Source: Syntrophothermus lipocalidus DSM 12680 (GTDB lineage: Bacteria > Bacillota > Syntrophomonadia > Syntrophomonadales > Syntrophothermaceae). Taken from it: a stretch of DNA of 64,000 bases. Below are positions 1 to 64,000 of this stretch, piece after piece. Location of the stretch: NCBI RefSeq assembly GCF_000092405.1, contig NC_014220.1:1550001-1614000 (forward strand), written 5' to 3'. The notes below the pieces were generated by a model. The model was not told the DNA's origin. It ran no database searches and worked only from the letters and a program-made list of their open reading frames with translations. The number at the start of each line of letters is the position of its first letter. The first letter of the stretch is position 1. The position numbers and the translations under genes are program-made.

Positions 1-238
1 CCAATTCCGGTCTAATTCTATAAACCGAGGCGGCATCTCGCCAGAACTCTTCCTCCATTTCACCAGTTACATCACAAGCAACCAGTACATACTCAACCAG
101 TTCCGGCCTTTTCATGGCCTCTCTTACCATGCGTACCCCTTCAACCAGGAACTTTCCCTCTCTGTCCCTAGCTTTGCGTTCTAATAATCGAGACGCGTAC
201 TTGATGAGCGCGTTACGCCGCGAAGTTATCATGTCCAC
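1..238 (-). CDS. SpoU/TrmH-family RNA 2'-O-methyltransferase, 5' part only
   Basis: The first ~79 codons of a leftward gene cut by the window edge. The N-terminus begins MDMITSRRNALIKYAS and continues with FLVEGVRMVREA. This matches the substrate-binding domain of SpoU/TrmH-family enzymes, which methylate ribose 2'-OH groups in rRNA or tRNA using SAM. The catalytic SPOUT knot lies outside the window, so the exact target cannot be named. Start is GTG at 238 or the ATG at 232; no strong ribosome site decides. The gene lies 7 bases downstream of the ktrA-like stop and is probably co-transcribed with it. Confidence 0.8.
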   Translation of the reverse strand, partial: MDMITSRRNALIKYASRLLERKARDREGKFLVEGVRMVREAMKRPELVEYVLVACDVTGEMEEEFWRDAASVYRIRPEL

Positions 239-245
239 TGCCTAT

Positions 246-899
246 TCACATCCTGGAAAACCGGTCCAACTCGCGGTTCCCGCCCACCAAAATAAGAACG
301 TCGCTGGCACTCAATCGCTGGTCGGCGGGAGGAGAAACTATTACTTGATGTCCCCTCTTGATAGCTAAAACGCTGACTCCGTATTTCGACCGCAGGTCGA
401 TTTCCCGCAGGGTCTTATCCACCATTTTGGCCGGAACCTTGGCTTCGATGAGGCTGTATTCCTCAGAGATCTCAATAAAGTCTAAGATATTAGCCCGAGC
501 CAGGTAGTGAGCAAGACGCATCCCCATGTCTCTTTCTGGAAATACCACCTTGTCCGCCCCCACCTTCTCTAAAACTTTGCCGTGAATGTCATTGACAGCC
601 TTTACGACAACGTGCTCGATCCCCATCTCTTTCAAAATCAGGGTAATAAGAATGCTAGCCTGAAGGTCATCGCCTATGGCTACTATAACCACGTCAAAAT
701 TCCTAATTCCTAAGGACTCCAGCACTTTTTCCTCATGAACGTCAGCACACACTGCATAGGTGATATAGTCTTTAACGTTTTCTACCAGTTCTTCGTTTCT
801 GTCTATTCCCATAACTTCGAAGCCCATTTCCGCAAGCGTGAGGGCCACGCTCGTACCGAACCTACCGAGACCGATAACGGCAAATTGTCTCTTACCCAA
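246..899 (-). CDS. ktrA: KtrA/TrkA-type potassium channel regulatory subunit (RCK protein)
   Basis: 217 residues. An N-terminal Rossmann nucleotide-binding domain starts with FAVIGLGRFGTSVA (GxGxxG) and has an acidic residue after the second strand (MGIDRN). A TrkA-C domain (about residues 135-217, ending SDVLILVGG) binds small ligands. It gates the membrane subunit encoded just upstream (911-2260), 11 bases away. Size fits single-RCK KtrA rather than the double-length TrkA of proteobacteria. TTG start with GGGGGTAAGG in front. It acts on the cytoplasmic face of the membrane. Confidence 0.9.
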   Translation of the reverse strand: MGKRQFAVIGLGRFGTSVALTLAEMGFEVMGIDRNEELVENVKDYITYAVCADVHEEKVLESLGIRNFDVVIVAIGDDLQASILITLILKEMGIEHVVVKAVNDIHGKVLEKVGADKVVFPERDMGMRLAHYLARANILDFIEISEEYSLIEAKVPAKMVDKTLREIDLRSKYGVSVLAIKRGHQVIVSPPADQRLSASDVLILVGGNRELDRFSRM

Positions 900-910
900 A
901 ACCTTACCCC

Positions 911-2260
911 CTAACCTATAATCACGTTGCCGCGCGGGTATCTCGCGGTTTCTTTCCTTTCTTGCTGCAGTAGGCTAAATGCCAAGGTCAAGGGCCCCAG
1001 CCTGCCGGCAAACATCAGAACAATTAGTATTACCTTGGATCCGGTGTTCAGCTGAGGGGTTATACCGGTAGAAAGCCCTACTGTACCGAAAGCAGAAACC
1101 GCTTCAAATATAAGTTTCATAATGTCTACCTGACAAACCAGGCTTAGAACAATAATCCCAATTCCAACCAACAATGCTGAAAGTACAGCTACGGTTAAAG
1201 CCCGGTAGACTATCTCGCTGTCGATACGGCGCCCGAAAGCTTCTGTATCAAACCTCCCCCGTAACCGGGAATACACCGCCATAACCAGCACCGCCATGGT
1301 CGCGGTCTTTATACCACCGCCGGTACTGACGGGCGAAGCCCCGATAAACATTAAGACTGTCAATACCAAAAGAGTAGACGGTTCCAGTTTGGCAACATCA
1401 ACACTGGTATAGCCAGCGGTCCTAGGGGTAATACTCATGAACAACGAGTTTACCATTGATTTGAATACCCCTGTTCCCTGCAAGACGCCGTCACGTTCAA
1501 TTCCCCAAAACAAGAAACAACCTAGTATTATTAGCAAGCCGGTAGTTATGAGCACAACCTTGCTGTGCAGGCTCAAAGTCTTAAAACGTCTCTGCCTCCG
1601 CAGATCAACCAGGACTGGAAATCCTAATCCTCCCAGAAGAATCATGCTGCCTATTATGCCTAACACCCGCCAGTCATGACGAAACGGAATCAAGCTACAG
1701 TACTGATAAAACTCCCGCCCGAACAAATCGAACCCCGCGTTACAGAAAGCGGAAACAGCGTGGAACACCCCGTAATATAAGGCCTTGCCAAAACCAAAAT
1801 AGTTCCACAGAGTAAGAGTAAGTAACAAAGCGCCGACGCCCTCGATAAGAAAAGTCATTAACAAAATGGCCCTGACTAAACGGACTATACCCCCTAGGCT
1901 CTCCACATTAAGCGCTTCCTTCATAACCAGGCGTTCCCTAAGGCCTATACGTTTGCGCAGAAGAAAGGCGTATATGCTGGCAACCGTTACTATACCCAAA
2001 CCGCCCACTTGAATCAGCAAGAGTATAATTACTTGTCCAAAACGGGAGTAAAAAGTCCCTGTATCTACGACGACCAGCCCGGTAACACACACGGCCGAAG
2101 TCGCTGTGAACAGAGCATCGACATAAGAGTTGTCCCGTGCCCCCGCCACGGCCGCCGGTAAGGTTAAGAGAACAGAGCCTACGAAGATCACGGCCGCAAA
2201 TCCGAGAACCACAAGCTTGGCCGGAGATAACTTCCAAACGCCATTGTTCTTAACCAACAC
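911..2260 (-). CDS. ktrB: KtrB/TrkH-type potassium uptake membrane subunit
   Basis: 449 residues with many hydrophobic segments and the repeated pore motifs of the TrkH/KtrB family (TSAVCVTGL, HAVSAFCNAGFD, SITPRTAGY, VSAFGTVGLSTG). These four loops form the K+ selectivity filter. Length is standard for KtrB. GTG start preceded by AAGGTGAG. It forms a two-gene operon with ktrA and lies just downstream of the rplT terminator. Together they should import K+, possibly Na+-coupled, for osmotic balance. Confidence 0.92.
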   Translation of the reverse strand: MLVKNNGVWKLSPAKLVVLGFAAVIFVGSVLLTLPAAVAGARDNSYVDALFTATSAVCVTGLVVVDTGTFYSRFGQVIILLLIQVGGLGIVTVASIYAFLLRKRIGLRERLVMKEALNVESLGGIVRLVRAILLMTFLIEGVGALLLTLTLWNYFGFGKALYYGVFHAVSAFCNAGFDLFGREFYQYCSLIPFRHDWRVLGIIGSMILLGGLGFPVLVDLRRQRRFKTLSLHSKVVLITTGLLIILGCFLFWGIERDGVLQGTGVFKSMVNSLFMSITPRTAGYTSVDVAKLEPSTLLVLTVLMFIGASPVSTGGGIKTATMAVLVMAVYSRLRGRFDTEAFGRRIDSEIVYRALTVAVLSALLVGIGIIVLSLVCQVDIMKLIFEAVSAFGTVGLSTGITPQLNTGSKVILIVLMFAGRLGPLTLAFSLLQQERKETARYPRGNVIIG

Positions 2261-2277
2261 TCAACTCTCACCTTGCT

Positions 2278-2313
2278 TAAAAAAAGCATGGTATCTATAT
2301 ACCACGCTTTTCT
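2278..2313 (-). terminator. Rho-independent terminator of the infC-rpmI-rplT operon
   Basis: Read leftwards, a stem AAAAGCGTGGTAT / ATACCATGCTTTT with a 4-base loop is followed by a T run. It lies between the rplT stop and the ktrB start, so it separates the ribosomal operon from the potassium genes. Confidence 0.85.
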
Positions 2314-2350
2314 ATGAAATCGCCGTTGTATGTTCCTAGCCTACCCTGTA

Positions 2351-2704
2351 CTAAAGGTTCTTCTTGGCCAAAGCTGCCAGTTCCGAAAACGCGTCCGGAT
2401 CGTTTACAGCCAGGTCGGCCAGTACCTTCCGGTTAATTCCAACTCCTGCCACTTTCAAGCCAAACATCATCCTGCTATAGGATATACCGTTATTCCGGGC
2501 AGCTGCGTTGATGCGTGCTATCCAGAGCTTGCGAAAATCCCTCTTCTTCAGCCGGCGGTGAATGTATGCGTAATTGCCCGACTTCATCACCTGTTGCTTC
2601 GCTACCCTGAACAGCTTGGACTTGGCACCGCGGTACCCTTTGGCTAGCTTGAGAATCTTCTTATGTCTTCTGTGGGTAGTGACTCCACCTTTTACCCTTG
2701 GCAT
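2351..2704 (-). CDS. rplT: 50S ribosomal protein L20
   Basis: 117 residues starting [19 protein letters not shown], a textbook L20 sequence: a long basic N-terminal arm that enters the 23S rRNA, then a globular C-terminal domain. L20 is needed for early 50S assembly. In Firmicutes it also represses its own operon by binding the leader mRNA. Third gene of infC-rpmI-rplT, 14 bases after rpmI, with a clear terminator behind it. Confidence 0.98.
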
Positions 2705-2718
2705 AATCCGTACCTCCT

Positions 2719-2916
2719 CTATTTATAAGGAATCAGGTTGGCAATCCTTTTGGTATCACTTTTGCTGACCAGAGTTGACTTGCGCAGATTCCTCTTCCTC
2801 TTGGAAGTTTTCCCTCCCAGCAAATGGCTATGAAAAGCCTTGGCTCTCTTAATCCTACCTGATCCAGTCTTTCTGAAACGCTTGGCTGCACCCCGGTGTG
2901 TTTTCATTTTGGGCAT
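2719..2916 (-). CDS. rpmI: 50S ribosomal protein L35
   Basis: 65 residues starting [17 protein letters not shown], very basic, the usual length and sequence of L35. It sits between infC and rplT in the standard order, with a strong ribosome site (AGGAGG, read leftwards) just upstream of the ATG. Structural component of the large subunit. Confidence 0.98.
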
Positions 2917-2940
2917 CGTCCAGTATCCTCCTTTGCGTAA

Positions 2941-3465
2941 TCAAGCATTAACCGTGTCATTACGGGGAGTAAGTATCATTATCATGTTCTTGCCTTCAAC
3001 CCTGGGCTCGCGTTCAATCGAGGCCAAAGAAGACAGTTCTTCCGCAAACCTCATACATAATTCTTGTCCTAGCTGGGCATGCGAGATTTCCCGACCCCGG
3101 AACATTATCGTTACTTTAACTTTATCTCCATTCTGCAAAAACCGCCTGGCATTTTTAGCTTTGACGAGGAAATCGTGATGATCGATTTTCGGACGCATCT
3201 TAACTTCCTTGACCGTTATTACTTTTTGCTTTTTACGCGCTTCCTTATCCCGTTTACTCTGCTCATACCTGAACTTTCCAAAGTCCATCAAACGACAAAC
3301 CGGCGGCTTGGCCCCAGGTGCGACTTCTACTAGATCAAGGTTTTTCTCAATTGCTCTCTGTAATGCTTCTTTCACCGGTACTATACCGATCTGTTCCCCG
3401 TTTTCATCGATCAACCTAACCTCTCGAGCCCGGATTTCCTCATTGATTCGCCAGTCCTTGCTAAT
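2941..3465 (-). CDS. infC: Translation initiation factor IF-3, AUU start
   Basis: 174 residues if started at the ATT at 3463-3465, giving ISKDWRINEEIRAREVRLID, the conserved IF-3 N-terminus. No ATG, GTG or TTG in frame would include it. GGAGGTG lies 8 bases upstream. A rare AUU start is known for infC in other bacteria, where IF-3 itself discriminates against it and so limits its own synthesis. Both domains are present: the N-domain to about residue 80, and a C-domain beginning ITVKEVKMRPKID. IF-3 keeps 30S and 50S apart and proofreads initiator tRNA pairing. Confidence 0.95.
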   Translation of the reverse strand: MSKDWRINEEIRAREVRLIDENGEQIGIVPVKEALQRAIEKNLDLVEVAPGAKPPVCRLMDFGKFRYEQSKRDKEARKKQKVITVKEVKMRPKIDHHDFLVKAKNARRFLQNGDKVKVTIMFRGREISHAQLGQELCMRFAEELSSLASIEREPRVEGKNMIMILTPRNDTVNA

Positions 3466-3647
3466 AAGAAATTCACCTCCTGAAAACTACAAGCGGGCCC
3501 GCTTAGCCCGCTCAATCATGTCTCCCCGTGGCGCAAAACAGTTTTGCCCAGCACCTAGCATCTACTAACCCAGTACCTTATAAGCACCCTGATCGCCATA
3601 AGGTGAGAAGCGGAGCTTCTACTTAGAAACAACTATGCTCATTGCCA
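3466..3647 (-). promoter_or_regulatory. Probable ribosomal-operon leader (L20-type) before infC
   Basis: About 180 nt lie between the likely transcription start near 3647 and the infC AUU codon. The leader can form several hairpins, including GAAGC/GCTTC, GGCAAAAC/GTTTTGC and AAGCGGGCCCGCTT, the last directly before the ribosome site. Position and length match the Firmicute L20 leaders that regulate this operon. The match is by context and foldability only; no covariance model was run. Confidence 0.45.
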
Positions 3648-3653
3648 GATACT

Positions 3654-3682
3654 AGTCTACCTTCTTGCAACCGCCTTGTCAA
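3654..3682 (-). promoter_or_regulatory. SigA-type promoter for infC-rpmI-rplT
   Basis: Read leftwards: TTGACA (3677-3682), a 17-base spacer, then TAGACT (3654-3659). This is near consensus and lies between the thrS stop and the infC leader, so the ribosomal operon can be expressed independently of thrS. Confidence 0.7.
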
Positions 3683-3701
3683 TAGCTCCCTTGCCTCTTT
3701 T

Positions 3702-5630
3702 CTACCCTACTACTTTTCCTGCGATCTCTTTCTTTATCCGATTCAAGAACTCGGCAACCGGTTGCGCCCCGAGGTCACCCTCCTTGCGCTTGCGAACCGA
3801 GACCGTCTTGTTTTCCGTCTCCTTGTCTCCCACTACCAAGAGGTACGGTATACGCTGCAATTGCCCTTCCCGAATCTTGTAACCCACCTTCTCGCTCCTG
3901 AGATCGCTCTCTACCCTGAGCCCAGCTTCCCGGAAACCGGCTTCCAGTTCCACAGCGTACCCGTGATGCCGCTCGGTTATCGGAATTATGCGTACCTGCA
4001 CCGGAGCCAGCCAAGTAGGAAAGGCGCCACCGAAGTGCTCGGTAAGTATTCCGATGAACCTTTCCAAGCTGCCGTAAATAACCCGGTGTATCATAACCGG
4101 GCGGTGTTTTTCACCGTCTTCACCGACATAGGTTAGGTCGAATTTCTCCGGCATAAGAAAATCAAGCTGGATGGTCCCACACTGCCAGGTCCGGTCTAAC
4201 GAGTCCCGCAGGTGAAAATCGATCTTGGGGCCGTAGAAAGCGCCGTCGCCCTCATTGATCTTGTACTCCATCCCCTTCTCTTCCAATGCCTGCCGCAACG
4301 CGCCGGTCGCCTTTTCCCAGATTTCGTCGGATCCCATCGCCTTCTCCGGTTTGGTCGACAGCTCAACATGGTAGCTGAAGCCAAACAGACGGTAAAAATG
4401 ATCAACCATGTCGATGACGCCTTTGATTTCTTGGGTTATCTGCGAAGGTAGCATGAAAATATGGGCGTCGTCTTGGGTAAAAGCCCTGACCCTCATCAAC
4501 CCGTGCAGTACCCCTGATTTCTCGTGACGGTGTACCAAGCCTAATTCGCCCAGACGTATAGGCAACTCCCGGTAACTGTGTAGGTTCTGTTTGTAAACCA
4601 GTATCCCCCCCGGACAGTTCATGGGCTTTACCGCGTAATCTTCTTCGTCGATGGTGGTAAAGTACATGTTTTCGCGGTAGTGCTCCCAGTGTCCGGATTT
4701 CTCCCACAAAGAACGGTTGAGGATTATCGGGGTTTTGATCTCCTGGTAGCCGGCCTTAACATGTTCCTGTCTCCAGAAATTCTCCAGTTCATTCCTGATT
4801 ATCATTCCCTTGGGTAAGAAGAAAGGGAACCCCGGCCCTTCATCCAGAACCACGAATAGACCTAGCTCTCGCCCTAAACGGCGATGGTCCCGCTTCTTGG
4901 CTTCTTCTAATTTATACAGGTAATCATCGAGCATAGATTTCTTAGGAAAAGAGGTGGCGTAGATCCTCTGCAGCATCTTGTTCCGTTCATCCCCGCGCCA
5001 GTAAGCCCCAGCCAAACTCATCAGCTTGAAGGCTTTGATCTTGCCGGTGGACATCAGGTGAGGGCCGGCGCAGAGGTCGATAAACTCTCCCTGCTGGTAA
5101 ACGCTGATGGTCTCCCCTTCTGCCAGTCCCTCGATCAGTTCCACCTTATACGTTTCACCCAAACCAGAGAAAAGCTCGAGCGCTTCTTCACGGGAAATTT
5201 CCTTTCTCACGATCGGGTAATCGGCGGAGATAATACTCTGCATCTCTTGCTCAATACGATCAAAATCCTCAGGAGTAAACGGCTGTTCCGGATCAAAATC
5301 GTAATAAAAACCCTTGTCTATAGCCGGGCCTATCGCCAGTCGCGTGCCGGGAAACAACCGCTTCACCGCCTGGGCCATAACGTGAGCACTCGAGTGGCGG
5401 TATACTTCCCGCCCGTCCTCATCCTCAAAAGTCAGTATCTCCAGCCTCCCGTCCGCAGGTATAGGGGCAGCGAGGTCCATCAGTTTCCCGTTAAACCGAA
5501 CGGCCAGAGCCTCACTCATCAACCTTCCACCTAGGTCCTGAACCACTTGAGCAAAAGTCGTTCCTTCCGGGTAATCTCTAACCTTTCCATCCCCGAGCGT
5601 GATCCTCAACATCGACTGGTCGCCTCCCAT
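3702..5630 (-). CDS. thrS: Threonyl-tRNA synthetase
   Basis: About 642 residues from the ATG at 5630, or 636 from the ATG at 5612 (MLRITLGDGK, the usual family N-terminus, with GGGAGG upstream). An open frame continues to 5729 but those residues are not family-like. Domains in order: TGS (about 1-65), editing/second additional domain with HSSAHVMAQA, class II catalytic core with MNCPGG and HRHEKSGVLHG, and anticodon-binding domain from about residue 540 (APVQVRIIPI). It charges tRNA-Thr. No T-box motif is visible upstream; a foldable leader is instead (see findings). Confidence 0.97.
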   Translation of the reverse strand: MGGDQSMLRITLGDGKVRDYPEGTTFAQVVQDLGGRLMSEALAVRFNGKLMDLAAPIPADGRLEILTFEDEDGREVYRHSSAHVMAQAVKRLFPGTRLAIGPAIDKGFYYDFDPEQPFTPEDFDRIEQEMQSIISADYPIVRKEISREEALELFSGLGETYKVELIEGLAEGETISVYQQGEFIDLCAGPHLMSTGKIKAFKLMSLAGAYWRGDERNKMLQRIYATSFPKKSMLDDYLYKLEEAKKRDHRRLGRELGLFVVLDEGPGFPFFLPKGMIIRNELENFWRQEHVKAGYQEIKTPIILNRSLWEKSGHWEHYRENMYFTTIDEEDYAVKPMNCPGGILVYKQNLHSYRELPIRLGELGLVHRHEKSGVLHGLMRVRAFTQDDAHIFMLPSQITQEIKGVIDMVDHFYRLFGFSYHVELSTKPEKAMGSDEIWEKATGALRQALEEKGMEYKINEGDGAFYGPKIDFHLRDSLDRTWQCGTIQLDFLMPEKFDLTYVGEDGEKHRPVMIHRVIYGSLERFIGILTEHFGGAFPTWLAPVQVRIIPITERHHGYAVELEAGFREAGLRVESDLRSEKVGYKIREGQLQRIPYLLVVGDKETENKTVSVRKRKEGDLGAQPVAEFLNRIKKEIAGKVVG

Positions 5631-5755
5631 AACAATAACCTCGACAACGTGAACCGCTGCTAGTCCGCGTAGGACATGGATGTCCTGAACGTTGTTAATG
5701 AATATAGCAGACTTTGGCTGGTGCCGCAACCGACCGCGAGTGGTTCACGAGTAGT

Positions 5756-6694
5756 TTAGGCTGAGGAAGGACCGCAATCTTTGCTCACGGTTTCCTTTAA
5801 AGCCGCAAAAACCCCACCCAGCCCTGAAAGCTCGCTAGGAATGATGATCTTGGTAGCATTACCGTAACCGAGTTCTTTCAAGGTCTCCAGAGATTTCAAA
5901 GCGAGAACCTTCTCGTCCGCCCCCGCTTCTTTAATCATTTTCAAGCTGTCAGCGAAGGCCTGCTGAACCTTCAGAATAGCCTGGGCTTCCCCTTCAGCCT
6001 TTAGAATCGTAGATTCCTTGATTCCCTCCGCTTCCCGAATAGCAGCTTCTCTCTTGGCTTCAGCCTGGAGGATGGTTGCCTGTTTTTCCCCTTCCGCGGT
6101 AAGGATAGCCGCAGTCTTTTGCCCTTCAGCCCTTAAGATAGCTTCCCTTTTTTCGCGCTCCGCCCGCATCTGTTTCTCCATCGCCTGCTGTATGTCGGCC
6201 GGAGGCAGAATGTTTTTCAGCTCAACCCGGTTGACCTTAATCCCCCATTTGTCGGTTGCTTCGTCCAATACCTGACGCAACTTCGTATTCACGATGTCCC
6301 GTGAAGTGAGGGTATGGTCTAATTCCAACTCGCCCACGATGTTGCGGAGGGTAGTAGCCGTCAAATTCTCGATAGCCGCTATCGGGTTTGCAATCTCATA
6401 CACATAGCGAAATGGGTCGGTAACTTGATAGTACACCACCGTGTCAATCTGCATAGTCACATTGTCTCGGGTTATCACCGGTTGGGGAGGAAAATCCACG
6501 ACCTGTTCGCGCAGGTCTACGATGGCCCGGAACCGGTCAATAAAGGGTATCACGATATTTATGCCTTGTTCGGCCTTACCATGAAACTTCCCCAGTCTTT
6601 CGATGATCCCTACCGTCGACTGTCTGATGATCTTGATCGACCTGAACAGGATGACCAGAACAAATATTAGTAGAATCCAGGAAATAACTTCCAT
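5756..6694 (-). CDS. SPFH/Band 7 (stomatin/QmcA-like) membrane protein
   Basis: About 312 residues from the ATG at 6694, chosen because GGAGGTGAAAGGA lies directly before it; the frame runs 10 codons further upstream without a ribosome site. One N-terminal membrane segment (VISWILLIFVLVILF), then a Band 7 domain (QSTVGIIERLGKFHG, INIVIPFIDR), then an alanine/glutamate-rich coiled coil (about 190-270) typical of oligomerising stomatins. It pairs with the NfeD-type gene 47 bases upstream, the conserved SPFH-NfeD partnership thought to organise membrane microdomains. No enzymatic role is implied. Confidence 0.9.
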   Translation of the reverse strand: MEVISWILLIFVLVILFRSIKIIRQSTVGIIERLGKFHGKAEQGINIVIPFIDRFRAIVDLREQVVDFPPQPVITRDNVTMQIDTVVYYQVTDPFRYVYEIANPIAAIENLTATTLRNIVGELELDHTLTSRDIVNTKLRQVLDEATDKWGIKVNRVELKNILPPADIQQAMEKQMRAEREKREAILRAEGQKTAAILTAEGEKQATILQAEAKREAAIREAEGIKESTILKAEGEAQAILKVQQAFADSLKMIKEAGADEKVLALKSLETLKELGYGNATKIIIPSELSGLGGVFAALKETVSKDCGPSSA

Positions 6695-6741
6695 TCCTTT
6701 CACCTCCGGTTTTTTGCCTAACAAACCTTCCTCAAAGGAGC

Positions 6742-7170
6742 TTACTGGTCTGCGGGTTGGACCCTTACCTTGACTCCTTCCACCGAACGAATAATTACAG
6801 GCACACCTTCAGGAATGTCCTGGTCGGCTACAGCCGTCCACACGTCGCCGTAGACCTTGACCTGACCCGTTTCTCGCGGAGAGATAGCTTTGATGACAAC
6901 CGCTCGTTTGCCGATAAGCGAATCCACGTTACTCCTCACGTCCCTGGTTTCAAAAAACTTCATCGCCAAAGGCCTGGTGAAAACCGTAAAAAAGACGGTA
7001 AATCCTGCGAAAACGGCCAGCTGTGCCGCCAGCGATTTAGTCAGGCCAACCCAGGTGAACAAAGCCACCAAAAGCGCAGCCAAAGCCAGCCACAAGAACC
7101 AAAACCCGACTGTTAGTATTTCGACGATTCCACACGCCAAAGCTATGACCATCCAGACCACATGGCTCAC
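6742..7170 (-). CDS. NfeD-family membrane protein
   Basis: About 142 residues from the GTG at 7170, which has GGAGG 7 bases upstream; the frame starts earlier at 7206 without such a site. Two or three N-terminal membrane helices (GIVEILTVGFWFLWLALAAL) precede a small C-terminal OB-fold domain (LIGKRAVVIKAISPRETGQV, then WTAVADQDIPEG). This is the short NfeD form, lacking the ClpP-like protease domain. Partner of the SPFH protein downstream. Confidence 0.88.
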   Translation of the reverse strand: MSHVVWMVIALACGIVEILTVGFWFLWLALAALLVALFTWVGLTKSLAAQLAVFAGFTVFFTVFTRPLAMKFFETRDVRSNVDSLIGKRAVVIKAISPRETGQVKVYGDVWTAVADQDIPEGVPVIIRSVEGVKVRVQPADQ

Positions 7171-7550
7171 GCCTATTCCTCCTCTCCCGTGAAGTTGAAG
7201 TGACATCGCTGATTTCAGTGCAAGCAGTTGTTCCCGACCCTTCTCGTAGACCTACCTTCGCACAACATCTAACAGGATATTCGCCTTTAGGTCGTACAAA
7301 TCCTTTATAAACGTTGGGAAAATGTCGGAATTACAGACAACATCCGTAACCAAAACCTAGGAAAGTGACATAGGAAAGCGACAAAAGAAGATGTTTGAAC
7401 GGCAGGAAAAGACAGCCAAATTGCCACGACACTACTGATGTCACGACCAGATATAGCAGTAATGCTAAGGTCCATTATGGCTACATGGTATGTTAGTGTT
7501 CATCCGCGAACATCAGTGTGCATCTGTGGTTACATTTTCGGAACAAAAAC
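7171..7550. other. Non-coding stretch between nfeD-like gene and ytxC
   Basis: No supportable gene. Near 7496-7532, the plus strand contains a degenerate CACAGAT/ACACTGAT-type repeat (in reverse complement), a dispersed element also seen at two other places in this window. No clear promoter or terminator was recognised in the rest. Confidence 0.5.
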
Positions 7551-8474
7551 TTAAACGTCGCCTTTCTTGATCAAGCTTTCGCGGCAACGATCGCATCCGG
7601 TACAGGTAACGATTTTCTCCTTGAAGACCTTCTTTATGATCTTTATCGACTCATTGCAAGGCAGCTTTCCACTGCTTCCATGCAAGACAACCCGGCGGGG
7701 TGCTAACGTTATCAACACGCTCACCAACACGTCGTCAGTGCTTATATCGTCAGTGAATATTTCCTCCAGACATCCCCGCACATAGGTTTCGTCTAAGGAA
7801 TTTCCACTTTCATCCCACATCGAGAACCCCCCCGCACCTGTCATCATTAAATTTACTTCCAGCACGCGGGATGGCTGCGAGTCGACAAAATAGCGCAGTA
7901 ACTTGACAAATTCGTTATATTTCTTCTCGTTGTTCACTTCCTCCCATGCCAAGTCAACTGCAAACTGTATTTCCTTCAAGTAATCCCTTAAGTAAAAGCT
8001 TACAAAACCGTCCAAAATGAGCATGTCATGCTCTAAGAGGTGATCAAGGACCCGGTGAGCTATCCTGCTCTTACGGCCAAACCGCATCAAAAGACTCAGG
8101 CTCTCGCTGTCATCGCAACATCTCATGAAACTAAGGGCCTTTTCCAGAATCAACGACCTTTCTTCCGGCAAAAGGCCTCGGTACGTTTTGTCCAGCCTGC
8201 GTTTAACCAACTCTTCTTCCCACAAACTGATGATATGTTCCGCCACAATCTCAGCCAACTGGTACTTAAAAATGTACACGAAGTCCTCTTCTCGAAATAA
8301 AACCCCTTTCCGTGGATAATGCAGGGTCACCAGCAAACAGTGATACCTGTCCTGCTGCTCGTACCTGGTCTCTATCGAACAACCCCTTTCTTTAAGCCAG
8401 TTGAAATTATGGTGCAATTCTCGTTCAAGACTATTAATTGCTATACTACTGGCTATTCGCATCCTGTAAGTCAT
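7551..8474 (-). CDS. ytxC: Sporulation protein YtxC-like
   Basis: 307 residues. The central LLEHDMLILDGFVSFYLRDY and the general architecture match the YtxC family, whose genes often lie next to thrS/infC in spore-formers. Function is unknown. A C-terminal cysteine pair (CTGCDRC) is notable. ATG start with GGGAGGG 6 bases upstream. It supports a sporulating ancestry for this genome. Confidence 0.8.
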   Translation of the reverse strand: MTYRMRIASSIAINSLERELHHNFNWLKERGCSIETRYEQQDRYHCLLVTLHYPRKGVLFREEDFVYIFKYQLAEIVAEHIISLWEEELVKRRLDKTYRGLLPEERSLILEKALSFMRCCDDSESLSLLMRFGRKSRIAHRVLDHLLEHDMLILDGFVSFYLRDYLKEIQFAVDLAWEEVNNEKKYNEFVKLLRYFVDSQPSRVLEVNLMMTGAGGFSMWDESGNSLDETYVRGCLEEIFTDDISTDDVLVSVLITLAPRRVVLHGSSGKLPCNESIKIIKKVFKEKIVTCTGCDRCRESLIKKGDV

Positions 8475-8649
8475 CGCTAGCCCTCCCTGCAGTTGATACT
8501 CTAATTATATGTGAGGGCCAATCCTCCTATACGAACACGCCAACCCCAGAAAAAACTACCTGAGAAGGTACGACTGAACACAACAGGTCTCTGTCTCCAG
8601 ACTGCATGAAAGGTGTGCCTTTGAGGGGTCTTTATAGTTGTATTGTCTA

Positions 8650-9420
8650 TCACGGTGATGTCTCGGCAGAAGCTAAAAGCTCGGTTAAAGTTACAAACCT
8701 GTAACCCATTTTTTGGTATTCATTTATCAGTATAGGCAAAGCCTTTACTGTCAAACTCCGGTCAAGCCGGCCATCGTGGGCAAGAATGATTATTCCAGGA
8801 TGAGCCTTCCCTACTACCCTATAGGCCATGTCCCTGGGATCCCTAAAAGCGCGGTGTTCCACTCCTATGTCCCATAGAACGGTTTTCATCCCCAGCCTCT
8901 GCGCAATTTCCACAACCTGGGTATTGAATAAGCCTCGGGGTGGCCGGAAGTATCGGGGAGCGCTTCCAGCCGTAATTTCGATGACTTTCTGGGTAGTCTC
9001 CAGCTCCTTCAATATCTCCGCCCCGTTCTTTTTACCCAAATCCGGGTGAGTATAGCTGTGATTCTCTATCTCATGTCCCTCTTGTAACTCCCTCTTTACT
9101 ATATCAGGATGCCTTTGGACCGACTCGCCTACCACAAAAAAAGTAGCGTGTACGCGGTGTTGTTTTAATATGTCTAACACTTGAGGAGTATAGCGAGGAT
9201 CCGGCCCGTCATCGAAGGTTAAAGCTACCAACTTTTCCTTGGTGTGAACGTGATGTATCACCCGAGAGTCGAACCAGTACCTGAGAACGAACAGGTTTTG
9301 CCCGGAATAGATGTTGTCGGCGGGATAGGCCCATATGTTCTCCTTCAGCCAGACCCCGGTTGTGATCATCGCAGCCAAGGTAACAATCACCTGTAATATG
9401 ACCTGGCTCGTCTTGCTCAC
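8650..9420 (-). CDS. Membrane-anchored polysaccharide deacetylase (NodB domain)
   Basis: About 256 residues from the GTG at 9420 (GGAG 8 bases upstream). An N-terminal hydrophobic segment (about 4-22) works as signal anchor. The NodB domain carries the expected motifs: TFDDGPDP (catalytic Asp and metal Asp), HEIENHSYTHPD (two metal His), RPPRGLF, and a late His in IILAHDG. It should remove acetyl groups from peptidoglycan or another N-acetylated wall glycan outside the cell. First of three NodB proteins in this window. Confidence 0.93.
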   Translation of the reverse strand: MSKTSQVILQVIVTLAAMITTGVWLKENIWAYPADNIYSGQNLFVLRYWFDSRVIHHVHTKEKLVALTFDDGPDPRYTPQVLDILKQHRVHATFFVVGESVQRHPDIVKRELQEGHEIENHSYTHPDLGKKNGAEILKELETTQKVIEITAGSAPRYFRPPRGLFNTQVVEIAQRLGMKTVLWDIGVEHRAFRDPRDMAYRVVGKAHPGIIILAHDGRLDRSLTVKALPILINEYQKMGYRFVTLTELLASAETSP

Positions 9421-9540
9421 AAAAAACACTCCTATTTTGACTCGTGTTTCATGCTTGTGACTTTCTTTGCCCTATTCCTATCCCCACCAAACCGGGCGTA
9501 ACCGTACTCCCTATCTGGAAACACCAAACAGTAGACGCGT

Positions 9541-10401
9541 TTAATAAACGGCCTTGGGATAAAGCCAGGCGCTAATGGTGGCAATAACCAGCACATCTAG
9601 AACCAGTATACCGAAGCACCTCAATACTACCGGATTACCCGTGACCAGAAACGAGCGTAGCAGTTCCACCACGTACGTCAAAGGATTTACTCTGGCAATC
9701 AATTGAAGCCAGTGCGGCATAATGTCCAGTGGATAAAGGGCATTTGATGTAAAGAAAAACGGCATGGTAAATAGCTGCCCCACTCCCATGAATCGTTCTC
9801 TTGTTTTCAGCAAAGCAGCCATGCTCATGGAAAAACAGGAGAAAAACATGGCCCCCATTACAATGGTTATTAATACCCCCACAACCTGGAGCAAGCCCCA
9901 GTTCAAGTGAATACCGGCCAGTAATGTCAATAAGGCTATCAAGAACGCCTGAACCAAGGATCTTATGCCTGCGCCCAACGCCTTTCCTACCACAAAGCAG
10001 CTCCTGGGAAGCGGCAGCACGAGAAACTTCTGCATCAGTCCCAAGTCACGCTCCCAGATAATAGAGATACCGAAGAAAATGGACGTGAACATCATGGATT
10101 GGGCCAAAATCCCAGGAGTTATGAAGACCTGGTAGGAAACGTATCGATTAGAAAGAACACCGAACTTCCCAAAGGCTTGCCCGAAAATCAAAAGCCACAA
10201 CAAGGGCTGCACGGATCGCACCAATAGTTCAGTCGGATCATGCCTGATCTTTAAGAGCTCCATCTCTGCTACCGTGGTTACCCCACGCAACCAGTCCAGC
10301 ACCAGGGTCATGGGGGATGGTAAATCGGGTCGGTATTCAGCCGAGACGCCGGGCAAAGCGTCGGGTTCGCCGCAGTTCACGAAAACTTCCTCCTTCGTCA
10401 T
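9541..10401 (-). CDS. ABC-2 type transporter permease
   Basis: 286 residues with six predicted membrane helices and the ABC-2 family core (LLVRSVQPLLWLLIFGQAF, then FFTSNALYPLDIMPHWLQ). It is the membrane half of a drug or lipid exporter of the DrrB/NodJ type. The frame overlaps the ATPase gene by 65 bases if translated from the ATG at 10401; the first ~30 residues are not family-like, so a later start is possible. Forms an operon with the ATPase and a MarR regulator. Confidence 0.88.
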   Translation of the reverse strand: MTKEEVFVNCGEPDALPGVSAEYRPDLPSPMTLVLDWLRGVTTVAEMELLKIRHDPTELLVRSVQPLLWLLIFGQAFGKFGVLSNRYVSYQVFITPGILAQSMMFTSIFFGISIIWERDLGLMQKFLVLPLPRSCFVVGKALGAGIRSLVQAFLIALLTLLAGIHLNWGLLQVVGVLITIVMGAMFFSCFSMSMAALLKTRERFMGVGQLFTMPFFFTSNALYPLDIMPHWLQLIARVNPLTYVVELLRSFLVTGNPVVLRCFGILVLDVLVIATISAWLYPKAVY

Positions 10402-11161
10402 AACTCTCTTGAGTGAAAAAGCGAAATGCGTCCTCTAGAGTTGCATCTGTCCTGCCGGTAGCGCGTTTCAGCTCCTCGGGACTCCCCACCGTCACCAGTT
10501 TGCCCTGGTTCATTATCCCAACCCGGTCGCATAGTGATTCGGCTTCCTCCATATAGTGGGTAGTTATCAGTATACTGAGCGACTGGCCGGTACGGATGCC
10601 TTTAAGCATATCCCAGACTGAGCGCCGGGCAACGGGATCCAGCCCTACGGTAGGTTCATCGAGAAACAACAGGTTCGGCCGCGTAAGCAGGGCTTGCCCG
10701 ATTTCAAGCCGACGCACCATACCGCCTGAATAGTAGCGAACCAGCTGGTGGGCCGCGTCCTGAAGACCGAGGAACTGCAAAATCTCGTCTATTCTCTCTT
10801 TGCGGCACTTTCTGGGGACCCCAGAAAGCTTGGCGAAGATCATCAGATTTTCGTAGCCGGTAAGATACCCGTCGACCGAGACAGCCTGGGGCACGTAACC
10901 GATGTATCTACGGGCTAGGCTAGGTTCGGTAACAATGTTAAAGCCCATAATCCAGGCAACACCAGAAGTAGGAGGCAAAAGGGTCGTGAGCATCCGGACA
11001 GTAGTAGTCTTGCCCGCACCGTTAGGTCCTACTACCCCGAAAATCTCCCCTTCCTTCGCCGAAAAAGAAACCCCATCGACCGCCACCTTGGTTCCAAACA
11101 CCCTGCTCAAGCCTTCTACCCGCAGAGTGTATGCGCCGCTATCCTCGCCGTTTTTTACCAA
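10337..11161 (-). CDS. ABC transporter ATPase (DrrA-type)
   Basis: 274 residues, TTG start with GGGAGGG in front. Walker A GPNGAGKTTT, signature YYSGGMVRRLEIGQA, Walker B LLFLDEPTVGLD and H-loop TTHYMEEAE are all intact. The family powers ABC-2 exporters of antibiotics, lipids or polysaccharides. It overlaps the upstream marR-like gene by 23 bases, implying translational coupling, and the permease follows. Confidence 0.93.
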   Translation of the reverse strand: MVKNGEDSGAYTLRVEGLSRVFGTKVAVDGVSFSAKEGEIFGVVGPNGAGKTTTVRMLTTLLPPTSGVAWIMGFNIVTEPSLARRYIGYVPQAVSVDGYLTGYENLMIFAKLSGVPRKCRKERIDEILQFLGLQDAAHQLVRYYSGGMVRRLEIGQALLTRPNLLFLDEPTVGLDPVARRSVWDMLKGIRTGQSLSILITTHYMEEAESLCDRVGIMNQGKLVTVGSPEELKRATGRTDATLEDAFRFFTQESYDEGGSFRELRRTRRFARRLG

Positions 11162-11663
11162 GCCTATCCCTCCCGCAGCAAGGCCCTTCCAGGTCTGCCC
11201 CGTCTCGGCATTTTCCTTTGGTCCTTATAATAACATTCAGCCCATTCAACAGAGCCATAAGATTCTCATTCAAGGCATCCAGGTTTAGGCTGTCGCCTTG
11301 AGCAACTGCTTCTCTTAAGATGAAGGCTCGGTACTCGAAAACCTGCCTGCACAGTTCTTGCCCTTTTGGGTTGGGAGCAAGGTACACCGAGCGCCGGTCC
11401 GATTCTTTCCGCCAGCGGTTTATCAGCCCAGCTTCCACGAGGCCATCCACCAAACCGGTCAGCGTGGCCGGAGCCATTCCTAATCGCTTTTGGATGTCCC
11501 CCATGGTTGTAGGGTGATTTTCGTTTACGTCTTGAAGAACAATAAACCGGGCCATAGTAAGCCCCTGCTCGGAAAGAAACTTCCTGGTGTACAGGTTGAT
11601 CCTCTGAAATACCCGCCACAGTATCTGCTGTAGTTCCTGAACCTTGTCAAATGATTCGCTCAT
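11139..11663 (-). CDS. MarR-family transcriptional regulator
   Basis: 174 residues with a winged-helix core: MARFIVLQDVNENHPTTMGD, then MAPATLTGLVDGLVEAGLI for the recognition helix, then RKESDRRSVYLAPNPKG for the wing. It is the first gene of a three-gene operon with an ABC-2 exporter, the classical arrangement in which a MarR protein represses an efflux pump until a ligand binds. A palindrome lies just upstream of its start. Confidence 0.93.
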   Translation of the reverse strand: MSESFDKVQELQQILWRVFQRINLYTRKFLSEQGLTMARFIVLQDVNENHPTTMGDIQKRLGMAPATLTGLVDGLVEAGLINRWRKESDRRSVYLAPNPKGQELCRQVFEYRAFILREAVAQGDSLNLDALNENLMALLNGLNVIIRTKGKCRDGADLEGPCCGRDRLGKKRRG

Positions 11664-11680
11664 TATTTAGCCTCCCGTAT

Positions 11681-11696
11681 ATTTAGGAAACCAAAT
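11681..11696. promoter_or_regulatory. Possible MarR operator
   Basis: An imperfect palindrome ATTTAGGAAACCAAAT lies about 18 bases upstream of the marR-like start, overlapping the likely promoter region. The place suits autorepression. Only the arms are symmetrical, so this is tentative. Confidence 0.35.
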
Positions 11697-11794
11697 TATT
11701 AGTCCGCTGTCAAGCTGGTAGGTTACAGAAAAATGCGCCGAACCCGGTACAGGGGGTTTCTTTGAACTAGCAAACCGGAACTGGAGAAAACCGC

Positions 11795-14641
11795 TTAACT
11801 GTCGGGTTGAAGCCGAGCAGCAGGTGGCGGTTTCGCCTCCGTCAATTTAGGAGAAGAAGATTCGTTGCCCCCTTTTGGCGCATCTGCATTGCGTATTTCT
11901 ACCACGTAGATAACCCGGGGCGCAGCCACAACCCGAGGAAATATCATTCGAGACTTGACAGAATATGTTCTTCCCTCCGGTATGTAGTTCTTAATCTCAC
12001 TGTATGTTTGCTGGCTTAGGACCGCAATCAGCTTTCTGCGGGAATAACGGCCTACCGTTTTCACCCAAGTCACCCTTACCTGAGCTGCTTCTCTCCCGCT
12101 CTTGTCCGAAACCAACACATAACTTTGATGGCTCAAAGTAAGCAGGTACGGTAATGGCTGATTTTCTAAAGGCAACCGCTGGTCAAGCAATACCACGCTG
12201 TTGCTCCCAGCTTCCTCGTCCACGATGGACATCACCTTCAAGGCCGCGCGATTTGACAGGTTAGTGGAATCCAAACGCCGGCAGTAAGTATAAAATGGTA
12301 TGACCTGACAGCCTATCACCAATAACAAAACGGCTGTTACCGGTGCCGCGATTGTTTTCGTGTTAACAACTACATCCTTCAGTTTCTGCCTTACGAAAAA
12401 GGCACCGGTTACCAAGCCCAGCGATATTAGCACCACAGCGCAGATAACTTCCGGCATAATATAGCGCGTAGCCAGATAGAAGGTGTAGCGATGATTTATC
12501 CAAGGAATGACGAGTATCCCTGAAAGCAGCATACTCAGCAGCAATCGCTCTCCTTGGCGGTAAGCAAAACAGCATCCGGCCAGAAGCAACACAGATGCCA
12601 ACACCAGTAAGGGGTTTTGTAGATATTCCCACAGATGGTTGTGACTAGCATACGTCGAACTTACGGCTCGCATCAATTCGACCAAGAGCTGGGTAAGGTT
12701 AACCAGGAATGAATGCAGTCCCGGATGATGTTCCAAGGCATAACCTTTGTGGGAAAGCCAAGTAATGCTGCCGCCACGCGAAATAATGTTGTAATAAATC
12801 ATGTTGGCATAGCCAGCTATAAAAACCACCACTGCAGCCGCGTACCATCGCGCGGTTAGTTGGGTTTTGCGGCGAAAGGCAGGGGAAAATACATAGACAG
12901 CTGCTGCTAAAACATAAATAATCGCCGAGGAATGGGTTTGCAGAGTGGCGGCCCACAAAAGCGCGGCTGCCAGCAACCACTTACCGTTCTTTTCGTCTTT
13001 AGCCTTCAGCGTTGCCAGCAGAGCCAGGGAAAAGAAAAATGGAGTGGTGCTGTTGGCCCAAGCCATATGCGTAACCAGCATGTGCATTCCGTTGGTCAGT
13101 AAAAGTGCAGCTGCTAAAATGCCTGTATACCGGTCAAACATTCTTTTCCCTAGAAAGTAAACAACGACCACAGTTAAAGCCCCAGTTACTGCGACGTATA
13201 AACGGGGAAGGTATATGTTAGGGCCAAACAGCTTAAAAAGTCCTGCCAGGACGTAGTTATGCATGGCTCCAATATCGTGAGCCACATTGTGCAACGGCAG
13301 AATCTGGCCCCGGTATATAGCGTATGCCAAATTTACCTCTTTCAGTTCATCTATATACCGCGGAACCTGCCACAACCAAGGCAAGCGCACCGCCAGGGCG
13401 GTTGCGAACAACATCACCGCAATCAACAGCTCCGTAAGGCAGTTGCCTCTGTCGGGTAACCCGTACACGTTCATCTCTAGAGCTAGCCGGACCCTAAAGA
13501 CATCCCAGGTCATTTGCAGTGGTGCCAGCAGACGGTTTACGCTTGATCCCTCACAGTCCACTGCTGTAACCGGAACTAACACCAGGTCGAAATTCAGTGC
13601 CCGCACCAGCGCCAAAACCTCCACATCAAAGGCAAACCTGTTCACTCGTTGACGCCCAAACACCTCGCGGGCTGTTGCCTGAGTAAAGCCTTTCAAACCG
13701 CACTGCGAATCCCTTATTCCCGGCAGAACCAAAGCCTGAACCAGCAGATTGAAAGCGCGTCCCATTAGGTGGCGCAGAGCTTTTTCATTTCTTAACCGCT
13801 TGCCACGTCCGGCATTACGACAGCCTGCAGCTACTTGGTGCCCTTCTCGTAAGGCCGTCACTATCTGTTCAATGTGTTCGACGGAGAACGTCTCGTCCGC
13901 GTCAGTATAAACCACATACTCTCCTCGAGAAGCCAAAACTCCGGTCCTTACTGCCGCTCCCTTGCCCAGATTACGCGGGTGGCTGATGCACCTGATTATC
14001 GGGTACTCCAGGGCCAACATCTCGGCCAAATCCCTGGTATTATCTGTGCTGCCGTCGTTTACAACAATAATCTCCACCGGAAAACGCCGCGGTGCTAATT
14101 CAGCCAAGCGCTTCAAGCGTCCTGGCAAGCGTGATTTCTCATTATAAGCGGGGATCACAATGCTGACCAGGCCAGGCATTACTTCTGGAGCCAGTCGCAC
14201 TGTACCGTCTGCTTCATCAGTCTCAGTAGAAACAAAAACCCACAGCCGATAGGCCGCGAAGTTCCATGTCGCGGAGAACACGGTTCCCAGCAACTTGCCG
14301 GCGTTGAGCACGATGTACACAGGAAGAGGTATCCAATATACCAGCGCGGAAATACCGCTGACCACCGCACTATTGATGAGCATACCGACAATAGTGGCCG
14401 GTATAAACCGAACTATCTCTTTAGGCGCATGCTTCCCCCTGGTTTGAAAGGTCCAGCGTCGGTTCATGAAATAGCTGTTGGCGGCCGCAGCACCAACAGC
14501 CACGATGTTTATCAGACCGACCTGCCAACCACTGCGTGCGCCGGTGAAAAAAACCAAAATATTGAACAGCCCGAAATCGATGAAGGTGTTGACTACCCCG
14601 GTAATGCTGAAGCGAACCAGTTGTCTGCACAAATCTCTCAT
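11795..14641 (-). CDS. Three-domain glycan-transfer protein: GtrA + GT2 + GT39-like
   Basis: 948 residues combining three units usually encoded separately. Residues ~5-140 form a four-helix GtrA domain (polyprenyl-phosphate sugar handling). Residues ~155-390 form a DPM1-like GT2 glycosyltransferase (SIVIPAYNEK, VNDGSTDNT, YTDADETF). Residues ~405-890 are a polytopic GT39/ArnT-like transferase starting RLPWLWQVPRYIDELKE with the family's early acidic residue. The likely scheme is synthesis of polyprenyl-P-sugar, its flipping, and sugar transfer outside the cell. The C-terminus is polar and proline-rich. The acceptor is unknown. Confidence 0.85.
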   Translation of the reverse strand: MRDLCRQLVRFSITGVVNTFIDFGLFNILVFFTGARSGWQVGLINIVAVGAAAANSYFMNRRWTFQTRGKHAPKEIVRFIPATIVGMLINSAVVSGISALVYWIPLPVYIVLNAGKLLGTVFSATWNFAAYRLWVFVSTETDEADGTVRLAPEVMPGLVSIVIPAYNEKSRLPGRLKRLAELAPRRFPVEIIVVNDGSTDNTRDLAEMLALEYPIIRCISHPRNLGKGAAVRTGVLASRGEYVVYTDADETFSVEHIEQIVTALREGHQVAAGCRNAGRGKRLRNEKALRHLMGRAFNLLVQALVLPGIRDSQCGLKGFTQATAREVFGRQRVNRFAFDVEVLALVRALNFDLVLVPVTAVDCEGSSVNRLLAPLQMTWDVFRVRLALEMNVYGLPDRGNCLTELLIAVMLFATALAVRLPWLWQVPRYIDELKEVNLAYAIYRGQILPLHNVAHDIGAMHNYVLAGLFKLFGPNIYLPRLYVAVTGALTVVVVYFLGKRMFDRYTGILAAALLLTNGMHMLVTHMAWANSTTPFFFSLALLATLKAKDEKNGKWLLAAALLWAATLQTHSSAIIYVLAAAVYVFSPAFRRKTQLTARWYAAAVVVFIAGYANMIYYNIISRGGSITWLSHKGYALEHHPGLHSFLVNLTQLLVELMRAVSSTYASHNHLWEYLQNPLLVLASVLLLAGCCFAYRQGERLLLSMLLSGILVIPWINHRYTFYLATRYIMPEVICAVVLISLGLVTGAFFVRQKLKDVVVNTKTIAAPVTAVLLLVIGCQVIPFYTYCRRLDSTNLSNRAALKVMSIVDEEAGSNSVVLLDQRLPLENQPLPYLLTLSHQSYVLVSDKSGREAAQVRVTWVKTVGRYSRRKLIAVLSQQTYSEIKNYIPEGRTYSVKSRMIFPRVVAAPRVIYVVEIRNADAPKGGNESSSPKLTEAKPPPAARLQPDS

Positions 14642-14696
14642 AAGGATTTCCGCCTGAACCGTGTCTTCGTAGGAGACGATAGAAAAAGCGGCTTTA

Positions 14697-14810
14697 CTAC
14701 CTCCTCAAATGTCCTTTGAAGCTAGTCTCGTGTATCGACCGGTTGCTTTTCCTCAGGGTCTGTTTGACGAGGATCAATATCAACTCCCACGGACCAACGT
14801 TCCCAAACAT
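14697..14810 (-). pseudogene. Truncated tatA-like gene
   Basis: Starts with a strong ribosome site (AAAGGAGG) and MFGNVGPWELILILV, the unmistakable N-terminus of TatA/TatE, the pore subunit of twin-arginine export. After residue 15 the sequence departs from the family (KQTLRKSNRS) and stops at 37 codons, so most of the membrane helix, the hinge and the amphipathic helix are missing. Best read as a remnant from a deletion or rearrangement; a functional tatA must lie elsewhere because a Tat substrate is encoded at 39239-39598. Confidence 0.65.
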
Positions 14811-14836
14811 AGGGTATCCTCCTTTTTACTCACTAA

Positions 14837-14869
14837 TACAGCCGGAGCAGGATACTTGCTCCGGCTGTA
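14837..14869. terminator. Strong inverted repeat, probable terminator
   Basis: A perfect 13-bp stem (TACAGCCGGAGCA / TGCTCCGGCTGTA) with a 7-base loop. On the plus side CTTTAGTTTTC follows; on the minus side the T run is weak. It lies just upstream of the tatA remnant and may have closed a lost upstream gene. Confidence 0.55.
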
Positions 14870-15326
14870 CTTTAGTTTTCCGCATTATCCCTCTTCACAC
14901 TACTTCTTGACAGGCTTTACTGCTTTCTTCGCTTTCACTTTGACGATTTTGTGCCGGTCTTCGACTGCCTTTTTTAGGACGCATTGACTTTTCAAGTAAA
15001 GGGAATACGCGAAGCAAAAAGGGGTTCCGAAAGACAAAGACGGCTATGAACAGACACAAAGTGAATAACGAAGAGGCGATCGGCGGGCTAAGGAACTTAG
15101 AACAATCACCGTATAACAGGAACCAGTGCTTTCCCTATCCTGCTCGACGCGTTTCGATGTTTCCCTGCCATGTTGCCATTCGTAAAGTCAAAAACTGACT
15201 AATTGTGTAGAACCATTGAGCCAGAGCAAGGCTCCCGTTAAATGGTATTGATTGTAATGCCTCAATAATTTCTTATCGGGTGCTGGGGAGGTAAGGACTA
15301 CCACAACTGCTTCGATCAGTCTTAAT

Positions 15327-15416
15327 ATGGAAGTATTGGATGCCCAAGCTACCGAACAGCTGCAAGCAAAACGCTACGAGCGCACAGGCGAACGTTCGGG
15401 TCACCTTCAAAAATAA
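15327..15416 (+). pseudogene. Mutator (IS256)-type transposase fragment
   Basis: A 29-codon open stretch containing EQLQAKRYERTGERSGHLQ, close to the conserved N-terminal segment of IS256/mutator transposases (typically LGA-x-RYERTEERxGYRNGY). No DDE catalytic core or terminal inverted repeats are visible. Best read as a small relic of an insertion sequence. Confidence 0.5.
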
Positions 15417-15490
15417 ACCCATGTTACTGGAAGGATTTCCAGGGATAATCAGTTTCAAAATGAGATATCTTAAAACAGGAGGTGATAACG

Positions 15491-16351
15491 GTGCGGGCTC
15501 TCTGGAGAGGTTCCATCAGTTTCGGCCTGGTAAACGTGCCGGTAAGAATGTATGCGGCCACCGAGCGGAAAAGCGTAAGCTTCCGACAGATCCATAGGGA
15601 ATGCGGCACTCCCATACGCTACGAGAAGGTATGCCCGGCGTGCAACCGGAAGGTCGAGGAAGATGAGATAGCTCGGGGTTACGAATACGAAAAGGGAAGG
15701 TTTGTAATAATCGAGGACAAGGACCTGGAAGCCATACCCGACGAAACCACCCGCACCATCGATATTATAGATTTTGTGGACCTTAAAGAAATAGACCCGG
15801 TATATTTTGATCACTCCTATTTTCTCGGGCCCGAGGAAACCGGGCAAAAGGCTTACCTCCTGCTCTTTGAAGCCCTGAGAAAAACTGGAAAAATCGCCAT
15901 AGCAAAAGTCACGATCCGAGCCAAACAGAGCCTGGCGTGCCTGAGGCCTTACGGTGAAAACCAGCTGGTGATAGAGACCATGTTTTATCCCGACGAGGTC
16001 CGGGATGCGGGGGAAATAACCGTCTCGCCGGGAATAAAGCTGCATGAAAACGAAATCAAAATGGCGGTGCAGCTTATCGATTCCCTAGCTGCCGAATTCA
16101 GGCCCGAAAAATACACCGACGAGTACAGGAAGGCCCTGCTCGATATAATAAGGGCCAAAGTGGAGGGCCAGGAGATAAAAATACCCGCTCCCCGGGAGGA
16201 GAAGGTTGTGGACCTCATGGAAGCCCTGAAGGCGAGCCTGGCCATGGTGGAAGAGGAAAAAGGAAAAAACAGACTGCCGGCCGGGGCAGGAAAAAGAGGG
16301 CCACTTCATAACCCCAGTTCCACCCGCTTGATGACCGGGTGTCTGAGATAA
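15491..16351 (+). CDS. ku: Ku protein (bacterial NHEJ), frame disturbed at the 3' end
   Basis: Start at the GTG at 15491, 6 bases after GGAGGTG; MRALWRGSISFGLVNVPVRM is the standard Ku N-terminus. The ring-forming DNA-end-binding core is complete (YFLGPEETGQKAYLLL, LRPYGENQLVIETM). As sequenced, the frame runs 46 bases into the 3' end of the ligase gene on the other strand. A shift of one base at A-AAA-AAC (16264-16270) would instead give the lysine/arginine-rich tail typical of bacterial Ku and a TAA at 16309-16311. Ku recruits the ligase and polymerase encoded next door to double-strand breaks. Confidence 0.92.
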   Translation: MRALWRGSISFGLVNVPVRMYAATERKSVSFRQIHRECGTPIRYEKVCPACNRKVEEDEIARGYEYEKGRFVIIEDKDLEAIPDETTRTIDIIDFVDLKEIDPVYFDHSYFLGPEETGQKAYLLLFEALRKTGKIAIAKVTIRAKQSLACLRPYGENQLVIETMFYPDEVRDAGEITVSPGIKLHENEIKMAVQLIDSLAAEFRPEKYTDEYRKALLDIIRAKVEGQEIKIPAPREEKVVDLMEALKASLAMVEEEKGKNRLPAGAGKRGPLHNPSSTRLMTGCLR

Positions 16352-17244
16352 CCTTTCTCCGTGTAGTCGTAAAATTCCACTTCAACGGAAGCTGACGGTA
16401 GTACCCATACGAGATTTTCCCTTCTTTCCACGGCGGGCGGATTGACGAAGGGACAGGTATTTTCGGCCCTCCGGGATAGAAAGTCGTAAAGAGCCCTGCC
16501 CGTTTCCTCATCGAGGCCGCTGGAAGCCCGGCCTATATAGATTAAGTCCCCTTCCACAAGCTGGCCGAGAAAGAGGGACCGCACCTGCTTCCCTTCTGCT
16601 ACAAACCCCCCCACCAGGGCGGTGGTCCGCTGGCGGTTTTTAATTTTAAGCCATTTTGCACTTTTCTTTCCGATCTGGTAGGTACTTTCCAGTCTTTTGG
16701 CCACTATGCCCTCCAGACCCTTTTCCCTGACGATTGCAAAAAGGGCCTTCCCACGTCCCTTGAAGGTATCGGTTACCACCACCGGGTCCGAAGATTTTAA
16801 GGTGGATCTCAATATCCCGTCCCGCTGCCAAAAGGGAAGGTCCGCCAGGCACTTATCTTTTAGGTACAGGATGTCAAAGACCACATAGGTCACCGGTATT
16901 CTGGTGGCCAGGTGGTTTATGGTGCGCGCGTCGGTGGCCCGGTCACGCCTCATCAGCTGGTGGAAATTGGGCTTATCGCCGGAAAGGGTTACGATTTCCC
17001 CGTCCAGCACGGCGCTTGTGCCCCTAAGGGCCTCCTTCAACGCATCGGCCACTTCGGGATACTGGGCGGTGCGCTTTTTCATCTTCCGGTTGAAAAGTTC
17101 CACCGGCCCGTCCAGGTGGGCTATTATCCTTGTTCCGTCCCACTTTATCTGAAAACCGTAGTTTTCATCGTCAAAGGCCTCCGGGTGGAAGACCGGTTCC
17201 ATGGGAATGAAGGGGGTTCCCGGCTTTATCACAGGCATCACCAT
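16306..17244 (-). CDS. ligD: ATP-dependent DNA ligase (LigD ligase domain, stand-alone)
   Basis: 312 residues. Motif I is KWDGTR with the adenylated lysine; VLDGEIV (motif III), LEGIVAKRL (motif IV) and KWLKIKN (motif V) follow. A C-terminal OB fold ends EVEFYDYTEKGYLRHPVIKR, the usual LigD finish. The polymerase and phosphoesterase domains of multidomain LigD are absent; the polymerase is a separate divergent gene at 17309. It seals broken ends in NHEJ. Tail-to-tail with ku. Confidence 0.93.
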   Translation of the reverse strand: MVMPVIKPGTPFIPMEPVFHPEAFDDENYGFQIKWDGTRIIAHLDGPVELFNRKMKKRTAQYPEVADALKEALRGTSAVLDGEIVTLSGDKPNFHQLMRRDRATDARTINHLATRIPVTYVVFDILYLKDKCLADLPFWQRDGILRSTLKSSDPVVVTDTFKGRGKALFAIVREKGLEGIVAKRLESTYQIGKKSAKWLKIKNRQRTTALVGGFVAEGKQVRSLFLGQLVEGDLIYIGRASSGLDEETGRALYDFLSRRAENTCPFVNPPAVERRENLVWVLPSASVEVEFYDYTEKGYLRHPVIKRVELGL

Positions 17245-17308
17245 ACATATTCTGCCCCTTTCATAAAGAATAAAGAAACAAGGTAAATACTATAGTAGTA
17301 TTGGGAAG

Positions 17309-18214
17309 GTGTTGTGTTTGCCGGTGGTAGTCGTTGAAGGCGAAAAGCTGGAACTGACAAACCTCTCAAAGGTGATGTGGCCTGAGGAAAATATAACAAA
17401 AGCTGATTTTATCGATTACTGCGTGCGGATAGCTCCCTACATTCTACCCCACCTCAAGGATCGCCCCCTGGTTTTCACGCGCTACCCCGATGGAATATAC
17501 GGAAAGGCTTTTTACCAGAAGAACGTACCCGATTACGCTCCGGACTGGCTCATGACTTACGATGAAGAAATTAATGACGGCAACCGGAGGAAGCTGGTCA
17601 GGTATGTACTCATAAAGGATCTGAAAAGCCTTGTCTGGGCCGCCAACCAGGCCAGCCTGGAGATGCATCCCTGGCTTTCCCGGGCGGGGACCATCGACCA
17701 CCCGGACTTCGTGGTCTTCGATCTTGACCCCATGGAAAATACAGGTTTCGAAGATGCCCGGCAGCTGGCGCTAGCCTTGAAAAGATTGCTCGAAATGGAA
17801 GGGCTGAAGGGCTTCCCCAAGACTTCCGGCGCTACCGGCCTGCAGGTCTACGTGCCGGTGGAGGCCAGGTACACCTACCGTCAGGTCAGGACCTTTGCCG
17901 AATTCTTCTGTAGGGTGCTGGAAAAGACTTTTCCGGAAAAAGCCACGACGGAAAGGAGTATAAAAGACCGCAGGGGTAAAGTGTACCTGGATTATCTGCA
18001 AAACGTGAAGGGCAAAACCCTGATAGCACCGTACAGCCCAAGGCCTCTGGCAGAAGCAACGGTTTCCGCACCGGTCACATGGGATGAACTGGAAAGCGGC
18101 GCGGTGCCCTCCATGTTCAAAATCCGGAACATGGCTGAAAGGCTGGAAAAGATGGGGGATCTGTTCAGGGGTGTCCTGGAAGAAAAGCAGCGCATAGACC
18201 GGCGGCTGCAGTAA
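17309..18214 (+). CDS. ligD: LigD-type primase-polymerase (NHEJ polymerase)
   Basis: 301 residues of the archaeo-eukaryotic primase family found as the polymerase domain of LigD. It contains VFDLDPMENTGFED (catalytic DxD), KTSGATGLQVYVPV (SGxxG nucleotide site) and the late acidic motif YLDYLQN. The N-terminal LSKVMWPEENITKADFIDY is diagnostic. It fills gaps, often with ribonucleotides, at ends held by Ku. GTG start at 17309 is the outermost; nearby TTGs at 17312 or 17318 are alternatives. Divergent from the ligase gene across a 64-base gap containing AATACTATAGTAGTATT, a possible operator. Confidence 0.92.
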   Translation: MLCLPVVVVEGEKLELTNLSKVMWPEENITKADFIDYCVRIAPYILPHLKDRPLVFTRYPDGIYGKAFYQKNVPDYAPDWLMTYDEEINDGNRRKLVRYVLIKDLKSLVWAANQASLEMHPWLSRAGTIDHPDFVVFDLDPMENTGFEDARQLALALKRLLEMEGLKGFPKTSGATGLQVYVPVEARYTYRQVRTFAEFFCRVLEKTFPEKATTERSIKDRRGKVYLDYLQNVKGKTLIAPYSPRPLAEATVSAPVTWDELESGAVPSMFKIRNMAERLEKMGDLFRGVLEEKQRIDRRLQ

Positions 18215-18386
18215 CAGCTTCAGGATTATTTTAACAATTTCGTGGGGCTTGGCCGTTTGCGGCTATTCTTCGAACTCGAGTTTGTGACTCCATTTGTTAC
18301 TCCCTTGTTACTCCGCATAGAAGGAAAGTCCGATATCTAGGAATTTGTCGAAGGGCAAATCTTCTGCCGTATTTTTTCTACAAACT

Positions 18387-18414
18387 AAAAAAAATCCCGA
18401 CATATCGGGATTTT
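18387..18414 (-). terminator. Terminator of tRNA-Val
   Basis: Read leftwards: AAAATCCCGA, a 4-base loop, TCGGGATTTTTTTT. A strong intrinsic terminator 13 bases after the tRNA CCA end. Confidence 0.9.
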
Positions 18415-18427
18415 CTCGTGTTCAATA

Positions 18428-18502
18428 TGGTGGGCGCTACAAGACTCGAACTTGTGACCCCTTCCGCGTCAAGGAAGTGCTCTCCCTCTGAGCTAAGCGC
18501 CC
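18428..18502 (-). tRNA. tRNA-Val (anticodon GAC)
   Basis: 75 nt with encoded CCA. Acceptor GGGCGCT/AGCGCCC, D stem GCTC/GAGC, anticodon stem CTTCC/GGAAG around loop TTGACGC (anticodon GAC), and T stem ACAAG/CTTGT around TTCGAGT all pair. Its own promoter and terminator are visible. Its 3' end faces the NHEJ module. Confidence 0.96.
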
Positions 18503-18520
18503 ACTTGTTCCACGTTTATA

Positions 18521-18548
18521 ATATTACCACGTATTTTCTAAAAATCAA
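18521..18548 (-). promoter_or_regulatory. Promoter of tRNA-Val
   Basis: Read leftwards: TTGATT, a 16-base spacer, TAATAT, about 19 bases before the tRNA 5' end. Confidence 0.55.
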
Positions 18549-18566
18549 GCACCATTCCCGGTGCTT
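18540..18566 (-). terminator. Terminator after the YhcN/YlaJ lipoprotein gene
   Basis: Read leftwards: AAGCACC, 6-base loop, GGTGCTT, then GATTTTT. It overlaps the tRNA -35 region. Confidence 0.75.
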
Positions 18567-18622
18567 GTTTCAATACGAATTGCTCATTCTCTCCTGTTAA
18601 CCGAGGTTCCACCCGGTCTTCA

Positions 18623-19147
18623 TTACCTGGATGTAGGTTTAATCCTCCTCGCCAGTTCCTTTATCTCGTCGGCAAACCCGGATATAGGCCGCCCTTTAGC
18701 GATCGCACTAGCCAGGTCGCGGATGCGCTTGACCAAATCCGGATCACTGGTCACGTTAACGGTCGATAGCCGGGGCTCAGCTGACTTGAGCTTTTTCTCC
18801 ACTTCCTTTTTAACCTTATCGGTTTGGGCTCCTTTAACGTCCGGGGTCAGATTCACACCTACATAGGCGTTCGGTTTGGCTCCAGTGGTATCGATAACTA
18901 CGTAAGCTTTGTTGACGCCTTTCACTTTCACCGCTTCCTGAGCCAAGCATTTGGCTATTCGGTCGGCTTCGGTTGCGGTAATGGTTGATGTTACGGGCTT
19001 CTTCTGGGGTTGCGTTACCGTTTTTCGAACGGTGGCGGGTTTCTTGGCTGGAGTCGTCTTTTGCGACTTCTCACACCCAATTGCCCCGGTAAGAATGAAC
19101 AACAACGTTGTAATCAAAGTTAACACGCGAAGCCAGCTTTTTTTCAT
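18623..19147 (-). CDS. YhcN/YlaJ-family sporulation lipoprotein
   Basis: About 174 residues from the ATG at 19147 (GGAGGTG 9 bases upstream). A lipoprotein signal peptide ends in the lipobox LTGAIGC. A lysine/threonine-rich linker leads to a YhcN/YlaJ domain (IAKCLAQEAVKVKGVNKAYVVI, then YVGVNLTPDVKGAQTDKVKK). Family members sit in the inner forespore membrane or spore coat and affect spore properties; the precise role is unclear. Confidence 0.85.
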   Translation of the reverse strand: MKKSWLRVLTLITTLLFILTGAIGCEKSQKTTPAKKPATVRKTVTQPQKKPVTSTITATEADRIAKCLAQEAVKVKGVNKAYVVIDTTGAKPNAYVGVNLTPDVKGAQTDKVKKEVEKKLKSAEPRLSTVNVTSDPDLVKRIRDLASAIAKGRPISGFADEIKELARRIKPTSR

Positions 19148-19318
19148 TTCAGCCTTCACCTCCTTTCCTTATCATAGTTTGGTGAGAAGTCGACCATATG
19201 AAACTGGAAATTATTCACGGCATTGACTAGTAGTACACAAAATAGAATTTTGATAAGAAGGGTTCGCCCTGAAACACCTTCATCGGCAAATTCGGTCTAT
19301 CGATAGGGGTGTTGAACC

Positions 19319-20056
19319 TTGATTCTCTTGCTCCGCAAAAGAACATGTATCGTTATTCTGGGGCTTTTATTTCTTCTGACGCTTTCATTGTTGGTGAGAT
19401 TTGTCTTGCCTTGTAAGACTGTGCCCAGTACTGCGATTCCGAACGTGGTGCCAGAAGTGAAAACATCCACCTTGGTCATTGCCATGACCTTTGACGACGG
19501 TCCTGATCCTGAAGGGACACCTGCCGTCTTACAAGTTCTGAGCAAACACCAGGCTAAAGCTACTTTTTTTATGATAGGCAAACAAGCCGAAAAATATCCG
19601 GACCTAGTTCGACGGGTTCACCTTGAGGGGCATGAGATTGGTAATCACGGATATCTTCACAGTTACTCGCTTTACCGGAATGTCTCGAAAGCTATGAAAG
19701 ACATTGAAGAAACCCAAAACCTCATTTATCGTTTGACCGGTCGTCGGCCTGCTCTTTACCGTCCTCCTGGAGGGTATATTTCCGAGGAACTAGCCCTGGC
19801 CCTAGCTAAAAAAAGCATCACAGTCATCACGTGGTCTTGGATACAAGATACCAAAGACTGGCGTTCGCCACCAGCCGATATTCAAGCCGGACACATCCTA
19901 CACTACGCCAAACCTGGTCAAATACTGATTTTTCACGACGGCGGGCCCAACCGCGGGGAGACTATCAAGACCGTGGACATGTGCCTCGCTAAATTAGCCT
20001 CCCAAGGCTATCGGTTTGTAACCGTCAGCGAGCTCATTCAGATGAAGGGAAACTAG
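19319..20056 (+). CDS. Polysaccharide deacetylase with N-terminal anchor
   Basis: 245 residues. Hydrophobic anchor at residues ~10-30, then a NodB domain with MTFDDGPDP, HEIGNHGYLHSY, YRPPGGY and FHDGG, so all catalytic and metal positions look intact. TTG start at 19319 without an impressive ribosome site. It lies directly upstream of a PdaB-like homologue in the same direction. Likely trims acetyl groups from wall glycan. Confidence 0.92.
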   Translation: MILLLRKRTCIVILGLLFLLTLSLLVRFVLPCKTVPSTAIPNVVPEVKTSTLVIAMTFDDGPDPEGTPAVLQVLSKHQAKATFFMIGKQAEKYPDLVRRVHLEGHEIGNHGYLHSYSLYRNVSKAMKDIEETQNLIYRLTGRRPALYRPPGGYISEELALALAKKSITVITWSWIQDTKDWRSPPADIQAGHILHYAKPGQILIFHDGGPNRGETIKTVDMCLAKLASQGYRFVTVSELIQMKGN

Positions 20057-20216
20057 GAATAAATACACACGATAGTAAATACCCATTAGAGTAAGAATGG
20101 CCTATAGCGTAACAAGAGAGTTCATTTTTCGGCCACCTTATCCTCATAAGGCCCTCAGCGTGAGGCGAAGCACACGCCCGTTTTTCACGTCTAGCCATTA
20201 AAAAAGGGGGATGACG

Positions 20217-20948
20217 ATGAGACCGGCAGTCTTCGGTTTCTATCATATGACTCGAAAGGCCAAACTTACAATTCTCACCCTTGCCGTGACAGTCTTCTTC
20301 ACCACCGGCGTGGTGTATGTACAGGCCTATCACAAGTTGAAGCCAATATTCGAAGTCCCTACCAATAAAAAAATCGTTGCACTAACTTTTGATATCAGCT
20401 GGGGTAATACAACACCTATGCCTGTAATCGAAATCCTTAAAAAAGAGGCAGTTAGGTGCACGTTTTTCTTGTCAGGTCCTTGGGTACGACAGTATCCGGA
20501 TATACCGCAGAGGATAAAAGCTGACGGGCACGAAATCGGAAGTCACGGCAATCGTCATGTAAACCTTTCTACCCTCTCCAAAGCGGAGATCAAGAAAGAA
20601 ATTGAAGAAGCTCACAAAGCTATTCAAGAGGTAACCGGGATAGAACCGAATCTAATCCGCACCCCTAACGGCGATTACAACGACACAGTCATACAGACCG
20701 CAGAAGAGTGCAACTACCGAGTTATCCAGTGGAGTGTTGATTCGTTAGACTGGATGAATCCCGGCGTCGACATCATAGTGGAAAGAGTTACCAAGAAGGT
20801 CCACCCTGGGGCTATTATTCTAATGCACGCCAGTGATACCTGTAAGCAGACTACCGAGGCCCTGCCTAGAATAATCCAAGGACTGAAAAGAGAAGGTTAC
20901 GAACTGGTAACGGTTTCTGAATTACTTAGGGAAGCAGAGAAACATTGA
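20217..20948 (+). CDS. pdaB: PdaB-like sporulation polysaccharide deacetylase
   Basis: About 243 residues from the ATG at 20217 (GGGGG 6 bases upstream). The first NodB motif reads LTFDISWG instead of TFDDGP, the signature of the PdaB group required for late spore stability in Bacillus. The metal motif HEIGSHGNRH, RTPNGDYND and LMHASD remain. One N-terminal membrane segment (~20-36). Followed by a strong bidirectional terminator. Confidence 0.9.
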   Translation: MRPAVFGFYHMTRKAKLTILTLAVTVFFTTGVVYVQAYHKLKPIFEVPTNKKIVALTFDISWGNTTPMPVIEILKKEAVRCTFFLSGPWVRQYPDIPQRIKADGHEIGSHGNRHVNLSTLSKAEIKKEIEEAHKAIQEVTGIEPNLIRTPNGDYNDTVIQTAEECNYRVIQWSVDSLDWMNPGVDIIVERVTKKVHPGAIILMHASDTCKQTTEALPRIIQGLKREGYELVTVSELLREAEKH

Positions 20949-20980
20949 TGTTCCGGGAAATATCCTTGCAATACACATAC

Positions 20981-21018
20981 AGAACTAAAGCTGGGCTTCA
21001 TTGCCCAGCTTTAGTTCT
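20981..21018. terminator. Bidirectional terminator between convergent genes
   Basis: A perfect 16-bp stem, AGAACTAAAGCTGGGC with its complement, around a 6-base loop. It serves pdaB from the left and the acidic hypothetical gene from the right. Confidence 0.9.
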
Positions 21019-21436
21019 ATTCACCAAACCTATTTATCATTTCTAACACCATTCGTAAGAACGGCTTCAAGTCCTCCCGAGCCCGGATTCCTGCCTTGAA
21101 GCCCATTTCTGGGAACTTCCCGCGGCTCCTGATTTTCACTTCTATAGTGCAATAAGCATTATCTATACCTTCGTCGGCTTCTAAACCCTCATCATCGTTT
21201 TCATCCCAGTCTTCGTCATCAAGTTCCTCGTCTTCATCGATGGAGTCGTAGAATTCTTCGGCCTCTCCTAACTGCATGTTTTCATTTTCATCCAATATCT
21301 CTGATACTATCCACAGTATGTCCGAGCAACTCAAGTTCATCTCGTCCCGCAGACGAAGAATCTCGTTTGCCACTGGGGTTATCTTCAACAGATCCGACAA
21401 GTTCACTGGTTCACCCTTTTTCCATCTGTCTTTCAC
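21017..21436 (-). CDS. Hypothetical acidic protein
   Basis: About 139 residues from the GTG at 21436, which has GGAGG 8 bases upstream; the frame extends to 21475 without such a site. I do not recognise the family. It is helical at the start (LKITPVANEILRLRDEMNL), has a long aspartate/glutamate run in the middle (EDEELDDEDWDENDDEG) and a more ordered end (RAREDLKPFLRMVLEMINRF). No membrane segment or signal peptide. Single gene with its own terminator. Confidence 0.6.
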   Translation of the reverse strand: MKDRWKKGEPVNLSDLLKITPVANEILRLRDEMNLSCSDILWIVSEILDENENMQLGEAEEFYDSIDEDEELDDEDWDENDDEGLEADEGIDNAYCTIEVKIRSRGKFPEMGFKAGIRAREDLKPFLRMVLEMINRFGE

Positions 21437-21561
21437 CAGCCTCACCTCCAAAGCTAACACTACAACCGACCCCATTCAGATTATACCATACTCTAATTCC
21501 TCCCCTTTGTCCATAATCAATTTCATCTTTTTGTTACTAATATATGTAAGGCCCGGATCAG

Positions 21562-21585
21562 AAAAACCGGGAGTTTTTCCCGGCT
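21562..21585 (-). terminator. Terminator after the HTH protein gene
   Basis: Read leftwards: CCGGGA, 5-base loop, TCCCGG, then TTTTTC. Short stem but with a T run, 50 bases after the stop. Confidence 0.6.
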
Positions 21586-21634
21586 GTTAAATCTTAACCG
21601 GTCCACCATCCGTCCAACCAACAGTTTGCGCTAT

Positions 21635-22483
21635 TCATTTCAGCCCATCGGCAGACTGAAGGAAATCTCGCAGCTCTCTCACCACCACGGGCAGTGGAAC
21701 TATTCTTTCCTCCACCCGGGTAACCTTGCGGCCGTAGAAGTACATCTCGTCTCTCCGCTCACCCAAACCTCGGTCAGCGCGGGCAAAACCCTCTATCCCG
21801 GACAGCCATTTTCTGGCAATCGACAAAGGCAGGTGGAAGCAGAACCGATAATTATCGCTTTCGATGATGAATTCTACCAATGAATAATACTCCCGTTCCA
21901 GAACTTGCACCTCGCACTTCGAACAATAGCCGTGGTGTTCAACGTATTCCCTATACGAGTACCCGTTCGACCGGGCTGTACTACAACAGTCCTCGCACAA
22001 CCATACGTGAACCTTGTCTTCACCAATCAAATACACGCACCGGACCTGATCCGGGTACCGGTTAACTATACGCTCCAAAACCTGGCTTTTCAAAGGATAT
22101 AGTTCATCGCGTTTTTCTGGATAAGCCTTGGCATAATGATTCAAGTGAAAAAGGTAGTAGCAGGCTTTTAACAGGTGGAAATCCGGGAGATCAGCTATCA
22201 TTCCTATAAATCTATCGTGGCGCCGGGCAACAACCTGCCGCTTTTTCCATTCCCAGGCGGAGACCTTAGTCCTCGCCTTGTCCCTGGTCTTTATTTCCCT
22301 TATCTCAGCCAGTACTTCAGCCACATCTATCGATTCCAGCTGGTTTTCGGCAAACAAATACCCGATTCCTCCGCTCCTGCAGCGATAAGTATCGGCCACC
22401 GGTAGATAACCGTAGTCCACCATATCTTGGACCTGACTGTTAGTAATTCTCAGTTTCTTAGCTACCTCACTGGTTTTCAACAC
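21635..22483 (-). CDS. Helix-turn-helix protein with a cysteine cluster
   Basis: 282 residues. The N-terminus (MLKTSEVAKKLRITNSQVQD, then YGYLPVAD) looks like a MerR/excisionase-type winged helix that reads DNA. The middle holds four cysteines in CEDCC and CSKC about 25 residues apart, a plausible zinc site. The rest is mixed helical and unfamiliar. GTG start. It could be a stand-alone regulator. It is divergent from the 3D-domain gene at 22613 across 130 bases. Confidence 0.6.
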   Translation of the reverse strand: MLKTSEVAKKLRITNSQVQDMVDYGYLPVADTYRCRSGGIGYLFAENQLESIDVAEVLAEIREIKTRDKARTKVSAWEWKKRQVVARRHDRFIGMIADLPDFHLLKACYYLFHLNHYAKAYPEKRDELYPLKSQVLERIVNRYPDQVRCVYLIGEDKVHVWLCEDCCSTARSNGYSYREYVEHHGYCSKCEVQVLEREYYSLVEFIIESDNYRFCFHLPLSIARKWLSGIEGFARADRGLGERRDEMYFYGRKVTRVEERIVPLPVVVRELRDFLQSADGLK

Positions 22484-22612
22484 GCACGCTCCCCCCAGGT
22501 CACCGTTTAGATCAAATAAACCCCCTGGCTTTTCACGCGTTTTATATAGAATACAACAAAAATGGGTAAAGATAAATCATACCGAAACCCGCGGTCGTTA
22601 GGAGGTCACGGC

Positions 22613-23158
22613 GTGCAAAAGAACTGGTCTACTGTTTTTGCTCTTTTCCTTTCGTGCTTTATCATCTCCCTGATCGTCTCTCGCTGGCTGGTACCCTTCC
22701 CCCCACCGGCAAAGAAACCTGTGCCCCCCGCTCCCTCCCAGCCCTCACCCACATGGGTAATGGTCATTAACCTGGCCAAGCAACAATTGGCTACCGCGTA
22801 TACAGAGTCACCCGGTTCCCGGCCCACAGCCAGCGGCCAGCCTTATCGTCTTGGTTCAGTAGCCGTACACCCAAAAACACCTGGAGGTAACCCCTTGGAC
22901 CCGATCATCCCTTTCGGCACTACCATTCACCTTCTCAACCCGGGATACATGACTATTGGGGGGCAGAAATTCACCGACTTTGAAGTCACAGATACTGGCG
23001 ATGTGAACTGGTCCCTACGCGGGGAATCGCCTTTTTGGATCGACGTTTATTACGGCCCTACCAGCAGCTGGACCTTTCAGCAAGCTTCTCAACACGGAGT
23101 AACCCGTGTAGACTTTTACTGGTTTCACCTAGTTAGTCATTCGGGGCAAGCTGATTGA
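22613..23158 (+). CDS. Secreted 3D-domain protein
   Basis: About 181 residues from the GTG at 22613 (GGAGG 7 bases upstream); the frame begins earlier at 22562. One N-terminal membrane or signal segment (FALFLSCFIISLIV), a proline-rich spacer, then a 3D domain named for three conserved aspartates: TAYTESPGSRPTASGQ, IIPFGTTIHL, FEVTDTGD and FWIDVYYG. The fold resembles lytic transglycosylases (MltA, RlpA, YocH), so it probably acts on peptidoglycan. Confidence 0.8.
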   Translation: MQKNWSTVFALFLSCFIISLIVSRWLVPFPPPAKKPVPPAPSQPSPTWVMVINLAKQQLATAYTESPGSRPTASGQPYRLGSVAVHPKTPGGNPLDPIIPFGTTIHLLNPGYMTIGGQKFTDFEVTDTGDVNWSLRGESPFWIDVYYGPTSSWTFQQASQHGVTRVDFYWFHLVSHSGQAD

Positions 23159-23197
23159 CTGGGCCCTTACCCGGCCGGCGAAAAGCTGCATAGTGGT

Positions 23198-23227
23198 TTG
23201 CCTGAGGCAAAGTGCTGATTGTATAAT
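23198..23227 (+). promoter_or_regulatory. Promoter for the CNNM/CorC gene
   Basis: TTGCCT, 18-base spacer, TATAAT, about 120 bases upstream of the gene. Confidence 0.55.
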
Positions 23228-23344
23228 ATTGGAATCGTTTTGCTAATGCAGTACTTTATATTCGTCAGTAAGAATGATAAAATCATAGTCAATAACAACA
23301 GTGCGGTTTGTCCAGATCTGGATATTGATAACTGAATATATTAG

Positions 23345-24724
23345 ATGCAGGAGCGACGGGATTACGAGAAGGAGGAATCAACGATAGACATCTGGAGTAT
23401 ATCCATGTTGCTTTTGGCCGTGGGGTTAGTAGCCTTGAACGCGTTTTTTGTAATGAGTGAATTCGCGCTAGTAAAGGTTCGAAGAACCCGCTTGCAGGAA
23501 CTCGCCGACAAAGGGAGCCGTAAAGCGCGACTGGCTCTGGAAGCGGTTGAAAAGATATACCCTTATTTGTCGGCAGCCCAGTTGGGAATCACCATGGCCT
23601 CGCTTGGATTGGGTTGGATAGGGGAACCTGCTATTGCCCGCTTGATTAGCCCGTTGTTTGTCGACTTGACAGAATGGTCGCCAGTTTACACACACACGGT
23701 CGCCGGGATAATAGCCTTTATTCTGATAACTCTGTTTCACATCGTTCTGGGAGAACAAGTGCCCAAGTCCGTTGCCATAGAAAAAGCAGAGGGGATTGCC
23801 CTCTTCGTCATCAGCCCTTTGCGGTTCTTCTATCGCTTGTTCTACCCAATTGTATGGGCCTTTAATGAAGTTGCTCGTCTTATACTGGGAACCATGAACA
23901 TTAAGCTGGCAAACGAAGCTGACCTCGCCCACACCGAGGAAGAATTGCGCATGCTGGTTTCGGCAAGTCAGGAACAAGGCTACCTCGACATCGTTGAAGG
24001 CAATCTTCTAAGTAAGGTATTCACTTTTTCGGATCGCGTGGCTAGAGAAGTTATGGTACCACGCCAGGACATAATCTGCTTGTATACAGATGACACTTAT
24101 GAAGAGGTGCTGGAACTCATCCGGCAGCATGGCCATACCCGCTATCCCCTCTGCGAAGGCGACAAGGACCACGTAATCGGACTCATTCATATCCGCGACA
24201 TCCTCGAGCTCGCGGGATCTCCCCTTCCCCTAAACATCGCTGACCTTAAGCGTGACATACTCATCGTCCCTGAAGGGATGCTTATCGCTGAACTAATGCA
24301 GAAAATGCGCCAATCTCGAACCCATATGGCCATCGTAGCCGACGAATTCGGCGGAACTGCGGGTCTGATCACCATGGAAGATATTTTGGAAGAACTCGTG
24401 GGCGAGATTTATGATGAATTTGATCTGACGCCTCCGGAAATTGTCAAGAATGAGGAAGGAGAGTACGTCATCAGTGGGCGCGTCCTTTTAGAGGAACTGG
24501 AAGATTTCCTGGACATCGATTTCGATGAGGACGATGAAGTCGATACCATCGGCGGTTTGATATTCTCCCTCCTGGGTAGAAAACCGCAAGCGGGCGATTA
24601 CGTTGACATAGGTAAATACCGTTTTGAAATTTCTGAAGTGGATGGTATGAGAATTCTCAAGGTACGGGTATACGAAATATCGCCTCCTGATTTGGGATCA
24701 GGTTCCGAAACCCCGGTTGGCTGA
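23345..24724 (+). CDS. CNNM/CorC (HlyC-like) membrane transporter-family protein
   Basis: Up to 459 residues. A DUF21/CNNM membrane domain (to about 205) carries NAFFVMSEFALVKVRRTRL. A pair of CBS domains (about 215-340) follows, with VMVPRQDI, THMAIVADEFGGTAGLITMEDI. A CorC/HlyC C-terminal domain ends the protein (YVISGRVLLEELEDFLDI). The family exports or senses Mg2+/Co2+ or Na+. Start is uncertain: GAAGGAGG lies inside the frame at about 23370, so initiation may be at an ATA near 23384 or the ATG at 23405 rather than at 23345, which has no ribosome site. Confidence 0.9.
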   Translation: MQERRDYEKEESTIDIWSISMLLLAVGLVALNAFFVMSEFALVKVRRTRLQELADKGSRKARLALEAVEKIYPYLSAAQLGITMASLGLGWIGEPAIARLISPLFVDLTEWSPVYTHTVAGIIAFILITLFHIVLGEQVPKSVAIEKAEGIALFVISPLRFFYRLFYPIVWAFNEVARLILGTMNIKLANEADLAHTEEELRMLVSASQEQGYLDIVEGNLLSKVFTFSDRVAREVMVPRQDIICLYTDDTYEEVLELIRQHGHTRYPLCEGDKDHVIGLIHIRDILELAGSPLPLNIADLKRDILIVPEGMLIAELMQKMRQSRTHMAIVADEFGGTAGLITMEDILEELVGEIYDEFDLTPPEIVKNEEGEYVISGRVLLEELEDFLDIDFDEDDEVDTIGGLIFSLLGRKPQAGDYVDIGKYRFEISEVDGMRILKVRVYEISPPDLGSGSETPVG

Positions 24725-24755
24725 ATTAGAACGCAGACGAGAATGGAGGCCAACT

Positions 24756-24848
24756 ATGAAATCTAGAAAAGAGTTGTTCTTTTTCGTGCTCACCACAATC
24801 GTGCTCGTAGCGGGGATGATAGGTTTTTTGGTAGTGCTTGCGAGGTGA
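24756..24848 (+). CDS. 30-residue single-pass membrane peptide
   Basis: Starts MKSRKELFFF with GGAGG 6 bases before the ATG. One hydrophobic helix (VLTTIVLVAGMIGFLVVLA) follows a basic N-terminus and the peptide ends in Arg just after it. It sits 31 bases after the CNNM/CorC gene and ends directly at a terminator, so it is probably co-transcribed. No family recognised; a small regulator of the adjacent transporter is one possibility. Confidence 0.55.
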   Translation: MKSRKELFFFVLTTIVLVAGMIGFLVVLAR

Positions 24849-24849
24849 A

Positions 24850-24884
24850 GCCGGGAGCCCATCGATGTTCCCGGCTCCTGTTTA
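24850..24884 (+). terminator. Terminator after the small membrane peptide
   Basis: Stem GCCGGGA / TCCCGGC with a 12-base loop, followed by TCCTGTTT. Lies between convergent genes. Confidence 0.55.
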
Positions 24885-25238
24885 ACCGTGTAGCATACCG
24901 CCCTGTTGAACTGGCTGCCGGCTGTTAGTTCTGGCCCGTACGCGGAAATGATTGATGAGGTTTAGTCCACCCAAAACCAAAAAAATGAAGCCGGTAATCC
25001 GGTTAAAAGTACCCGGGCCTATGCGTCGGGCTAAATGTGCTCCTACGGTAACCTCGATGATCACGCATGAGGTTAAAGCCAAAAGACTTGCGGCCAAGAT
25101 GAGCCAGCGTTTACCGGGGCTGTTGCTGCTCATAAGGAGAACTGCCACCTGAGTTTTGTCCCCTAATTCACACATGGCAATCAGAATACAGGTTGTTACC
25201 AACGTGATGATCTGGTCATGCACCGCGCGTCCCCTCAC
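24882..25238 (-). CDS. Half-size UPF0016/GDT1 transporter subunit, second of a pair
   Basis: 118 residues with three membrane helices. It carries the family's ExGDKT motif (CELGDKTQVAVLL) and the downstream IIEVTVGAHLARRIGP. Full-length GDT1 proteins have two such halves; here each half is its own gene, 3 bases apart, implying a heterodimer. The family exports Mn2+ or Ca2+. Confidence 0.85.
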   Translation of the reverse strand: MRGRAVHDQIITLVTTCILIAMCELGDKTQVAVLLMSSNSPGKRWLILAASLLALTSCVIIEVTVGAHLARRIGPGTFNRITGFIFLVLGGLNLINHFRVRARTNSRQPVQQGGMLHG

Positions 25239-25241
25239 TTT

Positions 25242-25559
25242 TTAGCCGAGCTTCATCGCTTGGATTTGTCCCACCATTCCGCCAACCAACATCAAGCCCA
25301 AAGCCACAAATACGATACCTGTAAGTATCCTAATAGTGTCCGGCTTGATAAACCTAGCGATTATCTTGGTACCAACTATCACCTCTATAAAAGAGGCGCA
25401 GCCCAGAGCCAGGGCTGATCCCAAGCCAACCCACCACAGGTGTGCTGGTTTAGCCCCGGCCAACAGCATGGTGGTGATTTGAGTCTTATCACCCATTTCG
25501 GACAAAAACACGACCCCGAAAGCCAGCAAGAAAAGACGCAAACCATCGCTTACCGCCAA
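25242..25559 (-). CDS. Half-size UPF0016/GDT1 transporter subunit, first of a pair
   Basis: 105 residues, three membrane helices, ExGDKT motif (SEMGDKTQITTML) and IEVIVGTKIIARF. TTG start with AAGGGGG upstream. It is co-transcribed with its partner at 24882-25238. Opposite membrane topology of the two halves would give the antiparallel dimer seen in fused homologues; this is inference. Confidence 0.85.
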   Translation of the reverse strand: MAVSDGLRLFLLAFGVVFLSEMGDKTQITTMLLAGAKPAHLWWVGLGSALALGCASFIEVIVGTKIIARFIKPDTIRILTGIVFVALGLMLVGGMVGQIQAMKLG

Positions 25560-25845
25560 AAACTTCGCCCCCTTGATGATTCGCTTGTTTTTCAGTTAGC
25601 CCTAGCGCCCCCCCACCCGTACTCAACTGTGAAGACCTGGCACAATCTGACGGGCAGGCAAATCAAGTGTCCACGAAAACTTCAACGTTGTCACAAAAGA
25701 GAATAAGACTGAGCAGGGTCTTCGGGTCTACACAGTACCATTACACAGTACTATATGTGGTCTGTACCCAGAGTGTTACCATAACACGAACCGTTCTGCC
25801 CTAATCCACATATTATATAGCAACCGACACGAGAGGAGGTTAATT

Positions 25846-26586
25846 ATGCCCTACAGCGACGGATTAACTTACTATTACTTCGGGAGCAGACTTCTCCGCT
25901 TGACCAGCCCTTATACCCGCGGCACCGATGTGAAAGTCCTGCAATCGCTGCTCAACTACTTCAAAGATCCTCTGGGTATACAGCTTTTGACCGAAGACGG
26001 TATCTTCGGGCCGAAAACCGAGTCAGCAGTAATCAAGTTTCAGCAATATGTCCAAATAAGCGTGGACGGAATTGTCGGCCCTCAGACCTATTGGTGTTTG
26101 GGACAACCGACGGGCAAGTACGCACAGGGCAGGGTGTTCGGGTCTCGCACTCTGAGGCGAGGCAGCAGGCACACAGATGTATGGATTCTCCAAAACCGGC
26201 TTAACGCCAAGGCCAAGAAATACGCCGTTGCTCTGGGAGGCCCGGCTGACGGCAACTTCGGTCCTAAGACCGAAACCGCGGTTAAGCTTTTCCAGGGAGA
26301 TTCTGGAATCTCTGTTGATGGAGTAGTGGGTCCGGTAACGTTCGATCAGCTTTTCACCCGTACCTTTATGGGAGGCAGGAATTTGCAAAAAGGCAGGAAC
26401 GGCATCGATGTTTTCGCCTTGCAGAAAAAGCTGGTAGCTTTGTCGTATAATCCAGGACCTTGTGACGGTAAGTTTGGACCCAAAACCGAAGCGGCAGTCA
26501 TAAAATTTCAAAAAGATGCCGGCATAGCCGCAGATGGAATCGCAGGTCCCCAGACTTATTACAGCCTGGGCATAAAGGGAACCTAA
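25846..26586 (+). CDS. Protein with three peptidoglycan-binding repeats
   Basis: 246 residues made of three PG_binding_1 repeats at about 22-90, 104-172 and 182-245. Each has a DGxFGPKTExAV and DGIVGPQT-type pair. No signal peptide, no catalytic domain. Strong GAGAGGAGG ribosome site before the ATG. Such proteins bind spore cortex or cell wall; the lack of a signal suggests mother-cell expression and cortex or coat targeting. The 286 bases upstream hold a GGTACTGTGTA direct repeat of unknown meaning. Confidence 0.88.
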
Positions 26587-26784
26587 TCCGGGACTTGATA
26601 CAGATGCAGATCCTCATGACACCCCGCGGTGCTACCAACGGAGAATGAAAACCTGGTCGATTTAACAGTGATGAAAGATTTTTGGTCTTGAGAGTCCTCG
26701 TACGGCACTCAAAGATTGTTCTGATTTGCTTGCGATTGTAACCCATTATCCATGCCCTGGCTAACATTCTCACTCATGTCAGCC

Positions 26785-27195
26785 TTATTGAGTGCCGGAC
26801 GAGGGCAATATTTTTACCCACACCTGGCGCTGGCGAGGTCCGTCGAACTCACAAAACATTACGCCTTGCCACGTACCCAACACTAAATGACCGTTATGTA
26901 TCAATACGTTTACCGAGGACCCAACTAAACTGGCCTTGATATGAGCATCCGAATTTCCTTCCAGGTGCTGGTAATAGCCGGTTTTGGCCGGAATTATCTG
27001 GGCCAAAGTCGCCAGTATGTCCTGTTTTACTGTGGGATCCGCGTTCTCGTTAATGGTGATGCCCGCGGTGGTATGAGGCACAAACACTGTTACGACTCCG
27101 CTGGTAACCCCTGATGATGCAACTAATTGCTCAATATTCCCGGTAATATCTATGATCTCCGTTCTCTGTCTCGTTTTAACACTCACAGTAAACAT
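26785..27195 (-). CDS. YjbQ/UPF0047 family protein
   Basis: 136 residues from the ATG at 27195, placed directly after GGAGGTGAAACTG; an upstream in-frame extension reads through a simple repeat and is not coding. The conserved HTTAGITINENADPTV, YQHLEGNSDAHIKASL and LGTWQGVMFCEFDGPRQR are diagnostic. Some members have weak thiamine-phosphate synthase activity; the physiological role is open. Confidence 0.92.
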   Translation of the reverse strand: MFTVSVKTRQRTEIIDITGNIEQLVASSGVTSGVVTVFVPHTTAGITINENADPTVKQDILATLAQIIPAKTGYYQHLEGNSDAHIKASLVGSSVNVLIHNGHLVLGTWQGVMFCEFDGPRQRQVWVKILPSSGTQ

Positions 27196-27225
27196 CAGTT
27201 TCACCTCCTTAGCATCCAAACTCCC

Positions 27226-27281
27226 CAATTCTTCATTCTCCATTCTTCATTCTTAATTCTTAATTCTTAATTCTCACTTCC
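27226..27281. repeat. Heptad simple repeat (ATTCTTA/ATTCTTC type)
   Basis: Seven or eight tandem 7-base units varying between ATTCTTA, ATTCTTC and ATTCTCC between yjbQ and mrfB. The mrfB stop codon lies inside it. Confidence 0.85.
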
Positions 27282-28466
27282 CTTTTTCCCCAGCTTCGTC
27301 TCCAACCGCGCCAAACGTTTTGCCAGGTCCGAATGTTCGGTATCTCTCCCGGTCAACCGGGCCAACTGTCTCTCTATCTCCATAGCCCTCAGGGCACACT
27401 GGCGGGCAGACGGATAATCTCTTCGCCGGTGCTCATAGTACTTTGCCAGTTCGATCCAGGGTTCGGAATTGAGACCGGCAGTCGCCGCTGTTTTTTCCCA
27501 GAGCTCAACTGCTCGCTCATAGTCCCCTTGACGCTTGTGTAACCGGGCTAAAAAACAAAGTTCAGATGCTGTAAGATCTCCTCCTTGGGCCAGGTAATTC
27601 TCCAGGTAGTCCGTAGCCCGAACATAGTCCCCCTTATCCGCCCATATCCTGGCAGCATTCACTACTTCTTGCCGGTAACAACATTGATCCGCTCCCAAAA
27701 AGACACGGCCTAGCCGTTGCAACAATTCTATCAAGCTGGCAATATCCCGGTAGTTGTGTTCTAGAATCGGAGGGATTTCCCGGGTGGAACCGGTACGGAG
27801 AAAATTAGCATAAGCAGCCGGAACCAGGTATCCGGGTAAATCATCTATCCTCTCCAGCCCCAGGATACAGCGTTCCACTTCTCTGAGGCTGAAACTGTTC
27901 AGGACGCCCTTCCATACCCTCCTGGCTGCGTGCAAAAGGTCCAGGTGTAGCCCTTCCAGCTCTGGGACACTCATACGGTGAAAAAGAAACCGATCCGATA
28001 ACAGAGGCCAGTCGAAACACTTGCCATTGTAGCTGACTATACCTTCGAATTGCTCCATAAACTCCCTCAAGTCATGGAGAGCAGCAGGCTCATCCCGGTG
28101 ATCACGCAAGAAATACTGCCTCACCTTGGCTTTCCCGGAATCTAGATAACCTATACCTATAGTAAAAGCAAAAGCTCCGGCTCCCAGGTTCAAACCTGTC
28201 GTCTCCAAGTCAATGAAGCACATCTTCCCCAACTCGGGTTCTCTAGGCGCATGGTTCTTCCCAATTACGCCCCAAATGTACGCTGTCGCGCCATCCTCGA
28301 TGCGTATCCCTAAAGCCGGAACCTCTCGGACCAGGAAAGTTCCTGCCCGGTTGTTCGAAAACGCGAAGCCTAACTCTTCCCAGAGGCCGGTTTGTAGAGG
28401 CGCTCTATCCTGTTTCTTAGGTTTCCAAATAGCGTTCAGCCGCTCGTAAATACTCATTCCAGACAT
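27267..28466 (-). CDS. mrfB: MrfB/YprB-type exonuclease with TPR-like tail
   Basis: 399 residues. A DEDD exonuclease domain (about 75-250) shows CFIDLETTGL, NGKCFDWPLL and HNYRDIASL with the expected acidic residues. A helical TPR-like region (about 265-380) follows. In Bacillus subtilis, MrfB works with the MrfA helicase to excise mitomycin C adducts independently of UvrABC. The gene overlaps mrfA by 13 bases, matching that operon. Confidence 0.9.
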   Translation of the reverse strand: MSGMSIYERLNAIWKPKKQDRAPLQTGLWEELGFAFSNNRAGTFLVREVPALGIRIEDGATAYIWGVIGKNHAPREPELGKMCFIDLETTGLNLGAGAFAFTIGIGYLDSGKAKVRQYFLRDHRDEPAALHDLREFMEQFEGIVSYNGKCFDWPLLSDRFLFHRMSVPELEGLHLDLLHAARRVWKGVLNSFSLREVERCILGLERIDDLPGYLVPAAYANFLRTGSTREIPPILEHNYRDIASLIELLQRLGRVFLGADQCCYRQEVVNAARIWADKGDYVRATDYLENYLAQGGDLTASELCFLARLHKRQGDYERAVELWEKTAATAGLNSEPWIELAKYYEHRRRDYPSARQCALRAMEIERQLARLTGRDTEHSDLAKRLARLETKLGKKGSEN

Positions 28467-30712
28467 CTTGTCAGAATACTCACCACCACTTCTTTAATAC
28501 TTCTGGTGGTTGAAACAGGCGGTCCAATACAAGATGGACAACCCCCTTGGCACCCGCAATTTTTGACCATATCCAAAGCCGCCTCCATAACCTCTTCATT
28601 TGTCTTGAACAATCCCTCTGCTAAGCCGATACCGCCCGGATACCGGTCATAAACGTATACTGTAGGCAACCCTGATTCGACGGCTTTGACCTGGGGAGCA
28701 ACGCCTATGTCTTGACTATCGCACATAAGGAAAATGGGGGTCAAGTTCTTGTAGAGGTTGGCTAGACCTAGCAGGGCCAGTTCTTTTTCTTCGTTAGACA
28801 TGTTCTGTGTTACCTCAGAACCTATACTCAACCAAAAACCTGAGGTATGCATGTCTTCTTGCGGAAGGTTGATCGGTCCGTAGCCCACGTTTTCGTGAGT
28901 ACGGTATTTTATCTTTTTGTAAACCATAGGCATCTGAGTGACCATAACCTCTCCCCACTTTTTCACGGCTGCTCCCGTTTCCTGCTGAGAAAAAACGTTC
29001 AGCACCTTTATGTCGACCGCAAGATCGGCATCCGTATAATAGTCCGCCCTGACTTTCTTAACATAAGCCCTGCCATTATCAAAATCGAACCTGATAACCT
29101 GGTACTGTCCTTCTTGATGCAGGTATATAGCCCCTTCATACAACATCGTCATGGCACTGCTGCGATCCATTTCTCCGATAACCACAGGGTTCGGGTCTGT
29201 AACATCCATAATCACTACGTTGGCAGCACCAACGCTACGCAGGCTCACCTCATGGGCCGGATATGCATCTGCTATCCAGTAATAGCGGTCATCAACAGAG
29301 TGAAGAAACCGGTTGTCTACCAGGTATTCGAGTATCTCTAAGGCCTCAGGATCATCTTCGACTTCCTCAACAGCCACCGGTAATTCAAAACTAGCGCACT
29401 TCAGATGCTCAGCCTTTATAATGAAATTTTCGGGATTTATCAGGCCCATCTCCGGAGATTGTTCGAGGAAATAACGGGGATGGCGAACCAGGTACTGATC
29501 AAGCGGTGCACTGGACGCAACCAAAACCGTTACCGATTCCTTGTTGCGCCGCCCAGCCCGTCCGGCCTGCTGCCATGTGCTGGCAATGCTACCAGGATAC
29601 CCTGCCATAATACTGACATCTAGCTCGCCGATATCAACCCCCAGCTCCATCGCGTTAGTACATACAACACCGTCAATATCCCCTGAACGCAGTCCCTTCT
29701 CTATCTCCCGTCGTTCTTTGGGGAGATAACCTCCCCGGTAAGTCTTGACGTTTTTGCCCCTGGCCTTTTTCTTTTCCCTTTCCCGCAGGTACCTACCCAA
29801 TAGTTCAACCATCAGCCTGCTTTTGGCAAAAACAATAGTCTTGAAACCCCGGTCCAAAAAATGTCCCGCCAGTCTTTGGGCTTCATTGAGAGAACTCCGC
29901 CGGATTCCCAGTTCCTCGTTGACAACTGGTGGGTTATAGAATATAAAATAACGCCCACCTCTCGGTGCCCCGCATTCGGATATCAGGTGAAACCTTTCCC
30001 CCGTCAGCCGGCTCGCTAACTCCTCCGGGTTGGCGATGGTAGCAGAGCACATTATGAAAACGGGTTGACTCCCGTAATACCTGGCTATCCGCTTAAGGCG
30101 ACGTATAACGTGTGCCATATGGGAACCGAATACTCCCCGGTAGCTGTGCATCTCGTCGATAACAACGAACTTCAGGTTCTCAAACAAAGTAATCCATCGA
30201 GGGTGATGAGGCAGTATGCCCGTGTGCAGCATGTCGGGGTTGGTTATCACCAGGTTGGCCATCCGTCGGACCGACCGCCTCGCATCTACTGGTGTATCTC
30301 CATCATAAGTAAAAACCTTGATGCCGGATCCCACAAGCGAACACAGCTCTTCGAGTTCGTTTAGCTGATCCTGGGCCAAAGCCTTGGTAGGAAAGATATA
30401 CAGAGCCCGGGTTTCCGGTTCTTTTATGATAGTATCAATCACTGGCAGGTTGTAGCACATGGTCTTCCCCGAAGCAGTAGGGGTTACGATTACCACATGG
30501 TTTCCCTCAACTACCGCCGTGTAAGCCTCGCTCTGATGCGAGTAAAGCTTGTCGATACCTCGTTTCTTATATACGGTGACCAGTTGCTTGGAACAAGCTT
30601 CAGGGAATTCTTGGTATTTGCCCTCAGAGGGAGATAAGTAGTGCCTGAAAACTATCCCGGAAGCAAAGTACCTGTCTCGGCACAAGAAATCTACTGCTTC
30701 TCTTATCGTCAA
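28454..30712 (-). CDS. mrfA: MrfA/YprA-type DEAD/DEAH helicase
   Basis: About 752 residues from the TTG at 30712, which has CAGGAGG 8 bases upstream; the frame extends to 30796 without a workable ribosome site. Walker A TPTASGKT, DEMH box (VIDEMHSYRG), motif III CSATIAN and motif VI QQAGRAGRRN are intact. The C-terminal MZB domain has the four-cysteine cluster CGCQGGCPSC that binds zinc. Together with MrfB it forms a lesion-specific repair machine. Confidence 0.93.
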   Translation of the reverse strand: MTIREAVDFLCRDRYFASGIVFRHYLSPSEGKYQEFPEACSKQLVTVYKKRGIDKLYSHQSEAYTAVVEGNHVVIVTPTASGKTMCYNLPVIDTIIKEPETRALYIFPTKALAQDQLNELEELCSLVGSGIKVFTYDGDTPVDARRSVRRMANLVITNPDMLHTGILPHHPRWITLFENLKFVVIDEMHSYRGVFGSHMAHVIRRLKRIARYYGSQPVFIMCSATIANPEELASRLTGERFHLISECGAPRGGRYFIFYNPPVVNEELGIRRSSLNEAQRLAGHFLDRGFKTIVFAKSRLMVELLGRYLREREKKKARGKNVKTYRGGYLPKERREIEKGLRSGDIDGVVCTNAMELGVDIGELDVSIMAGYPGSIASTWQQAGRAGRRNKESVTVLVASSAPLDQYLVRHPRYFLEQSPEMGLINPENFIIKAEHLKCASFELPVAVEEVEDDPEALEILEYLVDNRFLHSVDDRYYWIADAYPAHEVSLRSVGAANVVIMDVTDPNPVVIGEMDRSSAMTMLYEGAIYLHQEGQYQVIRFDFDNGRAYVKKVRADYYTDADLAVDIKVLNVFSQQETGAAVKKWGEVMVTQMPMVYKKIKYRTHENVGYGPINLPQEDMHTSGFWLSIGSEVTQNMSNEEKELALLGLANLYKNLTPIFLMCDSQDIGVAPQVKAVESGLPTVYVYDRYPGGIGLAEGLFKTNEEVMEAALDMVKNCGCQGGCPSCIGPPVSTTRSIKEVVVSILTRCLE

Positions 30713-30943
30713 CTGAGACGCCTCCTGTTCTTTTGGTTCACCACACCTGCGAGCATACGTTCGCGTTATTTTTATAGATTTCCATAAACAAGCCAAAACT
30801 CCTCTTCATTAAAGCCGGTTTTCACGACACCTGTATAGGTCGGTGATTATCTATTTATCTGTGGCTCCCTCTCGAGAACTGGAGTATAATTAACGCAAAG
30901 GGCCGAATTACAGGCTGTCTAAGACCCGGAAGGAGGGAGCGGA

Positions 30944-31186
30944 GTGCCGGATATCGACATTAATGATGTCAATGATAGGGCTTTTTACGACACACTCCAA
31001 GAATTGATCGACGGGTACATGAAGGGTTTTCGGGTTACTGATCTTTTGGATACCTCTGCAATAAGATACGTGTGCAAAAAGAGGATCGTGGAGTTAGAGA
31101 GGCTTAAAGGTCGCCAGCGTGATATTGAATTGTGTAAGCGTTTCTTGGAAATCCTGGAGAGGGAAGACGCAGACAGAAAGAAATAA
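30944..31186 (+). CDS. Small hypothetical protein
   Basis: 80 residues, GTG start after AAGGAGGGAG. Helical and charged, no membrane segment; I do not recognise the family. A TATAAT lies about 55 bases upstream without a clear -35 box. Followed by a hairpin. Confidence 0.6.
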   Translation: MPDIDINDVNDRAFYDTLQELIDGYMKGFRVTDLLDTSAIRYVCKKRIVELERLKGRQRDIELCKRFLEILEREDADRKK

Positions 31187-31220
31187 AAAGCCAAATCCGA
31201 AAAGCACGATAACACAAGGA

Positions 31221-31242
31221 AAACCGTGCCTCAGCACGGTTT
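31221..31242. terminator. Terminator hairpin between convergent small genes
   Basis: Stem AAACCGTGC / GCACGGTTT with a 4-base loop; on the minus side TTTTCC follows, so it serves the leftward gene best. Confidence 0.7.
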
Positions 31243-31280
31243 AGGGAATTACACGCGATGCCGTCAACGTGCAAAAAGAA

Positions 31281-31550
31281 TTAGATTACTCTGGTCACTA
31301 AGGTAATCTTGTTGATAGGGATGTAGGTAACAGGGGCATTTCCGCCGGCAACAGTGACGTAATGCGGGGTAATGCCGACCAAGAGACCGACTGTGGGGGC
31401 CACATCGCCTTCGGTTAGTATGGAAACGTTAAAATTGAGCAAGCTGTGTAACAAGGACAAGAACGAGGTCCCTGCTCCTGGCCCCATCAAGCCGGGAAAC
31501 CCGTATCCACCGTAACCGTTGAACATCCTGAGACGGCTGTTTATGCCCAC
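31281..31550 (-). CDS. Small protein resembling spore-coat DUF2642 type
   Basis: 89 residues, GTG start with GGAGG 7 bases upstream. A Gly-rich N-terminus (NGYGGYGFPGLMGPGAG) leads to a beta-rich part ending YIPINKITLVTRVI. The pattern 'gives low-complexity start, then TVGLLVGITPHYVTVAGG' resembles small coat-associated DUF2642 proteins; the resemblance is by eye only. Confidence 0.5.
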   Translation of the reverse strand: MGINSRLRMFNGYGGYGFPGLMGPGAGTSFLSLLHSLLNFNVSILTEGDVAPTVGLLVGITPHYVTVAGGNAPVTYIPINKITLVTRVI

Positions 31551-31783
31551 CGGTATGCCTCCTTTCGTTTGGTATGGAATGGGGTTATATCCTTTTACAT
31601 ACTATTCTTCCTGCTTTCGGTTGGTTCGCATTGTATTAGCTTACACTTTGTCCATAAATCGGAATGCCGGTACTGTTTCTCTGCTTCCCCGGCAGACCTC
31701 ATAGAAGCCAACTAACAACTAAAGCTTAAAAGCGATTTGTAACAGCGTCTTGAGAAAATCCATAAAAACGAAGGTGGTAGAAG

Positions 31784-32500
31784 TTGATCGACACCAATAC
31801 CAGGGTCTATCACCTGGAAAATGTCTCCCGGCTTTACGAGATGGGCGAGGTTGAAGTCCGGGCCCTCGATCGAGTAGATCTAGACGTTTTTAAAGGGGAG
31901 TTCACAGTTGTCCTTGGCCCTAGCGGCTCAGGTAAAAGCACGTTGCTAAATCTGCTGGGCGGGCTCGACCGCCCTACCCATGGCCGTGTCCTTTTCTACG
32001 ACCAAGACTTAAACGAGCTATCAGACAACGAACTGGCTAAGTTTCGGCGTGATAAAGTCGGTTTCGTGTTCCAGTTTTTTAACCTGGTTCCTACTCTGAC
32101 CGCGCTTGAAAACGTAGAATTGGCAGCAGCCATTGCGGGACTAAAAGGAGACGCCAAAAAATACCTGGACCTGGTCGGGTTGGGACCCCGGGCCGATAGC
32201 TTTCCTTCTAGACTGTCGGGAGGTGAACAGCAAAGGGTAGCCATAGCCCGGGCTTTAGTTAAGGAGCCGGAGATAATTCTCTGTGATGAACCGACTGGAG
32301 CCCTGGATTACGAAACCGGGATCGTGGTGCTAAGAGTGCTGGCTGATATCAACCGCCAAGTTGGGCATAACGTCATGGTCATAACCCATAACGCGGCCAT
32401 AGCAGCCATGGCCGACAGGGTTGTTTTCCTCCGCAGCGGAAGAATCGACCGGGTTGAGGTCAACTCTTCCCCAGTCGAGCCGGAAGAGGTGAAATGGTAA
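31784..32500 (+). CDS. ABC transporter ATPase (MacB/LolD type)
   Basis: 238 residues with Walker [10 protein letters not shown], signature [15 protein letters not shown], Walker [13 protein letters not shown] and H-loop ITHNAA. TTG start after GAAGGTGG. The stop codon overlaps the next gene's ATG (ATGGTAA). Together with the FtsX-type permease and HlyD-type adaptor downstream it forms a MacAB-like three-gene exporter. Confidence 0.93.
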
Positions 32501-34860
32501 TGCGGGCCTTGGCCCGGGTTTTTATGCGCGATCTGGTAGCCTACCGCGCGCAGTTTGCTGCTGTAACCCTGCTGGTTGTCTTGGGTATATCCCTCTTCGC
32601 CGCAGTCTACACCTCGTTTCAGAATCTAAAGTCCTCGGCAGATTATTCATACGACCGTTTGTTGTTCGGCGATGCCTGGTTCTCCGTGTATCAAGCCCCG
32701 GACACCATAGTCCCGTTCATAAAAGGTCTGGAAGGTGTGGCCGCGGTTGAAGGCAGAGTTGTTCAAGATGTCTCTCTCAAACTCCCTTTTAAAGTGAAGG
32801 ACAAGGTTACCTGCCGCATCATCTCCATGCCCTCTCCCCTCCCCCAGGTGAACCGGATCGTTATCGAGCAAGGTTCCTATCCCCGTACCCGGTACGGCGG
32901 GCTCATCCACGAAGACTTCTTTTTTTATTATGGTTTGAAAATAGGAGACAAACTGAGGGTAGAAGTAAACGGTCAAGAGTACGATATATCTATAGCCGGG
33001 GTCATCCGCACTCCCGAGTACCTTTATCCCATGAAGGGCCAGCTGGACATAACCCCCAGCACCCGTAATTTTGCCATTCTTTTCATGCCAGAAGATCAGG
33101 CCCAGCAGATACTGGGACTTACCCACTCTTTCAACGACATAAGCGTGCGTTTTCTCCCAGGAGCTGATTCGGAAAGAGTTACCAAAAACATAGAAACAAT
33201 CCTGGAGCCGTACGGATTGTTACGAACCATCCCGCGTCGCTACCAGCCATCAGCCATGACGATCGAAATGGAGTTAATGGGCTTGGAACAGATGGCTGTC
33301 ATGTTCCCTTTTCTCTTCCTTTCCGTTGCCGGCTTCACCATCTATATCCTGCTCTTCCGCCTGGTCAACCAGCAAAAGCAGCAGATAGGGTTGTTCATGG
33401 CTCTGGGGATACCGGCGCGAGGCATCTTCCTCTATTACCTCTCATTTGCCCTGGTCGTGGGCTTGGCCGGAGCTGTGGTCGGGGTCTTGGTAGGGGAAGT
33501 TTTTTCTGGCGGTCTGACCGGCCTTTATGCCGATATTTATAACCTGCCTTACGTTGAGCACGTCCATCACGCCTCCGTATTTGCCATCGCCATACTTCTA
33601 ACCTGGTTTGCCCTTATTGCGGCCACCTACAGTGCGGCGCGAATGGCGAGCAAGCTACCGCCCGCCCAGGCCATGCGAAAGGAGGCACCGGAATCGGCTA
33701 GAGTCATGTTTTCTTCTCTCTTCACCCGTCTGACTTCGGGCGCAAGCCTAATTAGCCGGATGGCCCTGCGCAACCTAGCCCGAACCAAAAGGCGTTTTCT
33801 TCTAACCGCTCTGGGGGTTTCTTTTGCTGTGCTCCTGCTGGTTGTCTCACTGTCTTTTTGGGACGAAGTCGACTTCCTGATGATACGGTATTTTGACCAG
33901 ATACAGACCTTCGACCTCCAGGTTTATTTCGACCGGCCATTAGGACTGGATGCGGTAGACGAAATCGCAAGGCTTGACGGGGTAGAACAGGCAGAACCGG
34001 TCTTGGAATTTCCGTGTAGGTACTCCCACGAAAACAAGTCGGTCGATTCGCTGGCTGTCGCCTTAGTGCCGCACAGCCGCCTCCACCGGCTACATGATAA
34101 AGAGGACCGCCCTATATCGGTGAAAGAAAACGGGATTGTCCTGACCGAGACCTTGCGCAACGCTCTTAGGGTCGAAGCCGGAGACTACATAACAGCTAAG
34201 CCCTTGACTGCCAATGCCGAAGCCAGCCTTCTCAAAGTCATCGGGTTTACCGATGAAATGGTCGGGCACGCAGGTTACCTCACCTTTCGCCAGGCTTGGT
34301 CTGTCCTGGGCCAAGGCGAAGGTTACACCTCTTGCATGGTGGCGGTCAAACCCGACAAGCGGCTGGCGGTAAAAAACTATCTAGCCGATTCACCGCGGGT
34401 ACTGTATATTCAAGATCAGGTATTCGCTAAGAGCGACTTCAAAACCTATTTGAAGTTTTTTTATACTTTCTTGGCTTTTATGCTGACTTTTGCGCTGGTC
34501 ATGGGTGCTGCAATCGTTTTCAACACAACTACGATTAATCTCTGGGAACGAAAAAAGGAAATATCAATATTGATGGTCCTGGGGCTCTCAGGCGCGGCGA
34601 TAAAGCGGTTGGTCCTGTTGGAAAACACGTTCATAGGAGTAGCAGGCACGGCCATCGGGTTCCCGCTGGGTTTCTGGGTATCCTGGCTTTTTGCTAACAG
34701 CTATTCGACCGAATTGATGCAGCTGCCTTTTGTGATTTATCCCCGCACCTATGTTCTGACATTGTTCATATTGCTCTTGTTGCTGTGGATATCCCAAGCC
34801 ATAGCCTTGCGCAACCTAAGGCACTGGGACCTAGTAGAACTGATAAAAGAAAGAGAGTGA
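32494..34860 (+). CDS. ABC transporter permease with two FtsX domains
   Basis: 788 residues. An N-terminal helix and a MacB-type periplasmic domain (about 45-240) precede a first FtsX domain (~270-390). A second helix, a second extracytoplasmic domain and a second FtsX domain (~640-780) follow. This is the 'duplicated' architecture of lipoprotein- or peptide-handling permeases. Substrate unknown. Coupled to the ATPase gene by a 7-base overlap. Confidence 0.9.
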   Translation: MVMRALARVFMRDLVAYRAQFAAVTLLVVLGISLFAAVYTSFQNLKSSADYSYDRLLFGDAWFSVYQAPDTIVPFIKGLEGVAAVEGRVVQDVSLKLPFKVKDKVTCRIISMPSPLPQVNRIVIEQGSYPRTRYGGLIHEDFFFYYGLKIGDKLRVEVNGQEYDISIAGVIRTPEYLYPMKGQLDITPSTRNFAILFMPEDQAQQILGLTHSFNDISVRFLPGADSERVTKNIETILEPYGLLRTIPRRYQPSAMTIEMELMGLEQMAVMFPFLFLSVAGFTIYILLFRLVNQQKQQIGLFMALGIPARGIFLYYLSFALVVGLAGAVVGVLVGEVFSGGLTGLYADIYNLPYVEHVHHASVFAIAILLTWFALIAATYSAARMASKLPPAQAMRKEAPESARVMFSSLFTRLTSGASLISRMALRNLARTKRRFLLTALGVSFAVLLLVVSLSFWDEVDFLMIRYFDQIQTFDLQVYFDRPLGLDAVDEIARLDGVEQAEPVLEFPCRYSHENKSVDSLAVALVPHSRLHRLHDKEDRPISVKENGIVLTETLRNALRVEAGDYITAKPLTANAEASLLKVIGFTDEMVGHAGYLTFRQAWSVLGQGEGYTSCMVAVKPDKRLAVKNYLADSPRVLYIQDQVFAKSDFKTYLKFFYTFLAFMLTFALVMGAAIVFNTTTINLWERKKEISILMVLGLSGAAIKRLVLLENTFIGVAGTAIGFPLGFWVSWLFANSYSTELMQLPFVIYPRTYVLTLFILLLLLWISQAIALRNLRHWDLVELIKERE

Positions 34861-34866
34861 TTTTTG

Positions 34867-36102
34867 ATGCGACCCCGACACAAATTGTCCAAAATACCCA
34901 AGTGGTTGCTGGTGGCGATGGCAGGATTCATTGGACTGGTATCATGGTATAATCTGAGAGCCATCCCGGTAACAGTTGCACAACTTGAAAAAAGGACGAT
35001 CACCAGTGAAGTCAAAGCCTCGGGTGAAATCGAACCTGTGGAAAAGCTGATATTGACCAGTAAAACTTCAGGTAAAGTAGAAACGGTAGCGGTAGAAGCC
35101 GGGAGTATGGTCAAAAAAGGCCAGGTCTTGGCTAGTTTGGACACGACAGAGCTGAAACTTGAAACGGCAATAGCCGAAGCCCGCTACCAGGCTCTAGTTG
35201 CTCAGTTAGCCGGTATCCAAGCGGTAGAACCGGCTAAAGCCGAGGCAGCCCTTACCAAGGCCAAGGCAGCCCTTCAATCCGCCGAGCGGCAGTACGAACG
35301 GGCTCAGTTGTTGTTCGAAGCAGGTGCCATCTCTAAGTCGGACCTGGAAACATATGAATTGTCTCTGGAAGAAGCCAGAACTGCCGTCACCATAGCTGAA
35401 CAGGAAGCCAAAAAAGTCCAATCCCCTGGCGGCTATGAAATCAAAACCCTGTCATTTCAAGTAAAAGAAGCGTTGGCCAACCTCGATCTGGCCAGGTCCA
35501 GGTTACAGCAGGCGGTGATTACCGCTCCGTTCGACAGCCGCGTTTATTACCGCTACGTTGATCCGGGTTCATACGTAAATCCGGGTACAGCTCTTTTCAT
35601 GTTAGGGCGGGAACAAGAAATGGTGGTCAAATCATACATACTGGAGGAAGAGGCTCCCGGGGTAAAACAAGGACAGGAAGCCAGAATGTCCGGTCCTGTC
35701 CTCGGTGATTCCGTTCTCTACGGGCATGTGGTTTACGTAGCACCGGCCGCCGAAAAAGTTGTTTCCAGTCTGGGGGTCGAGCAAACCAAAGTAATGGTCA
35801 AGATTCTGCCTAATGACAGTTCACGGCTGAAACCCGGGTTTAAACTGGACCTCGCCATAATCACCGCCAAAAAGGAAAATGTCTCTGCTATCCCGGTGTC
35901 GGCCGTGTTAGAAGATGGAACCAAGCACCAGGCACTGGTAGTCGATAAAGGAAAGGTCGCGCTTAAGACAGTGGAAACCGGAATAACGGACGGCGAGTAC
36001 GTAGAAATCGTAAAGGGACTCTCCCCTGCTGATAAGGTGATACTGGAGCCGGATAAGATCAAATCAGGCCAGCGGGTGAAACCGGTTTCATTCTTAAAAT
36101 AG
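34867..36102 (+). CDS. HlyD/RND-type membrane fusion (adaptor) protein
   Basis: About 411 residues. An N-terminal membrane anchor (WLLVAMAGFIGLVSWY) is followed by a lipoyl-like half (VSAGSMVKKGQVLASLD-type), a coiled-coil hairpin (~95-215, rich in Ala, Glu, Lys), the second lipoyl half (APFDSRVYYRYVDPGSYV) and a beta barrel. It couples the ABC permease to extracellular release. A TTG at 34864 immediately precedes the ATG. Confidence 0.9.
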   Translation: MRPRHKLSKIPKWLLVAMAGFIGLVSWYNLRAIPVTVAQLEKRTITSEVKASGEIEPVEKLILTSKTSGKVETVAVEAGSMVKKGQVLASLDTTELKLETAIAEARYQALVAQLAGIQAVEPAKAEAALTKAKAALQSAERQYERAQLLFEAGAISKSDLETYELSLEEARTAVTIAEQEAKKVQSPGGYEIKTLSFQVKEALANLDLARSRLQQAVITAPFDSRVYYRYVDPGSYVNPGTALFMLGREQEMVVKSYILEEEAPGVKQGQEARMSGPVLGDSVLYGHVVYVAPAAEKVVSSLGVEQTKVMVKILPNDSSRLKPGFKLDLAIITAKKENVSAIPVSAVLEDGTKHQALVVDKGKVALKTVETGITDGEYVEIVKGLSPADKVILEPDKIKSGQRVKPVSFLK

Positions 36103-36144
36103 GCCACAGATTTGCACAGATGTGGATGGATGAACACAGATTAT
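36103..36144. repeat. Dispersed CACAGAT-type repeat, copy 2
   Basis: CCACAGATTTGCACAGATG followed by further ACACAGAT units directly after the adaptor-protein stop. Related stretches are at 7496-7532 and 47427-47468. Confidence 0.7.
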
Positions 36145-36350
36145 ACCAACTAAAATGCGAATCGTGAAGCTTGTCTTGTATTTAAGATTTTGGCTCGAAA
36201 AGGACCCCCATTTGCATCGGGAAATTTTCTCAACTTTTGTTTTCAAAACTTTGGTTCCTTTTGTGGTCCTTTTTGGCTATAATCTATTTAGGGTGAATGT
36301 ACACGGTCTACACGTATCGCAAACTTGTTTTTGGAGGAATCATACAAACG

Positions 36351-37466
36351 GTGAATAGACCAATGTCGAAGGACGACGAGCTTTATATGGAGAATCTCAA
36401 ACGTGAGCTTCACTACGACGTAGCCAGCGGCCTGCTCAAACCTTTAGACGTTTATCCCATTCTGGCGGGCGGCCAAGAGTACCTGCAATTGCGCAGGCGT
36501 GTTATAGAAGCTCTAGCCCATGGTCGAGAATGGCTGCAAACTGCTTCTCGGCCGGCCCGCCGTTTCCGTTATTACTTGTATAAGTGGAGGGTATCTATGA
36601 GAGTAAAGAACCATTTTAGCCCAGAAAAAATAATGAACGAATTCACTTCTCTCGATTACGTCTGCGATGAGACTATTGCCGAAGCCGTCTACCTGGCCCT
36701 GCTGCTTAAGAAGCCGCTCCTGGTAGAAGGAGAGCCCGGAGTGGGCAAAACCGAGATCGCCAAGGTTTTGGCCAAGATGCTCAACACCCAATTGATTCGC
36801 CTCCAGTGCTACGAAGGACTTGATGAAAGTAAGGCGTTATACGAGTGGAACTATCAAAAACAGCTTCTGTACATTCAAGGAAAAGACAAGGCGGCGGAGG
36901 ACGTTTTTGCCGAGGAGTTTTTGATGGTTCGGCCGCTCTTAAAGGCCATACTGGCTGAAGACCCGGCCCCGGTACTCCTAATCGATGAGATTGACAAAGC
37001 TGATGAAGAATTCGAAGCTTTTCTCTTGGAGGTCTTGTCTGATTTTCAGGTTTCAATCCCCGAGTTCGGCACGGTTAAGGCTAAGACAATTCCGTACATC
37101 GTTATCACCAACAACGATGCCCGGGAACTGACCAACGCCTTGAAAAGACGGTGCATTTTTCTTTACATCGATTACCCGACCGTAGAAAAAGAGGAAAAAA
37201 TCCTCCTTCACCGGGTACCGGGCATCGACAAAGAACTGGCTCACCAGGTAGCTGAATTGATGAACGCCCTACGAAAAAGAACAGACTTGGTCAAAAAGCC
37301 GAGCATAGCCGAAGGCATCGATTTTGCCCAGGCCCTGACTATGGAAGGTATTACAACTGTTGACGACAAGGTAGTGGACAGGTTGTTGCCCGCTCTTTTG
37401 AAAACCAAGGAAGACATAACCGCCTTCCGCAAGCGAGGAGAAGGGAAATGGATTGGCGGGTTCTAG
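36351..37466 (+). CDS. MoxR-type AAA ATPase with N-terminal extension
   Basis: 371 residues from the GTG at 36351 (GGAGG 13 bases upstream). Walker A is GEPGVGKTE; Walker B is VLLIDEIDKADEE; sensor 1 is IVITNND; the second arginine cluster is ALKRRC. MoxR ATPases act as chaperones for metal-centre or complex assembly. An internal ATG at 36597 has a far better ribosome site (GGAGG, 6-base spacing) and would give the usual MoxR N-terminus, so the first ~82 residues may be made only part of the time. The frame is open to 36297. Confidence 0.9.
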   Translation: MNRPMSKDDELYMENLKRELHYDVASGLLKPLDVYPILAGGQEYLQLRRRVIEALAHGREWLQTASRPARRFRYYLYKWRVSMRVKNHFSPEKIMNEFTSLDYVCDETIAEAVYLALLLKKPLLVEGEPGVGKTEIAKVLAKMLNTQLIRLQCYEGLDESKALYEWNYQKQLLYIQGKDKAAEDVFAEEFLMVRPLLKAILAEDPAPVLLIDEIDKADEEFEAFLLEVLSDFQVSIPEFGTVKAKTIPYIVITNNDARELTNALKRRCIFLYIDYPTVEKEEKILLHRVPGIDKELAHQVAELMNALRKRTDLVKKPSIAEGIDFAQALTMEGITTVDDKVVDRLLPALLKTKEDITAFRKRGEGKWIGGF

Positions 37467-38422
37467 GATTGTTTTTTCTTTACCGGCTAAAAAAAGCGTG
37501 GTTGAGACTCGGGCGCAAAGGCTTACAAGGTGGCCGTTTCCGTCCCCAGCCTCCACCCCCTCGAAGTTCTCCAGAACGATTAGACCAGGGCAGCCAACAA
37601 AAACCGAGCAGCAGCAAGGGCCTTACCGGGTCACCTGTAACCTACAGGGACCCTTCCAGGGACGGAGCGATGCAGCCGGGGCTGAGCGGGGGCAAGAAAA
37701 GTGATTACCTGCCTTCGTCCATCGATTTTGAACAGACTAGGGAAACGGGGAAACTGGTGAAGAAGCTGGCCACCCCTATATCGCGGCGTCGAAAACGCGG
37801 TCACAAGCGCAAGCACCTGGACTTAAAAACCACTATACACCGTAGCACCCTGCAAGGCGGCACCCTGCTCAAGCTGCGCTGGAAGATGAAAAAGCCGGCT
37901 AAACCAAGGGTAGTCCTCATACTGGATACCTCGTCGTCCATGATGAAAAGCGCTACCATCATGCTCCAGTTCCTCTATGCGCTCAAAAAAGAGTTCCGGC
38001 AGCTAGAGGTTTTCATTTTCGGCAACGAACTCAATTATGTGACCCCTTACCTGCATCTCACTTTCGAAGACCTTATGCTTAGAATGAGCCAGTTGCCGCA
38101 GTGGGATTTCGGCGGCACCGAGCTCTGGCGCCCTCTAGCCCAGCTCAAAAATAACTTTTCTCACTTACTGAGATCGAAAACCACGGTCATCCTATTGACC
38201 GATTGCCAGTTTTACGAAAGGTTCTTCGCCTTAGCCCCGCTGAACAACCTGAGACGCCGGGTTAAGAATCTCTACCTGTTTAACCCGGATCCCAGAGTTA
38301 AAGACTTGACCGATACTCACTACCAGGAGACTATTAAAAACTTTAAAACTGTAGTCGACCGCATGTTTTATACCGAAACCATACGCGACGTGGCCTCCGC
38401 CCTCCGCCAGATCCTGGCGTGA
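37448..38422 (+). CDS. VWA-domain (CoxE-like) partner of MoxR
   Basis: 324 residues. A basic N-terminal region (about 1-150) is followed by a von Willebrand A domain with the metal site DTSSSM, then GGTELW and LLTDCQ. It overlaps the moxR-like gene by 19 bases with its own GAGGAG ribosome site. MoxR-VWA pairs mature cofactors or assemble large complexes; the target here is unknown. Confidence 0.88.
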   Translation: MDWRVLGLFFLYRLKKAWLRLGRKGLQGGRFRPQPPPPRSSPERLDQGSQQKPSSSKGLTGSPVTYRDPSRDGAMQPGLSGGKKSDYLPSSIDFEQTRETGKLVKKLATPISRRRKRGHKRKHLDLKTTIHRSTLQGGTLLKLRWKMKKPAKPRVVLILDTSSSMMKSATIMLQFLYALKKEFRQLEVFIFGNELNYVTPYLHLTFEDLMLRMSQLPQWDFGGTELWRPLAQLKNNFSHLLRSKTTVILLTDCQFYERFFALAPLNNLRRRVKNLYLFNPDPRVKDLTDTHYQETIKNFKTVVDRMFYTETIRDVASALRQILA

Positions 38423-38471
38423 GAAGATGGTTGCGGGAAAGAGCAGTTGACTTGAGTATGCCGGGTCTGCT

Positions 38472-38498
38472 AAAAAGCGCAGGGGCAGGCCGCCCCTG
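38472..38498 (-). terminator. Terminator of the hydrogenase operon
   Basis: Read leftwards: CAGGGGC, 5-base loop, GCCCCTG, then CGCTTTTT. It lies between the convergent cytochrome b and VWA genes. Confidence 0.8.
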
Positions 38499-38560
38499 TA
38501 AGACCAGCCCGTCCCTCATCGCATCGGCTCTTTATAGGGTTTTAGATGGAGTGCATAGAC

Positions 38561-39217
38561 CTATTCCGTTTTTGATAGTTGGGCAAACCACCTGCCGTTG
38601 TGGTGTGCGGTGAACTCGGCATCAACGTATCCGTCCAGCATCATGGAACTGAATTCAACCCTCGACTTCGGATGAATCGCGGCCAGGAAGAAGTGTCCTG
38701 CTACCGCCAATATCATGATAATCGCGTCCCAAAAATGAACATTATAACAAAAGTTGAGAAAAGCAGGGGATACGTCGTGGCGCCAAAACCACATGGGATA
38801 CCCAGTTAGGATGAACACCAGGCACCCGAAGATTACCACCCATCCCAACAGCTTCTGCCCGGCGTTGTACTTGTCTTGAGGAGGAACTTCCCCTTTAAGG
38901 AACGGCAGGTAGCCGCCCATGGTCTTCAGCCACTTGAAATCGTCCGCCGAAAAGCTCGAAATGGTGTCGATGAACTTGGAAAAACGTTCAAAATTTAATA
39001 GAATATACACGGCGGGTCCGGCCGTGAATACAACCGCCGTCCACCTGTGCACGAGTGAGGCGTTGGCTGGCCCGCCGAACAGGTTGTTAATCCAGCTTAC
39101 GTGCCAGTGAAACCCTATACCGGTTAATCCGAGGATAATAAAGCATATCAGGTGTACCCAGTGCATGGTTCTGGTTTGCTCTGCATGTTTCAGAACTTTC
39201 CCTTTTACTGTACTCAT
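38561..39217 (-). CDS. Cytochrome b subunit of a membrane-bound hydrogenase
   Basis: 218 residues, four predicted membrane helices, of the formate dehydrogenase gamma/cytochrome b561 type. Histidines suited to haem ligation occur in HAEQTRTMHWVHL, SLVHRWTAV, VHFWDAI and GHFFLAAIHPKS. It would accept electrons from quinol and pass them to the hydrogenase on the outer face of the membrane, or the reverse. Last gene of the hydrogenase operon. Confidence 0.88.
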   Translation of the reverse strand: MSTVKGKVLKHAEQTRTMHWVHLICFIILGLTGIGFHWHVSWINNLFGGPANASLVHRWTAVVFTAGPAVYILLNFERFSKFIDTISSFSADDFKWLKTMGGYLPFLKGEVPPQDKYNAGQKLLGWVVIFGCLVFILTGYPMWFWRHDVSPAFLNFCYNVHFWDAIIMILAVAGHFFLAAIHPKSRVEFSSMMLDGYVDAEFTAHHNGRWFAQLSKTE

Positions 39218-39238
39218 CTACGGCCCTCCTTCCGTAAA

Positions 39239-39598
39239 CTACGCAGCTTCTTCATGCTGCCCTTTTAACTCTTCGATGAAAGCAGGAATATCCTGCCCGT
39301 ATCTGGTATGCAGCAGGTGATGGGCTTTTTCGCTCATAGGCTTCACTTCTCCCGGAGACAAAAAATCCTTGTACAGCTGTATTATTTCCGGATTTTCGTG
39401 CGACTTCCTTATGGTCATCTTCTCGTCCAAGGTGTACAGCCCTTGCGCCCTTTTGGCGATGTAATCGTCGCCCGCCTTAGTCATATCGATCCCGATTTTA
39501 GAAAATACCCCGGTCAATACTGCGGTGATCGCCAATATCCCGGCTCCCTTAAAGAATTGACGTCGGGTTATTCCACCCTTTTCCGAAAACACAGTCAC
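39239..39598 (-). CDS. [FeFe] hydrogenase small subunit with Tat signal
   Basis: 119 residues. A twin-arginine signal, GGITRRQFFKGAGIL, precedes an iron hydrogenase small-subunit domain (MTIRKSHENPEIIQLYKDFL, then HHLLHTRYG). The large subunit has no signal of its own, so the complex must be folded and exported together through Tat, as in periplasmic Desulfovibrio enzymes. Confidence 0.9.
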   Translation of the reverse strand: MTVFSEKGGITRRQFFKGAGILAITAVLTGVFSKIGIDMTKAGDDYIAKRAQGLYTLDEKMTIRKSHENPEIIQLYKDFLSPGEVKPMSEKAHHLLHTRYGQDIPAFIEELKGQHEEAA

Positions 39599-39611
39599 CT
39601 CTCGTCACCCC

Positions 39612-40778
39612 CTAATAAGTGTCTCTGCGGATGGGCTGGCCGCCACCGTTGACACAACCGCCCGGGCAGTTCATGACCTCGATGAAGTGATAAGGGCTGC
39701 GCCCCTTAAGGACATCTTTTATGACCCCGTCTACATGTTTGGTGCCCGATACAACACATACTTTGACCGGCAGCGTTTTCCCTAGGTCCTTAATCGGGAT
39801 CTCCACGCTGGCTTCCCTTATCGGTCTGAGCCCTCTGACATTCTTGAAGTCGATTTGCTCAAGAGACTGCCCGCTCAACACTTCATAAGCGGTTCTCAAC
39901 GCGGCTTCCATAACTCCCCCGGTAGCCCCGAATATGGTCGCTGCTCCGGTGGAAAGCCCTACAAACTTGTCCGCCTTTTCGTCCGGCAAGCTGGCAAAAT
40001 CAATGCCTGCCTCCTTTATCATCTGTGCCAGCTCCCTGGTAGTAATAACAGCATCGACGTCCTTGTATCCGCTCGCTATCATCTCCGGACGGTTGCACTC
40101 GTATTTCTTGGCAGTACAAGGCATGACCGAAACCACAAACATATTGGCTGGGTCAACGTTCAGTTTCTGGGCGGCGTAGGTCTTGGCTACCGCTCCGAAC
40201 ATCTGCTGCGGCGACTTGGCCGAAGATATGTGCGGCAGTACCTCAGGGTAGTTGTCCTCGGCGTACTTGACCCAGGCCGGGCAACAGGACGTAAACTGGG
40301 GCAGCGGCCCCACATGCTCGTATCCAGGTATTCCTAGATGTTTGAATATGCGGTGAATAAGCTCTGTCCCTTCTTCCATAATGGTGAGGTCTGCCGCAAA
40401 TTCCGTGTCGTATACACGATCAAACCCGAGCTTGCGCAAAGCCGCGTACATCTTCCCCTTGACATTCGTCCCCGGAGCCATCCCGAACTCTTCACCCAAC
40501 GCAACCCTTACCGAAGGCGCTTCTTGGACTACCACAAAGATATCAGGATCAGTCAGAGCTTTCTTGACTTGACTCACCATGCTCGCGTCTTCAATAGCCC
40601 CAAAGGGACAGCTGATCAAGCACTGGCCGCAGTTCAAACATTTCCTGGTATCGATGTGGTGCTGTTCCCCGATCCTCCCTTTGATGGCATGGGAAGGACA
40701 GACTGACGTACAGTGATCGCAGCCGTGGCAATCAGACGTGACTTTTATGATACCGGTATCCGCTGCGGTTAAGCTCAA
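39612..40778 (-). CDS. [FeFe] hydrogenase large subunit
   Basis: 388 residues from the TTG at 40778 (GAGGAGG 8 bases upstream). An N-terminal ferredoxin part holds two [4Fe-4S] sites (CHGCDHCTSVCP and CLNCGQCLISCP). The H-cluster motifs are all present: FTSCCPAW, MPCTAKKYE and MNCPGGCVNGGG. It makes or uses H2. The short, two-cluster layout matches periplasmic HydA enzymes. Operon order: possible leader peptide, large subunit, small subunit, cytochrome b. Confidence 0.95.
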   Translation of the reverse strand: MSLTAADTGIIKVTSDCHGCDHCTSVCPSHAIKGRIGEQHHIDTRKCLNCGQCLISCPFGAIEDASMVSQVKKALTDPDIFVVVQEAPSVRVALGEEFGMAPGTNVKGKMYAALRKLGFDRVYDTEFAADLTIMEEGTELIHRIFKHLGIPGYEHVGPLPQFTSCCPAWVKYAEDNYPEVLPHISSAKSPQQMFGAVAKTYAAQKLNVDPANMFVVSVMPCTAKKYECNRPEMIASGYKDVDAVITTRELAQMIKEAGIDFASLPDEKADKFVGLSTGAATIFGATGGVMEAALRTAYEVLSGQSLEQIDFKNVRGLRPIREASVEIPIKDLGKTLPVKVCVVSGTKHVDGVIKDVLKGRSPYHFIEVMNCPGGCVNGGGQPIRRDTY

Positions 40779-40800
40779 TGTCTTTACCTCCTCTCGATGC

Positions 40801-40857
40801 TCACCGTTTTTGGCCATTCGACTGGTTCCTGCCAATCCTGATGTTTATTTCTGCCAT
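40801..40857 (-). CDS. Possible 18-residue leader peptide of the hydrogenase operon
   Basis: ATG with GGGAGGTG 5 bases upstream, reading MAEINIRIGRNQSNGQKR and stopping 22 bases before the hydrogenase TTG. The strong ribosome site and the tight spacing suggest it is translated and may couple to the hydrogenase gene. No family is recognised. It follows a terminator-like hairpin. Confidence 0.45.
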   Translation of the reverse strand: MAEINIRIGRNQSNGQKR

Positions 40858-41251
40858 TATCACCTCCCTGACACACAATCAACAGGCAACAAAATAAAAA
40901 ACCATGAAAGACAGCCCTGGCCTCATGCCAGTCGGGTCCTTCATGGCCCTTTAATCCAGCTTTATTAGATGACTTCCCCTTTGTTACCGGAGGTAATAAA
41001 TGTAATAAATAGTAATAACCAGGAGCACTTTCTAGTGCTGCGGTGCATTCTTAACACTAATTGTTCTAAATCTCTCCAAAGGTTCCCACCCTAGGAACGC
41101 CGCCACTCCCAGTACTAGCGCTTTGCGCCCAATGTCCAAAGTTTATATATACGACAAAGAAAACGAATCTCCTTCTTTCGAAGACAAAACTTTTCTCCCA
41201 ACTTAACCTCGACAATACAAGAAAGCGTATCCCTTGCCGCGAGGGAGATGG
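40858..41251. other. Intergenic region between murJ and hydrogenase operon
   Basis: Apart from the hairpin at 40891-40946, the plus strand holds near-tandem GTAATAAAT units at 40993-41018, a possible protein-binding site. No gene is supportable. Confidence 0.5.
40891..40946 (-). terminator. Terminator or attenuator upstream of the hydrogenase operon
   Basis: Read leftwards: an 11-bp outer stem (CCATGAAGGAC with GTCTTTCATGG, one wobble), a 4x4 internal loop, a 5-bp inner stem (CTGGC/GCCAG), then TTTTTTATTTT. It is 300 bases past the murJ stop and just before the leader peptide, so it can be the murJ terminator or a hydrogenase attenuator. Confidence 0.75.
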
Positions 41252-42823
41252 TCATTTGCCCAACTGCTTCCAGGCAAACCTCTTTAAGACCAAATTGCTC
41301 ACCACCCGGGCTTCTTCCATTCTCAGAACTAAGGCAAGCCCGCCATAGACCAACGTGCCTACGACGAGGCCCACACCCACTGCCTCCAGTTGAACAGTCT
41401 TTGTAGCCCAGGTAGTACCAACAGTCACAAGTATGGCGCCGCGCACGGCCAGGTACATGAGCACGGCTGCCGCTGATGCCAGAGCTGAACTGGTCACGAC
41501 CTGGCGTCCGCCCAGAGAACCAAGCCTTTTTCTCAACATGAACATAAGAATAATCATATTAATATACCCGGCCATGGAGTAAGCAAGGGCCAGCCCCACA
41601 TGGGCCAAAGGTTTGACCAGCCATATCGATAGAACTATGTTCGCAAAAATAGTTACCACTGCCGCGCTCACCGGCGTAACCGTGTCCTTGATGGCGTAAA
41701 AAGCGCGGTTCAAGACTTGAAGAGCTGAATAAGGGATCAGTCCTAGAGAGTAAAAGAAAAGTGCTTGAGCAGTGGCTATGGTGTGTTCAGCCGTAAACCT
41801 CCTCCATTCGAACATGAGTTTGATGGCCGGCTCCCCTATCGCCATCAACCCCAAGGCCGAAGGTATAGTTATGAAAAACACTTGACGCAAGCCCAGGTTG
41901 AGCGTGCGTTTGAAGTCATCAGTCTCACCGCGAGCTGCCTGTGAGGTCAAGGTAGGGAAAACCGCAATGGCGATGGAGATGGCAAATATACCTATCGGAA
42001 GCTGCATTATGCGTTGGGCGATTCTCAGAGCGGTAATCGTGCCTTCGGCCAACCCAGAAGCCAAGTTTTGACTAACGAAGAGGTTGAATTGGGTAACCGC
42101 AAGCCCCATTGCCACCGGGAGCATCAATACCAGAATCTGTCGAAACCCCTCGTTTCTCCAGTCAAGCGAAGGGTACAGTTTCAACCCCGTGCTTCTTAGA
42201 GCCGGTATTTGTATAACGAAATTGCAGAAGGCACCTACTACCACCCCCCAGGAAAACGCGGCTATGCCTAATTTACTTACCAAGGCCGCGCCAACCGTAA
42301 TTATCCCCAGGTTGTAGAGAATGCCGCCCCAAGCTGGAGTTGTAAAATGGTGGTGCGAATTGAGTATCCCCATGGCAATACCGTTTAAGGCCATAAAAAA
42401 CATCTGGATGAACATGATCCGGGTAAGATGAGCAGCCAGTTTCAGAAAAGGCGCCGGTAGTTTGGGGGCCAAAAGGTGGACCAAAGGCTCGGTAAATATG
42501 AAAGCTATACTGATGAGAACCGCCATAGCTACAAGCATGTACGACACTACTACCCCGGCCGTCCGGTAGGCTTCTTCCCGCCTCTCGGTAGCGATCATCG
42601 ATGAAAAGACGGGAATGAAAGCCGAGCTCAAGGCCCCGCCAACCAGAAGCATGTATATGAAATCAGGGATGGAAAAAGCGGCATTGAAGGCGTCAGTAGC
42701 ATAGGTTTCACCAAAATGAGTGTATATGAACCAGTCCCGAACATACCCGAGCAGCCGTGATAAAAAAGCAGTAACCATCATGAGTCCTGCCGCTTTTGCC
42801 ACTCGTCTTCCCTGAGCGTTCAC
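41252..42823 (-). CDS. murJ: Lipid II flippase MurJ (MviN)
   Basis: 523 residues with about 14 membrane helices. The N-terminus (VAKAAGLMMVTAFLSRLLGYVRD) and later PAWGGILYNLG and RAFYAIKDTVTPV are MurJ hallmarks. It flips undecaprenyl-linked peptidoglycan precursor to the outer leaflet. GTG start after GGGGGTGTCCAG. Single gene, leftward. Confidence 0.93.
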   Translation of the reverse strand: MNAQGRRVAKAAGLMMVTAFLSRLLGYVRDWFIYTHFGETYATDAFNAAFSIPDFIYMLLVGGALSSAFIPVFSSMIATERREEAYRTAGVVVSYMLVAMAVLISIAFIFTEPLVHLLAPKLPAPFLKLAAHLTRIMFIQMFFMALNGIAMGILNSHHHFTTPAWGGILYNLGIITVGAALVSKLGIAAFSWGVVVGAFCNFVIQIPALRSTGLKLYPSLDWRNEGFRQILVLMLPVAMGLAVTQFNLFVSQNLASGLAEGTITALRIAQRIMQLPIGIFAISIAIAVFPTLTSQAARGETDDFKRTLNLGLRQVFFITIPSALGLMAIGEPAIKLMFEWRRFTAEHTIATAQALFFYSLGLIPYSALQVLNRAFYAIKDTVTPVSAAVVTIFANIVLSIWLVKPLAHVGLALAYSMAGYINMIILMFMLRKRLGSLGGRQVVTSSALASAAAVLMYLAVRGAILVTVGTTWATKTVQLEAVGVGLVVGTLVYGGLALVLRMEEARVVSNLVLKRFAWKQLGK

Positions 42824-43207
42824 CTGGACACCCCCGCGTTCACAATTTTATAATTTCAGAATGTCACAACCTTACACGTCCTCGCAACGCCTGTTACACG
42901 TCGCTCGGCATTACCTACCTGGAAGAAAGAACCTAGCCCTCTCCGGGTCTTGAAAAGGCCGGTTTTCCATCCGGGTCCATTCGCACCTGACCCCGATTTT
43001 ATACCTGCGCTTGCCTGGAGTCAATCCGGCTAGACGAAACAAGAACAGCGATTACGTATTGCCTGATCTAAGGCTACGGTTTCTGTTGCAGGTACTTGGC
43101 TGTTACTCCTCTTCCTGAGCGATTATGAATGCCAAGACTTGCCAACTAGGGTATAATTAAAAAGCAAGCTAATAATGCTTGAATCAATCGAGAAGGAGGT
43201 GGAAGAC
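42824..43207. other. Intergenic region between murJ and fprA
   Basis: About 380 bases between divergent genes. TATAAT at about 43151-43156 with GAAGGAGGTG at 43192-43201 suggests an fprA promoter, though no good -35 box is visible. Nothing else was recognised. Confidence 0.45.
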
Positions 43208-44716
43208 TTGAAAAGTGTCGAAATCGCTTCTGGGGTTCACTGGGTAGGGGTTCTTGACCCATCTCTTCGGGTATTCGACGTAGTAATGGAAGCCCCTCAC
43301 GGCACTACCTACAACGCTTACCTGATCCAAGGTAAGGACAAGGTCGCTCTGATTGAAACGGTAAAAGAGAAGTTCTTTGACGAATACCTAGAAAAACTTC
43401 GAGAATTGACCGACCTGTCGAAGATTGCGTACCTCGTATTGAACCACACCGAACCCGATCATTCCGGAAGTGTAGCCAAACTGGTCGAACTAATCCCCGG
43501 ACTAGAGATCGTAGGTTCGGCTACCGCCTTAAAATTCTTGCAGGGTATAGCGAACCAACCACTCAACGCCCGCGAGGTCGGCGACGGCGACCTTCTCGAC
43601 ATCGGAGGTGTTAGCCTCAAATTCATTTCAGCCCCGTTTTTGCACTGGCCCGACTCCATGTTCACCTATCTCCCCGAAAAGCAGGTCCTGTTCACCTGTG
43701 ATGCTTTCGGTGCCCATTATTCCGACGAGCGGTTGTTTGTTGACCAAATAGAAGAAGATTACCTGCCGGACTACAAGTATTACTTCGACGTTCTTATGAA
43801 ACCCTTCAAGTCTTACGTGCTCGAGGCTTTGGCTAAAATCGAGTCTCTGCCCATATCCTGCATATGCCCGGGGCACGGTATGATACTGAGACAAGACTGG
43901 CGGCATTATGTAAACTTGTACCGGGAGTGGGCTAGCGAAGAACCATTAGGTGACAGGCAGCGCAGGGTCACCGTGCTCTACGTTTCCGCCTACGGTTACA
44001 CCCGGGAGATGGCTTCTTATATCGTCGAAGGGCTGCAAACGGCCGGGGAATTTGAAGTGCAAACCCTCGACCTCGAAAAGACAGATATCGACACCGCGGT
44101 AAAAGCAGTTAGAAGCTCCGGCGCGCTTTTACTCGGTTCTCCCACCATTATGGGCGATGCTCTCCCACCGGTGTGGAAACTGCTAACACGGCTTAGCCCC
44201 ATCATAGACGCAGGGAAGATAGCCGCTGCTTTTGGCTCGTACGGCTGGAGCGGAGAAGCTGTTCCCAACATCGAAAACCGCCTGCGCTCTTTGCGTATGA
44301 AGGTCCTGCCCGGACTGAAAATCAATTTCAAGCCTTCGCCTCCGGACTTGGATAAGGCTTTCATGTTCGGTTACCAGTTCGGCCAGCAGCTCTTGGAAGC
44401 GGCAAAATCGGAGGAGGAGCGCAAGTGGCGCTGCACCGTGTGCGGACAGGTTTTCACCGGGGCGGAACCGCCTGCCGTCTGCCCCGCCTGCGGGGCTTCT
44501 CAAGAAAACTTCGTCCGGGTGAAAGACGAAGAGATAGAATTTACCTCCGATGCTGCGCTTTCGATAATTATTGTCGGAAGCGGAGCCGCAGCCGTGGCAG
44601 GAAGCGGCGGGGCCAGCGCTGGCAGTGCCTGCGCTGCGGTTACATCCACGAAGGACCGGAGCCCCCCGACATCTGCCCGGTCTGCGGCGCTCCCAAGAAT
44701 ATGTTTGTACCGATAG
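43208..44716 (+). CDS. fprA: FprA flavodiiron protein with rubredoxin domain; frame break near 3' end
   Basis: Start at the TTG at 43208, 6 bases after GAAGGAGGTG. Residues ~1-245 form the metallo-beta-lactamase diiron domain (HTEPDHSG, FLHWPDSM, CDAFGAH, CPGHGM). Residues ~250-390 form the flavodoxin domain (VLYVSAYGYTREMA). A rubredoxin domain follows (CTVCG and CPACG). The last ~30 codons as sequenced are Ala/Ser-rich nonsense; one extra base in the G run near 44608-44611 would restore a second rubredoxin and a stop at 44721. It reduces O2 or NO. Confidence 0.93.
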   Translation: MKSVEIASGVHWVGVLDPSLRVFDVVMEAPHGTTYNAYLIQGKDKVALIETVKEKFFDEYLEKLRELTDLSKIAYLVLNHTEPDHSGSVAKLVELIPGLEIVGSATALKFLQGIANQPLNAREVGDGDLLDIGGVSLKFISAPFLHWPDSMFTYLPEKQVLFTCDAFGAHYSDERLFVDQIEEDYLPDYKYYFDVLMKPFKSYVLEALAKIESLPISCICPGHGMILRQDWRHYVNLYREWASEEPLGDRQRRVTVLYVSAYGYTREMASYIVEGLQTAGEFEVQTLDLEKTDIDTAVKAVRSSGALLLGSPTIMGDALPPVWKLLTRLSPIIDAGKIAAAFGSYGWSGEAVPNIENRLRSLRMKVLPGLKINFKPSPPDLDKAFMFGYQFGQQLLEAAKSEEERKWRCTVCGQVFTGAEPPAVCPACGASQENFVRVKDEEIEFTSDAALSIIIVGSGAAAVAGSGGASAGSACAAVTSTKDRSPPTSARSAALPRICLYR

Positions 44717-44721
44717 AATGA
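44620..44721 (+). pseudogene. Second rubredoxin domain of FprA, out of frame
   Basis: In the frame one base behind fprA, WQCLRCGYIHEGPEPPDI then CPVCGAPKNMFVPIE forms a complete rubredoxin metal site (two CxxC). It has no start of its own and lies within the last 100 bases of fprA. See findings. Confidence 0.75.
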
Positions 44722-44768
44722 CCTAGCTGCGGTCTGTATCGTGAATTTAATCTGAGGAGGGGTTCGTA

Positions 44769-45158
44769 ATGACGGAACTCAAGCAGGTATACAGGTGCAA
44801 TGTCTGTGGAAACATGGTGGAAATGGTTAGATCCGGCAAAGGCGAACTGGTCTGCTGCGGACAACCTATGCAGCTCATGGTCCCGCAGACGACTGAGACG
44901 GCTTATGAAAAGCACGTCCCGGTAATAGTGCAAAGAAACGGCGCAAAGATTACAGTCCGGGTGGGAGCAACTCCCCATCCCATGATGCCCGAACATTTCA
45001 TCGAGTGGATAGAACTGATAACCGAAGACCGGGTGCTTCGCCAACACCTGAAGCCGGGGGAAGAACCCGTGGCCGAGTTCTTATTTGAAGGGGATACCTT
45101 CCGACTGAGGGAGTTCTGCAATCTGCACGGATTATGGGAAGCTAAAATCGGATCCTAG
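44769..45158 (+). CDS. dfx: Desulfoferrodoxin (2Fe superoxide reductase)
   Basis: 129 residues. The N-terminal desulforedoxin site is CNVCGNMVE with LVCCGQPM (Cys4 iron). The catalytic centre II ligands appear in EKHVPVI, HPMMPEHFIEWIEL and CNLHGLW. It reduces superoxide to peroxide without making O2, using electrons from rubredoxin, which FprA's rubredoxin domains may supply. AGGAGG ribosome site. Third base of a run of oxygen-defence genes. Confidence 0.96.
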   Translation: MTELKQVYRCNVCGNMVEMVRSGKGELVCCGQPMQLMVPQTTETAYEKHVPVIVQRNGAKITVRVGATPHPMMPEHFIEWIELITEDRVLRQHLKPGEEPVAEFLFEGDTFRLREFCNLHGLWEAKIGS

Positions 45159-45200
45159 CCCAGCAACCAACAAAAACCCGGAAAGCGGTGCATACCCAAA

Positions 45201-46040
45201 ATGTACAAAACCAACCCTGAAACTACTGAGCTAAAATCGGCCGTGGTGTCCTTTTGTCGCCAGCAAGGAGCCGACCTAGTAGGGTTTGCCCCTGTGGAAC
45301 GCTGGAACGAACATAACGAAGTGCCGCCGGATCACCGGCCTCAGACCCTGTTTCCCCCAGCGAGAACGGTTATAGTCATCGGTTTGTCCATGCCCTTGCC
45401 GGTGGTTGAGACCACACCTTCGATACTTCATAAAGAGGCTTACGACACGACCAACCGGCAGTTAGACAGCCTGGCCCTGGCCCTGGTGCGCCACCTGAAC
45501 GCCCGGGGTCACGCTTCCCATTTTTTCAGCCGCGACGGCTTCGGCAGCCTGGGGGCCATAAAGGAGAAGCCGGGTATAGCCTTCAACCACATCCCCGCTG
45601 CCAGGTATGCTGGACTGGGAACAGTCGGCTTGAGCAATCTCATTTTGACCCCGGAATTCGGTTCCAGAGTCCGCTTCGTATCGGTGTTCACAGTGGCGTC
45701 TATCCCCGGCGACCCTATGATAGAAAAAGACCTGTGCATCCAGTGCGGGGCGTGTGCGCGCTTGTGCCCGGTTAACGCCATTATTCCGGTAGAAGGAAGC
45801 GTGGCGGGCAATTTCGACCGCGAAGCGTGCCTGGAACGGCACATAGAGCTTACCAGAAAGAAACGTTACCCGTGCGGCATCTGTACCAAAGTGTGCCCGG
45901 TCGGAAAAGACCGGCTGCTTTACCGTCAAAAAGGCATAGTCAAAAAATACGAAAAAGAAGAAGAGTTACTTAAAGATAACCCGGACCACCCTGACTACAA
46001 GTCGTGGACCGTTGTACGCAGGTTCGGAACCCGCGATTGA
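45201..46040 (+). CDS. Double [4Fe-4S] protein, QueG-related
   Basis: 279 residues. The N-terminal domain resembles the DUF1730 part of epoxyqueuosine reductase (QGADLVGFAPVERW, RYAGLGTVGLSNLILTPEFG). Two Fe-S motifs are CIQCGACARLCP and CGICTKVCPVG. It is shorter than QueG and lacks the HEAT repeats, so it belongs to the wider reductase group, with unknown substrate. 42 bases after dfx, probably co-transcribed. Confidence 0.8.
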   Translation: MYKTNPETTELKSAVVSFCRQQGADLVGFAPVERWNEHNEVPPDHRPQTLFPPARTVIVIGLSMPLPVVETTPSILHKEAYDTTNRQLDSLALALVRHLNARGHASHFFSRDGFGSLGAIKEKPGIAFNHIPAARYAGLGTVGLSNLILTPEFGSRVRFVSVFTVASIPGDPMIEKDLCIQCGACARLCPVNAIIPVEGSVAGNFDREACLERHIELTRKKRYPCGICTKVCPVGKDRLLYRQKGIVKKYEKEEELLKDNPDHPDYKSWTVVRRFGTRD

Positions 46041-46069
46041 CCTGAAACCGGAGGGAGGATGAATATTTA

Positions 46070-46795
46070 ATGAACCTGAACCAGTTTGTTGAGAAGTTCG
46101 AAATTTTCTTAAAAGGTGATCCGCCGCTGGAGGAGATATTCTCCGCCGGGCGCAGCATGGTAGGCGAGCTTGTTTCCAGCCCAGGGTGGCTGAACGACAC
46201 CCTTACCCGCCTGGTTTTGGACGACGATTTCCTCAACTCGCAGTGGCACGCCATCGACCCTAACGACATTGTCCTGTACCGCCATCCCGAGAAGCTCTTC
46301 ACTGTAAGGGCTTTCATTTGGGAGCCCGGTGTGTTTTACCCGGTGCACGATCACGGTTCCTGGGGCTTGGTAGGAGCCCATATCAACCGCATCCGCGAGC
46401 GCAAATACGTAAGAACCGATGACGGGAGTAATGAAGATTATGCAGAGATCGAGATGACAGCAGATGCGGTCCTGGATCCGGGACAGACTACTTATGTAGA
46501 GTTTCTGGGCCTGCACCAGATGGAGACTGCCGATGACAAAGTAACAGTCACCATTCACGTATACGGCAAACCTATGCGCAGAGGCTACATCCAGCTCTTC
46601 AACCTGCACAACAAGCGGATACACAGGGTATATGCGCCCTCGCTCTTTCCCAGGGTCTTGGCCATAAGAACCCTGGGTTCCATCTCCGAAGAATGGGCCA
46701 AAGAAGTGCTCCGAAAGTCTTTGTCCAAAAGGCAGCCGGACTACCTCCAGAAGGAATGCCTATTGGCCTTACACGATGCTTCTGGTGGAGTTTGA
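46070..46795 (+). CDS. Cysteine-dioxygenase-like cupin
   Basis: 241 residues. The cupin core has the iron-binding H-x-H (VHDHGSWGLVGAHINRIRERKY) and a later His (VTVTIHVYG) as in thiol dioxygenases. The N-terminal third is helical. Family enzymes oxidise cysteine or 3-mercaptopropionate with O2, odd for an anaerobe, but it follows three oxygen-linked genes. Ribosome site GGAGGG; start ATG at 46070. Confidence 0.75.
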   Translation: MNLNQFVEKFEIFLKGDPPLEEIFSAGRSMVGELVSSPGWLNDTLTRLVLDDDFLNSQWHAIDPNDIVLYRHPEKLFTVRAFIWEPGVFYPVHDHGSWGLVGAHINRIRERKYVRTDDGSNEDYAEIEMTADAVLDPGQTTYVEFLGLHQMETADDKVTVTIHVYGKPMRRGYIQLFNLHNKRIHRVYAPSLFPRVLAIRTLGSISEEWAKEVLRKSLSKRQPDYLQKECLLALHDASGGV

Positions 46796-46880
46796 TTAGG
46801 TTTGATTGCACCCTTGAAAAGAATTAGAATGTAGGAAGCAGGGTCGGCATTTGTTTTGGTTAGTAGAGGAGGACCGGATA

Positions 46881-47105
46881 ATGCGCTTCAAGGTATTGCT
46901 TGAGTGGGATAATGAAACCGGCGTTTATGTGGCTACTGTTCCGGCCTTACCCGGTTGCGCTACCCAGGGGAAAACTAAAGAACAAGCATTGGAACGGGCT
47001 AAAGAGGCTATAGCCGTGACTGTGGCAGGACTCAAGGCTGCGGGCCAGCCTGTTCCCACGACCGATGTCGATATTTCAGTAGCAGAAGTGGTGATACCTG
47101 CTTGA
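46881..47105 (+). CDS. hicB: HicB antitoxin
   Basis: 74 residues from the ATG at 46881 (GAGGAGG 8 bases upstream). The partial RNase H-like fold of HicB is clear: MRFKVLLEWDNETGVYVATV, PALPGCATQGKTKEQALE. The TGA overlaps the TTG of hicA. It neutralises HicA and usually represses the operon, though no DNA-binding domain is visible in this short version. Confidence 0.9.
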   Translation: MRFKVLLEWDNETGVYVATVPALPGCATQGKTKEQALERAKEAIAVTVAGLKAAGQPVPTTDVDISVAEVVIPA

Positions 47106-47332
47106 GCAAGCTCCCCCGGGTAACTGGAAAAGAGATGTTACAGGCGTTACAGCGGAGCGGGTTCGTAATTACACGCGTTCAAGGCAGTCATCATTTTCTT
47201 AGCCACCCAAAGGACCGAACCCGCTGGGCCACAGTGCCTGTACATGGCAAAGAGACGCTATCGCCTAAAGTTATTAAGTCTATTTTGAAGAGTGCCCGTT
47301 TATCACCAGAAGAACTTGAGAAGCTGCTATAA
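47102..47332 (+). CDS. hicA: HicA toxin (mRNA interferase)
   Basis: 76 residues, TTG start overlapping hicB. The double-stranded-RNA-binding-like fold with the catalytic histidine is present: LQRSGFVITRVQGSHHFLSH, then TVPVHGKETL. HicA cleaves mRNA when the antitoxin is lost. The gene lies 300 bases from the end of the CRISPR array. Confidence 0.92.
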   Translation: MSKLPRVTGKEMLQALQRSGFVITRVQGSHHFLSHPKDRTRWATVPVHGKETLSPKVIKSILKSARLSPEELEKLL

Positions 47333-47426
47333 GCGATACCTATAAATGGGAAAACAACGCAAGAACGTCGTACAAAGAGCTTAATGCCTAGCCCGACTTT
47401 TTCAATTTCCTCTGCCCCGAAAAATA

Positions 47427-47468
47427 GCCACAGATTAACACAGATTAACACTGATAAACACAGATGAT
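47427..47468. repeat. Dispersed CACAGATTAA-type repeat, copy 3
   Basis: Four near-tandem ACACAGATTAA / ACACTGATAA units. The most regular copy of the element also seen at 7496-7532 and 36103-36144. Confidence 0.8.
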
Positions 47469-47587
47469 GTCTTACTCAAAAACTTCTCGGTCTTCGTTAG
47501 TAATGAGGTTATCGTTCTCTAGTGGCGACACCGCTGTGTGTCGCGAAGATATGCGTGCAGATTTGGTGAAAAACTAGTGCACCAAAG

Positions 47588-47613
47588 TAAAAAACCCGCC
47601 AACCTGGGCGGGG
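47588..47613 (-). terminator. Terminator of the CRISPR precursor transcript
   Basis: Read leftwards: CCCGCC, 6-base loop, GGCGGG, then TTTTTT. It lies 32 bases past the last repeat in the direction of array transcription. Confidence 0.75.
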
Positions 47614-47644
47614 CCTTTATTTTCTGGTGCCGGGGACCCGAGTC

Positions 47645-55566
<7,922 letters not shown>

Positions 55567-55806
55567 TGTATTGCCCATTGCTGCCATTCGTTCGGCTCTT
55601 TCTGGCTGCGGTTCCGCGCCCCAGCCGCGCTCAGGTACGGCTTATCCGTTTATTACAGCAGTCCCACGCTAAGAATACCGCAACCTTCCGCATCGCGAAC
55701 CTCCCAGGCAAACAGCCACCACTATAGGTTCGCGCTCTTGGAGTGTGCAAAGCCATTCTTGCCTGACCAATTGATGCTAACCGAAGTGCAACCAGTTAGA
55801 AGCGTT
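55567..55806 (-). promoter_or_regulatory. CRISPR leader
   Basis: 240 bases between the cas2 stop and the first repeat. It contains an inverted repeat CGCGAACC (55694-55701) and GGTTCGCG (55737-55744), a feature I recall from other type I-C leaders. It should contain the array promoter and the spacer-integration signals. Confidence 0.7.
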
Positions 55807-56097
55807 TTAGATGTGCAAAAACCCTTCTGGATCGTAGCCCGGATTCGCTCCTACGTGCTCCACCCGTCGTTGCCAGTTAGCGCCCAGCCGGTAGTACCTT
55901 AAACTATCGTGCTCTTTGTCAATGATCTTTTCCAGACGGTGTTTTAATGCTACAAATTGTGCCGGATCCACTAGGCATTCAAAAACCGATTTTTGAACCC
56001 GCTGTCCGACATTTTCGCATTCTTTTGCAACTAACCGCAACCTCTTCTTGCCTTCTGGCGTTTCAGTATTAACGTCATAAGTGATAAGGACCATCAC
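55807..56097 (-). CDS. cas2: Cas2
   Basis: 96 residues starting MMVLITYDVNTETPEGKKRL, with the Cas2 ferredoxin-like fold and conserved early Asp. With Cas1 it forms the spacer-integration complex. It starts 11 bases after cas1 and is the last cas gene before the leader. Confidence 0.96.
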   Translation of the reverse strand: MMVLITYDVNTETPEGKKRLRLVAKECENVGQRVQKSVFECLVDPAQFVALKHRLEKIIDKEHDSLRYYRLGANWQRRVEHVGANPGYDPEGFLHI

Positions 56098-56108
56098 ACA
56101 GCATCACC

Positions 56109-57140
56109 TCATTTCCATATAAACGGCGGGTAACCGTCGATGTCCCCCCGCAGGTGCCTAGCGAGGAGCAACGCCTGAATATGAGGCAATAACCCCAGTG
56201 ATACCTTTTCATTAATAAACGGGTGCGTAATCTGGTCCCTTTTTCTAGCCTGGTAGGCCTGGAGAACCTCCCTTCTCGTGTCATCGCTCATAACAACAGC
56301 CCCTGATTCCTTCTTTTGAAAGCCTCTAGCTGTCACCTGCCGCCTATTGATCAAAGTTAGAGCCAGCCTGTCGGCGAGTATCGGCCTCAGTTCCTCCATG
56401 AGGTCGAGAGCCAAACTCGGCCTGCCCGGTCTATCTCTGTGCAAGAACCCAACTGCCGGATCTAGACCAACTCCTTCCAGGGCAGATGCTACGTCATGTG
56501 CCAGAAGAGTGTAAAGAAACGACAGTAAAGCATTCACGTTGTCCGTCGGAGGACGTCTCGACCGTCCTGTAAACGCAAACTCGCTCGTCTGAACCGTGAT
56601 CAAATGTCCCAATACACCAAAGTACAGCCTCGCCGCTTCTCCTTCGGCACCCCTCAGCCATTCTAAGGTCTGTGGATGCTTTAAGGTTCGGGCTATCTGG
56701 GCTAGCCTGTCTACGGCAGATTGAATCTCAGCAGCCCCTGAACAACCAGGGTAATCTCTCAAGGCCCTCATCAATACCGTCCTAGAATTAAGTACTTTGC
56801 CCAGTACCATGGCCCGCGCCAGTCCAGACGCCCTCTCTTCCTCATCGGCCCTCCGGTACTGAGCACGACGCAAAAGAACATTTCCCCGTACAGGCCCCTC
56901 TATTCGAGCCAGGAAACGTCCGTTCTCAGTAAAAAATGCGAGGGAAACGTTGCGTTCACCGCACAAGCCCATAAGCTGTGGACTGCAGGAAACCTGCCCA
57001 AAACAGATGATGCTGGCCAGCGTGTGTATTGGAACCCTAAGCCTTATTTCCTTATCAACCCTCACGCAAACTGTCTCGCCTTCTTTGGACAAATACGCCC
57101 CTTGTGTAGTAACGTACAAAGTGTTGAGAAGCCTCTTCAC
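56109..57140 (-). CDS. cas1: Cas1 (type I-C)
   Basis: 343 residues. Metal-binding catalytic residues fit E in LEWLRGAEGEAARLYFG, H in VGFLHRDRPGRPSLALDLMEE, and the following acidic residues. It integrates spacers into the leader-proximal repeat. Usual length for the I-C branch. Confidence 0.96.
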   Translation of the reverse strand: MKRLLNTLYVTTQGAYLSKEGETVCVRVDKEIRLRVPIHTLASIICFGQVSCSPQLMGLCGERNVSLAFFTENGRFLARIEGPVRGNVLLRRAQYRRADEEERASGLARAMVLGKVLNSRTVLMRALRDYPGCSGAAEIQSAVDRLAQIARTLKHPQTLEWLRGAEGEAARLYFGVLGHLITVQTSEFAFTGRSRRPPTDNVNALLSFLYTLLAHDVASALEGVGLDPAVGFLHRDRPGRPSLALDLMEELRPILADRLALTLINRRQVTARGFQKKESGAVVMSDDTRREVLQAYQARKRDQITHPFINEKVSLGLLPHIQALLLARHLRGDIDGYPPFIWK

Positions 57141-57151
57141 GGGTCCCTCCC

Positions 57152-57832
57152 CTATTCTATGTCAAGCTCGTCCAACACTTGTTGGAGGTATTTGGAAACA
57201 TTCTTGCCGCCACCTGTGGCCCTGGGTAAACAATATTCATATAACGAGCAGCTATTACATTCCCGTCTATACACCGCCGCCGGCGTGCGGCCCTCGCGAG
57301 TCAGGTAATGCAGGCGCAAAACAGCCTCTTCGGTAGCGGCGCGCAGAGGCTCGTCAAACGACACCGAGTGCCTGCGACGGGGCCGCCCGTAATATATAGC
57401 TCCCTCTGTTACACTGACGCCTAGCATTTCCTCAATACATAAAGCCTGAGCGCACAATTGAACCTCATCGCTTCTATCAACCTTCGGCTTCCCATGTTTG
57501 TACTCGACGGGCACGGGCTTCCACAACCCCGGCTGTCCCTCTATGGGAATGCCCTCACGGCCATCTTTCACGCACACGGCAACGAACTCTACCACATCGG
57601 CCTTCCCAGTAAGTCCTAATCTTAAGGACTTCAATGGCAGACCCCTGGTGATGATAATACCGTCCCGAACCTCACGGTCGTGCTCATGAACCCGCTCGTG
57701 CATTACTCTACCTTGAGCCGTTAGGATATTTTCAACCCACAACTGTTCCAGGTGAATCAGAGCCCACTGGCGCTCGCAAAAAACTAGGTGTTGCAGAGCA
57801 GAGACGGGTAATAATTCCTGTTCCTGGTACAT
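57152..57832 (-). CDS. cas4: Cas4
   Basis: 226 residues, RecB-family nuclease. An early cysteine (LVFCERQWAL) and a late cluster (CNSCSLYEYC) form the Fe-S site; VPVEYKHGKPK holds the nuclease motif. Cas4 trims prespacers and enforces the PAM and orientation. It overlaps nothing and is 2 bases from cas7. Confidence 0.95.
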   Translation of the reverse strand: MYQEQELLPVSALQHLVFCERQWALIHLEQLWVENILTAQGRVMHERVHEHDREVRDGIIITRGLPLKSLRLGLTGKADVVEFVAVCVKDGREGIPIEGQPGLWKPVPVEYKHGKPKVDRSDEVQLCAQALCIEEMLGVSVTEGAIYYGRPRRRHSVSFDEPLRAATEEAVLRLHYLTREGRTPAAVYRRECNSCSLYEYCLPRATGGGKNVSKYLQQVLDELDIE

Positions 57833-57834
57833 GG

Positions 57835-58941
57835 CTAGACATACGCCTTCAGTTCAATTCCCGGCGGCAACTCCTTTTGGTTCACCACGATTTCGTAGTC
57901 GTCGAATGAACGCGGGGGCTTCGAAGGCTCTTTCTGTTCGATGCGAATTAAGTCGAATAACTTGTGAGCAGGGGCTTTACCCAAGCCTTTCTCATCGTCG
58001 TGGGAAAAGATGTATAGTCCCCTACAGGTCATTTCCCCGCGGGCGGCCGACCGGTCGTATTCGAACATGTTCCCCAGCGCCTCCCACAAGACAGCAAGAT
58101 CCTCACTGGTTACGGGATTGCCCTTTGAGGTCAAGCGCTCGGCCAGTTTGGGGTTGTAGAACCCGTGACACCGATAAAGACCATAGGGAACTATAGGCTT
58201 TCTTCCCATCTCTGTCTGCTTTGATCTCTTGTCAGCTTCCCTTGTAATAGCTACCCTTGTAATACTCACGTCCATCGGCAGTATAGGCGATATCGACCGG
58301 GCAAATGTCAGTTGCACAGGTCCGCGCACCTGACCGGCGTTAGTCCCGGCTGTCAACACAGCCCCGAACATGCGCATATCGTAATATCTCTTTGTCATAA
58401 CTTCTTTGATTGCATCCCTGTCCGAGGCACTCAGTTTCTTCAGGTTCCTGCCGGCTGCAACCAGGTCTTTGACCAGCTGCTCAAGCTTCGGCCTAATCTC
58501 AGGCGGGACTTCTCCTACTTCTTCCTTTACGGTGTCCAGGATATCTTTCTGGTTTTTCATTTCCCGGATATACCTGACCTTTTTGAGATCTTCATTCACG
58601 TCGAAAACATCGGCCGCTTCGTTTACCAGCCACTCCAATAGTCCCTCGTCGTTAACCTCTACCTCCGGAAAGGCGTACCCGTGCTCGGCCATTGAGTTGT
58701 AATATAAGGTGTTAAGAGCTACCTTGCTCTGAACAAATATTGCTTTACCGTGAACCAAGGCCGCGTAATCCCTTATCTTTCTTTTCAGGGCAACATCGGT
58801 GACAAAACCGTGGTTGGTTTCGGGGTCTATGCGAGGCATGTTGCCCGCGTCCGGGTCACCGTTGGGGTTCCCGTTTACCACGTCAAAGAGAAAAACAAAA
58901 TCGTGCTTTCTGTCTGGATTGAAACAAAGCTCCTGAGCCAT
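57835..58941 (-). CDS. cas7: Cas7c (Csd2) with extra internal segment
   Basis: 368 residues against about 285 usual for I-C. The start (VFLFDVVNGNPNGDPDAGNM) and core (QVRGPVQLTFARSISPI, IVPYGLYRCHGF, DRSAARGEM) are typical. The extra length lies between about residue 75 and 185, a charged helical region with VKEEVGEVPPEIRPKLEQL. Cas7 forms the crRNA-coating backbone of Cascade. Confidence 0.95.
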   Translation of the reverse strand: MAQELCFNPDRKHDFVFLFDVVNGNPNGDPDAGNMPRIDPETNHGFVTDVALKRKIRDYAALVHGKAIFVQSKVALNTLYYNSMAEHGYAFPEVEVNDEGLLEWLVNEAADVFDVNEDLKKVRYIREMKNQKDILDTVKEEVGEVPPEIRPKLEQLVKDLVAAGRNLKKLSASDRDAIKEVMTKRYYDMRMFGAVLTAGTNAGQVRGPVQLTFARSISPILPMDVSITRVAITREADKRSKQTEMGRKPIVPYGLYRCHGFYNPKLAERLTSKGNPVTSEDLAVLWEALGNMFEYDRSAARGEMTCRGLYIFSHDDEKGLGKAPAHKLFDLIRIEQKEPSKPPRSFDDYEIVVNQKELPPGIELKAYV

Positions 58942-58956
58942 AAAACCTACCTCCTC

Positions 58957-60780
58957 CTATCTGTTAGCCCTTGTGGCGGCGAAATCTGCCCGCTGGTGAT
59001 AAAAACCGAGAGCAAACTCTCCTTGCTGTGATACAGGAAGGGTCTGCGGAAATCCGCCCAGCTCGTCTATGGCTAACATGATCTCTTCCAGTAACGCTTC
59101 GAGCTCGCGGCAGAGATTGAAATACTTCTTCCTGATTTTCGGCATATGGGCCTTTGTAGCCATGCTGATGAGCAATGGGAAAACGGTTGCAGGTGACGTA
59201 GAGGCAGAACCGTAGTAACGGTCAATAAGGGTAGATGAGAGCGTGCTACCCGCCGCCCGCTTCTGTATCTCTTCCAGCACGGCAAGCAACCGTCCTGCCT
59301 GGTATGCCGAATCCCGGCGGCTCCGTTGTAAGGTCTCCATCTCTTGGGCATCCTCCTTTCCAAACGTCAAGCAGAACTTGATCAAGGTGCACAACCTTTG
59401 CCAGACCTCAACCGGATCGAGCCTCCTTTTGTCGCGTTTTTTTGCTTCCAAACCACCATCCCGAGCGCCAGAAACCCGGACACGTCTCACCGCCGACAGC
59501 AGAAGAGACGACGGCGGCTTTTCCCCGCGATAGGCAGAACGTATAAGCGATTTAGCCATGCCCGGATCCGCATCCGGAAGCGGGGCCAGCAACTGTGAAA
59601 TATTGTAAGGAGCCCGTTTGTTGCCCGCCGCGTCTACTAATCGCAAGGCCTCAAAGTACCTCGCCAAGTTGGCTTTAACCTGCCCCGCCCCCACCTCAAT
59701 CCAGTCCCTCACCGCAATCCGGCCGGTATTCGGCGACAGCACAGCCAGGTAAAAAGTGTTTTCATCCAGATTGAGAGCATTTGCCCCAGTTCCCAATGGG
59801 GCCCTAAGAAACCGGTCTATCAATTCCTCCGTGGTCTTGACTTCCATCGACTCGGGCACAACCATCGGCGTCGCAAACAGTTTTTCAAAGCTGATTTCTT
59901 GCCCCTCCAGGGAGAATTTCGCGTCTTCCTTAAGCCAGTATACTGCCACCTGGTTTCGCGGACTATCGTTGTTGACCTTGCCTTTAGCTGTCCTGTCTTC
60001 GTAGATGACCTGAGAGTTCTGCTGTACCAGGTAGTTCAAAGCCTGGGAAGCATTTTCCGCGCAGGGTACACACATTCCCACCGGGGCACCCTCTTCCGAA
60101 AAAGAAAACGAGACGAATGCGCTTTTGTTGAAACTAGCGATCTGCCGGTTTCCGCTCTTGAGAACGATCTTAGTAGGGATATTCCTGACAATTCTCTCCC
60201 GTCGACCGCAGATGCAGCAGGGTTGTTCCGCACTACTGGCAACGTCGCCTGATACTTTTCGCGCCCAGAATTCTTTGATCTGCGGCATCTCGTGTAGGTG
60301 TTTGCCCCGCAGAGGTCCCTTTTCGTAAACAAAGGTGATCCACTGCTTTCCCAGAATGTCGCGTTTTCCGAACGCCTTGGCTACTGATCCGTCTTCCACC
60401 CGTTCGCTAACGCGGGTTACAGCTTCCCGCAACAAATCGTCCTCGATACACGGGGACAACGCTATCTGCTCCAACATGGCCTTGTAGGCCTGGTGCTTTG
60501 CAGCCGCCTTCCTATCAACCTTGTCTTGACTTATTCTATTAATACCGAGCACGTATGTAGCCTCATCCGCTAGCGGGCACGGATACACGTTGCTGGTCCG
60601 GTTTGCAGGCTTGGGCCGGGGGCGGTTTTCCCCCGCGTATTCTTCAACCTCCACCCTATCCTCATCAGGGTAAATGTGAACCACCCATTTTATGGGTTGT
60701 GAATACCTGTCGTACCCGATGGGATTCTTGTTGCCCTCTTTTTCCAGCTTTTCCGCTTTGTCAACTAATTCCTTTAACAT
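58957..60780 (-). CDS. cas8c: Cas8c (Csd1), large subunit of I-C Cascade
   Basis: 607 residues from the ATG at 60780 (GGAGGGGGT directly before). The N-terminal MLKELVDKAEKLEKEGN, then SNVYPCPLADEATYVLGI, fit Csd1. A cysteine cluster CCICGRRER with CVPCAEN may bind zinc. Cas8c recognises the PAM; in I-C an internal start also yields the small subunit (Cas11c), which could arise here from the 3' part of the gene. The 5' end overlaps cas5c by 20 bases. Confidence 0.94.
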   Translation of the reverse strand: MLKELVDKAEKLEKEGNKNPIGYDRYSQPIKWVVHIYPDEDRVEVEEYAGENRPRPKPANRTSNVYPCPLADEATYVLGINRISQDKVDRKAAAKHQAYKAMLEQIALSPCIEDDLLREAVTRVSERVEDGSVAKAFGKRDILGKQWITFVYEKGPLRGKHLHEMPQIKEFWARKVSGDVASSAEQPCCICGRRERIVRNIPTKIVLKSGNRQIASFNKSAFVSFSFSEEGAPVGMCVPCAENASQALNYLVQQNSQVIYEDRTAKGKVNNDSPRNQVAVYWLKEDAKFSLEGQEISFEKLFATPMVVPESMEVKTTEELIDRFLRAPLGTGANALNLDENTFYLAVLSPNTGRIAVRDWIEVGAGQVKANLARYFEALRLVDAAGNKRAPYNISQLLAPLPDADPGMAKSLIRSAYRGEKPPSSLLLSAVRRVRVSGARDGGLEAKKRDKRRLDPVEVWQRLCTLIKFCLTFGKEDAQEMETLQRSRRDSAYQAGRLLAVLEEIQKRAAGSTLSSTLIDRYYGSASTSPATVFPLLISMATKAHMPKIRKKYFNLCRELEALLEEIMLAIDELGGFPQTLPVSQQGEFALGFYHQRADFAATRANR

Positions 60781-61477
60781 GGACCCCCTCCAATCTGTAA
60801 AGCTCCTCATACTTGTCCCACGGAACCCGCATGACCCCTTTCTCTACCTTAGCGTAGAAAAACAGAGGCTGGGCAAAACCGTAAACCACGCTGGCCGTAT
60901 TGTCTTCATGCCTGAAGAAGCTCATGTCGGTCCGTTCAGAACTCTGGCAGTAGGCAATGTCAAATAACATGTTGCCTATGGTGATGCTGGTAGAAACAGG
61001 TTTTTCGTCCCCCTGGGGCAAGCTGAAGTACGCCGAACACTCCCTCGTCCCCAGGTAGGGCTGGTGGTGACACCGGCCGCGTTCGGCACGGCGAAGGAAC
61101 TGTTCCGTATACTTTCTCTTAGGGTGTTCTGTCTCTTTCTTCAGCCTGATGTCCGCGAAAATCAGGTATGACGGATTCTTGAGGAAAAGACCGGTCCTTT
61201 GCTGCCTTCTCTCTTCAACGACGAAACTGGCCGTGTCTGCGCTCTGCCGGCTGTCAATCTCATTGCGCATTACCACCAGTTCTTCTATAGGATTCAGTAT
61301 CCATATCTCCCTGATCTCCCAGCGAAACTCGGGCTTCCAAAAAATAGCTTCAAGAACTCCCCGAGCTGCTGATGGTGTCATTACGCGATAAGTAACCCTT
61401 TCTACCTTGAACTCCGGCCTAGTAAAACAAGCCAGGTCTCCCCACACTTTAACTGCAACATCGTAGTTACCCAGCAA
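60761..61477 (-). CDS. cas5: Cas5c (Csd5), crRNA-processing subunit
   Basis: 238 residues from the TTG at 61477 (GGAGG 7 bases upstream). The N-terminal VKVWGDLACFTRPEFKVERV, then TPSAARGVLEAIFW, are typical. In type I-C, Cas5 replaces Cas6 as the endoribonuclease cutting the repeat, which agrees with the absence of cas6 in this locus. Confidence 0.95.
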   Translation of the reverse strand: MLGNYDVAVKVWGDLACFTRPEFKVERVTYRVMTPSAARGVLEAIFWKPEFRWEIREIWILNPIEELVVMRNEIDSRQSADTASFVVEERRQQRTGLFLKNPSYLIFADIRLKKETEHPKRKYTEQFLRRAERGRCHHQPYLGTRECSAYFSLPQGDEKPVSTSITIGNMLFDIAYCQSSERTDMSFFRHEDNTASVVYGFAQPLFFYAKVEKGVMRVPWDKYEELYRLEGVHVKGIS

Positions 61478-61500
61478 GAGGTCACCTCCTTTCAAACCTT

Positions 61501-63675
61501 TTAAACGATGAGGTCTGCAGGGTCTCTCCATACTCCACTGAGGCCTCTCACATCGTCATAAGCACCTTCCCACAGATACAAACCGTCGGTTATTTTAGAA
61601 AGCAAACCGTCCCTGAAATATTCTCTCGCCTCCCTTTCGTAGATATTGACCATGTAAGCCTGAAGGTCCCGCCAGGAATCCCGGCTAGGGTCTGCCTGCC
61701 AGCGCTGCAGCGCCTCCTCGCTTTGCCCATACTTGACAACGACCGGCACCGTGTCTTCTCCGATGATGCGGTAGTCCTCCGCCACCTTGGGGAAGTTCAG
61801 CCTAGAGCGGCTTTTCTGGATACCGTATTGGTCGAGGTTTTTCCCCAGGACGCTGAACAACCGGGAAAAATAATCTTCGAATATATTCGGCTCGTTCAGA
61901 ACATCAGGCGAACCACACTCCGCCAGTATCAGCTTTGCCTGCTCTAAACCTGCCTTGTAAGGCCCTCTGGGCACCTTCTCGTCTTCCAGTTCGAAGATAA
62001 CGACCTCGCCGAATCCCGGTAGTCTCCCTTCCCGGTTGCAACGGCCCGCTGCCTGTACTATCCTGTCCAACGGTCCGACTGCCCTATAGACGACTGGAAA
62101 ATCTAGGTCCACGCCTGCCTCTACCACCTGTGTGGCAACCAGATTCACGGGTTTTCCTTCGCGCAAACGTCTCCGCACCTCTTCCAGTACTTTTCGGCGA
62201 TGAGCACTGCAGAGCAGCGTCGACAGGTGCAGACAATCTTTTTCTCCCAGCTCATCCACCAACAGCAGGGCGTTTCTTCTCGTATTCATTACAACCATGA
62301 CCTGCCGGTATCTGGATACTTCGCCGGCCAGTTCTGCTATTGAAACCGGCTCTTCTAACCTCGTGTACTCGACTCGCTTCAACATTTTGAAGTGCCGCGG
62401 ATAATCGGGTATTATTTCTCGGATTTCGATTCCTTCCAATTCCGGCAAGAACTCGTCTTTTAGCGCCGGCTGAGTTGCGGTTGACAAAACCACTGTGGTG
62501 CCGTAGTTTTCGGCCAGGTCTTTCAATACCTGCATAGTAGGTCTCAAAAGCTCTGGTGGAAGAGTCTGCGCTTCATCGAATATCAACACACTTTTGGCGA
62601 TGCGGTGTATCTTGCGGCATGACGAAGGTCTATTAGAGAAAAGACTCTCCAACAATTGAACGGTAGTCGTGACGACTAGCGGTACGTCCCAGTTCTCCTC
62701 TGCCAAGCGCATCCGCAGCACTCGCTGCTCTTCGTCCTCTTCATCGCTCGTCTTTACCTGACTGTGGTGTTCCAGAACAGAATCCGGTCCTAATATACTC
62801 CTGTAGACTTCGGCGTTTTGATCGATGATACTTGTGTACGGTAGAGCGAAGATAATCCGTTCGTGTCCGTTAGCCAAGGCGTGTTCCAAGGCAAAGGCCA
62901 GTGCGCTGCGGGTTTTGCCTGCTCCGGTAGGAGCAGTCAGGCTGTACCATCCCTGAGGGCTCTTTGCCGCATCAACGCATGCTCTGTAAACGTCTCTTCG
63001 AACTTCATTTACAACGGACAGCCTATCTTCGCTCTGCCGCAGCAGTTCCTCCTGATCTTTGCGAAACCGTATCGCCAGCTCAGCCAGAGTCGGCCCCTGA
63101 TCACGGAGTCTCGCGCGTTCCGGGAAAAAGTGCAGCTCGGTGTCCAGTCTGTCAGCGTCAATCAATACTGAGAACAGCATTCGGATGAGGAGTTCGCGTT
63201 GCAATTCGTTCAGAGACGGAATCTTTATTCCTCCACTCGCCGTCCTTTTCAGCAATTTCTGCAACATGTCGGTCATCTCTTGGACTAGGTCTTGGTCAGT
63301 ACTATAGCCTACGAGTTTGCTTGTCAGTGTCCCGATTTCCTCGAGGCCCGAGTGGTGACCGGCCACTATAAGGGCCAGGTCATCCTTGACTTCAAACCTG
63401 GACAGAACACTGCGAATAAATACCGCACCCAGCGGCGAATGAGGTACTTTTCGCTTTGGCTGGCCAGCTTCTATAGCTTCCAGGTAGCTTTGGAAACCTG
63501 GAGATACTTTGCCGATATCGTGAAAGGCGCCTGCCAACCAGGCCAAGGGCTCCAATATCCCTCCATAAAACCTCTCTGAGTATTTCCCAGCCAGCTCAGC
63601 CACTGCAAGCAGGTGCTCATCAAGCCGGTGCATTGCACCTTCAGAATTGCGGGTGTGTGCATAGTAAACGCACAT
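61501..63675 (-). CDS. cas3: Cas3 (HD nuclease-helicase)
   Basis: 724 residues from the ATG at 63675 (GGGGAGG 7 bases upstream). The HD domain shows LAGAFHDIGKVSPGF; helicase motifs are TAPTGAGKTRSAL, IFDEAQTL, LSTATQ and QAAGRCNREG. Cas3 is recruited by Cascade to unwind and degrade target DNA. First gene of the cas operon. Confidence 0.96.
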   Translation of the reverse strand: MCVYYAHTRNSEGAMHRLDEHLLAVAELAGKYSERFYGGILEPLAWLAGAFHDIGKVSPGFQSYLEAIEAGQPKRKVPHSPLGAVFIRSVLSRFEVKDDLALIVAGHHSGLEEIGTLTSKLVGYSTDQDLVQEMTDMLQKLLKRTASGGIKIPSLNELQRELLIRMLFSVLIDADRLDTELHFFPERARLRDQGPTLAELAIRFRKDQEELLRQSEDRLSVVNEVRRDVYRACVDAAKSPQGWYSLTAPTGAGKTRSALAFALEHALANGHERIIFALPYTSIIDQNAEVYRSILGPDSVLEHHSQVKTSDEEDEEQRVLRMRLAEENWDVPLVVTTTVQLLESLFSNRPSSCRKIHRIAKSVLIFDEAQTLPPELLRPTMQVLKDLAENYGTTVVLSTATQPALKDEFLPELEGIEIREIIPDYPRHFKMLKRVEYTRLEEPVSIAELAGEVSRYRQVMVVMNTRRNALLLVDELGEKDCLHLSTLLCSAHRRKVLEEVRRRLREGKPVNLVATQVVEAGVDLDFPVVYRAVGPLDRIVQAAGRCNREGRLPGFGEVVIFELEDEKVPRGPYKAGLEQAKLILAECGSPDVLNEPNIFEDYFSRLFSVLGKNLDQYGIQKSRSRLNFPKVAEDYRIIGEDTVPVVVKYGQSEEALQRWQADPSRDSWRDLQAYMVNIYEREAREYFRDGLLSKITDGLYLWEGAYDDVRGLSGVWRDPADLIV

Positions 63676-63871
63676 ACCTGATCCTCCCCTTTGCTTACTT
63701 AAACTAATTATGCATCCGGTTCTTCGATTCCTTCCAGAATTTGTCGTCAAATTTCGACATTTTCAATAGCTGATCAGAAAACGTTCATGCGCATTTTGCC
63801 TAGTGAGTTGTGCTTTGAGGAAAAGCACAATAGACTTATAGTTGAAAGAGGGAAATAGGAGGTTACAGGTT
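63676..63871. promoter_or_regulatory. Divergent promoter region between cas3 and a hicB-like gene
   Basis: On the plus strand, TTGAGG (about 63814-63819), a 16-base spacer, then TATAGT precede the hicB-like gene. A leftward promoter for cas3 is expected here but no clear boxes stand out. Confidence 0.4.
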
Positions 63872-64000
63872 ATGCGCTTTACGGCTGTGGTCACGAAAGA
63901 AGGGCAATGGTATGTTGCTAAGACCGTCGAGGTAGAAATAGCAAGCCAAGGTAAGACTATCGAAGAAGCCCTCGCAAATTTGAAGGAGGCTCTGGAACTC
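63872..64000 (+). CDS. HicB-like antitoxin, partial
   Basis: First 43 codons of a rightward gene cut by the window edge: MRFTAVVTKEGQWYVAKTVE, then IEIASQGKTIEEALANLKEA-type HicB sequence. AGGAGG ribosome site 9 bases upstream. A hicA partner may follow or precede outside the window. Confidence 0.8.
   Translation, partial: MRFTAVVTKEGQWYVAKTVEVEIASQGKTIEEALANLKEALEL

Follow-up and report, generated by a model that had tools for sequence, protein, structure and literature searches.

The bacterial Ku family (TIGR02772) is the closest described system for the protein analyzed here. The extended C-terminus of these proteins varies from 1 to 155 aa, and work in M. tuberculosis and B. subtilis has shown its roles in DNA bridging and in the contact with LigD (PMC9638933). 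Horizontal exchange of the NHEJ genes has been reported to be widespread (PMC7719229). Concerning the reading frame, two precedents are relevant: the singleton 3'-end frame breaks analyzed by Antonov et al. (PMC3711429), and the -1 frameshift sites of the IS1-type elements, in which A_AAA_AAC is a proven natural site (PMC4066793).

The ku gene described in this work is located in a 64-kb window (the whole stretch of DNA that was analyzed) of the genome of Syntrophothermus lipocalidus. Its product resembles the other members of TIGR02772 in the core, in the minimal C-terminus and in a basic extended tail, the latter in either of two frames, but the frame used for the extended tail is not homologous to that of the relatives and enters the antisense of the adjacent ligase gene. 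As written, the gene departs from its inherited frame by a net difference of one base, and the Ku core is intact. As in the breaks of Antonov et al., the change appears in a single genome, near the 3' end of the gene and with intact homologues; we have found no feature in which it differs from them. The IS1-type sites share with this ku the identical heptamer in the identical phase, whereas this gene is not mobile, its site is not conserved, its putative stimulator is unconvincing and its motif may be explained as the by-product of a deletion. A recent and real one-base deletion is the most likely reading of the locus (probability about 0.55); this value and the weights given below to the alternatives are a judgement and not a measurement.

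The ku gene and its cassette

The Ku open reading frame extends from a GTG at 15491 to a TAG at 16349-16351 without any internal stop. This GTG, preceded by AGGAGGTGATAAC (AGGAGG), is the likely start, rather than 15482. The product matches the TIGR02772 Ku_bact profile with 329.7 bits (cut-off 150) along positions 1-259 of its 259, and both the core and the minimal C-terminus are intact. The genes encoding the LigD ligase and the LigD polymerase are found near ku, also intact and collinear with those of Thermosediminibacter litoriperuensis (L033), the closest relative of the window Ku. The polymerase scores 278.6 bits with TIGR02778 (cut-off 214.7) and the ligase 216.5 bits with TIGR02779, slightly below the cut-off of 227.75.

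The window Ku is 93% identical to that of T. litoriperuensis and only 54-57% identical to the Ku proteins of the organism's own family, and its body has evolved under strong constraint with respect to the former (dN 0.034, dS 0.80). In the phylogenetic tree it falls in a group of seven together with Thermosediminibacteraceae (support 99/99), apart from Syntrophomonadaceae. This placement, the DNA similarity of the cassette and the layout shared with T. litoriperuensis suggest that the Ku/LigD-ligase/LigD-polymerase cassette was probably acquired horizontally. LigD is split here into two genes (16306-18214), the ligase on the minus strand and the polymerase on the plus strand, with ku converging on the ligase, and the genes of T. 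litoriperuensis are arranged likewise.

Coordinates of the features discussed in the text (window positions)
Feature	Position	Strand	Basis or remark
NHEJ cassette, collinear with T. litoriperuensis	15421..18211	.	79% nucleotide identity
ku as written, frame 0	15491..16351	+	286 aa; TIGR02772 match
GAGG, Shine-Dalgarno-like	16253..16256	+	spacing could stimulate a -1 shift (rule: PMC4066793); not clearly above background
A_AAA_AAC, point of departure from the inherited frame	16264..16270	+	alignment with L033 and L034
Inherited Ku tail, -1 frame, QTAGRGRKKRATS then TAA (16309-16311)	16270..16311	+	homology to the L033 and L034 tails
Replacement tail of frame 0, RLPAGAGKRGPLHNPSSTRLMTGCLR, lying in part on the antisense of the ligase gene	16271..16351	+	translation
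Small hairpin CTGCC-GGCCGG-GGCAG, 3 nt past the heptamer	16274..16289	+	-9.5 kcal/mol
LigD-type ATP-dependent DNA ligase, convergent with ku	16306..17244	-	TIGR02779; layout of L033
LigD polymerase domain, separate gene	17309..18214	+	TIGR02778

The break site and the two tails

In frame 0 the codons GGA (16262), AAA (16265) and AAC (16268) place the heptamer AAAAAAC in the X_XXY_YYZ phase, and the protein ends as ...EEEKGKNRLPAGAGKRGPLHNPSSTRLMTGCLR*. Read in this frame, ku overlaps the ligase gene by 46 nt, versus 6 nt (16306-16311) in the -1 frame. The tail of T. litoriperuensis homologous to the -1 peptide is encoded in the normal frame and ends as ...GKKEATGRGRRKRATS-stop (also given as ...EATGRGRRKRATS* and, in a longer form, as KEKEGKKEATGRGRRKRATS-stop), and its ku and ligase frames share the same 6 nt (3829-3834). 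On this comparison the -1 peptide is a homologous Ku tail, beyond what chance would give, because in the relative the homologous tail is encoded without a shift and the short overlap with the ligase is the same. The tail of a second relative, L034, is homologous as well (ETAGRRKKKTAAS-stop), and its alignment locates the difference, since GGG AAA AAA GAA ACT GCC GGC in L034 corresponds to GGA AAA AA- CAG ACT GCC GGC in the window. The unshifted tail of T. litoriperuensis and this alignment thus point to the -1 tail as the inherited one, with a net one base missing from the A run.

Against T. litoriperuensis alone, the net difference of the tail amounts to four bases, and a single loss of 4 bases would be possible from that pair; however, L034 favors an indel of one codon plus the loss of one base in the A run. 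With respect to T. litoriperuensis, the -1 tail still shows a coding pattern over its 13 codons, a small sample (dN 0.16, dS 0.52), and the stop is kept as TGA/TAA. Because this tail still looks coding, the break should be either young relative to the separation from T. litoriperuensis or not real. The normal frame encodes the tail in all of the six nearest relatives, and no similar break was recognized among about 85 parsed Ku tails. Within the parsed loci, a clear homologue of the tail in a different frame was not found for any of the Ku proteins with low-charge tails, and a search of viral contigs for a second copy of the window Ku tail gave no match.

Most of what the sequence-only reading had stated about this site is confirmed. 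The coordinates of the break and of the frame-0 stop were exact, the phase that it assigned to the heptamer agrees with the codon positions, and the -1 tail with its TAA does leave the two genes almost without overlap, as in T. litoriperuensis. It had also regarded the -1 peptide as the usual lysine/arginine tail of bacterial Ku; the peptide is indeed homologous to such a tail, but basic residues are not scarce in the written tail. Counted from EEEK on, both tails contain 7 K/R and 3 E, and a loss of the basic charge of Ku in the written frame was therefore rejected.

Origin of the frame break

According to the preferred reading, the ku gene of the acquired cassette would have recently suffered a net loss of a single base within the A run 16264-16269. 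The main competitor, less probable, is a residual assembly error, i.e., that the organism carries one A more and its ku is intact, ending with QTAGRGRKKRATS at 16311. Homopolymers are the classic site of 454 errors, and the first assembly of the S. lipocalidus TGB-C1 genome (2,405,559 bp in one contig) was made with 454 reads and Newbler (PMC3035303). Against an error, that genome was sequenced at 103x with 454 and 81x with Illumina (184.6x combined), the Illumina reads being used to correct bases, and the error rate claimed for the finished sequence is below 1 in 100,000 (PMC3035303). The coding pattern of the -1 tail, its inherited stop and its inherited 6-nt overlap with the ligase also fit an error, since a tail that still codes is expected equally if the base is merely absent from the assembly. 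According to Antonov et al., singleton frame breaks validated by BLAST are expected to be mostly sequencing errors, but those at the 3' end are more likely to be real indels than those at other positions (PMC3711429). Also against an error, the A run is short (6-7), and a codon-usage frame scan of the 64 kb did not detect any other mid-gene frame break, a scan that is blind to breaks this near the end of a gene, because Ku itself went unflagged.

Recoding, either by -1 frameshifting on A_AAA_AAC or by transcriptional slippage on the A run, would yield a functional amount of Ku with the inherited tail together with the long form, and we consider it unlikely. Its appeal lies in the correct phase of the heptamer, in the GAGG located 9 nt upstream and the small hairpin 3 nt downstream, in the apparent past selection on the -1 tail, and in the use of the same heptamer by the IS1-type elements. 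However, the loss of one A from GGA-AAA-AAA-C yields an in-phase A_AAA_AAC automatically, and thus the heptamer is not independent evidence, since the deletion itself creates it. In the relatives, too, several single-base deletions in the tail would produce a heptamer in phase at the deleted position, and the motif occurs in phase three times in the 46.9 kb of coding sequence of the window. A_AAA_AAC is furthermore inefficient in E. coli (PMC4066793), and in the documented cases of bacterial transcriptional slippage the runs have about 9 A (PMC5009743), versus the 6 A of this ku. The putative stimulators do not clearly stand out either. Shine-Dalgarno-like motifs are common in the lysine/glutamate-rich tails of Ku, being found upstream of up to 73% of the positions in those of the relatives, and the z-score of the hairpin is weak, about -1.2 to -1.65, the windows of up to 40 nt spanning -1.65 to -1.05 and the longer ones being positive; the equivalent stretch of T. 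litoriperuensis likewise forms a small hairpin. The frameshift site is not conserved in the nearest relatives, the break being a singleton of the window, and a literature search on programmed frameshifting in bacterial Ku did not find any such report among the papers listed.

The sequence-only reading had preferred an indel to -1 frameshifting, and the unshifted tail of T. litoriperuensis and the A-run alignment with L034 support that preference; it had also proposed comparing Ku with close relatives, and this comparison places the homologue of the -1 tail in their normal frame. If the indel is correct, slippery heptamers at the sites of A-run deletions should not be counted in favor of programmed frameshifting. 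If recoding were shown, frameshifting would here have rescued a cellular repair gene, which is unusual.

The Ku protein after a possible deletion

If the deletion is real in the organism, the Ku protein may well be still working. Ribosomes would keep to the written frame and produce a Ku with an intact core, an intact minimal C-terminal region and an altered extended tail, which would end 40 nt beyond the old one, within the antisense of the ligase. Trace amounts of the old tail may come from spontaneous slippage on A_AAA_AAC, although there is no sign of programming. It is very improbable that the heptamer is productive in the sense that some ribosomes shift to -1 and the resulting pool of Ku with two tails partly compensates a young deletion. 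Under an indel, the annotation should be taken with caution, given that the C-terminus listed for this Ku would differ from the inherited one.

The tail change would probably be near-neutral for Ku, the new and the old tail being equally basic. That a swapped tail can be tolerated is plausible, given the variability of the extended C-terminus and the short tails of two Ku proteins of the same family (L003 and L018), which have 16 residues with net charges of +1 and 0. Since these tails are nearly neutral, not every Ku of this group has a basic extended tail. The L003 and L018 proteins terminate in RQRADPGVH and RQPEAERVH, respectively.
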